A stretch of 64,000 nt of DNA from Chytridium lagenaria (taxonomy: Eukaryota; Chytridiomycota; Chytridiomycetes; Chytridiales; Chytridiaceae). Below, piece after piece: positions 1-64,000 of the stretch (position 1 is the stretch's first letter; each line of letters begins with the position of its first letter). The position numbers and the translations under genes are program-made. The notes beneath the pieces are model-generated. The model was not told the origin of the DNA. It saw nothing but the letters and a program-made list of their open reading frames with translations, and ran no database searches. The DNA is taken from contig JAHLKC010000031.1 in NCBI GenBank assembly GCA_025449115.1, positions 62,001 through 126,000 on the forward strand, read 5' to 3'.

Positions 1-78
1 CGAAAAAAAGAAGCGTGTGGGAATAGTTTCTTGTTAGAAAAGAATGGGAAGGAAGATGAAAAGAGGAGTTTCGCGTTA

Positions 79-952
79 CCTTAACATTCAAAGTCCCATC
101 CGGGTTCATCACCTTCACGTCATTCAGCTGTGTTCATCGCATTAACTCTCTTTTTACAGGCTGATCCCCCTGCAGCCCTCCGGTAAAGTCCACTTCCCAA
201 ATCTCTCCTCCTCAAAATCTCACAATGTTCCGCAGCCACAGCTCCCTTCACAAGAACCTCATCATCACGAGCAGAGTTAAAATGGGCACGTTGAGTTCGT
301 TCTCAGCCAGTTCAGCCTCGGTCTTTCACCATCTTTCAGTTGGTAGGGGTATTTAAAGAGATGGGCAGGGTGACGCCGGGTTGAATTTGTCGGCTTCTTT
401 AAGATCACCGAGATGGGTTTGACGACCGTGTTCGGTGGAAAGATCGAGGGCAGTGTTTCCAGAGTCACTGACTTTGACCTTGAGAGAGCATTAGTGATAC
501 TAATTCAGGTTGAACGACGACAACGACGATGAAAATAACAAGGAAGCTTTCTTAATGAAGCCAAAAAGAGGTTTTACCATCACAACACCTCTTGCAGGAT
601 CCGCATACTCCAACGCTTTTTCAATATCAGTCGAAGTTGAGATATGATCACTAGGCTTATGATTATTAGCAACATGCTGCACAGGGTTCGCCGGAGTGCT
701 TCCCGCCGCATCCGGATGAGTAGGTTTAAGTCCTTGACCTGCTTTCAGCGACGTCAAATCATTCCCAGTGACACCTCTAAACACCACTGTCTTCCCATCC
801 GCTTTAGCTTTTGCGATCTCATCAAGGGCTTTTAGTCGGATGCGGTCGGCCTCGGCACCCTCGATCTTGGGAAGGGGGTTTGGGCGGACTTCGGAGATGA
901 GGACCAGAAGAAGGAGCAGGAGGACGGCGACATTCAGACGAAGGGCCGTCAT
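79..952 (-). CDS. Secreted ADP-ribosyltransferase-like protein, partial at 3' side
   Basis: The start is taken at 952 because it gives a clean signal peptide (MTALRLN, then a run of Leu/Val, then a polar SEVRPNP region); a Met 17 codons upstream would spoil it. The mature part has VFRGV about 55 residues in, a GQGLKP turn, and an HISTSTD segment followed by ALEYA. This layout (Arg strand, Ser-Thr-Ser strand) is that of cholera-toxin-type ADP-ribosyltransferase domains. An intron begins near 567. A second exon (about 480-180) carries DDEVLVKG, in the place of the third conserved strand, but lies in three different frames. A further short exon lies at about 79-126, and the gene probably runs off the window. 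The family call rests on motif layout only; an unrelated secreted fold is possible. It may be frame-shifted by sequence error or a decaying gene. No partner gene is visible. Confidence 0.42.
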
Positions 953-1077
953 GTTGTTAGTGAAAAGAAAGTTTAAGGGAAGTTGAGATGATGTACACCG
1001 CACAGCTCAGCGCGCGTGTCTGTCCAGTTACGCAGGGAAGACACATTAACAATTTCTGCAGTTTTTTGGTGGTCAAT

Positions 1078-1700
1078 AGTAGCACAACTTAGCCATTTCC
1101 ACAAGAACTTTATCAAAAAGAGATGAACACTTCAGGGCAGTTGATGAAGAACTGGAAGACGTCCAAATCAACGCATTTTTGATTTTACCAAGGCAGACTC
1201 AGCTGCAACGTGATTCTGCGATTGCTTATGAGAGACGGAGGCAGTGCCGCAAGGACCACGCTGCACACTGCCATGCGATGCCCTCCCTCAACGTGGCCAG
1301 GAGGATTGTCACTAAATCTGACAAGTTCGACTGAAGTAAGCTCTCATGTCCAACTCTGTGACCTCAAGAGACCTCCAACCAAACGCTCTTCTCAACTCCA
1401 CACCCTCGCATCTTCAAAGATGTCTCTCGCATCCGTCAATGTCAAACCATCCCCATCGATCCACGAATCTACTTCTCCAACTCTACTTCAACACTTTGAT
1501 CAGCTTCCAGCGCTTCCTGTTAAGCCCCAAACGTGGTCCCACATCACTCGAGTCACTCGCAGCGCCAACGCAGACTGTCGGACGAAGTTCGACGGGACGG
1601 TGAGGTTCTCGGGAGTTGGAGAGGATCTTGTGAGGGAATTTGGCGAAGATCTCGAGTACGGAGATGTAGTTGTAGGGTGGAGAATAAAGAAAAGTTGATG
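1078..1700 (+). other. Unresolved coding-like stretch upstream of the MYCBPAP-like gene
   Basis: An open frame without an early Met runs from about 1078 to a TGA at about 1335 and has a protein-like composition (charged, with YERRRQCRKDH). A second stretch, 1420-1700, reads as plausible protein in more than one frame. Either could be 5' exons of the plus-strand gene that follows, or a separate small gene. I do not recognise a family. Frame breaks like those seen in neighbouring genes would explain why no single frame holds. Confidence 0.2.
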
Positions 1701-1962
1701 AATATTGAGGGAGGTCAAAAGGTAAAGGAAAAGGTGAAGAAGAAACTTCTAGTAGCGAGGAAGGTACCTGTGGATTGTTCGGAAAAGATTAGCTGTCTTT
1801 TTATATACAATTAATCTGATAAATGATAACTATAGACCCGCAGTATACCGAGCCTCACAAGCGGCCTATACCGATATCTCTAGTCATCCCGGGTGTTGAC
1901 GTTAGTTATTTACTGTGCTACAAATTAATAACCAAAAGTTATATAGCGTGGTCCGCGTCGAG

Positions 1963-4900
1963 ATGCATCCTGATAGATCCAAGGACGAGGATCATCTCCT
2001 CATGTGCCGTCTGGGGGAGTACCGCGAGAGGATAGAGGAGCAAGAGCTCATAGAGGAGGCACTGGCTCTGCTTGAGCAGAAGCAGATTAATTTTTGGGCA
2101 CCTGGATTGAGGATTGGAAATGATCTGTTGGGGTTGATGGTTACAATGCCGACCGGGGGTCAGCGGCAGTACGTATTTCCTGTCACAATTCTCAGTTCAT
2201 CTCCCTTTCAGTGGTTTAATATTAGTCATCTTAGGATTCAAAGAGTCGTCACAAATGAAGCCTCGCAGTAAGTTTTTTTTTTTTATACCTCTTCTTTCAT
2301 TTGTCATCGTTTGTTCTATGCTTACTGTATCTCTTCTCAAAGCTTTGACAAGACAAAAAAAAACAAATTGCTACCGAGAGCAACGCAAAAACCGAGCTCC
2401 TTGGCATTGTTTCCCAAATCGGCCTTTCTTCGCAGTAAGGTTTTCCAAATAATTTCTGTTCTAATATCAAATGCTAGCGCGAAGCCCGTAAAGACGAAAC
2501 TGTTGGTGAATACCTCGAACTTACAGGCCAAAAAATCACCGAGAACTACCTTGAGACCCTCACGGAAGCCTACCTTCAGCGTCTGGAAGGTCGATCGAGA
2601 AAGTCCATCTTGCCATCGCAGTCTTTTTCAGCGCTTCTCGATACCGAAGTCGTCAATGCGGTTCATTCATCGGTCGTTGAAGAAAAACCTATCGAGGTCG
2701 AGTCAAAAACATTATCTTTAACGAAGCTTCATCGTCTTCAGACTTGAAACACAAACCCCCAAATTCCTCGTGGGGCACGACCTCAAAACCTGACCGTCGG
2801 TCATCCCGTCTCTCCCTCACGACACCCATCCCGGCCATTGAGTGAGACTCGTTATTCCCGGAGCTTGATAAAATTTGGGTGAAAATGAGGAAAAAGAGGA
2901 AGGTATTGAGGAGGCTGAGGTTGAATCGAAGGGACGGAAAGAGTGTGATGAAATGAGGCTTGTCATGGCCGCAACTGATATGGCTTTTCACACATTATTG
3001 GAGGAGGTTTCGACTTCAGTAATGACGGTGCATAATTGTGGACCAACGGCGGTGATGTTGAGTGGAGGAAAACGGAACGGGATAATATACTGAATGTGGG
3101 TATGTTTTGAACAAAATTATATTTTCCTTTCATGACGCGGGATTGTTAGTAATAACATCGCAAAGACTCGAAGCGTTCACGATGGTGCACAACGATTCTA
3201 CTTTACTCGCAAGAAAGGCGTTATCCTTCCACGCTCCGCATTCGACTTTAAAATTATATTTAAGTCTGCCCGGCCCGGGGTGAGCCAATCTTTCTTCCGA
3301 TTTTTCTCTTGCCATATGCTCACAATATTGCAAAGATATTCACGGAGACATGGACACTGCATACGTCCCCGGAGCAGACGAGACTTCCTGCACCAACCAT
3401 GACGTTGCAGGTATGGCTCATCTCCGCCTTTTTAAATCTATGCTGACGTGATCTGAAAGGGAATCGCTATTGAACCTGACACATACAAGCACAAAAGACA
3501 GCAGTGGAAGCGCTTTTAGAGAGACGCCAGTAAGCTGCCTTCTTCCCATTCTTTTTAGATCTTATCAGATTGACTTACTTCACATAGGGCCGAATCCGTC
3601 GCCAAAGAAATCATTCAATCAATTCAGCGGTATCAAACCCCGAAGTCTCCCAGAAACAAAACGGAGAAACTCTTGCAGCGCAAGACGATCATATGTTTAC
3701 GGAAAAGAATGCAGATCTACACGTATGTTCTTCGCGTATTATACCCATCTGATTTATTGTAAAAGGTTACCTTCCATCCACCCACTTTCGTTAAATTCCT
3801 TCAACTCGCTGACGACGTGTACATTGAGATTGGAACTCCAGGAGCGGTTTGGGATAGAAGCATCATGTCACTTCATCAAGTAAGTCCAATTCGCGCATGT
3901 TCAATTAACATATCTCTGTACAGGCTATCGACAGCATACCTCCATCTACAAACGTTCAACCTGCCTTCGAACACTAAACGATCTAGTCGTTCTTCTCGAG
4001 ATCCCAGCGACTCCACCGCCTACCCCCTCCTCTACATCATGGTATCCCACCACAAATTCATTCTAATAGCATTCTAGCTACGACATGTTCGTCGACTTGC
4101 CGACCGTATCGCAGATGCATCAGAAGGAATTCGCAAGCGTCTTTCATTACCCTCAACGTAAATGTTTTGGACGTTTTCTTCTCTGACGTTTACAGCGCTC
4201 TGCTAACCAATTCTTCCGTGAAGACGATGCGAAAAACGATGAAGATGGGAAAGACGCCTTTCAAATGATCCAAACCGCAAAAATACGCCGCCACAAGCTG
4301 CTCAGGCTGATGATAAAGGGAAGAAGGGGGCTCAGGCGGTAAGTTTTGTTTGTCAAATACGTATCCTTAACCGGAGGGGTAGGCTGGAAAGGACGCGAAA
4401 GGAAAGGCTCAAGCGGGGAAAGCAGCCCCAGCAAAAGGTGGGAAGAAGGGTGCAGATGCGGTTGCAGCCGGTATGTATTTTAGCTCTTATATCATTACGG
4501 CCAATCATTTCCCCTTTCTTACAACCTTATTGCACATCCCATGTATTTAAATAATTTTAGACGAAGAAACTCCTAGCCATCCAGCCCTGCCAAAATGGTC
4601 TTCGTGTCTCCACAAAGGTAGTCTCCAGCTTCAACTCCCCTAGCTAACCCATTCCAAAGCCTGACTCCTCCATCCAATGGTCGCGCGATCGTAAACTCGC
4701 TGTAAATCCAGTACCGTCGCACCTTTACCACAGACGTCTCTTCTCTTGTATCGACAAGCATCTCCCGAATTTGCCACCTCTTTGACGACATCTCAGAATC
4801 TAAACGTGATGATGCTCTCACGACACAGATTTGGAAGCCGAGGAAAAGCGTGACGATTGCACCGGAGCGGGAGACGAAGGAGGTGGTTGTAAAGAATCGG

Positions 4901-4969
4901 AGAGCGAGTGTTGTGCCAGTGAGATCAGAGAGAGTCGGGTCAGGTGGGAAGAGAGAGAAAGCTCAGTAA
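1963..4969 (+). CDS. MYCBPAP-like protein (flagellum-associated), multi-exon
   Basis: About a dozen short exons can be followed on the plus strand. Early exons give FWAPGLRIGNDLLGL (about 2090-2140), then a long helical exon (about 2478-2740, VGEYLELTGQKITENYLETL). Next comes an Ig-like beta region with TVHNCGPTAV (about 3030), FYFTRKKGVILPRSAFDF (about 3195-3250) and FTETWTLHTSPEQTRL (about 3340-3395). Then come VYIEIGTPGAVWD (about 3818-3860), a Lys/Ala/Gly-rich linker (about 4230-4470) and a charged C-terminus ending at TAA 4967-4969. The Ig-like segment with PGVILPR followed by a WTLHTSP strand is what I associate with the MYCBP-associated protein family, found in organisms with cilia or flagella and in testis. 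At least six single-base frame breaks and one in-frame TAA (about 4702) interrupt the reading. The true start is unresolved; 1963 is the first Met of the clearly protein-like part. Confidence 0.55.
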
Positions 4970-5267
4970 CGCTTGTTTTTTTGTTCCGTCGTGCAGTATT
5001 TGTACAGTGTAAAATATAAAATATAAAAGGCGCGTAGATGAAAGAAGAGTACTATCTTGTAAAGTTAGAATAATTTTATAGTGATGCTCGTAGTAGGCTA
5101 GAGATGAGTGAACATCAGCAGGTATTGACGTTGCTGTAGTGAGATGTAATTGCGTGCTGAGGCTTGATCTCATACATATTTGTCAAACCCTTTTTCATTT
5201 TGCATGCCTTTCAAGGCGTTCAACTCTGCCCACCTCAAAAAGGCGACATCATCACCCGTGATCGCTA
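4970..5267. other. Intergenic, MYCBPAP-like to atm1
   Basis: An AT-rich spacer follows the stop of the upstream gene and precedes the atm1 start. No RNA gene or convincing promoter element is seen; it must hold the 3' end of one gene and the promoter of the next. Confidence 0.5.
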
Positions 5268-7951
5268 TTGATAATGTTGTTCTTACGACGGGACCCGATC
5301 AGGGTTCCTAATGTCCTCGGTCTTCTACCTAGGATCAAGCCTCATAGCTTGCGAGATGCATTGCCCACCCTTCCTCTTTTATCATCAAAAAGCATCTGGA
5401 TCTCATCATCAAGCCCCCGCCACTCAATCTTCCACCGAAGCGTCATGCACCGTCTCGCAAAGCACGTTTCATCCACCCCTTTAAAACCTCCTCAAACGTC
5501 GCCTACAGTCAAGCCGGCGGTGAAGCCAAACCCCGAGACTGGAAGTTTTGAGGCAGATTGGCGGATCATCAGCGACATGACCAAATACATCTGGCCAAAA
5601 GGTCAATACAGTATCAAAGCCCGCGTCATTCTTGCGGTCTCTCTGCTAGTTGGTGGAAAACTCTTAAACGTCTACGTTCCGGTGTTTTTTAAGCACATCA
5701 TTGATGCTTTGAACGTGCTCTCCACGGCTACACCAGAGGCCACCGTCCTAACAGTCTGCGGCGCTGCTTTGATCGGATACGGTGCATCCCGAATATCCTC
5801 CAACCTCTCCCAAGAGCTTCGTAACGCCGTATTTGGGTTAGTCGCGCAGCGCGCGATTCGAGACAGTGCTCGCAACATCTTCACGCACCTCCAAAACCTC
5901 GATCTAGGATTTCATTTGAATCGTCAGACCGGAGGGTTGGTGAGAGCGATTGATAGAGGAACAAAAGGGATCAATCAGATATTGTCGAGTATTGTGTTTC
6001 ATGTGTGCCGACTGCATTTGAGATATCATTAGTTTGTGGGATGCTGGGTGGTGGTTTGGCGGGGAGTATGCAATTGTTACGGTTGTTACTATGGCATCGT
6101 ATACGGCGTTTACGTTTTTGACGACTGCTTGGAGGACAAAGTTTAGGTTTGTTGGTTTTTCTTCTTTATTTTACCTTTCGAGGCTCTTTTATTTTATATT
6201 CCCAATTTCATTATCTCCGCATCATCCCTTCATAAATAATTATATGTTTTTAAAACAAAACGGTGTCGTTTGATTTATCTCATTGCTTTGTGGATATAGC
6301 TAAGAATTTAATCTACATGGTTTTATACCGCGTCGAAAGATTCTGATGTCATTAACCTCAGAGCTTTACCTATACTCCAACAACCTTTTAAATTTCCCCT
6401 TGAATCCAAAGTTACATCTTTTTATTGCCAAACACTATCTACTTCAAATTCTTATGTGACCTTTTTTTTCAATGGTTGATCATAGCAGTAGTCCACCCCT
6501 TTGTCTAAAGCCTCTCCTTTTCTAATGTGACATTATTAATATTTTCCCCACAGACGCCAAATGAACGCCGCCGACAACCAAGCCGCTTCCACCGCCACTG
6601 ACTCTCTCCTCAACTTCGAAGCCGTCAAACACTTTAATAACGAAACATTCGAAATGCGTCAATACGACGCCTCTCTCTCCAAATACGAGTCCTCCGCTAT
6701 CAAGACCACAACCTCCCTCTCCTTCCTCAACGCTGGCCAAAGCGCTATCATTTCCACCTCCCTCACCGTCATGATGTGGATGGCAGCTCAGGGGGTGATC
6801 AATGGGAGCATGACGGTGGGCGATTTAGTGATGGTGAATGGACTTTTGTTTCAATTATCGGTGCCCTTGAATTTTTTGGGGACTGTGTATAGGGAGACAA
6901 AGCAGAGCCTTATTGATATGGATGTGATGTTTCGACTTATGAGGGTTGAAAGTGAGGTGCCTGAAGTTCCCAACGCGAAGCCTTTGATGTTGGAGAATGG
7001 CGGGGATATTGTTTTCGAGGATGTGAAGTTTGGGTATAGCCCGCAACGGCCAATATTGCAGGGTGTATCGTTTACGATCCCAGCGGGTAAATCTGTTGCA
7101 TTCGTTGGTCCATCCGGATGTGGCAAATCGACGCTTTTGAAACTCATCTTTCGGTTCTTTGATCCCACTTCTGGTGCGATTCGAATCGGTGAGGAGATTT
7201 GAGGACGTTGAAGTTGGATGCGTTGAGGAAGCATGTGGGGGTTGTACCGCAAGATGCGATGCTGTTTAATGGGACTCTGTTGCATAATGTTAAGTATGGA
7301 TGGCTGGACGCGACGATGGAGCAGGTGGAGGAGGCGACAAGGAAGGCGGTATTGTATGAGGCGATTGTGGGGAGGTTTGCCGAAGGGTTTGAGACAAAAG
7401 TTGGGGAGCGAGGTTTGATGATTAGTGGAGGGGAGAAACAGAGAGTATTGCTTGCAAGGTTGTTTTTAAAGGTACGGAAAAAATCTTCACTTTTCTTATT
7501 TCGTCTTACGACGCTGGTGTTTATGTGCCTGCTGCCTTTTTGTTTATGTATATTTTTATGGGGAATGTCATCTGGCCCATACTTAACCACTTTTTTCATT
7601 CTAATGCAATAGAATCCCCCAATTCTCCTCTTTGATGAAGCAACCTCCGCCCTCGACCAACGAACTGAAACCCTCCTCCAATCAACCCTCCAAGATTTCA
7701 TATCCTCCCCACCCCGTGCCGAACTCCGTCCTTCCTCCACACCTCTAGCTCACCGTCATACTGCAGTCTTTATCGCTCACCGCCTCTCCACCATATCCCA
7801 TTGTGATGTGATTTTTGTGATGGATCAAGGGCGAGTTGTGGAACAGGGGACACATGAGGAATTGGTGTTATTAGGGGGGCTTTATGCGAGGATGTGGAGG
7901 GCACAGCTTGTGGAGAGGGGGGAGGAGGTGGAACCGGAGACGGGGATGTGA
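5268..7951 (+). CDS. atm1: Mitochondrial ABC transporter Atm1/ABCB7 type
   Basis: This half-transporter of the mitochondrial inner membrane exports a glutathione-linked sulfur species needed for cytosolic and nuclear Fe-S protein assembly. The N-terminus is Arg/Ser/Leu-rich like a mitochondrial presequence. The membrane domain has [20 protein letters not shown] (about 5907-5965) and [13 protein letters not shown] (about 6858-6897), both diagnostic of Atm1. The nucleotide-binding domain has Walker [10 protein letters not shown] (7107-7133), Q-loop VVPQD, signature ISGGEKQRV (about 7420-7446), Walker [13 protein letters not shown] (about 7621-7660) and H-loop FIAHRLST. Two introns are seen, about 6147-6554 (unusually long for this window) and 7471-7612. 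Stop TGA is 7949-7951. Three one-base deletions break the frame, near 6006, 6066 and 7193. Each is repaired in principle by one more base of a short run, and the last exon is clean, so I read this as a functional gene with sequence errors. Confidence 0.9.
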
Positions 7952-8298
7952 ATGAAAAATGGAGTTACTTAGAGGGGTCTTCTGGGAACGTATTTTTTTT
8001 TTTGTATTTTAGTGATATCATAAACTTTTTATGGATTTGGTGTAATTGTTGTTGAAGGAAGTAAAAACGTTGAGAAAAACTGTTGCCTGATAATTTTACA
8101 TAGCCAACGGAATGAAATAGGATTACTTGGAGATAAATCTTCTACTTAAGGAGACAAAAAAGGTTGCTGCAATATTATCCATTTCATATTGAACACTAGA
8201 ATTCACTTTTAGTTATGGCATATTCCTTTTTATTGCCGTAAACGGTGGGTATAAAAACGTAATCTCTTCACATAAAACTATAGATAATCCTCACAATC
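7952..8298. other. Convergent 3' intergenic region, atm1 / RPC8
   Basis: An AT-rich spacer between two converging genes. T-rich tracts near 7993-8005 could serve 3' end formation on the plus strand. No gene is seen. Confidence 0.45.
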
Positions 8299-9186
8299 TC
8301 ATCCCCACCACGACAACAACCCACCGCCGCCATCCTGAATCGACGCCTTCAAGAAAACAATCAGCAAAACAATATTCCTCGACCCTATTCCTACCGTCAA
8401 CGAGTAAGGTGGCGTGAGTCCACTCTCTCCCGTCTCTACATCCACAAACGTCTCCCCAACAACTGTAAACCTAATTGGCTCACCCTTATCTAAAGGTAAC
8501 GACCGTTGTTCCCCTCATCCTCATCCATAAAATTCCATTCCCAAGTTCCGTTGCCGTATTGCTTTTTTGTGATGTTAAAACAAGAGGAGTGGATGAGAGT
8601 TTGAAGGCTTACTACTCGCATCCGGGTTGCATGCAAACGGGGGGGATGAGAATATCATCAAAAAACTCCAAAGACACTTGATAAAAAAAAGGCGAGTTAA
8701 ACAAAACATCACAAAGCTACTAAAAAAAAACCTTTGATTCCAGCCGCAGAAGAATTGGCAACCTTCCCCACAATTACTTCATCCACGAACGGTCTAAATA
8801 CTATCATCCGAAACTTGACTACCCAAGGTAAGTAAGAAACTGTGCGATATACGTCGATCAACCTGTCACCATGTATGCACCATCCTGGACTGGATGGACG
8901 ACTCCATCGGATATGGATAGGACATCGTATACGCAAATACACAGTCCGACTTCATGTTTTACCTGAAGAGAAAGGTGTTAGCAGCTGTTGTGCGAAGAAA
9001 GCATGGAGGAAGAGGCTTTGGTAAAGTACAAAGGTTGCTCCATTCTCTGCACATACATGCAATGAGAATCCCCACCTTATTTGAGTACTTGATGTTCAGC
9101 TCATCCGTCACAGCCTGCACCCTCATCTTCCCCAGATCCCTCGGATGCACTCGCACACGGTCCTCAAGCTTGATAAGCGTAAACAT
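8299..9186 (-). CDS. RPC25: RNA polymerase III subunit RPC8 (Rpc25), Rpb7-like
   Basis: This is the stalk subunit of RNA polymerase III (with Rpc17), needed for initiation at tRNA and 5S genes. Exon 1 (start 9186) reads MFTLIKLEDRVRVHPRDLGK and continues to SNKV, the Rpb7-type N-terminal domain. Exon 2 gives VGLCICVYDVLSISDG. Exon 3 gives VKFRMIVFRPFVDEVIVGKV, the start of the OB-fold domain. Exon 4 gives SLEFFDDILIPP. The last exon has GEPIRFTVVGETFVDVE and ends GLLSWWG with TGA 8299-8301; a terminal LLSWW is typical of the subunit. Introns are short with GT..AG ends. One base is missing near 8492, in a T-run on the coding strand, and the exon before it is also out of phase. Length (about 200 residues) fits the family. 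Confidence 0.85.
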
Positions 9187-9573
9187 GGCAATCAACCAGT
9201 GGTTTGTCGAGAGAAAAAGTCAAAGTCCAACAGCCTTGTTCATGACAAACCTCAACCTCTGGATGTGAGTGGGAAAAATGTTGACAGAAAGGCTGCTTGA
9301 AAGCATCAAGTACAGAAAGAATAAAAGTATCATTGTCTTTTAATCTATAATGAAATCACGCCAACTCTCTACGATAGATATTTTTAACGCGCCATATTGC
9401 ATTGAAAGCGTGAAAATCCCCGACCAAAATGTAACGCGTCAACGCGATAGCAAATAAAGTAAAGAGATGTCTTTATTTGAAAAAATACTAAATCATCACC
9501 AAATTCCTAGCTCGTCAGAAAAAGCATACTGAAGCAGAGAAAGAGAAAAGAAAAAAGAGGTTCTCATTTTTAT
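9187..9573. other. Intergenic between RPC8 and alpha/beta hydrolase
   Basis: AT-rich spacer upstream of RPC8 and downstream of the hydrolase gene. It should contain the RPC8 promoter; I see no clear TATA box or RNA gene. Confidence 0.4.
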
Positions 9574-10784
9574 CTAAAACCTTTTGTCGCCCATAAACTC
9601 TACAATCAACTTTGCGAGTTCACCCGGTTGATCCACCATCACAAAAGCATAACTATCCTGAACCTGTCTCACCTCCACCCCTTCAAACCTCCCTCAATAT
9701 TCCCTTCATACTTTGGATCCGTTGGCCCCTTAAACGCCTCTGCGAGTCTCAGAATATACTTTTCGCTGAAAAAATACCGTATCCTCCGGACACGTTACAA
9801 TCAAACAAGGTCGTCGAAACCTATGCAGGTCTTTAGCGACCCGCATCGTGATATCGTTACGGATATCGAGGAGGAGGTGTTTTGTGTCGAGATGGATTTC
9901 GGGGTTGCTGGTGCGGACGCGGGAGGCGACATCAGGAGGGATGCCTTTTTTCATGAGCCAGCCGAGGAGGAGCGGGGAAGATGAGAGCGTGGGGCTTGCG
10001 AAAAGGGTACCGAGGAGCGAGACTAGGCTTGTTCCTGGGAGATTGCGGATGGCAATGATGAGGGGCATGAAGACAGCTGGAAGGAAGTTTTCGAAACCTG
10101 CGAAAAAAAAACGTTAGGGCGAGTTTGATATGAAAAGATATGACTTACAATCACAAGGTGTCATCACCATCCCTACAATCCGTCTCTCACTCTCAGCCTT
10201 CTCGACGTCCCCTGTATAAACTTTTGCACAACCACACCGCCCGTATCATTCCCCACAATCACACATTTCTTCACCCCAAGTTTTTCCAGTACTTCATCCA
10301 CATTCCTCGCGATATCCTCAAACGTGAGTGTTTTGCGATCTCGCACTGGGTGGGTGTGACAACCAAGCGGGAGATCAATGGCGAGACATTGATAGCCGGA
10401 TTGAGCGACGAGGTCCATGGTGACATCCCAGATGAGGGAGTCGACGAGGAGACCGTGGATGAAGACGAGGACGGGCTTTGTGGGGTCGAAGGGCTTGTTG
10501 GGGGCAGACGAAGGCGGTAGGTGTAGATGGCGTCGGGGATGTCGATTTCACCGAGGATGGAGGTGGTTTCGGGCATGAAGGGGATGGCTCTGAGGAGATT
10601 GAGTGGTTTAAAGTGGAAAGTGCAGCGATGGAGATGAGGGTTGATGGTATGATGGCTTTTTTAAGAGTTGAGGATGGCTTTTGAAAGGTGGTGATGGGAC
10701 GACAGAGGCCGTAAAGGCGGACAGAGATTTCCTAGTGACTGTGGATGGTTTAAAGATGCGAGGGATAAAGCGGAGGGTGTTCAT
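9574..10784 (-). CDS. Alpha/beta hydrolase with Asp nucleophile, probably mitochondrial
   Basis: The start at 10784 gives MNTLRFIPRIFKPSTVTRKS, a basic amphipathic presequence that suggests mitochondrial import. The core has KPVLVFIHG (oxyanion strand), CLAIDLPLGCHTHP, then VIVGNDTGGVVVQ (about 10240-10275). The nucleophile elbow is G-N-D-T-G, so the nucleophile is Asp, as in haloalkane dehalogenase and epoxide hydrolase-type enzymes rather than Ser lipases. A cap region follows, then CLIVTCPEDTVFF, and the C-terminus AFVMVDQPGELAKLIVEFM ends at TAG 9574-9576. Near the C-terminus the family normally has a catalytic His just before the VDQP segment; here the residues are S-Y-A-F. One frame break lies in the G-run 10500-10504 (C-run in the coding sense) and another near 10605. 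One intron interrupts at about 10096-10150. Substrate unknown. Confidence 0.7.
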
Positions 10785-11135
10785 TTAGCTACAATGTAGA
10801 CGACTTGTGATTTTGGCTCTCATCATCAGCCATGCTTGCTCCCGTTTTTATACCTCGATCCCACTGATACTTGAAAAACGGATAGAAACGGATAGGATAG
10901 CGGAGATGAAACGGAAAGCACGTTGATTGGTTCATTTCGTGTAACGACGGAATGGTCTGATCGCTCCAACCTATACTCAAACTATCTGCATCATCGACAA
11001 TTTTAGGACTAGATCCATTTATTCCATATTCTATTCGCACATGCGTACCTTTTAGTTATAAGAAGAGCGGAAAAAAAGATGTGACTGAAATACACTAGCG
11101 GAAATATATTTATAGCAGAGAAGAGAACATTGAAT
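10785..11135. other. Intergenic, upstream of the hydrolase gene
   Basis: Spacer holding the hydrolase promoter and the 3' end of the CFEM-like gene. No further gene is supported. Confidence 0.4.
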
Positions 11136-11686
11136 TTACAAGAGAGCAGCAGCGATGGCCACGACGGCGGCAAGGGGAGCAACCACCTTCTCGGCACCAG
11201 ACTTTGTGTAGTGGGTGAAGCAGCGGTGGTGGTAGCAGCCTTGGCAGTAGTGGTAGGGACAGCTGTAAACGGACACAGCTGCGGTGGTAGTAGTAGCGAC
11301 AGTGGTGGTAGCAGGGAGTGGAGCACCGGTAGCAAGTCCACTGAGCTGAGCGCAAGGGGTGACAACAGAACCAAGGAGGTTGCTGAGAGTGGACCCGTCG
11401 GCCGATGCGGCAGAGCAGGCGGGTTCGGCGGTGTTGACACAACCAGCAACGGTGGCGGCACGAGCAGCGTCGGTGGAGAGGAGGAGACCTTGGGTGCAGA
11501 TAGAGGTGATTTCGTCAGCGTCGTAAGGAGCCGGAGGAACGGTGAAGGCGCTAGCGGTGAGACAGGTTTTGACGCAGTCGGGATGGCGGCAAAGTTGGTA
11601 CCGACGGCAGCGACTAACTCGGCTTGGGCGGCAGCACCAGCGGCGAAACCAAGGGCGGCAACGGTAGCGGCGACGATGAACTTCAT
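11136..11686 (-). CDS. CFEM-like Cys-rich cell-surface protein, likely GPI-anchored
   Basis: A strong signal peptide (MKFIVAATVAALGFAAGAAAQ) is followed by a Cys-rich domain with IPDCVKTCLTA, then SICTQG, GCVNTAEPACSAA and VTPCAQL. The Cys spacing is like the fungal CFEM domain, a haem- or surface-binding extracellular module. After it comes a Thr/Ala/Ser-rich linker and a hydrophobic C-terminus (VVAPLAAVVAIAAALL), the layout of a GPI-anchored wall protein. The IPDC reading needs one extra base in the G-run 11580-11582 (C-run in coding sense); the Ser/Thr linker also changes frame twice. I count seven Cys where CFEM usually has eight, so the family call is tentative. A 189-codon open frame on the opposite strand is its shadow. 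Confidence 0.6.
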
Positions 11687-12021
11687 TTTTGTGAGTTGAA
11701 AGAGGGGAAGGTTGAGAAAGAGGTGAAGGTGAGAAAAAATCTAGTCTATGAGAGATGTAAGAGGCCGGTGTAGCTGAGGTGAAAAAAAAAGAATAGGGGA
11801 AAACGTTGCAGCTTTATACTCGGGCGACATGAGTGTGTTTTGTTTAATTTTATTGATTTTAGTTTAAAACACGAAAAACCTGTAAAATCTTCCTTGTTTT
11901 TTTCTTTCGTTCTTCAAACTGCAAGGAGACGTTTTACGTGTCGCGTGAGCTTTGTGCGTGTGTAATTGTACAAATAATTTTATTCCACAATCCTCAAACA
12001 ACGCGTCACGTCCTCACAAAT
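11687..12021. other. Intergenic, CFEM-like promoter region
   Basis: Contains the region upstream of the CFEM-like gene, with a possible TATA-like sequence (TTTATACTC read on the plus strand near 11811). No gene is seen. Confidence 0.35.
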
Positions 12022-12719
12022 TCAATCCATCATCCCCAACCTTAACTTCACATCCACCGGCACATGACCTTCAAACACCGTCTCAACAGGCCTCAACCCT
12101 TCAGCAGTCTCCAAATCCCCTCTCTCCAATGCCGCCTTCACCATCACAAAAATTCTTCGTCACATCCGTCACCCCTACAATCCCTTCCCCCTCGCATGTC
12201 TCAAAGCCTGACTCCCCTTCACCCCCATCTGCAAACTCCTCACCCCCACAATTTTCCTTAACCCCAGATCTCGTTCGGGGTCCCACTGAACAACAACCTC
12301 CCCCGTGACGTTGCTCGATAGACTCGCGGCAGAAAGGAGATCAATGAACCGGGTGATGGTGAGATCGAATGCGAGGATGCGGAGTTGGTTGACGTCCTTG
12401 GTGGCGTAGCCGCTGCGATAGGCCATCCAGGTGAAGGAGGTTTGAGCCAGGTTGTGCGATGTGGGTTGTAGAGCGGGACAGCGTCGAGGGGGACGCCGCG
12501 ACGGAGGATGAGGTCTGCGATAGGGGTGTTGAAGGCTTGGTAGAGACGGATAGTTGTAGGTGTGTATGTAGCGCGAATTTGGTGGGATTGGGGGTGAAGA
12601 GGACGAGGGATGTGTGTAAGATGTTGGGGCAATGGCGACGGGGAGTCTATAGTGGTAGTGTCTGCATCAGTGCAGTCATGGACGTTGATTTGTTCTGCAG
12701 TGGTCATTTTAGGAATCAC
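12022..12719 (-). CDS. DUF4291 family protein
   Basis: Reading from 12719, QIRATYTPTTIRLYQAFNTP is followed by IADLILRRGV, TTWLK, then SFTWMAYRSGYATKDVNQ and ILAFDLTITRFIDLL. The order IRA.Y....I.VYQA.N, WLK.SF.WM.YRSG, then an internal WDPER motif is the hallmark of DUF4291, a small uncharacterised family known mostly from bacteria with scattered fungi. The C-terminal exon-like part ends KLRLGMMD with TGA 12022-12024. Two single-base breaks lie in homopolymers at 12441-12443 and 12148-12152; with both allowed for, the protein is about 230 residues, the usual length. No intron is needed. Function unknown. Confidence 0.72.
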
Positions 12720-13072
12720 AGTGTAAAGTATAAGTTCAGGTCTTTAACAGTGCAGATGGCCGAGTGATGCCATCCCGTCTTTTAGCTCATTTTCAAGCAC
12801 AGTTGTTTACTCTCAACATTATGCAAAGTTCGTAAATTTTGTGGCCCAGACATTAAAATCTCAAAATTAACACACAAAACGACTAAAAAACCGAAATAAA
12901 AAGTACAAGATAATATTAAACGACCTGTTGCTCAATTCAGCAATCAAATGAATTAAAAAGGAAATTGAAAACTAAACAATAACCGCACACAAAAACCGTA
13001 GCGGACGAATCCACCAAACGAAAAGAGATAAAAAAGAACAAAAACCGAAAAAAGCGTTTAGCCAAAATAACA
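12720..13072. other. Intergenic, A-rich
   Basis: A-rich stretch upstream of the DUF4291 gene and downstream of the lipase gene. No gene or repeat recognised. Confidence 0.4.
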
Positions 13073-15808
13073 TCACTCCCTCCCCTTCACAACCTCCTCT
13101 CCCTTTTCCAACCACTCCAACACCCCCCAAACCCCTTTCGAATAAGCCCAAGGCAAATGATGATTAAAAATATGTCTCCTCGGCGCTACGAACGCAAAAA
13201 ACTCTGGTCTTGCCAGCTCCATAACATAATGCGGAATCTCTGTGTTCGGTCGGCGGGAGATTAACCGTCCGATAAGCTTCTTCGAATAGCGAGGTTTGGA
13301 TATTGAGACGACGGTGGTGACGACGCGGGATGCGACGAACGGTTTTATAGATCTACAGGTTGGAGGGGGGTGGGTTAGGGAGTGAGAGGGGGAGGGAAGG
13401 AACTTACGTGGAAGACTCGACCGGGGATGTACCGCGGGAGTCGCGGTTGTTCTTAAGGGTTTCGACTCGCTTGTCTTGAGAAGGCGGTAGGCTTCCTCTT
13501 CGGGGACCCTTAACTCCATAGCCGGTGAGCTTCCAGTACCATCTCCCTATATCAAAATTTTCAACATTGAGAAATGCCCAAGATACTTAAAGAAAAACGG
13601 CAGCAAAAAAGAACATGATAAGAAAATGCAGGACTCACTTGAAATTCGTGACACTCCCAAAACTCATCCTCGGCACCACATCATTCTCCAAGATATAGTT
13701 ATCTACTACCCCAAAATGCGGGTCGGCAAGCGCATGATTCGCTACAGCAGGTGTAGCGATACAATGGCCCTTGATGAAAAACTCCGGGTTTCCAGTGACA
13801 CGTTTAAAATCATCAGGCGTTCATGGAGAAGGATGGAGAGAAGGGCCGCGGTACCTCCTCCAAGAGAATGACCGGTGCAGATGAGGGAGGAGACGCGGAG
13901 GTCGCGACACCAGGTTAAAGGGAGGGGAGTTGGTCGTCGATGATGGATTGGGCGGCTCGGAGGATGCCGCGGTGGGCGGCGCCGTTCTAAATAAAAGGAG
14001 AGAAAGCGTAAGCTCCGGAAAGCATCAAATCAAAAAAGGGAAGGGATGCTTTTACCTGCACAGGAAATACTCTGCATTTAAATCTGTCAAAATCTGGGTC
14101 AAATGAATAGTCCCCTGACAACAAACCACAACCGCATCCAAAACTCGATCATGGACTATATAATATTTCGCCTGCAATCTCCTCTTACTCTTATCCCAAA
14201 ACAACACATCCTCCAACTTCAACCCAATACTCGACCATGTCTTTTCATTATTCAATCTCCTCACGTTATCCCTCACATTCATCGTCCCATTACAAAATCC
14301 AAGCACAAGGGATCCATACACACACAGCGCGTGTTTCATAAACCTCACAGCACGGGTGGCGTGATCCACGTCCTTGACGATGTGGCCGGTACGGGGGAGT
14401 GGAAGCCCGTTTTCGAAGCGATACAAGAGTTGATGGAACGGATGATTTGGAGAGAGGTGAGTGGGAACTCGTGTTTGAGGACATTGAGGGTGACGGCGGT
14501 GATTTCGGTGAGATTGCGGGAGGCGTTGTCGGACATGAGACGCGGAGTAGGGAGGGTTATGGAACGTTGGGCGGTGCGAGTTGTGGACGGGACGGATGGA
14601 CGAGAACGGGAGGTGCTGCGACGGGAGGATTGGTCGGAAGGTTGTTCAATGGAGGTGGAGGAGGCTTTGATGGTTCTGTCAGAGGTTGGTTTGCGGCCGG
14701 GTCGTTCCATATCGTCGGAGATAGAGTCCATTGTACCTGTTCTCAGAAATCGTTTTCTTGTTTCGAGACGTTGTGGGAGAGCAAAATTTCGTACAGCATA
14801 GTCTTCCTCGTTGGGTCTTCTCGCGTAAATAGTTACCTTTAGACGTTTTTAGAATTTCTTCGGCAACTTCACTAGCATCTTGGAATTCCTCTTCTTCTGA
14901 ACCTTCATCGTCATCATCATAATACTTGCTGTATATCGTATCGAGAAGTAACTCTTCAGGGTTTCGTCGTTAGGGCTCAAGAGAAGTTCGGGTCCTCGTC
15001 GGGTAAAACGATGGCGGAGAATTTAAAAATAAGTACTGCGGCTCCAGTGATGGTGGTTCCATCAGTCGGGTCCAAGAGTGGTACTTCTCTAATTTATGAG
15101 TGGAATATAATATATATATATGTACAGTTAGTGATATCGATATGACTCTCAGTTAAGGAAATTAGATCAGGACATACTAGCCCTGCGGGCTAATGACTCT
15201 CTTTCAAAGCGCCTTCCGCGAATGATTGCTGAGAGTGAGTGATTAATCTAATAGATAAAACCCCACCTTCTATAAGATCCATTATGCCAATCCTCCATAT
15301 CTCTTGAGAGCCACTCTACCACGACCACGATGAACACTTTTCTCCTCCATCCCGCAATGCCCTCAAAAGCATCGACCTTCAGCTTATCAAAGTGATGCCC
15401 ATGATACGTAAGCAAAAACTCGACTGGTTCCTTGACAGCTGCATTGGGATCCATAGTAACCTCCATCTGATGAGTCTCTTTGGTTCTAAACTTGATTTTG
15501 ACGGTAATTCTTGGTGTGAGGACACCCGAGATGGGGGTGATATTAACAGAGGCTATTGTGACGGACATGCGAGAGGGACGGGCAGGGTCTGTGACGACGG
15601 GCGATGGAGATGAGGATGACGTTGATGAGATTCGTTTTGGTGTTGGAGGGAGGATGGGGACGGTATGAATATGGGTTGTCTGTGCGGGTGTTGACGGAGA
15701 GTGACAATGTGCGATGGAGCAGTCATGGACCCTCATTGTAGCGAGTGTGGGAGGTGCACCAGTAGCGGATGATGGTGATGCCTTCTTGCTCCTTGAAGAA
15801 GTGAGCAT
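13073..15808 (-). CDS. C2-domain class-3 lipase (Sn1-specific diacylglycerol lipase-like), copy 1
   Basis: The first exon (from 15808) carries a Ser/Pro-rich leader, then a C2-type beta sandwich (MSVTIASVNITPISG, then ITVKIKFRTKETHQMEV) ending in SRDMEDWHNG. After an intron, VPLLDPTDGTTITGAAVL completes the C2 region. An acidic linker (YYDDDDEGSEEEE) and a basic/Ser-rich linker lead into the lipase domain: ALCVYGSLVLG, KYYIVHDRVLDAVVVCCQGT, LTDLNAE, then the nucleophile elbow GHSLGG (about 13865-13880, Ser nucleophile). ENDVVPRMS follows, with the Asp of the triad probably within it. The final exon has a His-containing APRRHIFNHHLPW segment and stops at 13073. Several one-base breaks and at least four introns are present. 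Expected role: calcium-responsive membrane lipid hydrolysis. A second gene of the same design lies at 48437-52066. Confidence 0.72.
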
Positions 15809-16220
15809 CTTAAAATGTGTTTATGTGCTGTGGGTAGATAGGTAGGCAGAAGGTAGTGGGAATGTGGTGGTGAGATTAGTGAGGTGATGGAAGGAGAAGT
15901 GGCTTTTATGTGAATGCAACAGAAAAAAAAAAAAAAATTGGTTGTGGAAAGGAATGGATGACGGTCTCAGCGATGCGCCTTTTCCTTTTCTCTGTCTTTC
16001 CTCTCGGCGCAGGCAGCAAACAAATTTTCCTTCCGCCCTCATGGATCTTGTATCACCTCAGTCTATTTTCCCGCACGTGAGGCCAAGGTACAAGTTCATT
16101 AAACCAATTAATATTCGGACATGAACCATAGTATGTCCGACATGGTACAACCCTCACGGCCCATCAACTCCTCACGGACTTTAAGACAAAGAATTGACCT
16201 GCCTGGTTTGTAGATACTTT
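15809..16220. other. Intergenic upstream of lipase copy 1
   Basis: Holds the promoter of the lipase gene and an A13-type tract near 15924-15937. No gene recognised. Confidence 0.35.
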
Positions 16221-16639
16221 TTAACTCCCGTAAACGTCTTTTTCATCCCGACTAAAGACTTTTTGAATATCCCGACACATTCTTCTAACTTCCCTCTGTC
16301 CCCTTTACCCCCGAGCCTTCCAAAGCATCATCACAACCCCAGTATACATGACTTCTCTCGCAAAGATCCCCAAAAACGACACATCCGTACCATAAAACAT
16401 GATCGCATCACCATTCCGTCCATGTTCCATGACTCCAGCAAAAATCAGCGATCCCTTCTGCATGCAAAATGCAAGTCAAGCATGCGGTGACATCAACCAT
16501 GCAAGAAGTATAGGATCAAGCTGAGAACTTCCAGAAAGACGATCAATGGAACCCCGTGGAGAATGAGCGAGATTACATTTAATGTGGTAGACCACGATAG
16601 TGGAATAGCCGCTTTCATTGTAACCAGCACTCGATGGCT

Positions 16640-17079
16640 TGCCATAAGCCACAGTATGAAATCATGTACTGCAAAATTTCGGGTTGTTTTGAGTAGCGCT
16701 TCGATCAGTCTAAGTCCATCAGAACACTCTAAGATACTATACGCATCTTATTTGTATTCAAGGTGAACAAAAAGGGTTTGACGTCCGCAACCAGTGTAAG
16801 TATTGCTGAAAACGAAAAACCGTGTCAGTCAACGCTATGAGAATTAGCAAAGTACCCACTCAAACCAACATCCTCCAGCCTCTCCAGACTTTTCAAAGAT
16901 TACAAAGTTATGGATACCCTTCATCTTAAGGTTACAGGCTATAGCAATACTGCCCGCTTTACAAAGCACAGCATCAGCAAAAAGTTTAAAGGCGAAACGA
17001 AGCCTCACCCAGCTCCAATGATGGCCACATCCACAACACCATCGGCGACACCCGCACTTATCTTGACATCAACAGTCAT
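16640..17079 (-). pseudogene. Flavin-containing monooxygenase (Baeyer-Villiger type), N-terminal remnant
   Basis: From a Met at 17079 the minus strand reads VDVAIIGAG, a GT..AG intron, then AGSIAIACNLKMKGIHNFVI and FEKSGEAGGCWFEW. This is the Rossmann FAD-binding motif GxGxxG followed by the EK...GG.W segment of flavin-dependent monooxygenases. A next exon reads NTYTGCGRQ, in the position of the usual NTYPGC segment, and further down RYSKQPEILQYM matches the family's YS.Q.EI..Y region. Beyond about 16640 the frame is lost, and I find no NADPH-binding GxGxSA motif or C-terminal half down to 16200. A full gene is about 500 residues, so this is either a 5' fragment or a gene too broken to follow. 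Called a remnant because the second half is missing, not because of the frame breaks alone. Confidence 0.6.
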
Positions 17080-17544
17080 GATCGTTCAACAAAAGATGAG
17101 ATAATCGGCCAACATCGATGTTGTTCTAAAGATTCAGACAGGACCCCTTTGTATTCTGTTGCGATATGAAATAATTGTCAGGTAAACAAGATTTCAAACA
17201 GCTAGAACGTCATCGTCGTCTGGACGCCATCCGAGGAGTCACGATATCCTACATCCGCAAAGATTTACAATAGACCATAGTGGAGGTAAGCGGAAGAATA
17301 GGAATAGAGCTGTCGGAAATGCGAGCAAAAAAGGAGTTCTGTTCGATTAACAATGAGATGCCGGGAGATTGCCGCTGCATTTACGACGATGAAATAGCAT
17401 CCCTCTTCACTTCCATGATTTTAATGGTGAAAAAGACTGTGTAGATACCTTATTTTCACGATCTTGCCATCACCAGCGTCCTGTTTGATATCTAGGCACG
17501 ATCACTTTGAGCTTCTTCACCTCCATCATCACACACTCTAATGA
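17080..17544. other. No gene recognised
   Basis: Between the monooxygenase remnant and the Ser-rich gene I see no supported frame, repeat or RNA gene. Confidence 0.35.
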
Positions 17545-18543
17545 TCAAAATGAGGATGTGAAATTCTTGATCATGAGGTATCGATCAATGTACTCCGAGA
17601 GGCGATCTTCATAGTTCAACTCTTTACGGCAGCCCACAAGCCTCTGCAACCACCATGTCGATCTATCGCCACCACCAGTTTTTTCATATTGTCGACTCAA
17701 CACCTGAGGTTCTCCTTCAACATCAGTCGCTTTGATTCTCAGCAGTAAATATTATGTCATCGATACATGTAAAGTGGATAGTTGATTTTCTTTATTCTAC
17801 TCAATCCTTTTTCTTCATTACAAGACTCTGCAACCACCTCATTGTTCGCTTTAATGACATTGCCATTTTTCGTTTTTCTTGCCTCCAGACCGTCTTGCTG
17901 GTACGTCGCCTTGCGCCTCGCCTTGCCCCTCTTCACCTCCCATCTTATATGTTCTACTAATTAACTGATCGAGCGAGATGCGAGGTTCTTTTCTTCAGTC
18001 TTCTCCATCTTAGACTATACCGTCAATCTCGGTATTCTGAACCATCCGAGCCTTCATTTAGCGCTCTCGTGCTATCCTCTTTGCCGTCCACAAACGGCAA
18101 CATCTACTGGCTTCACATGTTGGTACTCTGTCTCTAAATCTCCACCAGAGCCCTTATCGTCATTAACGATATCGAGTGCCTCAATTTGGACGACTTCTTG
18201 GCACTGAAGATGTCGACGATCTTCTACTCACCGCATAACTATTTCGTCTACTTTTATCGTCACTTGACGCGATAGAGAAACCAGGTGCTAACAACGCTTC
18301 CGTATCACTCCCCCTGTTGCAGACACACGCTGAGGCGAAGGCGCTCTCACCGCGGGCTTGTCTTTCCTCCGCGTCACTTCCAAGCTCTTCTAACATTGAA
18401 CTATCTTTAAACACAGTGATGTTGTTGGTCGAGAGTGTTGACATGCTTGTTTCAACGATATCGATGCTATCAAGTCTTAGGTACCCGTACACATGTACTT
18501 TACACGAACCTTGGATTACATTGTCGGATCCCCGCTTGTTCAC
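17545..18543 (-). CDS. Ser-rich protein of unknown function (A), broken frame
   Basis: From a Met at 18543 a 120-codon frame carries acidic Ser-rich sequence and two basic clusters (KSRRNSYAVSRRSSTSS), then changes frame into EVVQIEALDIVNDDKG, which stays open to about 18070. A separate minus-strand stretch, about 17725-17545, reads QVLSRQYEKTGGGDRSTWWL and YEDRLSEYIDRYLMIKN before a stop, and is probably its last exon. RRxS sites match the consensus of basophilic kinases. I do not recognise a family. Start, exon borders and the joining of the two parts are uncertain. Confidence 0.35.
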
Positions 18544-19027
18544 GCATCAAACCATAAAGTCTCTGGCGAAAAAGAATCAAACACTCGCCAGATGGAAGAG
18601 ATGATGAGGGTCTTCCGATGGAGTTACGGGGGTTGTTGGGTCGTGAGAGTGGTGCTCCTGGTTATACTTCTATGCGAACATGAGGATGATGCTATAGATG
18701 AGTTGGATTTCATTATGGTTGAATCTCTGGCAATGCTTTTCGAGTTTCTTCTTGGCTTATCAATTTATCTATAAGCGGGGCTTCTACTGATAGGATGTTT
18801 GTAGTTTGCCGTGAGCTTGAAGTCCTGAAAATAGGTGCAGGCATTGAATGTCGGCGAGCTCTTAACTCTGCTTGCTTGATATGGTTTATCTTATTGGAAG
18901 CTACTAAATCGTATTAAAGAAATATTTTATCTCATTCATACCTGAAGTATGGCGCACTTTGAACGGGAAACCTAAGTTCATATTAAGTATATAATATATG
19001 ATGTATAATACCTTGTATATTCTTTAT
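18544..19027. other. Intergenic, no gene recognised
   Basis: Short open frames here are not protein-like on either strand. Confidence 0.35.
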
Positions 19028-21288
19028 TCATGTGCCCTTCAAAGCCGCCGCTGCCAATATCACAAATCGAGCTTCTTCCGCGTCTTTGTTTAATCGGTGT
19101 TCTATGACGGCCCCGTGTATAGTCACCATCGACGCAATCCGTAGACGAAGATTTCCGTGATCTATTCATATGTATTGCAGCTAAAGCAAATTCTGCTTTC
19201 CCTTTTCGTGACGTATACCGAATAACGTCGTCACAAAGATTACTGAATTAATAGAAGACCGTTTTCGACCACGAGCGCGATCTTGACATACTTCATCAGA
19301 CAAAGAAGCATTGCAGCTGTGGGCTGGTGAACCTATTGGTGTTGAGGGCTTTTTAAAAAGACCCACTTATCACGTTCTACGGAAAATAATACATCATTAC
19401 CCGGCTTTCTTTAGCAGAAACATTTGTGGAAAACACTCACGGCTAAGTCTGTAAGTACGATTGCGGCATCTTGATCCTCAGGCCTACACAAGATCATTAA
19501 CGTCCAAACCACAATCGGAGAAACCAATGGCCACATCAAAACGACTAACATCCAAAGACCAATCTTGGACGTATAGTCTTCCAACCGTCTCAAACAACAC
19601 AGTGTTTGGGGCCTCCACCACTTTCGACATGACACTGCAGTAAAGTTTTTCAAGGAGGCAGCGACGAGCCAAAGCAGCTTTTCATATTAAAAAAAAACGA
19701 CGGGAATAAAGGGAACCATCGATGTTTAATCAAGAGCAGCCAAGGAAATCAATGTGGGCTTGTAGACCGGTCTCACTTTTAATTTTATAATTAGGTTACA
19801 GATTTTCATTTCTGTAAATCGTAACCTAATTGGAATTTTCTAAAGAAGAGGGCCGATAGCCGGCTTTACTCCGTGACTTTTATTTATATGAAAAAGGAAG
19901 TCGGCACCACCACCTGTTTCGAACCGATAAGTTGTCCCCCTCCCCCGCCAACCAGACACAGATTAACATACGCGATATCGATGTCTGTTTGCCAGATCCG
20001 TCAAGAACAAAACGCAGATTATATTGTCCATGTAGAATGACGCTGAACATTCGTATGTGGTTTTTTTTCTCGACACTAGGGCGGTGTGAATCCCCGTATT
20101 CGTCTCCGGCGTTAAGTTGAATGTGCTGATAAACTGTCCGCGATCTTCTTTGACTGACCACTGTTTAACAGACGGTTCCAACTTTCCAACAAGTGGCTCT
20201 TCAAACTTCGGTGCATCACTGCCAGCACGCGCGGAGAAGACAGAGATGGAATCGTCAAACACGCTGTCAGAGGAAAAATCGCTGATGCTGTCGACATCTT
20301 CATAACATTGGGGAAGAGCTTGGAAGGTCTTATCATAGACGCTATTGAATATGATTTTATGGCTCATGTTGTGGTGCAGATCTTCAAGGCTGCCTTGATC
20401 CGGAGAATCGCATGTTTCTAGATGGTTTCAGAGGTATAGGTATCAGAGTTGGAAGACCAGGAGCGTGTTGAAGACAAAATGAAAGTGTGAGTGCTATTAT
20501 CGTCGGCGTTGTCGACATCCATCAACGCAGATTGCGCAAGTTTGGATAATTGCGTTCGCGCCGCCGTTGAAATCAACAATGGATTACCGACGCCGCCGAG
20601 CTGTGAAGCCGCTTTGTTCTTGTAAGTCATTGTTAACCTTGGAGAACATGTTGGAGGTTGGTATGCGCGCGCGACGTTTTCATGCGAGAAAGTTGAGCGT
20701 TTGTCGACGCCGCTGGAGGGCAGTAGTTTTAAAGGTTGTCTTGACGTGTCAGCAGAACGACTCGTGATGATCATTGCTTCCGTAGAGATCATCCGCTCAG
20801 AAGATAGAGAGTCAAAGAGTTTTGAAAGTGGGATCATATGATGCTGTCTTTCGCTTCTCTCATAATGCCCCCGACCCGGTAAATCCGAGATCCTCTCCAT
20901 CGACGCAAGGGCTCGAGCTTCGTCAATATCTTGATACAACTTCTTGATTGTGCCTACCACTGCATCAAGAGAAGAGTCTTTTGAACTTCCACTTCTCGAA
21001 GCTTGTGAGAATAAGTACGATTGGGTATCGAGACCCTGGAACGTCGTTGAAACGCTTCCAATGTCCTTGGTCTTAGTCTTGTTCTCAGGCAACGGCATTT
21101 TGAGGGTCGCAGACGGGGATGAAGGGAGCCGGCTGAAGTTGCTTCTGGCAAGTGACGGTTTGAGCCATTCTGAACGTTGTCGTTGGAGCAGTGTCGAAGT
21201 GGGAGTTTCTGAGTATGGAATAAGCTGCGTTTGCCTTGCGAAAGGACTGGTTCGAATTCTCCAGAAAGTGTTCTCAGGAGGTCTGTGA
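19028..21288 (-). CDS. Ser/Thr-rich protein of unknown function (B), several exons
   Basis: A protein-like frame begins upstream of 21100 (SEWLKPSLARSNFSRLPSSP) and runs into a 226-codon frame rich in Ser, Lys and Asp (21098-20418). Further exons follow at 20367-19963 (EDVDSISDFSSDSVFDDSIS, later KFEEPLVGKLEPSVKQW) and 19672-19411 (KVVEAPNTVLFETVGRLYV). A tail ends EEARFVILAAAALKG at TGA 19028-19030. Low hydrophobicity and high Ser content suggest a largely disordered protein. No catalytic motif is visible. It faces away from the similar plus-strand gene at 23423. Whether all the exons belong to one gene is not certain. Confidence 0.4.
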
Positions 21289-23422
21289 TGAAATTAGATT
21301 GTTATAGAGGCTTAAAAAAAAGAAGTTTTAGTTTACCTACGATGCCTCGATGATTTGGTATAGCTTTCTGCTTGTACCTAATTAACTAATTAATCATGGG
21401 TATGAGCAATAATGGCCGACGAATGTAAATCAAAAACCTACGTCACGTCCTTTAATAAGTAATCGTCTAAACTTTCTTGCAGCATAATTGTATTGGAAAT
21501 ACTCAAGATGATCTTTAAGCACGTCGATGATAGAAGGAAAGAGAAAGTGATCTGCGTTTTTAAAAAAAGATCGACTCAGTGGCGTCCAATCCGACGGGAC
21601 CTACCACTTGTGATCACCGTAGATCCTTGCTCAAAATTTAAGGATCGCCACGTTGTGAACTAATATTAGTTTAGCGCCTTGTGTGCGGCAACCAACGGAT
21701 TGCAATTAAGGGGTCTGGCTTATGTGAAAGACCAAAGATAATTCGCAATTGACAAAAGTTATTATAAAAAAACATATGCTTTTCGTGCCATCAGCTATGA
21801 GGGGTACTTGCACGAATCTGTGGCTTCGTTTGCTTTCCTCGTTTCCACAATATCCCGCAGTGATACCTCTCTAGAATATAATGTAACGGTAATAGCACAT
21901 ATAAAAAATAACTGTCAAACTTGCAGCAACCGCGGAAAGGCATAAAAACCATATGGTGTTTGGAGTGTGAGAGATAGACGCACTCTGATGGATGGCACTT
22001 CATGCTTTTGGTATAATGCGGAAAGCTGTCAACGTTTTGCAGCGATTTGCGATGTTCACATGCGGGAATGGCGGCTGGGTTTAGTCGTTAAAAAACTATC
22101 GGAGGAACGAGTAGAATGAATAGAGAGTAGTTCGGCAACATTACAACTTTACGAAACGTAGACATGGGAGAGGTTTAGGAAAGTCCACACTGTCAAGATA
22201 TCTTATGTGACCAAAAAAAAAAAGTCTACATTTCGTATCAGCCTTGTGGAGTTATTGCACATTTGCGCCGTCTGAAAAGACTGCAACCTTGGTTGCTTCC
22301 CGTTCTTGCACTGTATCCCCCGATAAAACCTTCCCGTCATCCACTCGCTCTGCCCGCTCCATCGCAACTATGTCGTTTGACTTTACATCAAAGCCGGCTT
22401 TTTCTCATGTTCCGGGTGGTTCAATTGCGGTCCATTTGCCTCATCGGGCGATATAGAATATATGAGTCGCCTCTGCCCAGAATTTGACGGGGGCTTTACC
22501 AATTTTGCCCCTGTCAACGCTGTGTCGCGCGCGGCCGCTGCTGAGAAAGTTGCGATGATGTGGCCATAGCCGTCAAACGGTCCCATCGCTGGGCCCTAGT
22601 CAGAGATGAGTGTCATCAAAATTGAATTGTTCAAGTTGCCCAGACGTACTTAAAACTTTTTCTGGGGGGCGGGTTGCAGCTCTGTATTATAATATGTGCA
22701 GTATATCGTAAAGAACAGCTGAAGTTGGATTACCAGCTGAACCCTAACCCGTGCTTATAACAAAGCGAATTTGCAACAGATCAATATTATTGCGTGTGCG
22801 TGTGAAGTTTGCATTTAATACATATACTAAAACATCAAGGCAAGCTATTCCTCAGCTCACTTATGGCCATGGCATTACATCTTTCCAATAATCTTTGCAA
22901 GTTATTTCACGCCGAATAGGTCAACGTCACGAAAGTGAAGACACAGGCGAACGGTAATCGTCAAGCAAGTGTATCGGAAGAAAAGACTGAAGTAGCCCAG
23001 CCTCCTTCTCACCTTGCTCTTCATATTAGTGACCGTACTTGAAGAAGCGGTCAGCAAGGAAGTCGAGAATATAAAAGAATGAATATTGTTCCGGGTGTTT
23101 TCCGTTCTTTCTTACGCCAATGTTACGGAAGTCGAATGAAATGAAGCAGGTGCTAATTAAATGGAGTTCCGAATGTTTGAGACCGTGAGTGACGAGGATG
23201 TAGGAAGTAGAATGGAAAAGGAGTGAAAGCGGCAGCTCATTAACGGAATTCCGGAAGTTTAAAAAGAGGCGTTCATAATCGACAGTTCCGAATGCAGTGT
23301 GCAAAAAAAACGACTCTGTACCATACATTATTATGCCCAATCCCGGTGGTCAGAATCCAAAAATAAAAATGATCAATTATACTTTTCGGTATATATGAAA
23401 GACTACGTGGAAAGCAAGAGAG
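21289..23422. other. Long divergent intergenic region
   Basis: About 2.1 kb between the divergent Ser-rich genes. It is AT-rich in parts, with short antiparallel open frames (for example minus 22586-22383) that I cannot support as genes. No RNA gene or mobile element is recognised. It probably contains both promoters. Confidence 0.4.
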
Positions 23423-26097
23423 ATGAATCCAGCCATGTCGACCGCACTCCAAGAATCTATCTTTGACTACGTGGATAAGATCGACTTTATTCCGTCATCA
23501 AAAATAAGCTATGCGTGAGTGTTTTGGTTTGTAAAATCAACTAATTAATATCAATGCCCATCATATAGTGATGTAATGGCTCTCGAACGAGGCCAGAGGG
23601 CCATCTCTCACCGCTAGCTCTTCTTCCTTTTCATCCACTGCGCATCGGTCAATATTACCACAGCTTTCTCCATCTGTATGTTCAAGCATAAATTGGGAGA
23701 AAAACTATACACGAGATGCGGCAGCTGAATCTCGTTCACGCCGTCGCAGCACAGACGCTACAAGATTCGATGATATAGAGCCTACTGATGGTACGCGGGG
23801 AAGCTTGAATTCTGTTGATTTAGAGGCTCGGTTAGCTATCTCGCCTTTGTGTCGACGGACTGTATGCGAACGGACATTATGGCGAAGTTTGAATGCTCCA
23901 GTATTAGCCTTGATCCCACATCAGTGACTTCTATATCGAGCAAAGGCTCCAGTAGATCCACATCTGCTCCTGTACAGCAGCTACCTGAAGAGACCACGCC
24001 ATCATTGGGACGTCAGAAAGCTGAGGAATGGAATTCGTCTCTTGGCCGTCGCCTTGCGAGAGTCTCTTCTGTCCTTGATCCTCCTGAACTTATCAGAAGT
24101 TTAAGCAAACGAGGCTCCGTCGAACGTCGGGGGAGTATGAAAAGTCAAAAAAGCAGCAAGAGCCATAAAAGCCAAAGCACGATGTCCTCAAAATCCTCCA
24201 GGAGTTCTATAAGCACCACTGGCAGCAGTCCAAAGGTGAAAGATTGTTGTTTTGCCATTTCATTATTCACTTATTATTTATAAAACTGTATTCTTTAAAC
24301 AGGAATGTAGTATGGAAGATTCTCACGCAAACTGTACTGCAGTGGCCGAATTAAACTCTCCCACTTACTCCGGTTTGGTCAAAGGTACCGGAAGCAATAG
24401 TAGCAGTGGAAGTTTCAGGCGTCAAAGACGACTGTCTACGGATAGTGCAAGAGCGTTTCCGCATCCTCCTCATCTCCCACGCATCGACAGTGCTGGATCA
24501 GGAGACGTCGAAGGATCTAAAGAACTCGGACCAACCGGTCATTCAAAATTAAACATCGTACTTTCTCCTGAAGACGTTGCAATATTGCCAGAACTAGTTC
24601 TTAATAGCGATTTACCATCTTCTCTTTTGCATAACGAAACAGAATCGCCCATATTAACGGATCCGTTTGTCGTCAACCATGCAGTCTCGAGATATCCACA
24701 AGACCTTCACCCTCATGAGGAACTTAATCCACATGGTACGAAGGAGGTTTCAACCAAGAAGCCCTTAATTGAACCTGAAATCATCAAATCTGCTTCTGAC
24801 ACGTCGCAGCATAGGTCAGAGAAAGATCAATTATGTTGCTTTGCGTTTCTCTTCAACCGGAAATCCCGCAATAAAGTATCTGGGTAATATGTTTCAGGAG
24901 TTGGAGGCGGAGGCTCGGCTGGTGCGAAGTGTTCTTGAAATTCCAATCATTTGAGAGTTTCTAGCTGGTGCCCAAAGATCTGCAAAGGATTATTAGACCA
25001 AGCCACATCGAAATCGTGAGAATAAACCCGATTTTGTTGGAAGACGATGCTCTGAATGCGATGGCTCATATTTTGCAGGAAGCCTTATCGGATTACCTCG
25101 ATAACCCAGATTTCGTGCCTGCTGGAAGCCGACCACTTAAAATCATTGAAGAAGTGATTCTCCCCAGGAGCAGACGCGGTCGTTTGAAGGGAATGTGGCT
25201 TCAAGGAGCAGATGTGGATCGTTTGAAGGGCATATAACTTCATATCCGTACTCCTCATCGACCCCACCATTTGAGAAGGGAGACTTTACTATGTTCGGTT
25301 GCGAGAAGCAACTTTGACCTCTCAAACGCTTCGCGATTATCGAAATGTTGATACCACTTCCGTTGCCACCAAATCTCGGAGGCATAGTACCGATGCATCA
25401 ATGACAGTCAGAGCAAAGAGGCATCAGCCTTCAACCCCAACAACAGCTGAAGTTGCGCACACTTTCTTCCAAATGCTATCTTCAGACCTTCTTACGCCTC
25501 AAGATCGAGCCTGGCTTAAAAGTTCAAAGGAGTCAGTTGGCATCGAAGAAGCGAATACAAATAAGTATAACGTAGACAGAGGTAATTCCAAGACATCCAC
25601 TGTATTTTAAATTGGACAGTCACTGTGAAAACCGAGCAATTAATCGATATAAACTCTCTGTTTTGCAAGGTAAAACCTTCGGACATATACTAATATTAAA
25701 GGCTTATCTTCAGGATTCAAAAACCACAATCGCATCATCACAAGCCAACGGCCTTAAAGCAAGTTCTTTATCACAGGTTCTTCGATCCCAGTCTTCTCTC
25801 GGCCAAAACAATAGCCGCTTCAGGAAATCGCGGCGATGCTCTGCGTTGCCTCGCATTGAAAGCGCTGGTTGGAATGAAGCCAAAGATTTATCACGCAAGT
25901 CGATTGAGCACAAAAAGCTTGATGGCCCATCACAACACTTTCTCTCGAGCCAGGATCTGAAGAACAGCAGCGTGCGGGATATCGCATTAAAGGACCTGAC
26001 ACAGGTGAACGAAGTGAAAAGGGTTAATGTGGAGACGAAATTTCATGAAGCTGCAGTCTGCTCTTGTTTTGGCTTTTGGAGATCTTTTAAGCACTAA
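23423..26097 (+). CDS. Ser-rich protein with two LPRI[DE]SAG motifs (C)
   Basis: It starts MNPAMSTALQESIFDYVDK at 23423, with an intron at about 23515-23569, then Ser-rich sequence with many basic RRxS sites (SRRRSTDATRF, KRGSVERRGSMKSQKSSKS). A second intron lies at about 24236-24300. The next part holds QRRLSTDSARAFPHPPHLPR followed by IDSAGSGDVEG (24420-24515), a segment LNIVLSPEDVAILPELV, and a helical region with LNAMAHILQEALSDYLDN (25050-25107). A later exon holds RRCSALPRIESAGWNEAKDL (25831-25890). It ends around 26095. Frame breaks occur near 23612, 24890 and 25250. The two LPRI[DE]SAG copies, one of which matches gene 29251-30822 closely, mark a shared family. I know no domain with this motif. 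Likely a phosphorylated, mostly disordered protein. Confidence 0.5.
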
Positions 26098-26564
26098 TGA
26101 GGTGAAGACGTTTGGTGTAGACTTATATAATAAATTTCTTCATTTCATAAAACACTTCTGTTATGATGAGCTCGTAAAATTAAACAACAGCAACAAGGTG
26201 GTCCTTACAACTCCATCTCTGTCCGAATACGTGCCTGTTCGGGGGAGTTTGCGGCATGCTGAATTTAATGGAGACGAAGCAAATACTATTAACCACCAAA
26301 ACATACACATGATACCATAAAAAGAAAATACAACACATCATAGACAAGATCACATGATAAATAAAACAATATAAAATCAAGGCCTGACAGATATCAACGT
26401 TTTACCTAATTAGTCAAATACCTTAAATACTATCTAACTGCTGCTTTAATGCCGAAAGTGATCATAAAGTTTGCCTGCCAACAAAGAGCAATAACTAATA
26501 TAGATACTGCTTTTTTGGGTAGCAGCCTGAAAGAAGTTACTGGAGAAAGGAATTAATACTTTAT
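26098..26564. other. Convergent 3' intergenic region
   Basis: AT-rich spacer between two converging genes, with no supported gene. Confidence 0.4.
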
Positions 26565-28708
26565 CTATCCTCTCAAAAATAGACCGCAGCGATAGGAGTA
26601 CAATAATATAAGCCATACACGTTTCCTCCCACACCATTTAAATATATCCATTAAGAGATTAAGTTTCCTCTTCTCGATGTAAGCTGAGAGCACAGGCTGT
26701 CTGGCTGACGGCACTCCACCTTCCGCAACCCAACTCTGCACAACCTCAGAAACCTTCCCAACACCCGTTTCGGCAGTATCTGACCCTACAATCTTCCCAC
26801 CTCCCACTGCCATTCCCGTAGACCTTATCAGATTCTCAATGGCGCCAGCGCCAAAATCCCCCCTGTTTCTCAGCTGTTCAACAGCATATGCAACGACGCC
26901 TTGTCCTTCTTCGCGGAACCAGCAGCAGAAGGTGTTCCCATGCTTTCCGAATAACCGGAGTTTTCGTCTTCTCAAAGGACTCAAATGCAGAGATCGCTTG
27001 GTCGTAGTTACCGAGGGCGTTATGAGCGGCATGTAGCATCGAAAGCGCGTCCAAGAACGACTTTCGGGTGTACGAGGGAAGCGGTGACGTCGGCGCCGGT
27101 GCCCGGGTAAGGGCACCCTTCTCAGAAGTGATTTCAGAGAGAATAGCAAGAGCCATTTCGGCGGCGACGCGAATGTCAGGACGGGCCGACCCTGAAGGTA
27201 GAATGGGGATATCGCGAGCCTCCTCTAATTCGCCAGACATTGTGACATCCGAAAGCAGGGCCCTGGCAAGAGTGACCGCGAACGCGGGCCTGTGAGAAGC
27301 CTTGATACCGGCATTTGCGAGCGTAGCGGCAACGGCCCCAGCATCCAGCGACGCATGAACGATTGATAGACCTCTCAAATGAATAGGCGTAAGGAATTGG
27401 AAAGATCCAATTTCTCCACTCCAATGTTAGCCTGTCTCCATGCAGATACTAGTTCCCCATTGAAGGCGAAGGCATCAACCGCAGCACTGATCATATCAGC
27501 ACCCTGCCTGAATCCACGAACGTTTTCATTTTTATTGAAAAACTTGACGGCATTGGTCAGATCTCCTGTTGCTCCGTAAACTCGAGTAAGATCGGCGAGG
27601 ATGCCTGTTGATGCTGGAAGTCCATCAGAACGGAGATTTCGAAATGTTTGAAGGGCATCGGCAGGTTGAAGGCGGAGAGCGAGCTCGTATCATTCCTTCA
27701 TATGATTCCGTCCCCACTGTGAGGCCAAGTCTAGCTATTTCTGTAAACCGCAGAAGCAACGAAAGAGAAGATTATCACAATAAGGTAAATATTTATAGAG
27801 TTAATCCGAAGAATTATTCGTTGCTTCAGGGGAAAGAAACTGAACAATAAAAAAATAAAACTCACCATTAAAGTACTTTGATGCTGCAGATATTTTCCTT
27901 TCATGCGCATACCCGTGAATAATACCAGCCAGCATACGCTCGTCCAGCTGAACATTCCTCTCCTTCATCAATTCAAACAAGGCCACGGCCTCATTTACTT
28001 TGCCCATGTAACCCAGGTTCTTAAAGAGGTGCATCACAGTATTTGAAGTCGCCGCAAGGGAATACTGTTCGATCATCTTCTCCAACAAAGCAGCTGCATG
28101 TTCAACTTTCCCATGTGTGGACAGTCCTCGAATCGCCGCGGTGAGCACGAGGGACATATCTTTCGGTGTACCCTTCAACTGCTTTGCTTTAAAGTAAAGC
28201 TCTGCAGCAGCTTTGTATCCCTCAGAGAGCTTTCCAGACTTAAACTTTGCACTGACGCCGGCGGTATTGGCTCGAATATAGGTCTCGGGATTCCTTGAAC
28301 CTCCTTCCAAAATCGTGGACACGCCCTGAGCTAATCTCAATGTTTCCGCTTCAACTGTAGTCTTCTGTTTTCCAAACTCAAATCGGTTGCTATGAAGCAG
28401 CATGAATGCCGAGGAGACCTCATTGGGAGCAAGTCGATTTAAGAGAAGGTCCGCTGTCCCCTTCTTTTCTTCATCCGACTTGAGGGTATTTAGGTCTTTC
28501 TGAATACACGCATCCAGGGATTTGTGCGCTGCCCAGGGATGACAAGCTTGATGGCATTCTGAAGGCAGATTACAGGATCGGCACCCTCGACGCTGGGATC
28601 CAGCAAATTCTTCGACGTATTGAGCTTTTTTCGTGGTGATGCCACTTTCCCTTTCGTTGCGTTAGCAGATGATACCGCGTCCGTCGTAGCGGATCGAAAG
28701 CGCATCAT
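26565..28708 (-). CDS. Pentatricopeptide repeat (PPR) protein, probably mitochondrial
   Basis: The start at 28708 gives a basic N-terminus (MMRFRSATTDAVSSANATKG) suited to mitochondrial import. The body is helical-repeat sequence. SNTVMHLFKNLGYMGKVNEA is followed by VALFELMKERNVQLDERMLA and GIIHGYAHERKISAASKYF, the 35-residue helix-turn-helix pattern of PPR proteins that bind organelle RNA. After an intron (about 27866-27700), further repeats read ADLTRVYGATGDLTNAVKFF and SFLDALSMLHAAHNALGNYD. The tail has GQGVVAYAVEQLRNRGDFGA and stops at 26565. Frame breaks include one at the G-run 28536-28538 and one near 26930. Its RNA target cannot be told from sequence. Confidence 0.7.
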
Positions 28709-29250
28709 CAGTACCGCGCATGTTCGGCAGCTGCTTATCGCATTGACGGATGGAGAGACCCAGGCATTTGACGGAAGAGAGAAAATTGAAAATAACTAAA
28801 TACCTTACGATGACAAGTTCAACCTAAACAGCCCAACAGCATCAACCTTTTTTAAATGGGGGCCTTTCATGAGACTCGGAATATTCGCCAGTAGTAATTT
28901 TGGTCATCCTGCAACTTGAGTGCAAAGTGCATGGCGATCTTAACAATCTTACTTCATGATCGACCTGGTAGTGTATGGGGGAAGAGTCATATTTGTGCTC
29001 ACTTACAAAAGCCAATTGATGCGAATGTGAAGTTTAATGTCTTCCTGCTAGTCATTGTTTTCTTAAGGTGAACCATTGTTTTCGGTGGGAGGGCTGGAAA
29101 TATCCAATCAACCTCGACAGTGGATCAAAACCCGCGGAAATGAGAGGAGGCCATTTCCAAATACGGAATGGGCATACGGTGTTTGAGTTCCGTAGGGTTG
29201 ATGCCAATACTTTCGCCTCCGCGTCGGATTCGGTCTAGAACGTAATCATA
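28709..29250. other. Divergent intergenic region, PPR gene / Ser-rich gene D
   Basis: About 540 bp with no supported gene; it must hold both promoters. Confidence 0.4.
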
Positions 29251-30822
29251 ATGGACTCTGCATTGGCAACTTGTAACGACGAGAGGCCGTCGCTTCACCC
29301 TTCCCAAAGTAAGTATAACTTCCTGCACAGCTTACCTTTCATGTTACGCTGTTCCTCACATTCTTCCAGAAATGTTATCCACTCAAATCTCTTGCATTCT
29401 ACTCAATGTGGATATGATGGACCGCCACCGTAAGTGATGTTGAAGTCTTGGAGTCTTTGTCTCTCTACATAATTTAATTTTGTTTTCTTGAAGAAACTTC
29501 AACCCGCGTCGTAGGTCAAGCCTGCCCGAGGTCAAACGCTTTGCGCCTAGTCAAGATCAGGCTGTTCTTAGTCGCCCTGGACTAGTTCCAGCCACTGCAA
29601 AGTAAGTTAATGGATTCTGCGCCTACTTATTGCTGCAATAAGAGCAATGAGGTCGAGTCGTCACTCTGTATTCGGGGAGTTTGCAACGACAATCGCGTCT
29701 AAGTTAGGGCATAAAGCCAGTAGCAGTGATATACCGACCGGGAAAAACCTCACTGCTAGTTATATCAACTTCGGAAGGAAGTGTAGAAACTCAGGCCGAC
29801 CCCGTTTCGGATGGGTTGAATATGCTCCCCAAGCCGTCGTCGATGGCTATCGATAATACATCTGAGCTGCCAAAGCTTGCCACAGAGGAAGTGATACCTT
29901 ATGCAGCTCTCAAGCGCCGGTCAAGTGTACCCGGTGCGAGGGATATGCACTTAGTGAAGGAGATTGATGCTCACAGGCTTGAACGAGTCCCTGCAAGTGC
30001 AAGGTACGTCTCCTAAAGTTTGTTGGAAAACAAAAGTATTTGCGTCTAACTTCTTATTTTCAGAGATTTTCGATCAAGCAGGTCATCATTTCTATCTGAG
30101 GTAGCCGCAAGCATCGCATCCAACATGACACTTCGAAAAAGGAGCTCTGATAGAATGATGTCACCAAAGAGCTCGACATATATGACGAATTCAGAATGCG
30201 CGATTAACACGGAGCAATGCGTGAAAGTGATTTCAACCTTGAAGGAACCGAACGCAACTTTATTTACTCCAGATTACACGCCAGACGATGCTATCAGAGC
30301 TTTAAAAATCTACGGAACGGTGCGGAGAGGAAGCGGAAGCAAAGGCGTGGAAATAGTGCGACAGTCATTGCACAGTGACTCTGATCCATCCGACAGGGCC
30401 GAAGAAATTAAGCGAACCACCACTATCAAAATGTCAAAACCATCGGCATGTCCTCGTCGCTTCACGGCCCTTCCTAGGATTGATAGCGCGGGATTTAATG
30501 ATTCCGGCGATCTACGTAAAATTGTATTGGCTGGAGCTCTTTCAGTCACGGGCAGCCATCTTCTTTAGGAAGCCATGTGCAGAGGCATCTTGATGATCAT
30601 GATACATGTTCGAACTTTTTAAAGGATGACGATTTTGGTGAAGGTACTCTGGTACGGCTTGAGGGATCATCGGGAAAAACGCGGGAAGTTAATTTGGATT
30701 CTCAAATGCGTGTTAATGAGACTGAAAACAGAAGTGGAAGGTTGCTCTTGCGAAGCTGTTTAATGGGAAAAAACTCAAGCTCTTTGTTACCGCAAAGCGC
30801 ATATAACAATGAGCTAGACTGA
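29251..30822 (+). CDS. Ser-rich protein with LPRIDSAG motif (D), paralogue of C
   Basis: It starts MDSALATCNDERPSLHPSQ at 29251, followed by short exons with introns at about 29311-29371, 29430-29493 and 29600-29645. Basic/Ser motifs recur: NPRRRSSLPEVKRFAP and LKRRSSVPGARDMH. The last large exon (from about 30064) has YTPDDAIRALKIYGTVRRGS and then RRFTALPRIDSAGFNDSGDL (30451-30510), nearly the same as the motif at 25831-25890 in gene C. After a one-base break near 30540 it continues to a stop at 30820-30822. No enzyme motif, membrane segment or signal peptide is visible. Shared motif, strand and proximity support origin by local duplication. Confidence 0.5.
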
Positions 30823-31016
30823 ATTATGGTAGATTAACATACTTTCTGCGATTTATTTCAAGTGAATAAAATTAATGTCAACGTAGAGAAGTTTATAGAA
30901 TAAAATCAACGGAGGAGATAACATACAACTTGACAGTTGGGACATGTAAGACACTTCTTAATGAGAAGACGAAACAGAAAAATGAACAAACGGAGAGGTG
31001 GTTAAGGAATACGATA

Positions 31017-33098
31017 TTATGGTCTTTTCGACATCAAAAAGCCACTTATGGGCTCAGATTGCGTAGACTTCATTGACCCCTTACCATCCTCCATGCCTGG
31101 AATTAAAAGATCCGCCAAACCCTCCTCTGCAAGACTATCAGTGGACCCCTTCCGCCCCAACACCGTCGAAGTCACATCAGAAGACTCATCTCTTTGGTCT
31201 GACTCATCAATTCTATCTCTGTGTTTGGCGTAACCCACGTCTCCATGCCCAAAGCTTTTCGAAAGGAAAGTAGAACGCGAACCTTTGGCCACATCATGCG
31301 CAGGCGGCTCGTAAATAAGCGTGGACGATCTCACAGTCCGACGAGTGTTCGATTCAATTTGAATGTTGTTTCTTTTCTTAATCGACGCTGCACCTGCATC
31401 ATTTCGCTCCAATTGCAGAGATGTCGAGTATTGAAGAAGCTCAGAAAGTCTAAGCCCGTGAACATCGTGAGCAACTTCTGGCGCTACTTTGCGGAGGGTC
31501 CAGACAAGACCTCCGACAGATTCAAGGGGATGGCATTGGTAGTAGATCTTGACGCCAGCAGCGGCGATTTGGACCAACGTCAAGGCCGCGAAGCAGAAAA
31601 GCCAATACTCAGCATTAACGTATGTGTTGCGTAAAATTGAAGCCGATGCATTCGCTCCCGCAATCAAGTGAGATCCTTGCATGGACGTCATATTCAATTT
31701 CGATGTTGGGCCAACGACCTCGAACCACGGAGAAGGATAATTTAAGAGCTTGCGGCCAGGGAAAGGAATGAGGAGCTCCTCATCTTCAGGCATTGGATCC
31801 TTATTCGAATGCAAGAACCAGAAAATCCATTCCGCCATCTGTTGGCTCAAACGCGATGCAATCTCCAGATCAAAAGCATCTGTTCGACCTTTGCACACAG
31901 AGCCACCGCCATAGCACGCTATGCCCGCATTCGTGTCGATAATACTGGAAAGCCCTCGCGGTCCCCAATAGATAAGACCTATGCGATTTGCCCATAGGAC
32001 ATTGTCTCCAATTGGTTTCTCCGGTCCAACGGCGGTGACCTTCCAGCTGAAGTCAAAGGTAGTGGCGATGACATCGCGCAGAACGACAGAGGCATTAAAC
32101 AAGCAGGAGAGGTCCAAAGAGTCTTGGTAAAATGTCATTAATCCCCGAAGTTGACTATTTTGATAAGGAGAGCAGATTCGGAAATCTTGCAAGTCGCTAT
32201 CTGTTCCATTCCCTCTAATGGGAAGACGTTCGGGTCCAATTACAGAGGTACAGTCCAAGGTCCAAGGATTCGCAGCTTTCCGTCCACAATCCACAATTGT
32301 TTTGATAAAAACTTGCTTATAGGCAATGCCTCCACGAACCTTGCTTCGGAAGGCGGCGTTGATCGACGGGACATCTCCGGCCTCGAGACGATAGGCCGTC
32401 GAAGAGATTCGTTTTCCAACCTGCACACCATCCATGAAACTATAATCATCCAAGTCAGGCACATGAGCCTTAACACCGTACAACTCGTCCAAACTTTTTG
32501 ATTTACAAGCAGAATACTGGTCGTTGCAACCATTCAACACGATATTGCGCTGGTCCATGAACTGTCTGAGTAAGCCAGTTCTTACAAGACCATCCCAAGG
32601 TTCCGTTGTTTCTCTGACGGTGATCCCAAATTTGTATACAACCGAAAGCAGTCCGCAGAAGATGGGCACAAGCAACACCATAGCTTTGTCGGTCAAAGAC
32701 GTGGTCGTTTGAAAAATGAGCAACGGGTTTGCATCCTGTATGGCTTCAGAGACCGGCAGAGCCATACCCTTTTTGCGGAAAGACCAACTCGCGGCTATGG
32801 CGCCTTGAACCATCCACGCGCAATCACGCATCAAGGCCGCGAGGAGAGCACCCACTATAGCGGTAAGAGCTTGCTGCCAAAAGACTGTGCTGCCGAATCG
32901 ATGTTGGTTATCTTGCCACCACCGCGAGTTTGTGAAAAGGATAAGGAAAAACAGCATGACAATGATCGGAAGGCGCAGTATGATGATGTAAAGAGTGACG
33001 CCAAAGGAGCTGCTCCAAAATGAGGTCTTTCCCTCTGTTTTTGGAGGAGACTGCTCCAAGCCTTTGGGGCCTCCATTGCTAGCGGTCGCATCCGCCAT
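31017..33098 (-). CDS. Multi-pass membrane protein with large ectodomain, tandem copy 1
   Basis: An uninterrupted 693-codon frame. Membrane segments are predicted at about residues 34-56 (LYIIILRLPIIVMLFFLILF), about 75-95 and 138-160 (VLLVPIFCGLLSVVYKFGI), with a last one near 505-530 (LFCFAALTLVQIAAAGVKI). Between the third and fourth lies a domain of about 340 residues with paired Cys and several N-glycosylation sites (NGTD, NASV, NMTS), probably outside the cell or in a lumen. After the last segment comes a conserved CHPLESVGGLVWTLRKVAPE stretch and a Ser/Asp-rich tail containing RSSTLIYEPP. I do not recognise a family; a receptor-like or scaffold role is a guess from topology. No intron is needed. 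Two neighbours share the whole layout. Confidence 0.85.
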   Translation of the reverse strand: MADATASNGGPKGLEQSPPKTEGKTSFWSSSFGVTLYIIILRLPIIVMLFFLILFTNSRWWQDNQHRFGSTVFWQQALTAIVGALLAALMRDCAWMVQGAIAASWSFRKKGMALPVSEAIQDANPLLIFQTTTSLTDKAMVLLVPIFCGLLSVVYKFGITVRETTEPWDGLVRTGLLRQFMDQRNIVLNGCNDQYSACKSKSLDELYGVKAHVPDLDDYSFMDGVQVGKRISSTAYRLEAGDVPSINAAFRSKVRGGIAYKQVFIKTIVDCGRKAANPWTLDCTSVIGPERLPIRGNGTDSDLQDFRICSPYQNSQLRGLMTFYQDSLDLSCLFNASVVLRDVIATTFDFSWKVTAVGPEKPIGDNVLWANRIGLIYWGPRGLSSIIDTNAGIACYGGGSVCKGRTDAFDLEIASRLSQQMAEWIFWFLHSNKDPMPEDEELLIPFPGRKLLNYPSPWFEVVGPTSKLNMTSMQGSHLIAGANASASILRNTYVNAEYWLFCFAALTLVQIAAAGVKIYYQCHPLESVGGLVWTLRKVAPEVAHDVHGLRLSELLQYSTSLQLERNDAGAASIKKRNNIQIESNTRRTVRSSTLIYEPPAHDVAKGSRSTFLSKSFGHGDVGYAKHRDRIDESDQRDESSDVTSTVLGRKGSTDSLAEEGLADLLIPGMEDGKGSMKSTQSEPISGFLMSKRP

Positions 33099-33532
33099 AA
33101 TGACTGATTATGTTGCTGCTTGAATTTAAGCCGTCGTGGCCTGTTGACTCAATTGAGCCCATAACAAACCCAATCAAAGTCCGCATGTATTCTAGAAGCA
33201 CTTTATAAAATACAAACCTAATCGTAAACGAACTCTATTAGCTATTAATACGCGTAACGATCCCACTTCGTCCGAAATGGGTGAGAGGGTTAGTTGTGAA
33301 GGGTTTGGCATGCCAGAGTCCCTTCAACAGCATCTTGCTATGCCAAACCTTTTTCTATCTAATTGTTGCAATGCTGAAGCTATGCTTAAATATTTTTCGC
33401 GCCTTTTCATGGAGAAAGATATATATTCTACATAAATTTACATCAGAGATATGGTAAGAGGGTATAAAGCTTGAGATAAAAGTGATCGCAATCTCTAGGA
33501 AGCCGGTAAGGATGCTAAAAGTTGGTGGGATG

Positions 33533-35584
33533 TTATGTTGGACGAGCAGCCGGAAGCCTGCTATGATCATCATCAATCGATATGCTCTCTCGCAACTCTG
33601 TATAACCAGTTCTGTTGGGAGAGTAGGTTTGTGGTGACGCCACGTAGGTATCACGACCCACATGAATCCCATTTCTCCCATTTGCCCCCACCCCACCCTG
33701 GCCAAACCCAGGAATCATGAAGTGATCCCTCCCTTCATCAAATGGCGGTGGTTCAAAGACGAGCGCAGACGACCTCGAAGCACTTCTAGGCGCGGTACCA
33801 CTTCGCTCATTGATTTCCGCCACAGTCATCCTCCTGATGACAGTGGATCCATCCCCACTCTTCCTCTCCAACTTCAACCGCGATGAATAATCCAAAAGCT
33901 CAGATAGCTTCAACCCCTGAACGTCTCGCGCAACCCCAGGATCAACCTTCCGTAACGTCCAAACGAGACCGCCAACAGATTCAAGAGGATGACATTGGTA
34001 TCGGATCTTGAATTTGGCGGCAATGATTTGGATGAGAAGGAGGGAAATGAAGGCGAGCATCCAGTATTGCACACACACATAGCTTGTGCGGAGGAGTTGA
34101 GTGGATGCAAACGCACCAATGATGAAGTGTGAATTTGGGAGAGCTGTGACGTTGAGGATGGACCTAGGACCAACGATTGGGAACCATTCCGTGGTATTGT
34201 TGGGCATGAACTTGCGGCCGTCAAAGGGAATGAGAAGTTCCTCATTTTCAGGCATGGGATCCCGGTTCGATTGAAGAAATTGATATGTCCATCCTGTTAG
34301 CGAGGATATGACGCGAGAGGCGATCTCCAACTCGTAGTTGAGTGTCTTCTGATTCTTTCCATTGCAGACGGATCCTTGAGCGTAACAAGCGGTACCGGCG
34401 TTTTTGTCAATATAGCTAGAGAGACTTCTTGGTGACCAGTAAAGAAATCCCACTCGGTTTGCCCAGAGCACGTCACTTCCGATGGGCACCTCTGGTTCAA
34501 GTGGTTTAACTTTCCATGTGTCAACATCCCGAGTGGCGGAGACTTTTCTAAGGGATACCGAGATGTTGAATTTACAAGAGAGGTCGAGGGTATCTTCAAA
34601 GAATGTGACGACGCCCTGAATGGTGCTGTTTACGTAAGGTGCACAAACGCGGAAGTCCTGCACATCCATGTCGGTCGACCCATCCCTTGCAGGTACTTGA
34701 TCAGGACCAGTGACCCAAAGGCAATCTTCTAAAGTCCATGGATTTGCCGACGTTCGACCGCAGTCCATACGCGACTGCATGAAAACCTGCGTATAAACCA
34801 TGGGCGCCCTCATTCTAAGTTTGAAGGCACCGTAAACAGACGGCACATCACCAACATCAAGCTCATAAGCCGTAGCCGATGAATTTGACCTCCCACCCCT
34901 CTGCACACCATCCATGAAAGTGTAGTCATCAAGATCAGGTACAAACAGCTTGACGCCGTAAATCTCGTCCAAATGTTTCTGCTTACAATAAGCATACTCC
35001 TCTGTACAGTTTTCAAACGCAACCCGTCTCCGATCCAACCCAAACTGTCCCATCAGGTTCGTCCGCATGATTCCATCCCATGGCTCAGTCGTTTCGGCCA
35101 CAGTGATCCCAAACTTGTATGTGATGTTCAGCATTACAACCATTAGAGGTATGAATAGAATCATGGCCTTGTCCGTGGCTGATGTTGAGGTCATAAAGAT
35201 CAGCATAGGGTTGGCATCTTGGATGGCTTCACATACGGGGAGTGGCATCCCCTTTTTTCGAAAAGACCATACGGCAGCTATGGCTCCTTGCACCATCCAA
35301 GCAGCATCCCTCATGAGAAGGGAAATGAGGAGCCCGACAAAAGCCGTAAGGACTTGTTGCCATAAGACTGCTGATCCGAAACGGAGCTGATTCTCTTGCC
35401 ACCATGTGGAGTTCGTGAAGAGAATGGTGAATAGGAGGATGACTGCGATGGGCACACGGAGCAGGACAATGTAGAGGGTAACTCCAAAGGCACTGCTCCA
35501 GAGGGTGTGCCGTGGAGTAGTGCTCTGTGGGGTCGATACATCGAGCTTTAAGGTAGGGATCTTGCGGTCACTGCCTTCCATCAT
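33533..35584 (-). CDS. Multi-pass membrane protein with large ectodomain, tandem copy 2
   Basis: An uninterrupted 683-codon frame with the same four membrane segments, Cys pattern and C-terminal CHPLESVGGLVWTLRKVDPG block as copy 1. Shared stretches include LFTNS.WWQ, MVQGAIA..WSFRKKGM and PDLDDY.FMDGVQ. The cytoplasmic tail has RSSALVFEPPPF where copy 1 has RSSTLIYEPP, followed by a Gly-rich end, so the tail is divergent except for that short motif. It lies about 430 bp upstream of copy 1 on the same strand. Both copies are free of frame breaks, unlike most genes here, which suggests either better consensus in this stretch or strong upkeep. Confidence 0.85.
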   Translation of the reverse strand: MMEGSDRKIPTLKLDVSTPQSTTPRHTLWSSAFGVTLYIVLLRVPIAVILLFTILFTNSTWWQENQLRFGSAVLWQQVLTAFVGLLISLLMRDAAWMVQGAIAAVWSFRKKGMPLPVCEAIQDANPMLIFMTSTSATDKAMILFIPLMVVMLNITYKFGITVAETTEPWDGIMRTNLMGQFGLDRRRVAFENCTEEYAYCKQKHLDEIYGVKLFVPDLDDYTFMDGVQRGGRSNSSATAYELDVGDVPSVYGAFKLRMRAPMVYTQVFMQSRMDCGRTSANPWTLEDCLWVTGPDQVPARDGSTDMDVQDFRVCAPYVNSTIQGVVTFFEDTLDLSCKFNISVSLRKVSATRDVDTWKVKPLEPEVPIGSDVLWANRVGFLYWSPRSLSSYIDKNAGTACYAQGSVCNGKNQKTLNYELEIASRVISSLTGWTYQFLQSNRDPMPENEELLIPFDGRKFMPNNTTEWFPIVGPRSILNVTALPNSHFIIGAFASTQLLRTSYVCVQYWMLAFISLLLIQIIAAKFKIRYQCHPLESVGGLVWTLRKVDPGVARDVQGLKLSELLDYSSRLKLERKSGDGSTVIRRMTVAEINERSGTAPRSASRSSALVFEPPPFDEGRDHFMIPGFGQGGVGANGRNGIHVGRDTYVASPQTYSPNRTGYTELRESISIDDDHSRLPAARPT

Positions 35585-35975
35585 CTGCAGAGAGTTTTGT
35601 CGGAGGAGGAAAAGGTGTTCAAGCCCTCATTGCCCTTCAGGCTGGGTCAGCCTCACAAAAAAACAAACAAGTTTGAAAATGAGCCTCAAAAGTCACAACA
35701 ACATTATTATTATACGAAATTATATACAGGAGGGCGAAGCAATAAAAAGAAAAGAAAAGCAAAGAATAGTCACGGAAAACTGCTAGCCTCCCCCGCGCGA
35801 AAAAAAAAAGAAGGGAAAAAACTGATAACCGATAGCAGTTCAAATATCTAACAGAGACTGTAAAACAGTTGGTAAAAAGAAATTGGCTTCTTGTGGTGTC
35901 CAACTCTACAATCCTCTCCCTTTTCCAGAGCAGACTCAGACACCAGAAATCCGTCTTGATCGTGTTGCGTTGATG
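35585..35975. other. Spacer between membrane-protein copies 2 and 3
   Basis: Upstream region of copy 2, A-rich on the plus strand with runs such as 35801-35810. No gene is seen. Confidence 0.4.
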
Positions 35976-37738
35976 TCAATGCTTGGTCATCCACAAAGTC
36001 AATGTCCGAATACCACCCAAAACAGCGAGTGACGACGATGTCTCTCTCACAGAAATGGTATCTACAGGCGTCAAACCAAACGTCGACGCCGTTCCAGGAT
36101 GCCACGAACTCCGAGATCGCGTATGCATTGAGAGCTTTCTTGGCATATGCGACACCGCATCCATCGTGTCTCCTGTCGTTCCATTGCCATGCTGCCCATA
36201 CCCCCCAAAGCTCTGGCTCACAAAACCACTATGCGGTCTCATCCGTCCCTCCTTATTCCGCAACATCCGGCGCCACATTTCTCAAAGTCCACACAAGCAC
36301 TCCAACGCTCTCAAGCGGATGGCACCGAAAATATATCTTGATGGCCGCAGCGCACACCTGGATAGCGATCAACACCGAGAACGCGTATAACCAATATTCA
36401 ACCGTCACAAACGTCGTGACGAGGATATTGGCGGACGCGTGACGCCAACAATCACGGTGGAGTTGGAGCGAGTCGTCATGACAGGACCAATGACTTTGAC
36501 CCATGGAGACGGGTTTTGAAGCATCACTCGACCGGGATGTGAGAATGTCTTCCTCGTCTTTAGTAATGATCTCGTGCCCATTGGAGACAAAACTGGTATG
36601 CCCAACCACTAAACACGGTGATAAGGTGTGACCGATTTCAAGTTGATAAGCTTTGGGCGACCCTTGCGTACACGAACCTGTCGTAACAAACATCCCACTC
36701 ATGTTATCAATCCACGAGTTCAACACGATAGGAACAAAATGCGTAAACTTGACTCTCACGTTCCAAAGATTCCGTGGGGAACGGGAGTGCGGGTCCTGTG
36801 GGATGACTTTCCACGTAAAGCGATCCGTACTCGCCGAGACGTTTCTCAGACTAAACGTGAGTTAAACAAACACGAAAGGTCGAGTGAATCGTTTTTAAAC
36901 GTGATGACCCCACGCATTCGACTGTTTTCAAATGGCGCGCAGAGCGTAAAGGTTTGCACATCGTCACCTGATGAGTCTCTTGGGGTAGTCGCTCGGGTCT
37001 AATGACAGGGACACCGAAGTCCCATGGAGATGAAGCGTTTCGACCACAATCAATATTGGATTGAATGTAAAACTGCGTATACGATATCCCACATCGAACC
37101 GACGTTCGAAGTCCGCTTCACAGATGGTACGTCCCAATATCCAGACGATAGGCGGTTGACGAGATCTGACGACCAACATCAACACCATCCATGAAACTAT
37201 AATCGTCAAAACTAGGGGACGAGTCCTTGTTGATGCCAAAGAATTTTGGTTCGAACCGGCCCTTTCCAAGGTTGACTGGCTTCCCGCGCCGTGATCTCGA
37301 ATTTGTAGATGACGGATAAAAGTGCACAGAGGATGGGGATCATGAGGACAGTGGCTTTATCAATCCAACCAGCAGAAGTGTGAAAGATGAGCGCAGGATG
37401 ACCAAATTGAATCGCTTCAGAAAAGGGGAGGGGTATGCCCTTTTTTCGAAACAACCAGGCGGCGGCAATGGCGCCTTGAACCATCCAAGCGCAATCTCGA
37501 AGAAGGAGGGCGACGAGTAACCCGACGGCAGCAATGACGGTTTGTTGTATAAAGACGGTAGCTGTGGTGTTGGATTGCCAGTATGGTGTATCGGTGAATA
37601 TGATAAGGAAGAAGAGGGTGAAGAGGATGGGGAGACGGCCGAGTACGAGTTGGAGGAGGACGCCAACGAGGTACTCCAGAAGGAATTCTCCTTTCAGCGT
37701 TCCCCGTGTGGTGCCATCTTGATGTCTGACTCACTTTG
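35976..37738 (-). pseudogene. Membrane protein tandem copy 3, decayed
   Basis: The N-terminal part (37738-37217) still reads well, without its start Met in frame: LPILFTLFFLIIF, LRDCAWMVQGAIAAAWLFRK, ATVLMIPILCALLSVIYKFE. After WKG about 45 residues present in both other copies, including a Cys pair, are missing before DDYSFMDGVDVGRQISSTAY. Downstream the match continues in pieces over all three frames (CGRNASSPW, MRGVITFKNDSLDLSCLF) to RCHPLESVGVLVWTLRNVAP (about 36335-36275) and a Ser-rich tail. The internal deletion and lower similarity argue for real decay, though some breaks may be sequence errors as elsewhere. The copia element sits just upstream of its start, at 37762. Confidence 0.65.
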
Positions 37739-37756
37739 GGATGCCAAAAAAATGTC

Positions 37757-37761
37757 AAAAC
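37757..37761. repeat. Target-site duplication, left copy (AAAAC)
   Basis: AAAAC immediately before the 5' LTR is repeated exactly after the 3' LTR at 42959-42963, which fixes the element's ends. Confidence 0.85.
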
Positions 37762-37925
37762 TATTCGCTTTTGTATAATCTTCTTTATTTGTGTTCATTA
37801 AGCGTTCCCATTGAAGGGCCTATAAATAGGCCTTGTTTGTACCACTGTAAGATTTAGGTTATTTACCAAATCTTACAGGTTAGTAACTCTATTGGAATAA
37901 ACGAGGTTATTTACCAAATCTTACA
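37762..37925 (+). repeat. 5' LTR (164 bp)
   Basis: Begins TATTCGC and ends CTTACA rather than the usual TG..CA. It contains a TATA box within a near-palindrome (TATAAATA, 37821-37828) and a perfect 11-bp inverted repeat (37845-37855 with 37868-37878). A 22-bp direct repeat lies at 37856-37877 and 37904-37925. The TATA box marks the likely start region of the element's RNA. Confidence 0.9.
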
Positions 37926-38093
37926 GATTAAGAGTCTGAACGCTACGCGTACGCGATCTTTAACGACAGGGAGAAAGAGAAGGACGGAGTAGGGCCCCAG
38001 CAGACGAGGAGGGTGGAAGTCTTGAGTTGAGGTCTATCACGAGAGTTTTCTATTTTTGAAACTCCGCTCAAATCGAACTCTGAGCCCCCCATC

Positions 38094-38985
38094 ATGTCGC
38101 CGTCGTCGAGCCCATCCCATCCATCGCATCCCAAGTCAACGTATCGCCTTCTTACCCTGGCGAACAAACAAGAATATTACCCAGAATGGAAGCTCCTGAT
38201 CTTGAATCGGATAGATGGGATGTCGCTACCGACCAAGTACTACGCCATGTCGGTCCTCAAGATGTCTGACCAGCTCCGTCATGAAGTGGTTGCTCCTCAG
38301 GTACCGGCAGAGGTTGTTACGAATGGTGCAGTCATGAATGAGGCGGTTAGGATAGCTGCTATTGAAAAAGCAAGACAGTGGAACGAGGTCGAGTCGACTA
38401 TCAATAATGTGTTGACAGAACACATGGATTCAACTATGCGCCTCAAGTTCAATTCGTCCACGGCGTATACCTCGATCTATCGGCGTTTTCGTGCGTTTGA
38501 GTTGTCCCTCCATCATGACTCGGGTCATACTGTTGACTCGATCCAAGGAGAATTAAAACGGATTGTTCAAGGAAGTCGTACCCCCCTAGACTTAGCGGAA
38601 TTCTTTGAAGAACGCCGCAACAAACTGCTTTCTCTCGGGGATCCAACGATTACCACACTTCCTATTATAAAGACTTTACGCAAGCTCTCACCATGAGTCC
38701 GTTTAACAATGGTCTCAAGAATCTTTTCAAGCAAAACAAGTTCACAAAGATTAGTGAGGTTGTTCTTCATCTTCAAGAAGAGGCGGCTCAAGCGGACCTT
38801 GCTCGAGCTCGCCATGAGGCTATCTTCGACCTGGACCCGCAGGAGCTAATGACGATGGCTCCTAGAGCTAATCGCCTTGATTCACCATGCCCATGTACTC
38901 GCGGAGAACGATGTCCCAACTCAAAATGATCGCCATTGCCTTCAGTGCACCAAGTGTCAGTATTACGGTCATCATTCCAAGGATG
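38094..38985 (+). CDS. gag: Copia gag (capsid and nucleocapsid)
   Basis: It starts MSPSSSPSHPSHPKSTYRLL at 38094 and carries a UBN2/gag-polypeptide-type helical capsid region (WKLLILNRIDG, later YRRFRAFELS and LAEFFEERRNKLLSLGD). A one-base break near 38682 leads into NNGLKNLFKQNKFTKISEVV. A nucleocapsid-like segment CTKCQYYGHHSKDAH (from 38946) resembles a CX2CX4HX4C knuckle, but the last Cys is Ala, so zinc binding may be weakened. Confidence 0.75.
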
Positions 38986-39289
38986 CTCACCTGCGATTCA
39001 AGAAATATGCAAAAAGTATCAAGGAGCTCCAAAACACTCTGAGCAGAAAAACTCGCTAAGGATGTAAAACAAGCTGAACCAAACCCAAAGCCAACCGAAC
39101 AAGTGTTTTGACGTTTAATGTTGGAGATAGTGTTTTTAGTGAAGAACTTTTGGACTTCAATAATAAAGATTACTCATCTGCCCTTTATTCATCGTCTGGT
39201 CCATTACACTTTTGTGAATCCTGTACCCATCGCCTAAACTCCCTCATTGGATGCGATGCCAAAGCCTTGTCTTCGAAGGAATCGTCACG

Positions 39290-42200
39290 TCACCGTGCCT
39301 GTGTGGATTCGGGTTGTACAGGGCATATCATGAAGAAGCGCTTACCTCATTCCATATCGGTCCGTCGAAACCGCCCTCATCTACACTAGCGCCAGTAATC
39401 ATACGCTATCAACAACGGGGGAAACGGTTAACATACCTATTACTGGGGGATTACAATTGAAGGAGTGGAAATCTCACCGGAAGTGTCGGAATCCCTTCTG
39501 TCTGTTTATCGTCTCCTGTGCCAAGGTCTTGACGTGTGGTTTGACCATACCACTATGACTGTAATATGGTACCTTGGGTGAAAAACCGCTGATTAGTGAA
39601 AAGGGTTCGGCTGCCGGTTTCTATATCGACATTGATGATCCTACTCTGTTCATACGGCCAACTTGGCATCTTCATACTTCTCAACCCAATCTACTGAAGC
39701 CCAGAAGTGGCACGAGCGCTATGGTCACATTAACTTTCATTATCTCGCCGACACGATTAAACATAATGCAGCTCGAGGCTTACCTGATTTAAAACTGGAT
39801 CCCAAGAGCCAATTTTGTGATCCCTGCGTTCATGCAAGATTCACAAGCAGCCTTTACGTCTACGGCTCCGGTTCATCACGATCTCCTGCGCACATTAGAT
39901 TTAGATATCTCTTTCCCACCAAAAATACACCCACCCTTGGAGGATCAACCTGCATTATGGTTGTTGTCGATTCGGGCTCTTCTTTGCTACCGGTCGTCTG
40001 TTGAAGTATCGATCCGACCTTAGCACCAATTTGCGGAGATGCTGCATGGTATGAACGACAAACAGGTTAAAAATCAAAGCTTTCGCATGGATAAAGGAGG
40101 AGAAAACGTTACTTCGGTTATTAAAGCTATTTGCCAAGATCTCGGAATCGAACTTCATCTGGCGGATACCGACCAACATCAACAAAACGGTCGCGTTGAA
40201 CGTTTTTTCGTTCATGTGGGATGGGGTTCGAGCCATGCTTCTTCGGGCTGATGCACCTACGAATTTATGGGGTGAAGCTGCGTTAACCTATATATATCTC
40301 TACAATAGAATCATCAACAGTCATACGCACCCTTGGCAAGACCCCTTTGAAGTTCTCCTTGGTGTTGCTCCTAATGTTAAGCATTTACGCCCGTGGGGTT
40401 GTGTTGCTTATGGTGCTTTAGTATTCCAACGTGGTACTCCCCGTCCTCTACTTACCAAGGCGGTTGTCGGTCGATTCGTTGGCTATAGTGATGCCGATGG
40501 TCATAATTTTCGAGAACGGACATACCGCATTTTACTTAATCCTGACAATCCCGATTCGGTGTTTACAACTCGTAATGCGGTGTTCTTTGAGGATGTCTTT
40601 GACCGGGCTCGCATACCACCAGCTCAAGCTCCTCTTGTGGTAGATCCTTGGGTGGATGTAGATGATGTACGAGTTCGGCATCCTCGGGATGTTGATGCGG
40701 ATAAGGAGATTTCTTCCACCGATGCTCAAGTACCTCCTTTAATGCCTCCAGCAACCCCCACCCGGCTTCCTCTACCCCACCTCAGTACAAGACCCCGGAT
40801 CCTAAGCCTACTTCCACACGCGACTCTTCTCCTCTCTTCGTGCTGTAGAAGTTCAGTCTGCACCTGCCTCCGCCGTCGATACCTGTATTCGACGTTCCTC
40901 CGCAACCCAATGTCTGCACCAGTTACTCCTGCGCACCGCGTAAACCCAGCCTTGAACTCGTCGACAACCGGATCGCAAAGTAAGAAGGACCGTGCTCCGC
41001 CTACCCATAGTGCCAGGATGTTACGCCACCTTCATGCAACACACTTAGATCAAGCCCGCTTATCGATTACCACTTTTGAAATCAGTGATGAACCGGCCTT
41101 TGTGAATCAGTTTGCTCTATCTCCTGATGTGGCTAGAGGTCGCCCTTCCTTTCGTGACGTGGTCGCTGGTTCCGTTTTTTTAGCAGTCGACCGGGTCCCC
41201 GCAGCATAAAAGAAGCCTTAAATGGTCCTGATGCTGCCAAATGGCAAGCTGCCATTGATACTGAGCTCCGTCACCATCAAGTCAACGGTACCTGGCAGCT
41301 TGTTCCTCTTCCACCTGGCCGCGAAAAGCTCTTAAGTCCGCTTGGGTTTTAATGTTAAAACCAACGATGATACTAAGTTGGAAACGTTTAAAGCACGCGC
41401 CATCACTTACGGCTGTCACCAAATTCCGGGCGTGGATTTCACGGAAACCTGGTCCCCGACTGGATCTCTTAATGCTTTTCGTATCTTATTAGCGATTAAA
41501 GCTCAACGGCGAATGAAAACCCGACAAGGCGATTTTACGAGTGCTTTCTTAAACTCCAAAGTTGATGTCGACGGTGGTCTTTACATGCAACAACTTCCGG
41601 CACTGAAACTCCCGCTACCGCTGGTTTAGTGGGCTGAAATTCTACAAGCGGTTAACGGCATTCGCCAAGGCCCTCGTCTATGGTATAAAGATATTTCTGG
41701 CCTTCTCGTTACGCTGGGTCTGTCTGTCAGTCAGAATGACCCCTGTCTTTTTGTCAAACGCCTGGGTGATCACTGGATCTATCTTTACTTGTACGTCGAC
41801 GACCTGAAATGGTTCTATGACCTCGCTGTGGAACCCGAGGTTCTCCGTCTTATTGCGGACATTAATACGAAGTTCCCGCTAAACGACACGACGGATAAAC
41901 GCGAGTTTATTGGCATGACCGTTTTTGATGAGGGGGAAATGTGGTTCTGGAGCAGTCTGTTTTTGCAAGACAGATCGTTGAAGACCACTGGATTCCATCA
42001 AAATACGTGTCAGTGGCCGTTCCTATGCTTGTGGATCAACCTGAGGATTTCGATTTCTTACAAGACCTTACTGAAACCGAGCGACAAGAATGAAAGATAT
42101 AGACTACCGTGCTGTCATCGGAAAACTCTTTACCTGGCCTATGGTTCACGCCTGATATCGCATTTGCAGTTAGCAAGCTAGCACGTTTCTCGTCCAAGCC

Positions 42201-42782
42201 ACGCCCGTGTCACTGGAAAGCGACTCAGCACTTGTTGGGATACCTGAACAATACAGTAGATATGCGGCCTAGTCTTTAAACCGGATGCTCCAGCTGGAAT
42301 CTCCATTCGTGCGTACACGGATTCTGATCTGGCTGGGATGCGCGCAAACTCGTCGCTCAACTCTGGTTTGTTAATCTCCTGGCTGGTGCGGCGGTTACTT
42401 TAAGTCGGCAAAACAAAAGTTGGTGTTGGATAGTACGATGACAGCTGAACTCGTGGCTTACTCTGAGCTGAAAGAAGTGCAATGGCTTCGGAAGATCCTG
42501 GTAGAGCTCGGATTCCCTCAAGACCGCCCTACCGAGATTTTGTGTGATAACACGGCTACAATTTCAAATGCTCGCGACCCGACTCACCGTGATAAAACTA
42601 AACATTTGGACGTCAAATACTGCATGGTTCGGGAGGCTGTGGCTAACAAGGAAATCGTGGTCAATTATGTCGAGACCCAGAAGAATATCGCCGACGTTTT
42701 CACCAAAGCCCTACCCAAGTTAAAGTTCCGGCAGTTTAGGTCTCAGCTTGGGCTCGTAGATAATCACCATGAGAACACTTAA
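39290..42782 (+). CDS. pol: Copia pol (protease, integrase, reverse transcriptase, RNase H), frame-broken
   Basis: Protease: [11 protein letters not shown] (about 39300-39333), with the D-S-G active site. Integrase: zinc-binding [15 protein letters not shown] with FCDPC (39713-39835), and catalytic-core pieces MDKGGENVT (about 40087) and QQNGRVERF (about 40180-40206, with the final Glu). Reverse transcriptase: [15 protein letters not shown] (about 41522) and the YVDD active site (41794-41805). RNase [21 protein letters not shown] (about 42431-42490), then [14 protein letters not shown] and [11 protein letters not shown], ending at 42780-42782. At least six frame changes occur between these parts, all explicable by single missing bases; no large deletion is seen. 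Confidence 0.82.
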
Positions 42783-42792
42783 TGAGGGGGAA
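42783..42792 (+). other. Polypurine tract
   Basis: A G-rich purine run (TGAGGGGGAA) touches the first base of the 3' LTR, where plus-strand DNA synthesis of LTR elements is primed. Confidence 0.7.
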
Positions 42793-42958
42793 TATTCGCT
42801 TTTGTATAATCTTCTTTTATTTGTGTTCATTAAGCGTTCCCATTGAAGGGCCTATAAATAGGCCTTGTTTTGTACCACTGTAAGATTTAGGTTATTTACC
42901 AAATCTTACAGGTTAGTAACTCTATTGGAATAAACGAGGTTATTTACCAAATCTTACA
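42793..42958 (+). repeat. 3' LTR (166 bp)
   Basis: Same as the 5' LTR except for one extra T in each of two T-runs (CTTCTTTT and TTGTTTTG). No base substitution is seen over the full length. Confidence 0.9.
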
Positions 42959-42963
42959 AAAAC
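42959..42963. repeat. Target-site duplication, right copy (AAAAC)
   Basis: Exact copy of 37757-37761. Confidence 0.85.
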
Positions 42964-43222
42964 GAGACAGCAGCCAAGGGCTATCCATTCACATAGAGCA
43001 GGTTGCTCCATTCAGATATCTACAGGCTTGCCGCGGAATCAAAATTCGTGGACGTTACCTTCAAAACACAATAATGAGGAACGTCTCGATAATTCTTCAA
43101 CACAAACACATTCCAGCAATCACATCAACAAGAGGTTTTCATAAGTTTACGAATAAGTTCTGCGACAACATCTAAAACACCTTTACGGATACGCCACACC
43201 CAAAATGACACAACAAAACCAC
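42964..43222. other. Intergenic, former upstream region of membrane-protein copy 3
   Basis: Before the copia insertion this was continuous with 37739-37761. No gene is seen. Confidence 0.4.
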
Positions 43223-45001
43223 CTATTCCCCACTCGCATACAAAGGCACATTATCCTCCTCCCCCTCTTCACTCCTCCTCAACGTCGCCCCACTATCTTT
43301 CCTCCCAAACCCCTCCTCAACAACCGACACTTCAACAGTAGACTCCCTCAACCCCTCCACACAATGCCGAAGCTGCCTTTTAATGACAGACACAGTCTCA
43401 AGAATATTCGCGCGAGGATGTAAACTACAGTGGATCGATGCAATGGTTTCGCGTTCATTAAGCGCCCAGATGCGGAGATGCTTGGCTTCGTAAACCTAAA
43501 GGTGTGTAGTCCATCATTTCATCACAGGAAAAAAAAAAGCCTTCCTGAAGTAAACGAATAACTTCAAGTGAGAGAGAATTAAAGGAGAGAGAAGAAAAAT
43601 AAAATAAAGGAAACTCACCCCCTCAACCCCCTCCACCTCCCGTCTCACCACCTCAACATCCACTCCCTCCGGCACCCCCTCCACCAAAACCCTTCCAGTA
43701 CTCTTCACAAGCTCCAAAGCAGTCCCCCCAATAATAACCGTAATCACTAACGAAAGCACCGGATCCGATAAAACTTCCAATCCCCTTTACATACATCACA
43801 ATCAAACTCGACGCAATTACCGCCACGTTCCCCGCTGCATCGCCGAGGGCGTGGAGAAATAGAGCGCGCATGTTGGCGTTCCGGGGCGGACGAGGGGTGG
43901 GTGCAGGGGTTGGAATGGTGATGAGATGCGGGGTATCGGAAAGGGTATCGGAGAGGGTCTCAATGTAATCGTAGGGTTTGGGGTCAGTGAAGGGATTAGG
44001 GTCGGAGGATTTGGAGGGAAGGGAAAGAGGGGAGGAGAGAGTCGCGCTCTGCGCCAGAGAGTTGAAGGAGGTGTCATCTTGGTCGTGGTCTTGGGGTTGG
44101 ATGATGTCGTCTATGGGGATATGCGTAATGATGTAATGATGTTAGTGTTAAATACGGGTATCTAACGAGAAAAGAAAAGTACAACATACCTTTAAAAGCA
44201 ACATCCCCACAATATTCATGGTCAATCCACAAACGCCAACAACAAGCACGTACTCAGGATTATCGATTTCTGTAAGAACAAGGTCATCAGTACATCATGG
44301 TGAAACATTCAGAATCCATTCTCCCACTTAATCCATCCCGCATTATCTCAAAATGATCAACTCGTCATCACCGTCGTCGTCGTCCCAGAGTAATAAGGCC
44401 CATGCTCCACCAACTGGCCCATTTTAAAGGCCCCATCGCTATTCAATCCTGTCCCACCACTTCCCAATTTGGTAGCCTGTGCAAGCTCCCTCCACCGATC
44501 ACCACCTTCACCACCACCCACCAACAAATCGCCCAACCTCAGTCTCCCTCCTTCCTTCCACGTCCCATCAAAACAAAGAAAAGGAAACACTCACCAACAG
44601 GCTCAATCAACCTCCCCAACGCCTCCACAACAATACTAAAACACAACGACATCAACAAAACCCATTCGCAAATCCCCAAAACCTCTGCCCTCTTAAACCC
44701 ATACGTAAAAGTAGACGTCATCTGCCCCTGTTTCGCCAACTAGAAAAAAAACCGTCAATTCAAATAAAAGGGTGGGGGGGAATACCTTCATGACACAAGT
44801 CCGATGAGGAGCGCGGCGAGATCAGATAACTGATAAAGAGGGGTTAGATAAGGAAAATAAGAAAGTAGAGGGTACCATGTGAATGAATCTGCAATGAGGC
44901 CATGGAATGGTGAAGAGACCAGTGGGATTTCGAGAAAAAGAAGGCGAGGGTGAGGTGCCTATGATGTAGATTCTTGATTCCGGGGTGAAGTTTGTGAACA
45001 T
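43223..45001 (-). CDS. Cation diffusion facilitator, zinc transporter Zrc1/Cot1-type
   Basis: A proton-coupled zinc (or cobalt) exporter of the vacuole or another organelle. The first exon shows TM1 (LTLAFFF...IPLVSSPFHGL). The TM2 zinc site DSFHMLSD spans an intron at about 44831-44876 and needs one extra C near 44881 to read His. TM3 follows in GQMTSTFTYGFKRAEVLG, then VLLMSLCFSIVVEALGRLIE (TM4). The TM5 second zinc site FLHALGDAAGNVAVIASSLI lies at about 43859-43800. Then TM6 (VLSLVITVIIGGTALEL) and the C-terminal cytoplasmic domain (VEVVRREVEGVEG; KHLRIWALNERETIASIHC), ending at TAG 43223-43225. Both HxxxD sites are present. Introns and several one-base breaks are present; the start at 45001 is tentative because another frame is open upstream. 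Confidence 0.8.
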
Positions 45002-45660
45002 CTTGATGGAATGGGTTGTTTAAGAAGATGGGTGTGAGGATGAGGCCAGCTCGTTTGAGAGAGGGGGGGTTAGGTCACGGTTCGAGGTGTGACTAAAGGT
45101 AATGAGAGATGGGCAGAGAAATTGAGGGGACTATGAGGTTCTTTTTTCGCTACAGCTCGTCAACGATGGATGGATGACGGGCTAAACAACGTAACGACGT
45201 CGACGATGAGCGATGAAGGGAAAGTGGAAAGAAATGCTGCTCCTCCTTTACCCCTCTTTCTTTCTTTTTTGGCACCACCAATACATTTTCTGAAATCGGA
45301 AAGGAACGTGTGGGTGAGCAACATCAAAATTTTATGTGATACCCCGCGTGCTTGGATGGGTGACGGATGAATTTGTATCAGTGGAAGACGCCGTCGACCC
45401 TGACTTTTGTATGAACATCGAGCAGTGGAATCCCGAATCCAGCATATACTCGACGCGATGCACAAACGACATACGTTATTTTCCATCACGTCTAGAGTTT
45501 AATATAAATCAAACTAGACACCCGATAGTTTCAACTCAAGACGCTATCAACTTCATTCTCCTCCTAAAGTCCCAACAACCTAAAAAAAAAGAGAGAGAGC
45601 GACGCCATTAGTAAATTTAAGAAGTAAGGAAAGAGAAGCAGAGACTGGGAAGGAGGAGGC
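45002..45660. other. Intergenic
   Basis: Open frames here (for example minus 45489-45160) are not protein-like. A purine-rich stretch lies near 45580-45650. No RNA gene is recognised. Confidence 0.35.
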
Positions 45661-45941
45661 TCAAATTAAATTCATGCTATCCAGACGAGATCGCAACCAC
45701 AAAGATCTCACTTCCGTCCCCGTCATAAACCCGTCTCCGTCTCCATCAAACCGCTCAAACGCGTCGTCATACCATCTCTTTGCGTCCTTTGGTATAGGGC
45801 ACTTTAAACAGAAAAAAGAAAAGGTCAGAAAGAAAAAAAGACAGAAGAGAGACCAGGATAAAAAAGAGATACAGCAACGTACCCAACGCTGCCTTGCTCG
45901 TCATCACCCACATAATCAAACACAGCGACAGCGACTCTCAT
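45661..45941 (-). CDS. EF-hand-like protein fragment
   Basis: From a Met at 45941: VAVAVFDYVGDDEQGSVG, a GT..AG intron (about 45880-45811), then WYDDAFERFDGDGDGFMTG followed by TEVRSLWLRSRLDSMNL, with a stop at 45661-45663. FDGDGDGFMTGTE has the Asp/Gly/Glu spacing of a canonical EF-hand calcium loop, as in EH-domain or calmodulin-like proteins. One frame change lies just after the intron. The gene may have more exons on both sides; the full product cannot be named. Confidence 0.4.
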
Positions 45942-46191
45942 CCTTGATAGAATAAAGATTAATGTATTAATTGATTGCTGTCCATCATCTGTTACGACGT
46001 GATACAAAAAGTGAATGACGCCTCACTCACGCAATTACTCACGTTTTCGTCGTCTCCACTGGTGACAATGTTTATAAAGACGGATGGGTGGGGATGGTAT
46101 TTAATTATGAAATGGAAGGGAAAGAAATCCATAACTAGTATATCATGAGCCAATGAAAAGATATTATTGATTATTTTAATTTATTTTATTT

Positions 46192-47136
46192 TTATTTCAC
46201 CTCCATCACAACGCAGTCCCTTCCGTACTTGATCCATCCTTCACCCACTCTCACCTTCTCGCTCCGTATCCTCATCACTTCTTTACTACTGCAACTACCA
46301 TCAGCATCACCATCACCACCACCACCATCACCAGTCACTTTACTCCCTCTCTGTCCAAGCATATCCAAAATGCTTGTTTGGATGGGGAGAGCTTTGGGTA
46401 TGGCTACTGGTAACGTACGCCGTTCAATGAGGAGAGTAAGGGTGAGATGGAAAACTGTAAATGACGTGTAAGAGGAGAATGTGGGGTTCGCGGGGAGGAG
46501 AAGAGCGTGACGGACATCGGTGGGGTGGAGGTAATAGGCGTATTGATACGTGGCTGTTTTATTCAGATTGATATTAGTGTAAAAGAATACAGGTATACTA
46601 AGAAGAACAGAAAAAAATGTTAACAAAAAGATTCCCTACGTCCTATGCACACATCCGCGCATCCCGACTCCTTTGCCATCTCCTCCCGTTTCAACTTTTG
46701 GACCAACACGTGCTTTAAACTCTTCATCACATCCTATTCGTCATTTCAATAACCGGTGGAGGGCCGGGGTCAAAAACAAAAACGTACCTGAAAGACACTG
46801 CCTAACCAACTTTGATGTTTGGGCTCCACCATCACAATTACCCGCATCACGCGGTCCATGCCTATTCGGATGTGGTGGAGGCTTCGATGAGGCATGGTGT
46901 TGGTAGAGTCGTCGTCGTCGTCGTCGTCGTCGTCATTTGGTTGAGGAGGTGGGGATGGAGATCGAGGTGGAGTGCTGATGCTTTCTTCTTGTATTGTGTG
47001 GGAGTCGCAACTACAAACATCCGTCAATGCTGTTTCTGTGACATGTAACACCTCACATCATCATCATCATCATCATCATCATCGTCGTCGCGTCGTCAAA
47101 CTCTATCTGAAATGGTTTTCGTCGAGGTGGAGTCAT
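46192..47136 (-). CDS. Arrestin-like protein (tentative) with poly-Asp tracts
   Basis: The start at 47136 (MTPPRRKPFQIEFDDATT) leads into a poly-Asp tract coded by the (ATC)9 repeat, then LTDVCSCDSHTIQEE, a Pro/Ser stretch, a second nine-Asp tract from the (GTC)9 repeat, and IRIGMDRVMRVIVMVEPKHQ. After an intron, DVMKSLKHVLVQKLKREEMA, then after another, TDVRHALLLPANPTFSSYTS and FTVFHLTLTLLIERRTLPVA, ending at 46192. The beta-rich C-terminal half, with a V..VLVQ..... strand then P...FSSYTSFTV..L.L, reminds me of arrestin/Vps26-type folds, but no diagnostic motif is present. It is divergent from RPA3, with only 51 bp between starts. Confidence 0.4.
46908..46934. repeat. (GTC)9 microsatellite
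   Basis: Nine perfect GTC units, read on the minus strand as nine Asp codons inside the arrestin-like gene. Confidence 0.9.
47057..47083. repeat. (ATC)9 microsatellite
   Basis: Nine perfect ATC units followed by GTC units; on the minus strand they code Asp (GAT/GAC) in one frame and Met in another, so length changes or frame errors here alter the protein strongly. Confidence 0.9.
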
Positions 47137-47187
47137 GACGAACGAGGGTTTGTCATCGAATTCTTTCCGTTCAGAACAACTAAAGCC

Positions 47188-47773
47188 ATGGTCCGTATCA
47201 ACTCGCAGATGCTGCAATCAAATGTGAACAAGGTGGTGCATGTGGTTGGGAGGGTTGTAACTATGATGTAGTTGCGCATGTATAATGCGTGTTTGATTCT
47301 GTTGTGGTTATGTGTTATAGTGGACAGATGGGTTTTGATGTTTGGCAGTCTGGACATTGCGTTGCATGGTGTGCTGACGTTTTTGTTGTTTTCTTTTCGG
47401 GCGAGGCAGCCGCAGAACTATATGGCAACATTGAGACTTACGATGAAGGACATGTGAACGTTAGGCTTCAACCTGTAAGTCTTGTTTCCCCCTTTATTTC
47501 CTTCACATCATATTCTCAACATCCTTTATACTGTAGGGCTCAAGAATAGACCAAGGCGGCCTTGTCGTTGAAATCGTCGGAATGGTAGGTCACGACCTTG
47601 TCGTTGACGAACAAACATCAACAGCGTTCAAGGAGACTACAGTTGAGTTTGGTTTCTTTTTTCTCCTTTGCCGAGTTTCTTCATTTTTTGCTTCTTTGTC
47701 TAATGGATCCCAAGACCACGTCGCATATGGTAGACTCAATGAGCTGTCTGCACAGTTCCCAGAATTATTCTAA
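47188..47773 (+). CDS. RPA3: Replication protein A 14 kDa subunit (RPA3)
   Basis: The smallest subunit of the single-stranded DNA-binding RPA heterotrimer, used in replication and repair. Exon 1 (from ATG 47188) reads MVRINSQMLQSNVNKVVHVV and continues GRVV, matching the RIN..ML..VGK.VR.VGKV start of the OB-fold. Exon 2 (to 47474) has GNIETYDEGHVNVRLQP. Exon 3 (47537-47651) has LVVEIVGMVGHDLVVDEQTS. Exon 4 (47715-47773) has DHVAYGRLNELSAQFPELF and ends at TAA 47771-47773; the V..L..L...FPE.F ending is typical. The exon 3 to 4 join keeps frame exactly. The exon 1/2 border is approximate. Length of about 105-115 residues fits the family. Confidence 0.82.
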
Positions 47774-48436
47774 TGTAAACTTATTGCTTACATGTCAATG
47801 ACCCCATCATACCCCCTAGTCTCTCAATTATTGTATCTCTCTTTTATCTTACTGCTTCAAATGAAGAATATCGTCAGCGTTAAATAACTTTATAATAAAC
47901 TTTATGAAGGTTTATCGCGATAAAACATGTATCTACATTTTAAAAATATAACTAAAAAAAAAAGGTCACCTATACATGGTATACCCCCATCTCCAACCAC
48001 CTTCCTGCACGTCTACTACTCAAATTTCATACCCCACCCATCATGCACACAACCACCAAACCATTCGCGCCATCAAAAAAAAAAAAAAGAACAGCAACCG
48101 AAGTTCAACACATGCAATTAATCATGATGGAGAAAAGAAGGGTAAGAGGATCTGTGGGAACGTGAAAGTATGAGAACGAAATGAATATGAATACCGTAGG
48201 TAGTGTTCCCGTGTATACAAAAAGAAAAAAAAGCGTCACCATATACAAAACAATTAATCTCCAACACGTTCAACCTAACCCCCATGCTCCATTCCATCCA
48301 ACACCTACAAGAAAGAAAGGTCTAATGTCAACAACTTTTCCACAAAACAAAAAAAAAAAAAAAAAAAAAAAAAAGCCAACACAAACCTTCCTTAACGCCC
48401 CCTCATACTTATTCGGAAAATGATTATTCAACATAT
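47774..48436. other. Convergent intergenic region with A-tracts
   Basis: Between RPA3 and lipase copy 2. Contains A-runs, the longest at about 48349-48374 (26 A). No gene is seen. Confidence 0.45.
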
Positions 48437-51400
48437 TCAACCCACTTTAATCGTCCCAAGCGTCGTCCGATCCAGTATCCTCTCCACCACATACCGTTCC
48501 GCCGTTTTAAGCGGCACAGCAGCAGGCAAGGCTCCCGTCCCCATAGGATCCTCCGGAACCGGTGACGCCCTCAACCCACCCCCACCAAATCCTCCGAATC
48601 CTCCACCGTCTCCACATCCTTCCCATCCATCTCCTTCATCCACCACCCAGAAGTCTGTCTCCTCAACGTCCCACCCTGCAAGTTCGTCCAAGACCTCCCT
48701 CGTCTCACCCCACCCGTCCTCTCCTCCTCCGCCATGGCCGGCAACACTTCCTGTGTAGGTGGTTCCACAAACGGAACCTCTGTCGCGATTTTGTGGATAT
48801 GGTGAAGCGTTCCTGGGATGTAACATTTGGGATGGAGGTTTTCGGTTCGGAGGTGATGGGTAAAGTCGGTGAGGGCGGTGAATTTTTCTTGCTGTAAGGG
48901 GGTTAGATGGGGAAGAAGAAGAAGAAGGGTGACTTGCATCTGAGAGTTTGGGGGTGCGGAGGAGTTCGGCGCCTTTAATAATGGTTTCACGAAGGTCGAC
49001 CATGGTGCCGTATCCGAGTCTACAAATTATAATTTCACGCGGTTTGGCATAAGAGAAGTTAGACACAGAACATGAAAACGGATAAGAAAATGTGAAACGG
49101 CCAAAACCCCTAAAGAATGGAAAGACGGGGATGGATAGGTATATAACAGACCGTCGAAAGAAATTAAATAACTCACGTTGGTACCACATCACTCTCATTC
49201 ACAAAGGCAAACACCTCCTCGCCTCCTCCGCCAAATCCCAACTCACACAAGGCGGACACCCAAAACTCCAACACTTCATCTCCACTCCCTCCAAAACTCC
49301 CATCTCCTTCCCCCATTTCAATCAACACCCCCATATCTCTCACCATCATGGTGAAAATACTCCCAATCGCCGCTCCAAGACTATGACCGACAATGTTGAG
49401 AGTGGTTGCACGACGGTCGAGGAGATAACGATGGAGGTTTGGGAGGAGGTTGTCTATCATCCAACGCGCACAGCGGGTTATGCCGCGGTGGAGAATGGCC
49501 GGTGCGGTAGGGGTCGTACTCGGCGCAGAGGTCGGTGACAATGTCTTGGAGGTTCTGTGTAAATGTGAAGCCGTGAGTTGAAAGAATTTCAAAGAATGTA
49601 ACTAAATGCATAAGAATACATGATTGCAGTGAATCGAATAATAGACAACACCATTTTAAAACAACTAGGAGTGGGTGAGAAGAAAAGAAAAAATTCAAAA
49701 CCAGAAAAGATGAATAACAGAAAAGAGAAGGCGCATAAAAAATAAAAAGTCAAGACACTTTTTTAAAAAAAAAATATCAAAAAAAAACAAAAAAAAAAAC
49801 TCACCACCGTCCCCTAATACAAACCACAATCGATCGACTCCCTTCATCCCAGCACACATAATACCTCGGTTTATACGTCCCCCCTCCCAAACTCCCACTC
49901 CAACACATCCCCAGCCTTAACCCCAAATGCGTCAACGCCGTCCTCCGATCCGCCTTTGACCCCAAAAAATCCCTCACATAAGCTTTCCCAACCTCAAACA
50001 CACTCGACAACAGCGCAGACCCATAAGTGGCGACCGCAAACCTCATGAAATGATGCGCAGACGTGATGAGAGCTTGATCGGTGACGATGGTCGGGGAGAG
50101 GAGAGGTGTGGGTTGGATTTGGAGCGCTGACGAGGAGATGTTGGGGGCGATGTTGGGAGGAGGATGGGATCCGTGATCGAGTTTTGCCAACGTGATATAA
50201 GTAGAACGGACCATACGAATTCCATTTTCGAAATCCGCCACCCGTGATTAAAGAACGCGGCTGAGAGGTTCGACACCTCCCTGATAGTTTCCATGGTACT
50301 CCTCGCAGCACTGATGGTGTCTTGAACCAATTCGTGGAAATTGGTTTCCTCTCATTCGGTTTCTTCTCATGCACAGTAGGATCATGCGTGAGCGAGGCTG
50401 ACGACAGAGACGTCGGAAAAATACGTACAGGTTTCCCAGATTCCTCTGAAGTCGATCTCGCAGCGTCCCCAAAATAATGCATAAACTCTCTCACCATCTC
50501 CTCTCCCTGCGCGCGTGTCCCAACCTGACTTCCAAAATTGCTTCCAAGATCAGGATCCCCCAGATCCCCCATGACGCTGACAGAATCATCGGGGCCGATG
50601 AGGGATTCGGATTCGGGTTCGTCTTCGGAAAGGGGGTCTTCAAATGGCTGGGATGGAGAGAGGGGATATGGGTTCTGGGGGGTTGGTGATGTGGAAGTCA
50701 AAGGAGATGGTAATGAAACCGAGGAGCATGGGGTATTCGCCTGCGCGGAGACGGCGGGGAATAAAGGGAATGTTTCGATAGTGGAGCCACGGAGGTTCCG
50801 CAAATCCCGCAGGTTTATCCTCGCACGCCCATGTGGACACTCAAAAGATGTGTATTAAGAAGCGACGATCGTTCAAATACATCAACCTTAGACCCATTTT
50901 ATACTACAAAATAGAAGAAGCAAAGATTTCACCTTGATGGTATCAAACAACAACGCATGATATGATAACGGTGATTCGTAACGGTCAGCAACGCCTTCCT
51001 CGTCAGGGTTTACCGGCATGAGCCGCTTCCCACGAAAAATAAGCCGCACATAAACAACCCTCGGTTTTCCCGCAAGCTCCACATTGGAACCGTCACGGTC
51101 ATTCGCGCTGATGAAACACAATGAGTGAATGTCAACAAAAACAGATACACTACATGGATAAGATGCTGCGGAGATCCCTAGTGGTAAGTCAAGGACATTC
51201 GGATGTGAATGAAAAGCCGGGACTAAAAGAGATATTTGAGTGAAAGTTAGGGTATGTATCCAACCTTCATGATCTGGTTCCTCCACCTCCTCGTCCATAT
51301 CAGGATCGCGCAGACGTTGTCTAAACATGCCTAATATCCCACGAGGTCTCGAATCCTCTTCATGATCTTCTCCGCTTGACGCTGTATCGATGGATTCGCG

Positions 51401-52066
51401 ACGTCGACAAAAGCGCATGTCGGGTTGAGTATAATCTTCGTCATCGTCAAGTTGCTCCTCCACCGGGGAGACAGATTGTGTATCACGTTGGAAAGATGGA
51501 TGGGATGGCACAGGGGCGTTCAAGATTTCAATGTGAGGATCGGGGGTGAGGATGTCGTGGGATTCGGAGTACCCCGTATCTTTTAAAGCCTTTGTTGTTC
51601 CTTTATTTGTCGTTTCCAGGGTATCGTTATATTCTTCATCCTGGGACATTGAATCTTCTACACCATCCGTTTCACCGTCATCCTGGGACATGGAACCTTC
51701 TACACCACCCGTTTTACCATTACCCATACGCTGCACTCGTAGTCGTGGGTTGAAGCTTAACGGGATTCTCATAAAGTTACGTCGAGCTGTTGATGGGAGG
51801 GTCGTTGATGTGGAAGGTTTCGACGTTGAAAATAGGTTTCTTGGAAGCTGAATCGGGAGTGGAGACGTCGCTTCATCGATAGCGTTGCGAGGGGGTTCAG
51901 CGTCTTCATTTAATAACTTCTTGATTGAGGTTGGCGAGGTTGTTGGGTTTACGTTGAATGGAGATGTTGAGAATGTTGGGGATGTTGGAGTTCCATCTTC
52001 GTTGATGGATGTTCGCTGGAGGATGGCGGAGGCTATGAGGAGGCCAGCGGGAGGATGGGCCTTCAT
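48437..52066 (-). CDS. C2-domain class-3 lipase (diacylglycerol lipase-like), copy 2
   Basis: The start at 52066 (MKAHPPAGLLIASAILQRTS) is preferred over an upstream Met that adds a low-complexity leader. A long acidic/Ser-rich N-terminus precedes a C2-type region (KPRVVYVRLIFRGKRLMPVN; KVDVFERSSLLNTHLL; NLRDLRGSTIETFPLFP). A second linker leads to the lipase domain: FMRFAVATYGSALLSSVFEV, RYYVCWDEGSRSIVVCIRG, IVTDLCAEYDPY, and the Ser nucleophile elbow LNIVGHSLGAAIGS (about 49400-49360). A putative Asp lies in NESDVVPT. The end has KCYIPGTLHHIHKIATEVPF and KTAERYVVERIL, with a stop at 48437. At least five introns and many one-base breaks are present. Same domain plan as 13073-15808, but sequence identity looks modest, so the pair is not a recent duplicate. 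Confidence 0.68.
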
Positions 52067-52393
52067 TGCTGTAGAGATGCAAGCGGCCTTGTTATGACAG
52101 GATTGGTAGACAGATATCTTTGGAAAAAAAAGATGCCACCTCGTGTGTTGCACCTGATCGGAAAACGAGGGGAAAGGAGGCAGGGTCATCGGCGGAGATG
52201 CTAGTGTCTTTGTGGGTGGTGAAGGCACAGACCAGAAAAAACAAGAAAGTAATATGTACGTAGAGGGATATTGCGCTTTATTTGTAAACAAGGCTGGTAG
52301 GTTGAATAAAAATAGCGGAAGTGCCGCTAGGGTGGTTTAAATAATGATAAATAGGTGTGAATAGAAGAGAACATAGAGGGCATTTCGAGGAAT

Positions 52394-53986
52394 CTACTTG
52401 TCCCAGCGTTCGATAGAGTCCTCGACGATGGCAGAGGCATCAGCGATACGGTTCTTGTACTTAAGGAGCGACCCAAGTTCAAGGTTCTCACAAACGGCCT
52501 TGTCCGAGTTTCCAGGAGTCCCAATGGTCTTCTTGGTGCCCAAGAAAAAGTCGATCATGTTGGCAAAAGTGTCTTTCTCCCAGTACATTTCAAACGGCGC
52601 AGTGTAGATGTTTTCGGAACGAGAAAAGGCAGAGTGAGGCATACCGCAGGTGTTGTTACAGCAATCAAGTCCATGTTGCTGCAACCGGGACCACGGTTGA
52701 ACATGCAGAAGGACACAGCGTTACCCTTGGCAGCGAAATGCAGAGGCAGCAGAGTAGGCGATACCGTTACGAACGTACCCATCACGCTCAGTAGTGATGA
52801 TGGCAATGTTCTTGTTGTCGGAGAACTGGGTGCGGGAGAGGGAATAAGTGCCAAAGGCGGAGAGGGCGACAAGGTTACGGATCTGGAAGATGCAGTAACC
52901 CGGACGAGCAGTGTTTTGGAAACAACCATCACCCCAACCAAACGACGAATCCAGGAAGTCAAGACGCTCGTTGACAAATCCAGCAGCCTCAATGTTGACC
53001 ATGGAGGAAGCGAGGAATCTCATCAAGCTCATGTAACGGTTGAGAAGGAGGTTTCCGATCACACGGTCAAGGATGAAGGAAGCGACGAACGGGCCTTATC
53101 TTCAAGCCATTTGAGGACACGACCGAAACCAAAGACACCTTGGACAGCTTCACCGGCGTCAGCGCGTTTGTCGAGGTCGATAAAGTTATCAATGAGCTTG
53201 TTGATGCATTCTTGGGGTTTGGAGGAGCTTGACAGTCGGCTACAGGGAAATCGAGGAACGGAGCTTGATGGCGTAGAACGGGTTAATCAAGATCGTCTTG
53301 TTGAAAAGTCGTTTCCAAAAGCTGTGGCCTGCAGTAGCGAGCGGACCTCCGAGTGAGAGACCAGTGACGCCGACAACAAAGTCTTTGCTACGTGCGCTTT
53401 GAGGGACGTTCTTAAGCTCCTCCTTCATCATGTCGATGGACCACTTGACAAAGTCAATGTACTGGTCCTTCTTGGTTGGAAGCTTGTCCACAGGGGTATC
53501 CCTCAGACAGATTAGCGCCGGGTCTGCTGCAGTCGCCCAGCTTCATGCCGTGGCCAGGGTTGAGGGGAGTGTAGGTGAGGAACCAGCGTTCTGGAGGGCC
53601 TCAGCGGCGAATTGCATAGCATCGGGGCCTGGGAAAAAAACGAATACATGTTAGGACGTGATATTCTTGCGTAAAGACTTGGGATTAAGAGGACTTACAG
53701 GCAGTGTATCCGTGGAAAAGGAGGACAGCGCCTTTGATGTTGGTGGCATTCTTGTTAGAGTTGGCAAACCGCCTTTGGGGCGTGCAACCTTGCTGAACGT
53801 TGCCAATGGTGGAGCAGAGGTGACGCTCCCAAAGGGTCTTTGGGGTTTGGCACATAGCGGCGATCTCGGCATCGGATTCAAGACCGGGAGGAGAGGGAAT
53901 GAAGGATTGGCCTTGAGGAGCCGCAGACACCAAGGCTGAAGATGCGGCCATGGAGCGACGAGAAGTGAAGAGATCAGTGATGGCAT
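52394..53986 (-). CDS. Alpha/beta serine hydrolase, likely secreted
   Basis: A Met at 53986 gives a hydrophobic leader (MPSLISSLLVA) that joins, after a one-base break, to AASSALVSAAPQGQSFIP; a Met at 53951 is the alternative. The core has KGAVLLFHGYTA (oxyanion strand), an intron at about 53698-53632, then VGVTGLSLGGPLATAG (about 53375-53325) with a G-L-S-L-G nucleophile elbow. The rest has several Cys and KNIAIITTERDGYVRNGIAY (about 52815-52755), with the probable acid residue. It ends IVEDSIERWDK at TAG 52394-52396, about 500 residues. I expect an esterase or peptidase-like activity on an external substrate; the subfamily is not clear. Breaks near 53270, 53070, 52735 and 52685. Confidence 0.62.
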
Positions 53987-55200
53987 AGTGGTTTCTATCG
54001 ATTAATAGAAGTCTAGATGGTATTTGTAGTGTTGAGTAGGGTTTTGTGAAGAAAAAGTGTTGGGGAAAACGCCGCTCTTTATACGTATAGAGATGCAATG
54101 CAAGCCTAGGTCTGAATCAAGGAAACGGGCTATGAGCCTATGACGTGCATTAAAGCTTTTTTTTTTTAATTATATAATCATTTTTTTAAATTAATTACTC
54201 ATTTTCTCTTGGACCTTCGATAATAGAAATCTCACATATTCTATATTACTGAAAAAAAATAAGTTTTTTGCGAGAGTTGCGAAGAAACAAGAAAATAATG
54301 AAACAATATAATTTTACGTTTATTACCTCAAAAAGAGAGTGACATGAAACTGTATAACCCATTTCCTTCATTTTCCTAAGGAAATAAGTAAAACGTGGCT
54401 AAAACGCGGGAAACGGGAGGACTTTTCCTTTACGCGTCGTGCCTCGGAGCGAGACGGCGTTAAGGAAGGACATTTTTGTTTCAGCTGTTTCAGAGTATAG
54501 TGACGTCATAAACCCAAAGCTTTGGGTGTCTGGCTGTGGCTGGAAATGAAGAGACTGTCGCACACGGATAATCTGCAATCAACCGGTCGGAATGGTTCTT
54601 TTTGCCCGACGCCGTGCAGTTTGTTTTTTTTTTCCCGAGTGCAACTAGAATGGTTTTTAGGTGTTTATTTGGCGAAATAGGAGAAACAAACAATTCTGGA
54701 GATCCAGAATCCTTCTCTATCACATTTGCTTTCCCTTACGTTTGTCTACGATGATAACTTGCAAAAATAATGAAGTAATGCCGTCTACACGTGTCTATAC
54801 AGGAGCATCCTTTTCTCTCGAGATCTTAAAAGCAAACATCGCTCACAATTCGAAGTCTTTACAAAGTGCAAACAGCCCGTCATATTTACAAAGGCGATCG
54901 TGTGGACATAAAGCTGAGATGCAAAGTTGTAGGCCCTTTAATCGATGATCTAAGTCTAGTGTTTTATGTTTACGCAAGGCGCAGTGATGTGGACACCAAA
55001 AATATGATGTCGGCTAAAGTAACGTGTGCAGGTGCCTCTATGTTCCTAGTTATCTGTAATAATGTCTAATGATTATCCAAGCGCCAGAATGAGGAGGAAA
55101 AAATAAAACAGAAGGGTGGATTGCCTATCTGCTTGAAAATATTCTTAGCCGTCACTTTATTCCAATAATGAGACACGTCCCAAAGAAGTTTTCGCGGACT
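53987..55200. other. AT-rich intergenic region
   Basis: Promoter side of the serine hydrolase gene, then about 1 kb with no supported gene on either strand. No RNA gene is recognised. Confidence 0.4.
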
Positions 55201-55945
55201 TTAATGGGACTCTGACCGATATGCTTGCGGTGCAACATAATTGGGGTGCGTCAGGAAGTCCATGAGGACAAAGGTACTAGGAGCCTTGATGTTGATCAGA
55301 AGCCAGAGCCGTACGATCTTCCTTTGATTGCAGGTAGTTTTTTGTGTATATGTTTTCCTCAAACAAGTTATGTAGCTCATCATTGACTGCATCGACGGTT
55401 AGACCTCCCAGTAGTCCCGGTAAAATGATTGGAGTGAATGGCGACAATTATCTCAATGATTATCAAGTGATCGGATCTCAAAATCGCGCGATATCACCTA
55501 ATAATGTCCCTACTGCACCACCTCTTACCCAAGAATCCACATCCACAGAACGATATCGATGGTCGTTCGTCCGTAGAGTAATAATTGTTCGTGATACAAG
55601 AATGCCACATATGATAATGATGGCCTGAATTGAAGATAAATAAATCACTAAAACCAACCAACACTGTCGTCGTTCTTTTCTTGTGCCGATTTCTTTAGAC
55701 GTCTTCCCAACAGTCGTTTTTTGTTCGTTCTTTCCGCCGTGGACTTGCGGGGATGCTGGGATAAAGTTGTATTTCCCAGCTGATTCCCAGCTGATTTCTG
55801 GCTTCCCACATGAGAACTTTTCCCGTACATAGCTTCTTCTGCATATTTCATATCGCCCTTCTCTTAATTTGTGTATTTTCCTCATGTTGATTCTCATCAC
55901 ATTCTTATTACTTATAAGGAGTTGCATTGTCTTGGCTATTAGCAT
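55201..55945 (-). CDS. Small single-pass membrane protein of unknown function
   Basis: A 155-codon frame (55945-55478) has a basic N-terminal half (KTTVGKTSKEIGTRKERRQ), one clear membrane segment (WLVLVIYLSSIQAIIIICGI) and an outer part DVDSWVRGGAVGTLLGDIAR. In a shifted frame it continues LPGLLGGLTVDAVNDELHNL, FEENIYTKNYLQSKEDRT, and a tail LMDFLTHPNYVAPQAYR ending at 55201. The protein-like composition through two frame changes, in an otherwise gene-free region, supports a real gene. No family recognised; upstream exons may exist. Confidence 0.4.
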
Positions 55946-57985
55946 AACTTCTTTACGGCATTACGAGTCGTCAACCCTACATCTAGCCTTTACTCGATGT
56001 TCCACTTTTAAAGCCATTCACTTATACTTTCTCAACCTTTTTTGCAGCCACTTTGAACATTGCCACTGCTCTTTGGACATTTTTATCATATCCTTTCTGC
56101 TGCTCTCCAAAGTATTCCTTATCGCCTCTTCAACATGCTTCCGCTCTTCTTTCCATATGATGGCCCAGTATGAGAACTTGCAGGTTTTTTTTTCAAGTTC
56201 GTCTTACTGATCCTCAAGAGGTATGAACAATCTTGGCTTGACCAAGCCGCGTGGCAATCGGATGGTTTCTGGTTTCAGGAGCCTTAACACAGGGGCAAAG
56301 TCGTGTATTGGTACTCTGAGGTAATAACTTTTGTTGGTGATTTGAATTGTTCCTCCCTGCTTGTCCTATCCTTGACGTAGACTGTTTTTACTCAGTCGTT
56401 TATGTTTGGCATTCCGCTTTGACACCCGACCACTCCGCTTCCTTATTAAACGGCCGGTCTTTGCCGCACTCTTTGCCGCACTCTTTACAAAACACATCCA
56501 GCTATTCTTTTAGAGGCTTGAGCAGCAAAGTGCTGATGCTGATTTTTTTTATTTTTTTTTATCCTTAATAATCATACCCCATTATACATTTTCACTCGTA
56601 CTCCTTATGTTTTCGTGTTCTCATTCTTTCACCATTTTAAATTTCCTTAATATCTTTTCGCACTCACTTCGTTTATACATATTATCCCTTTTTTTTGGAG
56701 ACTGACTTTCTTATCTTTTTCGTTCACTTGGATTGATATTGATGTCCCTCAAAGCCGTGTCCCTAGTATTTTTTTTTAAAAATTCCATCCTCAAGGTGGC
56801 TATTTTGCTGATACTCCAAACACTCGATTACCGGCAGCTTTTAGATGGAGGAGATAAAGGCGTAGAATCAAGGTAAACATTAATACCGACTGCTTCCTTC
56901 ACATTGTCCCCCCTTCACATCGTGAGGTGTGTGACTCCTTGCGTTATGCCTCTGAATTCGTCTCAAATTTTCTTCCTTGCATTATTATTATTATTCTGAT
57001 TGACTAAACGATGTGCGGACCTCCAGGGTTTTATCACTATCCGGGGCAGTGCCAGTAACGTAAGCAGGAGCTAGATCTGGTGTACAATATCTGCAATTTA
57101 ATTTGCATTGAGGGTTTTTGCTTTCGGTGTTCTCCGAATTCAGGCTTCGGGCGTGAAGTTTTAAAAATGGTGGGCCCAGATAATCATCAAACGTCTTCCG
57201 CCAAATCAACGTCTTACATACTTACAGGCCGAGCGACCTGAAGACAGGTACACATTAGGTGCGCCAGCTTGTATATCAATTAAGGGTATGTGATTTAAGC
57301 CACCTCTCGTTGATGGACAAGCTGATCGAGCGGTTTACATTATTTTTCAGCCTTGGAGCGTTCTCTCACGACCTTACATCTAGGTAATAAGATTTTTTTA
57401 GATTTGTTACATCCAAGAGAAATGCAGATGTAAGCTTTCTTGATCCTTTTCCTCTTTTTGTATGAATGGATTCCTTTTGTACTTTTTTTTTTAAATAGGT
57501 TAATATAATTTAGCAATACAGTGCTCTTCACGTACGCACGACATTGAAATACGGTATGTCAGCTATATGCGCCTTAAGCTGCACAGATACTAATGTGTTC
57601 AAAATTATACGAATTATACAAGTTCGGTATCGATTGTAAATCGGATGACTTATAGATAAATGCAAGAGGGTTCTCCAACAAAAGCTAATTCTGCCTTCTC
57701 TTAAAGCCGTCATTCTTCGGGTGTACACTTGGATGGAATCTCCAAAATTGTTTTCACTACTGCATTTTTACTGGCGGACTCCAGTTTTATGTGTTCCGGT
57801 ACGTTTTTCTTCTCACTTTAATGCGTAAAGTCAGATAAACTACATATTCAATAATTTTAAAAGAACGTCGAAATGAGTCTGGAACAGAATCCGATACTGG
57901 AAATATGGCAAATTCTACATATGTAGGTAAATATGGAGTTCAACTTTTTTTCTATAAATCTAGAATATTGTTATTTTTTGCACGC
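55946..57985. other. AT-rich gene-free region
   Basis: About 2 kb with many T-runs and only short, composition-driven open frames. No gene, RNA or mobile element recognised. Confidence 0.45.
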
Positions 57986-57990
57986 CTTTG

Positions 57991-58725
57991 AGGTTCTTCA
58001 GAGAAAACTTACTTGATACCTCTTACAACAGACCCAGCCATGGCTTTTTTTCATCGAAGGAAAGCGCATTTAGCAGGTGGGTTAAGAATTTAATTTATCT
58101 AGTGTTTACATTTATTCATATCCTGTCTTTTATCAAGGTAATGATTACCTCTCTTTACCAACGAGTAGGACGTCCTTCCTTCTTGTCATCTTTTGATGGT
58201 AACAAAAACAAAGGTGTGGATGCCCTAGTATCCTGGCCAAACTTGACCATTTCGTCATATTCACATATGGTATCCAGATTCGGCACGCCGATGGTGTTGT
58301 AATCGAACACCGTATCCAACAACGATGGAGGAATGAAGAGAACCTTTGGGTGTCTTCGGGAAGTGTCATAGAGTATTGATGATTTTGTTGGAGATTGGCG
58401 CCAGTCGGTGCGTCGGACTTTTTACGGACTTGTGGTTGACGAATCGGATGGACTCGTATAGTCAAATGGGAACATTGGTCTCACCCGCGACGCAAGCCAT
58501 AGAAGCACCACCCACACTGTGTCAGTATGGTGAACCCATACGTTTCTGGTCTGTTTCACTTTTGATGACGTTTTATCGTGGTTTTCACTTTTTTTTTATC
58601 ATATTCCCGGCTTTTATGATAAATGCCGAAATTGAACCCACTGGGACATTCTTTAACATCACGTCAATGTCTACAGGATTATGCCGTTGATCTCATCGAT
58701 ATACCATCTGTTGCGAAGGCTTTTT

Positions 58726-58759
<34 letters not shown>

Positions 58760-58957
58760 TTCGACTCGAGACTAAACCAAAATTCGGTCATAAAGTTATG
58801 GTTTTACAGAAATCGGGCAAACGCTTTTGAAGAACATCACGAAAACTTTGAAAAGTCCCTTTGTACAGACTCAAGGCTATCACGTAAAGAGTCACTGTAT
58901 TGGTATTTAACAAAGTTAAAATTAGGAACATGGATTTAAGGGAAAATTCTGAAGGCC
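57991..58957. repeat. Tandem repeat, unit A (about 970 bp)
   Basis: The first full unit of a direct repeat. It starts with a GGTTCTTCAGAG-type sequence, includes CATGGCTTTTTTTC (58038), the GGCGCCAGTCGGTGCGTCGG core (58397) and a T32 tract (58727-58758), and ends with the CAAGGCTATCACGTAAA stretch (about 58873). The second unit starts about 976 bp later at 58967. Frames conserved between units contain stops, so I do not call a gene. Confidence 0.85.
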
Positions 58958-58966
58958 GACCTTTAG

Positions 58967-60540
58967 GGTCCTTCAGAGAAGCTTTAGATTAATGCCTCTA
59001 ATAACAGATCCACCCATGGCTTTTTTTCGTCGAAGGAAACCGGATCAAACAGGTAGGTTGGACCTTTAGTATAATTCGTATATATTCATATCCTGTTAAA
59101 CATCAAGTTAATGATTACCTCTCTTTACCAAAAAGTAGGACGTCCTTCTTCTTGTCATCTTTTGATGGTAAAAAAAAAGGTGTGGATGCCCTAGTATCCT
59201 GGCCAAACTTGACCATTTCGTCATATTCACATATGGTATCCAGATTCGGCACGCCGATGGTGTTGTAATCGAACACCGTATCCAACAACGATGGAGGAAT
59301 GAAGAGAACCTTTGGGTGCCTTCGGGAAGTGTCAAAGAGTATTGATGATTTTGTTGGAGATTGGCGCCAGTCGGTGCGTCGGACTTTTTACGGACTTGTG
59401 GTTGACGAATCGGATGGACTTGTATAGTCAAATGGGAACATTGGTCTCACACGCGACGCAAGCCATAGAAGTACCACCTACACTGTGTCAGTATGGTGAG
59501 CCTATACGTTTCTGGCATGGTTCAGTTTTGATGACGGTTTATCAAGGTTTTCACTTTTTAATATCATATTCCCGGCTTTTTCATAAATGCCGAAATCGAA
59601 CCCACTGGAACATTCTCTACATCATGTCTGTATCTACAGGATAATTCCGTTGATCTCATCGATATGCCATCAAGGAGTGGCGCCAGTCGGTGCGTCGGAC
59701 TTTTCAAGGTCTTGTGGTTGACGAATCGAATGGACTCTTATGGTCAATTGTGGACTTTGGCCTCACCCGCGACATCAGCCATAGAAGTACCGCCTACATT
59801 GCGTTAGTATGATGAACTTAAACGTTTCTGGTATGCTTCAGTTTTGATGACGGTTTATCAAGGTTTTCACTTTTTTTTTATCAAATTCCTGGCTTTCATG
59901 AAAAATGACGAAATCGAACCCACTGGGACATTCTCTAACATCATATCTGTATCTACAGGATAATTCCGTTGATCTCATCGATATGCCATCAAGGAGTGGC
60001 GCCAGTCGGTGCGTCGGACTTTTCAAGGTCTTGTGGTTGACGAATCGAATGGACTCTTATGGTCAAGTGTGAACTTTGGCCTCACCCGCGACATCAGCCA
60101 TAGAAGTACCGCCTACATTGCGTTAGTATGATGAACTTAAACGTTTCTGGTATGCTTCAGTTTTGATGACTGTTTATCAAGGTTTTCACTTTTTTTTATC
60201 AAATTCCTGGCTTTCATGAAAAATAACGAAATCGAACCCACTGGGACATTCTCTAACATCATATCTACATCTACAGGATAATGTCGTTGGTCTCATTGAT
60301 ATGCCATCAAGGTGTGGCGAAGGTTTTTCGATTTTTTGGTTTTGTTTTGTTTTTTTTATATGAATCTTGAGACTAAACCAAAGTTCTGTAAAGTTAAGGT
60401 TACATAAAAATCGGGCGAATAAATCGGGCGAAGAAGAACGTCACGAGCACTTTGAAGCGTCCATTATGACAGAATCAAGGCTATCACGTAAAAAGTCATG
60501 GTGTTGGAAAGTAGGATACATGGATTTTATGGAAAATTCT
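58967..60540. repeat. Tandem repeat, unit B with internal 318-bp expansion
   Basis: The start matches unit A (CATGGCTTTTTTTC at about 59012; core at 59363). The core then recurs at 59679 and 59998, spacings 316 and 319 bp, and a final partial copy at about 60316 runs into a tail matching the end of unit A (CAAGGCTATCACGTAAA near 60477). So unit B is unit A plus two extra copies of its inner 318-bp segment. The two inner copies are nearly identical to each other. Confidence 0.85.
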
Positions 60541-61014
60541 TAAGGTCGCTTCCGTCGGGGTAAGAAGTTAAAAGAAATTCTATCAAGGTGGATCGAGTGA
60601 AATCAGGGTATGTTAAGGAATGTTGTGAAGCGAGTTTGAGGTAACTCCGTGGTGGTTGGTTTACTGTGATGAGGATCGAGCGTTTAGAAAATATGTTGTG
60701 AGAAAGGATGGATTATGAAGGAAGTTAAGGGTAGTCTTTCTTTATATTTAAAGGTTTTCTTAAAGTTTCATGCCATCGTCTCGTCTTTAAAAGTTGCTAG
60801 TAATCCTTCACTACATTTTTTGTTTATCCTTTTAACTTATTAGAAGGATATACAGTTCAGTTCGCTCCGAACGCATATCATTCGAATTTTATGATCATGT
60901 CTATACTACATATCGTTTGGTTATTTGGCCAAGCCAGTCTTCTACAACAAATATTCTGCCCGATCGTATTTATACGTAAGAAATAGTGAAGACTTTTGGC
61001 GTAAAAACAATGCC

Positions 61015-61073
<59 letters not shown>

Positions 61074-61225
61074 AATGAAATAAAATCACGCAACGCGATT
61101 TTGTATAGATTCGGACTTTATTGATTTTAAGAAGAAGCAACAAGTTCTATTTTTGCAACTCGCGAAATAATTTTAATTCGAACAAGGTTTCCGTCCAAGG
61201 ACACCATATACGGTACTCGCAACAG
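60541..61225. other. Intergenic with long homopolymer
   Basis: Spacer after the repeat array; contains the C10-T45 tract at 61013-61067 and the 3' flank of the gene at 61226. No gene is seen. Confidence 0.4.
61013..61067. repeat. C10-T45 homopolymer tract
   Basis: Ten C followed directly by forty-five T. On the minus strand this reads as A45 then G10. It may be an old poly(A) end of a retroposed sequence or simple slippage; no retroposon body was recognised beside it. Confidence 0.8.
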
Positions 61226-62681
61226 TTATGTACAGAGACACCTATTTCCCAATCTAACGACCCCACGTCCTGTCATCTTCTCATTCATTTCTCCACTTCC
61301 ATCGTTTCCCCCTAAATCTTCAGTTTTCGGAATCACCTGTGGTTGAAAATGGGGAGGATACGCGCCGTACATGTACGGAGGATATGGGTATCCTTGATCC
61401 ATTCCGTACATTCGAGGATTTCCTTGCCGGGCTGAAGAGCCTGGCGGTAATGCATTGTTGGGAACGGATGTTGCAGCGGTGGAATTTGAGGAGGAAGGGG
61501 TGGAGTTTGAAGCAGAGGTGGATGAATGGTTGGGCCGTTGTTGCGCAGCGGTCATGTCGGGAAAAGGCGGAGGGTATGGGTAATGAGGGTAGGGGTTATG
61601 AGAGTAAGAAGGGTATCCGTGACCATATGTAAAGTAATTATAGGGTTGGGGAGGGAGTTGTTGATATTTTTCTGGAATAGAAGGCTGAAGTGCAGTGAAA
61701 AAACAGATTAGAACACTGATATCATTCTTTGATCGATGTTCTTACCGAATCTTCCGGGGAGGTGTTGGAGGAAGCAGGGGCATCGTCGCTACGATTTCTT
61801 TTCTTTTTAGATGATGGTGGCTCAGAATCCTCGGAATGGCTTTCGCTTCTCGGTCTTGAGGTTTTGTTTTTGCCTGGAGAATTTGATTGAGTGCGTTCAG
61901 GATATAAAGACGTTGTTGCTCTTGATGAATGTGCTGGAAGGATGGAGTGGCGTTAGAATGATTTATATTAAACGTTGAGGCTCGATATAATCTGGTACAG
62001 CAACGCAAAGGTAAAATTCAAGATCCCCAGTTGAAAACAATAAAGGAGACAGATGAAAGACGTGTTAAGCATACCCAATGACTTATCCCGCAAATACTCT
62101 GGCAGCACAATCTTTCCTCCAGTTTCAGGGAGATGCCCAGATCGAAACATGCCTTTTAAGACAACATCGTCAAAGGCATCCTTTTCACCATCCTTCTTCA
62201 TTCTTAAAAGCTCGTTAATCTGACCAATGATGAATCTCAAGATAGTGCCAGGTGGGACCTTTTTTCTCCCTCTCCCAGAAAGCGGTGGTTCGACGGCCTT
62301 ATCCAGAATCCAACTCGCAAGCTCCTCTGGAGTCTCGCCCCTAAACTTTTTAAATCCAGGTGACGGTTTTCCTCCAATGGGTTTTGGCGCTGTGACTACA
62401 AAGACTCTGCCTGCCATTGCATAGATCATTCGATGCGGCTGAATGCCGTGATCCTCTGCTGCTTCCAGTATCACCGTTTTGCAGTGTTTCTTGAACCGCT
62501 TGATGTCCCAGCGAGCTTCATCTGCTGCTGCGGAGCGGAGGTTAATCTGCCCAATGGAGCCAGCCATTGCTGAAGACGGAGCTGCAGGATCTGTTCTGTT
62601 GTTGCCCTCATCCGACAGACTAATCAGAGGCAAGTAAGCTGGAACAACGGCTGGGCCAGGCCCATCATCTATGCCGTTCAT
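61226..62681 (-). CDS. Conserved-looking nuclear-type protein of unknown function, intact
   Basis: The start MNGIDDGPGPAVVPAYLPLI at 62681 is preferred; an upstream Met at 62798 in the same frame adds 39 residues. The folded part is about 62560-62070: RWDIKRFKKHCKTVILEAAE, HRMIYAMAGRVFVVTAPKP, ETPEELASWILDKAVEPPL, ILRFIIGQINELLRMKKDGE and TGGKIVLPEYLRDKS. Two introns follow (about 62074-61937 and 61746-61694), with exact phase at the first. Exon 2 is Ser/Arg/Lys-rich with SSKKKRNR, a likely nuclear localisation signal. Exon 3 is low-complexity Tyr/Pro/Ser (YPYPPYMYGAYPPHF) and stops at 61226. No frame break is present in about 1.4 kb. A gene-regulatory or RNA-related role is a guess from the nuclear signal and the disordered tail. 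Confidence 0.7.
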
Positions 62682-62798
62682 AGTTTGTTGGAGTTTTTGC
62701 CGTTCCCCTTTTCTTTTGCAGAGAAAATCTTTCCAGGGCCCTTCGGGTGTGTTCAAAGTGAATCGAGGGTGGATACTCGGTAAAGTAGACAAGACCAA

Positions 62799-63727
62799 TC
62801 AGTCCCCTTTATCCTCCTGAAGTCGAATTTTGGCCCAAAGTTTATTCGCAATTTTCTTTTTTGAGTGTTGGACGGGTGGGTTTCGTGGTCAAACACTGGG
62901 TGCCTTTCTTTTTTTGAGAATGAGGCTCCTGTGGTTTATACGAAAGTGATTGGAGAGCGGATACGCATTGAGAATTCAAATCCAGATTCGCAATCTCAAA
63001 AAATGAGCAACAACGACATTGCAACGAACAGCGAAACAAAGTTGTTGTTGTTGTTGTTGTTCATCCACCGATATTTATGTTGACATCGACTCAACTATTT
63101 CACTCTCTCTCAGAGATCTTCTTCTACGTCTGCACCGCATTGTCGAGAGCGTTGGTTACTACTGCGGGTTGCCTGTTTTGCCTCGATCAACCTCAGGAAA
63201 ATCGATCGGTTGGATGTCGTACGATCCGAACAGAAATCAGTGTGCTACCAACATCCTTACTACACGAGTATAAACCTTGCTTTACCGACTCTTGAAATGT
63301 TCAGTTTGAACCAGGAAACACCTCCAACGTCGGATCCGTCGATGCGTGCCTGGAAGAAAGTGGTACCCTCGCCGCAGATGCCACTCTTCCATAGATATGA
63401 GGTAACATTTAAAACAATGTTCGATCCTTATCGGGTGCTGGGGCTGAAGTTGGCGAGTCAATGGGGAAGTTATTGGGAGTGTTTGCACAGGTAGAATTCC
63501 TAGACTCTAGCAAGCCCAAATGATGGCCAACGGACAGAAATTGACTTTACCTCATTGAGTGACACTTTTGTGTCGTATGACTCTGAGTATTCTTGATTGT
63601 ATTGAGCCTGACCAGGAACTTATCCACCTGCAAAGCCATTAAAACGAGAGTACGATGGAAGTCTACTGGTCTTTGACTTTCTTCTTCCATCTTTTCACCC
63701 CAAGTGAGCTTCTTTAAGCTTTTTCAC
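62799..63727. other. Intergenic / unresolved plus-strand stretch
   Basis: About 930 bp between divergent genes. Contains (GTT)6-type repeats near 63041-63060. Plus-strand open frames around 63000-63495 are overlapping and frame-mixed; 63210-63494 looks mildly protein-like (HRYEVTFKTMFDPYRVLGL), but I cannot assign a gene. Confidence 0.3.
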
Positions 63728-64000
63728 ATGTCGAAACAAGTGGAATACTCGAAGATCGAAGAGGTCGTCGCTCTCAGGAATCCTGATTACCCTTTTTGCA
63801 GCCTTTGGAGGAATTCTTTTCGGTTATGATTCAGGTATGTCCGTCCCATCCAGCTGCTGTGTGTGATTTCAGTGTGCTGCAGCTTTAAAGCTCACAAAAC
63901 ATGGCTTCAGGTTCTACTGCTGGGGCTATCGCGATGCCTGCATATTGATGAGACAATTCGGATCTTCAAACCCTGACGCGGCCGATGCCGTGAACAATCC
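63728..64000 (+). CDS. Sugar transporter (MFS hexose-type), 5' part, cut by window end
   Basis: From ATG 63728: MSKQVEYSK, a one-base break, then SGILITLFAAFGGILFGYDS, which is TM1 of sugar porters with the conserved F.A..GG.LFGYD motif. An intron at about 63834-63911 separates it from GSTAGAIAMPAYLMRQFG, the usual start of the first loop (G.I.G....). The rest lies outside the window. It should be a plasma-membrane proton-symport or facilitative hexose carrier; substrate cannot be told from this part. Confidence 0.75.

Follow-up and report, generated by a model that had tools for sequence, protein, structure and literature searches.

The window, a stretch of 64,000 nucleotides, contains neighbouring Ser-rich genes that share a short block of the form RRx[ST]ALPRI[DE]SAG. 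A preliminary description had pointed to a chytrid as the source of the DNA, which was borne out, the source genome being that of Chytridium lagenaria. Because a relative in a second genus carries the same stretch, the block is probably a functional docking or switch site in an unnamed protein family.

The copy RRCSALPRIESAGWNEAKDL, reported at 25831-25890, is present at that position, in gene B (Table 1). RRFTALPRIDSAGFNDSGDL is also present, but it lies at 30455-30514 in gene C, four bases later than the 30451-30510 originally given. The looser copy noticed near 24460-24510 exists as PPHLPRIDSAGSGDVEG (24465-24515), but it probably belongs to a third, separate gene (A) rather than to the first of the two described genes. 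The copies at 24474 and 25831 probably sit in two genes, since the first frame closes with a Cys tail followed by a stop codon (24885-24887), a feature common to the copy of the cluster on contig C60. NCBI models P0001 and P0002 span most of exons 1-3 of gene A with different splice choices. Two database predictions divide the C60 copy of gene A between them, and P0005 covers most of its last exon. The join between exons 3 and 4, as well as the stretch near 23831-23907, are presumed.

Table 1. Positions of genes A, B and C and of their shared elements in the window.
Feature	Position	Strand	Remarks
Gene A	23423..24887	+	Probable exons 23423-23514, 23618-23830, 23908-24235, 24303-24887; 405 aa as modelled
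Gene A block copy PPHLPRIDSAGSGDVEG	24465..24515	+	LPRIDSAG at 24474-24497
Gene A C-terminal tail LCCFAFLFNRKSRNKVSG	24831..24884	+	Cys, aromatic, basic; kept in C60 copy; aligns with B and D tails
Gene B	25275..26097	+	Two or more exons (open frames at 25275-25610 and 25576-26097) with provisional start and splice sites
Gene B block RRCSALPRIESAGWNEAKDL	25831..25890	+	C60 copy reads PRCSALPRLESAGWNEAEDL
Gene B second patch HFLSSQDL	25936..25959	+	
Gene B C-terminal tail CSCFGFWRSFKH and stop	26059..26097	+	C60 copy reads CCCCFGFRKSFKQ
Gene C	29251..30822	+	NCBI BC829DRAFT_389997, P0003, 429 aa; orthologue P0006 in P. bullatum
Gene C RRRSSLP module	29507..29527	+	Followed by VPATAKAMRSSR in P0003
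Gene C KRRSSVP module	29912..29932	+	Followed by VPASARDFRSSR across next intron
Gene C block RRFTALPRIDSAGFNDSGDL	30455..30514	+	P. bullatum counterpart RKFSALPRIDSAGSAASSDL
Gene C second patch NFLKDDDF	30613..30636	+	P. bullatum NFLEAEDF
Gene C C-terminal tail region	30732..30800	+	C60 copy reads KWKVALAKLFNGKNFKLFLTTKR, in one frame with block

The B and C blocks align with a score of 68, which none of 200 shuffles reached (mean 33.7, maximum 50). The A-C score of 44, reached by 28 of 200 shuffles, is within chance when taken alone; the case for this match is made by the exact 8-mer LPRIDSAG and its place, not by the score. A DNA pattern for LPRIDSAG matched the genome 4 times, and its reversed control 0 times. 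With D or E allowed and the last two residues loosened, 23 matches with at most one mismatch were obtained, versus 14 in controls. All five perfect matches to this looser pattern lie inside the cluster or its C60 copy, as do 2 of the 18 one-mismatch matches (gene D, described below, and the C60 copy of B). Two of the 16 matches outside the cluster were read: one on contig C59 lacks a convincing open frame, and one on contig C82 encodes LPRIHSAENL in a long Ser-rich open frame.

LPRI[DE]SAG is found in A, B, C and the Phlyctochytrium bullatum protein P0006, while D reads MPRIDS and the C60 copy of B reads PRLES; the core common to A, B, C, D and P0006 is PRI[DE]S. The block is part of a larger arrangement, consisting of RRxS[ST]xP modules with VPxTAR..R..R, the block, a SNFLxxxDF-type patch and a tail of either the basic-hydrophobic or the cysteine type. 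The strings ALPRIDSAG, LPRIDSAG, BC829DRAFT and HDU96 had no match in the literature searched.

P. bullatum belongs to a different genus of the same family, Chytridiaceae, and its protein P0006 (HDU96_008708) carries the block and is colinear with gene C. The species was reached only by a four-row profile search (E 0.017) and confirmed by pairwise alignment; scoring in this search was limited to the 7995 candidates with the most shared words. P0003 and P0006 align over 251 columns with 33% identity (E 1e-19 for the pair) and share, in the same order, RRxS[ST] modules, VPxxAR..R..R, the block and SNFLxxxDF. This alignment of several blocks in one order places gene C, and gene C only, in the same family as HDU96_008708. 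Over 407 aligned columns, the two sequences have 129 identities. The best 15-residue segment, with 12 identities, falls at the block (reached by 2.3% of 5000 column shuffles), and the longest unchanged run is ALPRIDSAG, with 9 residues, the next being 4 residues long (column shuffles reach 9 in 0.9% of 5000). Nowhere else are gene C and its P. bullatum counterpart as well conserved as in the block, in agreement with the earlier impression that it stands out by its conservation, and the motif is not confined to one gene or genome, an outcome that had been named as contrary to its significance. The tail of gene C resembles that of P. bullatum in the C60 reading, the window copy being one base out of step there; the part after the SNFL patch in the C60 reading matches P. 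bullatum at p 0.009. In its last exon, gene A matches P0006 in the block alone (E 0.012). What the sequences themselves show is the family, the arrangement of blocks in gene C and its orthologue, and their conservation. In early-diverging fungi, failing alignments make disordered proteins difficult to annotate; the second genus gives an anchor, as a 9-residue run and ordered patches survive at 32% overall identity, and it provides named residues for testing in a group with little cell biology.

As the preliminary description had supposed, no named domain is recognizable. Pfam-A returned no family for any of the five proteins at E values up to 10, and none for six open frames among eight examined, four of these six being from A, B and C (E values up to 1) and the others from the two further Ser-rich genes discussed below. 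NCBIfam gave nothing for four of the five proteins, and the CptA match of P0006 is far under the cut-off (12.3 versus 900 bits). The PDB sequence search found no match for the B block or P0006. AlphaFold2 models have mean pLDDT values of 47 and 43 and lack a fold, with one better helix in P0006 (277-295). The proteins are likely disordered, low model confidence being weak proof of this because the alignments had two rows.

RRx[ST] is the consensus of PKA-type kinases. Sites that fit this consensus are enriched in A, C and P0006, not in B and D. For instance, R[RK].[ST] sites number 4 versus 0.88 expected in A, 6 versus 1.20 in C and 6 versus 0.96 in P0006. When [RK]Rx[ST] is counted, overlapping sites included, A has 5 versus 0.92 expected and C has 8 versus 1.17; neither B (2 versus 0.76) nor D (1 versus 0.49) is enriched. 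Hence, the flanks are full of RRxS sites, as first described, in genes A and C, but not in B and D. An RRx[ST] or RKx[ST] site lies one residue ahead of the core in B, C and P0006. The D block has no preceding RRx[ST] in its open frame, and in gene A an RRLS ends 12 residues before LPRI.

We tentatively prefer the explanation that the cluster encodes a Chytridiaceae family of membrane-tethered disordered phospho-adaptors, in which RRx[ST] sites act as switches for the recruitment of 14-3-3 or a comparable reader. The products of A, B and C, and that of D from the second copy, would be intrinsically disordered adaptor proteins. Gene C, whose orthologue occurs in a second genus, would be the older member, and A, B and D its diverged local relatives. 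The C-terminal tail, basic-hydrophobic in C and Cys-aromatic-basic in A, B and D, would tether the protein to a membrane as a leash. RRx[ST] sites in the Ser-rich arm would be phosphorylated by a basophilic kinase of the PKA/AGC type, and phosphorylated sites in the repeated RRxS[ST]xP modules would be bound by a phospho-reader, for which 14-3-3 is the simplest candidate. The RRx[ST]ALPRI[DE]SAG block, combining a phospho-site with a fixed docking segment, would be the main contact site. The kinase, the reader, the membrane role of the tail and the greater age of gene C are what we infer from these patterns. It is rather unlikely that the block is a new phospho-gated docking motif defining Chytridiaceae-specific membrane-tethered disordered adaptors and bound by a partner domain new to such motifs.

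Parts of this scheme resemble known systems. The hydrophobic residues of MAPK docking motifs have an alternating form, whereas here they read L-P-R-I. Like the basic-hydrophobic motifs of that class, as outlined in PMC8786283, the block has two basic residues, a short linker and then hydrophobics. Rxx[pS/pT]xP is given as the form of 14-3-3 client sites (PMC8786283), which is fitted by RRSSLP and RRSSVP in C and by RRSTLP in P. bullatum; such clients are also alike in having Arg-directed Ser/Thr sites in disordered arms, which are predicted here. In contrast, the Pro of the block is at +3, not +2, and Rxx[ST]xP sites are not significantly enriched beyond shuffles (C 2, p 0.073; P0006 2, p 0.099; A 1, p 0.40; B and D 0). 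The L and I of LPRI[DE]S have the spacing of the PP2A-B56 docking motif, LxxIxE (PMC8786283). As a PP2A-B56 ligand the block was rejected, as it departs from the definition given there, its sixth residue being Ser rather than Glu in all of A, B, C, D and P0006.

It is possible, if somewhat unlikely, that the block is instead a short linear motif on which one folded partner docks constitutively, and that the adjacent RRxS tunes binding or is irrelevant. What the members have in common is PRI[DE]S rather than RRxS, which does not precede the block in the open frame of D and is distant from it in A, and ALPRIDSAG is the longest stretch that both genera have kept unchanged. The enrichment of RRx[ST]-type sites in A, C and P0006, and the RRx[ST] or RKx[ST] directly preceding the core by one residue in B, C and P0006, argue against this explanation.

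Contig C60 holds a near-colinear copy of the cluster, to which a fourth gene, D, is added. The C31/C60 pair is either an uncollapsed diverged copy or a segmental duplication. Duplication of the whole assembly was rejected as its source: by lower-bound counts, three contigs carry matches to the family of largest RNA polymerase subunits, and 13 carry proteasome matches. Fungi have three genes for the largest RNA polymerase subunits and fourteen proteasome genes, indicating that the assembly is overall near single-copy. Single-base indels between the two copies number 8 in 2.2 kb around A, 28 in 2.0 kb around C and 16 in 2.2 kb in a neighbouring PPR gene, making exact gene models and pseudogene calls unsafe.

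This comparison bears on a distinctly unlikely alternative, namely that C is the only working gene, the other three being duplicates of it in decay, and that the block was kept in them through recent duplication or gene conversion. The C60 copy of gene B has an in-frame TAG, and D, present on one copy only, changes frame. Moreover, dN/dS in the last exon of B is near 0.9 between copies, block included, the block changing about as fast as its flanks (0.94 and 0.90). Nevertheless, the frame breaks may be assembly noise, because indels are frequent in the PPR gene as well, and gene A has dN/dS values of 0.18 in exon 3 and 0.55 in exon 4 outside the block. Over 24459-24525, which includes the block, A differs from its C60 copy by 0 non-synonymous changes and 1 synonymous change. 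In addition, A, B, C and D resemble one another only in short patches, which points to an old duplication. Among 10 pairs compared downstream of LPRI[DE]SA (uncorrected p values), some similarity in keeping with a family clustered at one locus is seen for A and D in the tail region (p 0.001) and for B and C in a segment that takes in the end of the 20-residue block (p 0.015).

C-terminally palmitoylated or polybasic membrane tails are a known class, which the Cys-aromatic-basic ends of A, B and D resemble; they differ in lacking a CaaX box, and the tails of C (C60 reading) and P. bullatum have no Cys. Homology between the A, B and D tails and that of C is not demonstrable from the sequences. 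It is very improbable that the Arg-rich modules, together with the basic tail, have a role in nucleic-acid or nuclear binding, with the block as a regulated localization signal rather than a membrane adaptor contact: RR-rich modules and Lys/Arg-rich tails are also found in nuclear proteins, but the Cys and aromatic residues preceding the basic stretch in A, B and D, as well as the hydrophobic-basic tail of C, would fit a membrane better.

Parts of the family correspond to five unnamed "hypothetical protein" entries, BC829DRAFT_389983, _396386, _244795 and _389997 in C. lagenaria and HDU96_008708 in P. bullatum, which are joined here into one family. When the genome was searched with protein pieces of A, B, C, D and P0006, in most cases a single exon or several frames joined together, the only matches among the best candidates scored were in this cluster and its C60 copy; gene C retrieved gene B weakly (E 0.08). 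Cross-species searches with A and with the block region of C (4 candidates in the latter) returned C. lagenaria alone. Of the proposal of a lineage-specific disordered family made by local duplication, clustering at one locus and likely disorder stand, but two further Ser-rich genes (17545-18543 and 19028-21288), suggested as distant members, are not supported as such, having neither the block nor the Cys tail in six-frame pattern scans. Three minus-strand open frames from these genes, S1 (18184-18546), S2 (20421-21293) and S3 (19966-20427), have no convincing similarity to A-D in 12 pairings. The best p value, 0.024 (uncorrected), was obtained for A-S3 away from the block, and pairings touching the block (A-S2, C-S2 and C-S3) gave 0.27-0.69. 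S1 is also enriched in RRxS-type sites, with 3 seen versus 0.40 expected (p 0.008).

Sequence comparison indicates that the genes carrying the short RRx[ST]ALPRI[DE]SAG-type block belong to a real and unnamed Chytridiaceae-level family, members of which are known from two species and in which the block is strongly kept. The family itself is new, but its kind is familiar, and it does not represent a novel type of system. The three block copies named in the preliminary description are all present in the sequence, with one shifted four bases downstream of the position given there. Because genes A and B each end in their own tail and stop codon, the copies at 24474 and 25831 most likely lie in separate genes. 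The exon joins of the gene models are predicted. The locus proteins are Chytridium lagenaria database entries.

Block-bearing genes and the intervening PPR-repeat gene (window positions unless stated)
Feature	Position	Details
Gene A	23423-24887	ends LCCFAFLFNRKSRNKVSG + stop
Gene B	25275-26097	ends CSCFGFWRSFKH + stop
Gene C	29251-30822	NCBI BC829DRAFT_389997
Gene D	contig C60 only, between B and the PPR gene	MPRIDSGD; tail CCFIWRKAKSNKKNSS
PPR-repeat gene	26565-28661	minus strand

The second species, Phlyctochytrium bullatum, is like C. lagenaria a member of the Chytridiaceae. Its protein HDU96_008708 (P0006) scored E 0.017 with a four-row profile among 7995 scored candidates, and is colinear with gene C in the pairwise comparison (E 1e-19). 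RRRSTLP and LVPSTARDLRPGR of P0006 align with KRRSSVP and VPASARDFRSSR of gene C, the block RKFSALPRIDSAG with RRFTALPRIDSAG, and SNFLEAEDF with SNFLKDDDF. The best 15-residue stretch of the alignment lies at the block, which also holds the longest unchanged run (9 residues; the next is 4). The C60 copy of gene C has a single frame from block to tail, and its tail KWKVALAKLFNGKNFKLF matches KGKTSLLNFFKGGKLKLF of P0006 (p 0.009).

Judging from these alignments, gene C and P0006 share one order, in which repeated RRxS[ST] modules with VPxxA[RK]..R..R (each protein having two of these VP modules) are followed by the block, then by a patch of the form [NH]FLxxxD[FL], and last by a tail of basic-hydrophobic character. 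The RRxS plus VPxxA[RK]..R..R unit is a second unnamed module, found in gene C at 29507 and 29912 and in P0006 at residues 45-81 and 200-238. RRxSTD[AS] variants (RRRSTDATRF, RRLSTDSARAF and RRHSTDASM) are shared between exons 2 and 4 of A and the first open frame of B, and are perhaps the A/B form of the gene C module. The patch of B, HFLSSQDL, lies 15 residues past the block; D has NILFDPNI, and nothing in gene A fits the patch form. This form was picked after the sequences were seen, so that the shuffle p values of 0.003-0.011 are optimistic.

The B-C block score was reached by none of 200 shuffles and the A-C score by 28 of 200; the A-C pair thus leans on the exact 8-mer LPRIDSAG, its score alone lying within the shuffles. 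Downstream of LPRI[DE]SA, A and D are similar into the tail (p 0.001, uncorrected), as are B and C from the final residues of the 20-residue block onward (p 0.015, uncorrected), while A-B, A-C, B-D and C-D show no similarity above shuffles in this region. All perfect DNA-pattern matches in the genome (41.9 Mb, 356 contigs) fall within the gene cluster and its C60 copy. LPRIHSAENL, at position 74263 of contig C82 (L043), lies within a long Ser-rich open frame and could be a chance occurrence or a remote relative.

Substitutions between C60 and C31, the contig holding the window, were pooled over A exons 3-4, the last exon of B and the C exon, dropping codons with gaps or stops. Inside the block, 3 non-synonymous (142 sites) and 4 synonymous (47 sites) changes were counted, against 66 (1162 sites) and 38 (344 sites) outside it; the contrast points in the right direction, but the numbers are small. 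All 3 non-synonymous block changes occur in B, the block rate of which about equals that of its flanks.

Two further Ser-rich genes (17545-18543 and 19028-21288) had been proposed as distant members. Six-frame scans of 17545-21288 revealed neither block nor Cys tail, and three open frames there lack a convincing match to A-D. The RRxS-rich appearance of one Ser-rich open frame (18184-18546, minus strand) was borne out (3 sites seen, 0.40 expected, p 0.008); such enrichment alone does not make it a family member.

Pfam, NCBIfam and PDB sequence searches gave no match of weight to the family proteins, and neither ALPRIDSAG nor LPRIDSAG occurs in the literature searched. Compared with the forms quoted from PMC8786283, the block differs from the PP2A-B56 motif LxxIxE in having Ser at position six, and from the 14-3-3 form Rxx[pS/pT]xP in having Pro at +3 rather than +2.

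A, C and P0006 have more RRx[ST] sites than expected, and these may be basophilic-kinase sites on a disordered arm. The tail would hold this arm at the membrane, and a 14-3-3 or similar protein would read the sites, with the block as the putative main contact. Against this mechanism, sites of the 14-3-3 form are not significantly enriched, and what every member keeps is the core PRI[DE]S, which does not include RRxS. AlphaFold2 modelled the A exon with a mean pLDDT of 47 and P0006 with one of 43, P0006 having one better helix at 277-295; these runs used two-row alignments, for which low confidence is expected and is not proof of disorder.

The window copy of gene C drops the block-to-tail frame near 30535 and 30729, and the C60 copy is broken farther upstream, so that neither is clean. 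Several frames are needed to read the PPR gene, which differs from C60 by 1 bp at many points (16 of 23 indels within 2.2 kb are single bases). Single-base events make up 8 of 21 C31/C60 indels around A and 28 of 39 around C. Low consensus quality appears to explain these frequent indels at least in part, the PPR gene pointing to indel noise. As 1-bp indels are frequent, in the PPR gene included, the frame breaks seen in D, in gene C and in B on C60 do not prove pseudogenes.

C60 (218,899 bp) is colinear with most of the window, which spans 62001-126000 of C31 (326,148 bp), in aligned pieces of at least 100 bases with about 67-93% identity; such pieces are absent at about 30.8-34.3 and 37.8-43.1 kb of the window, and repeats occur near 58-60 kb. 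The two contigs reflect either a segmental duplication or a second copy left uncollapsed; judging by its RNA polymerase and proteasome counts, the assembly seems to be near single-copy overall. Gene D, absent from the window, differs in presence between the two near copies (window 26284-26373, C60 about 162.35-163.95 kb), and C60 carries about 7 kb of extra sequence opposite window 22667-22798.
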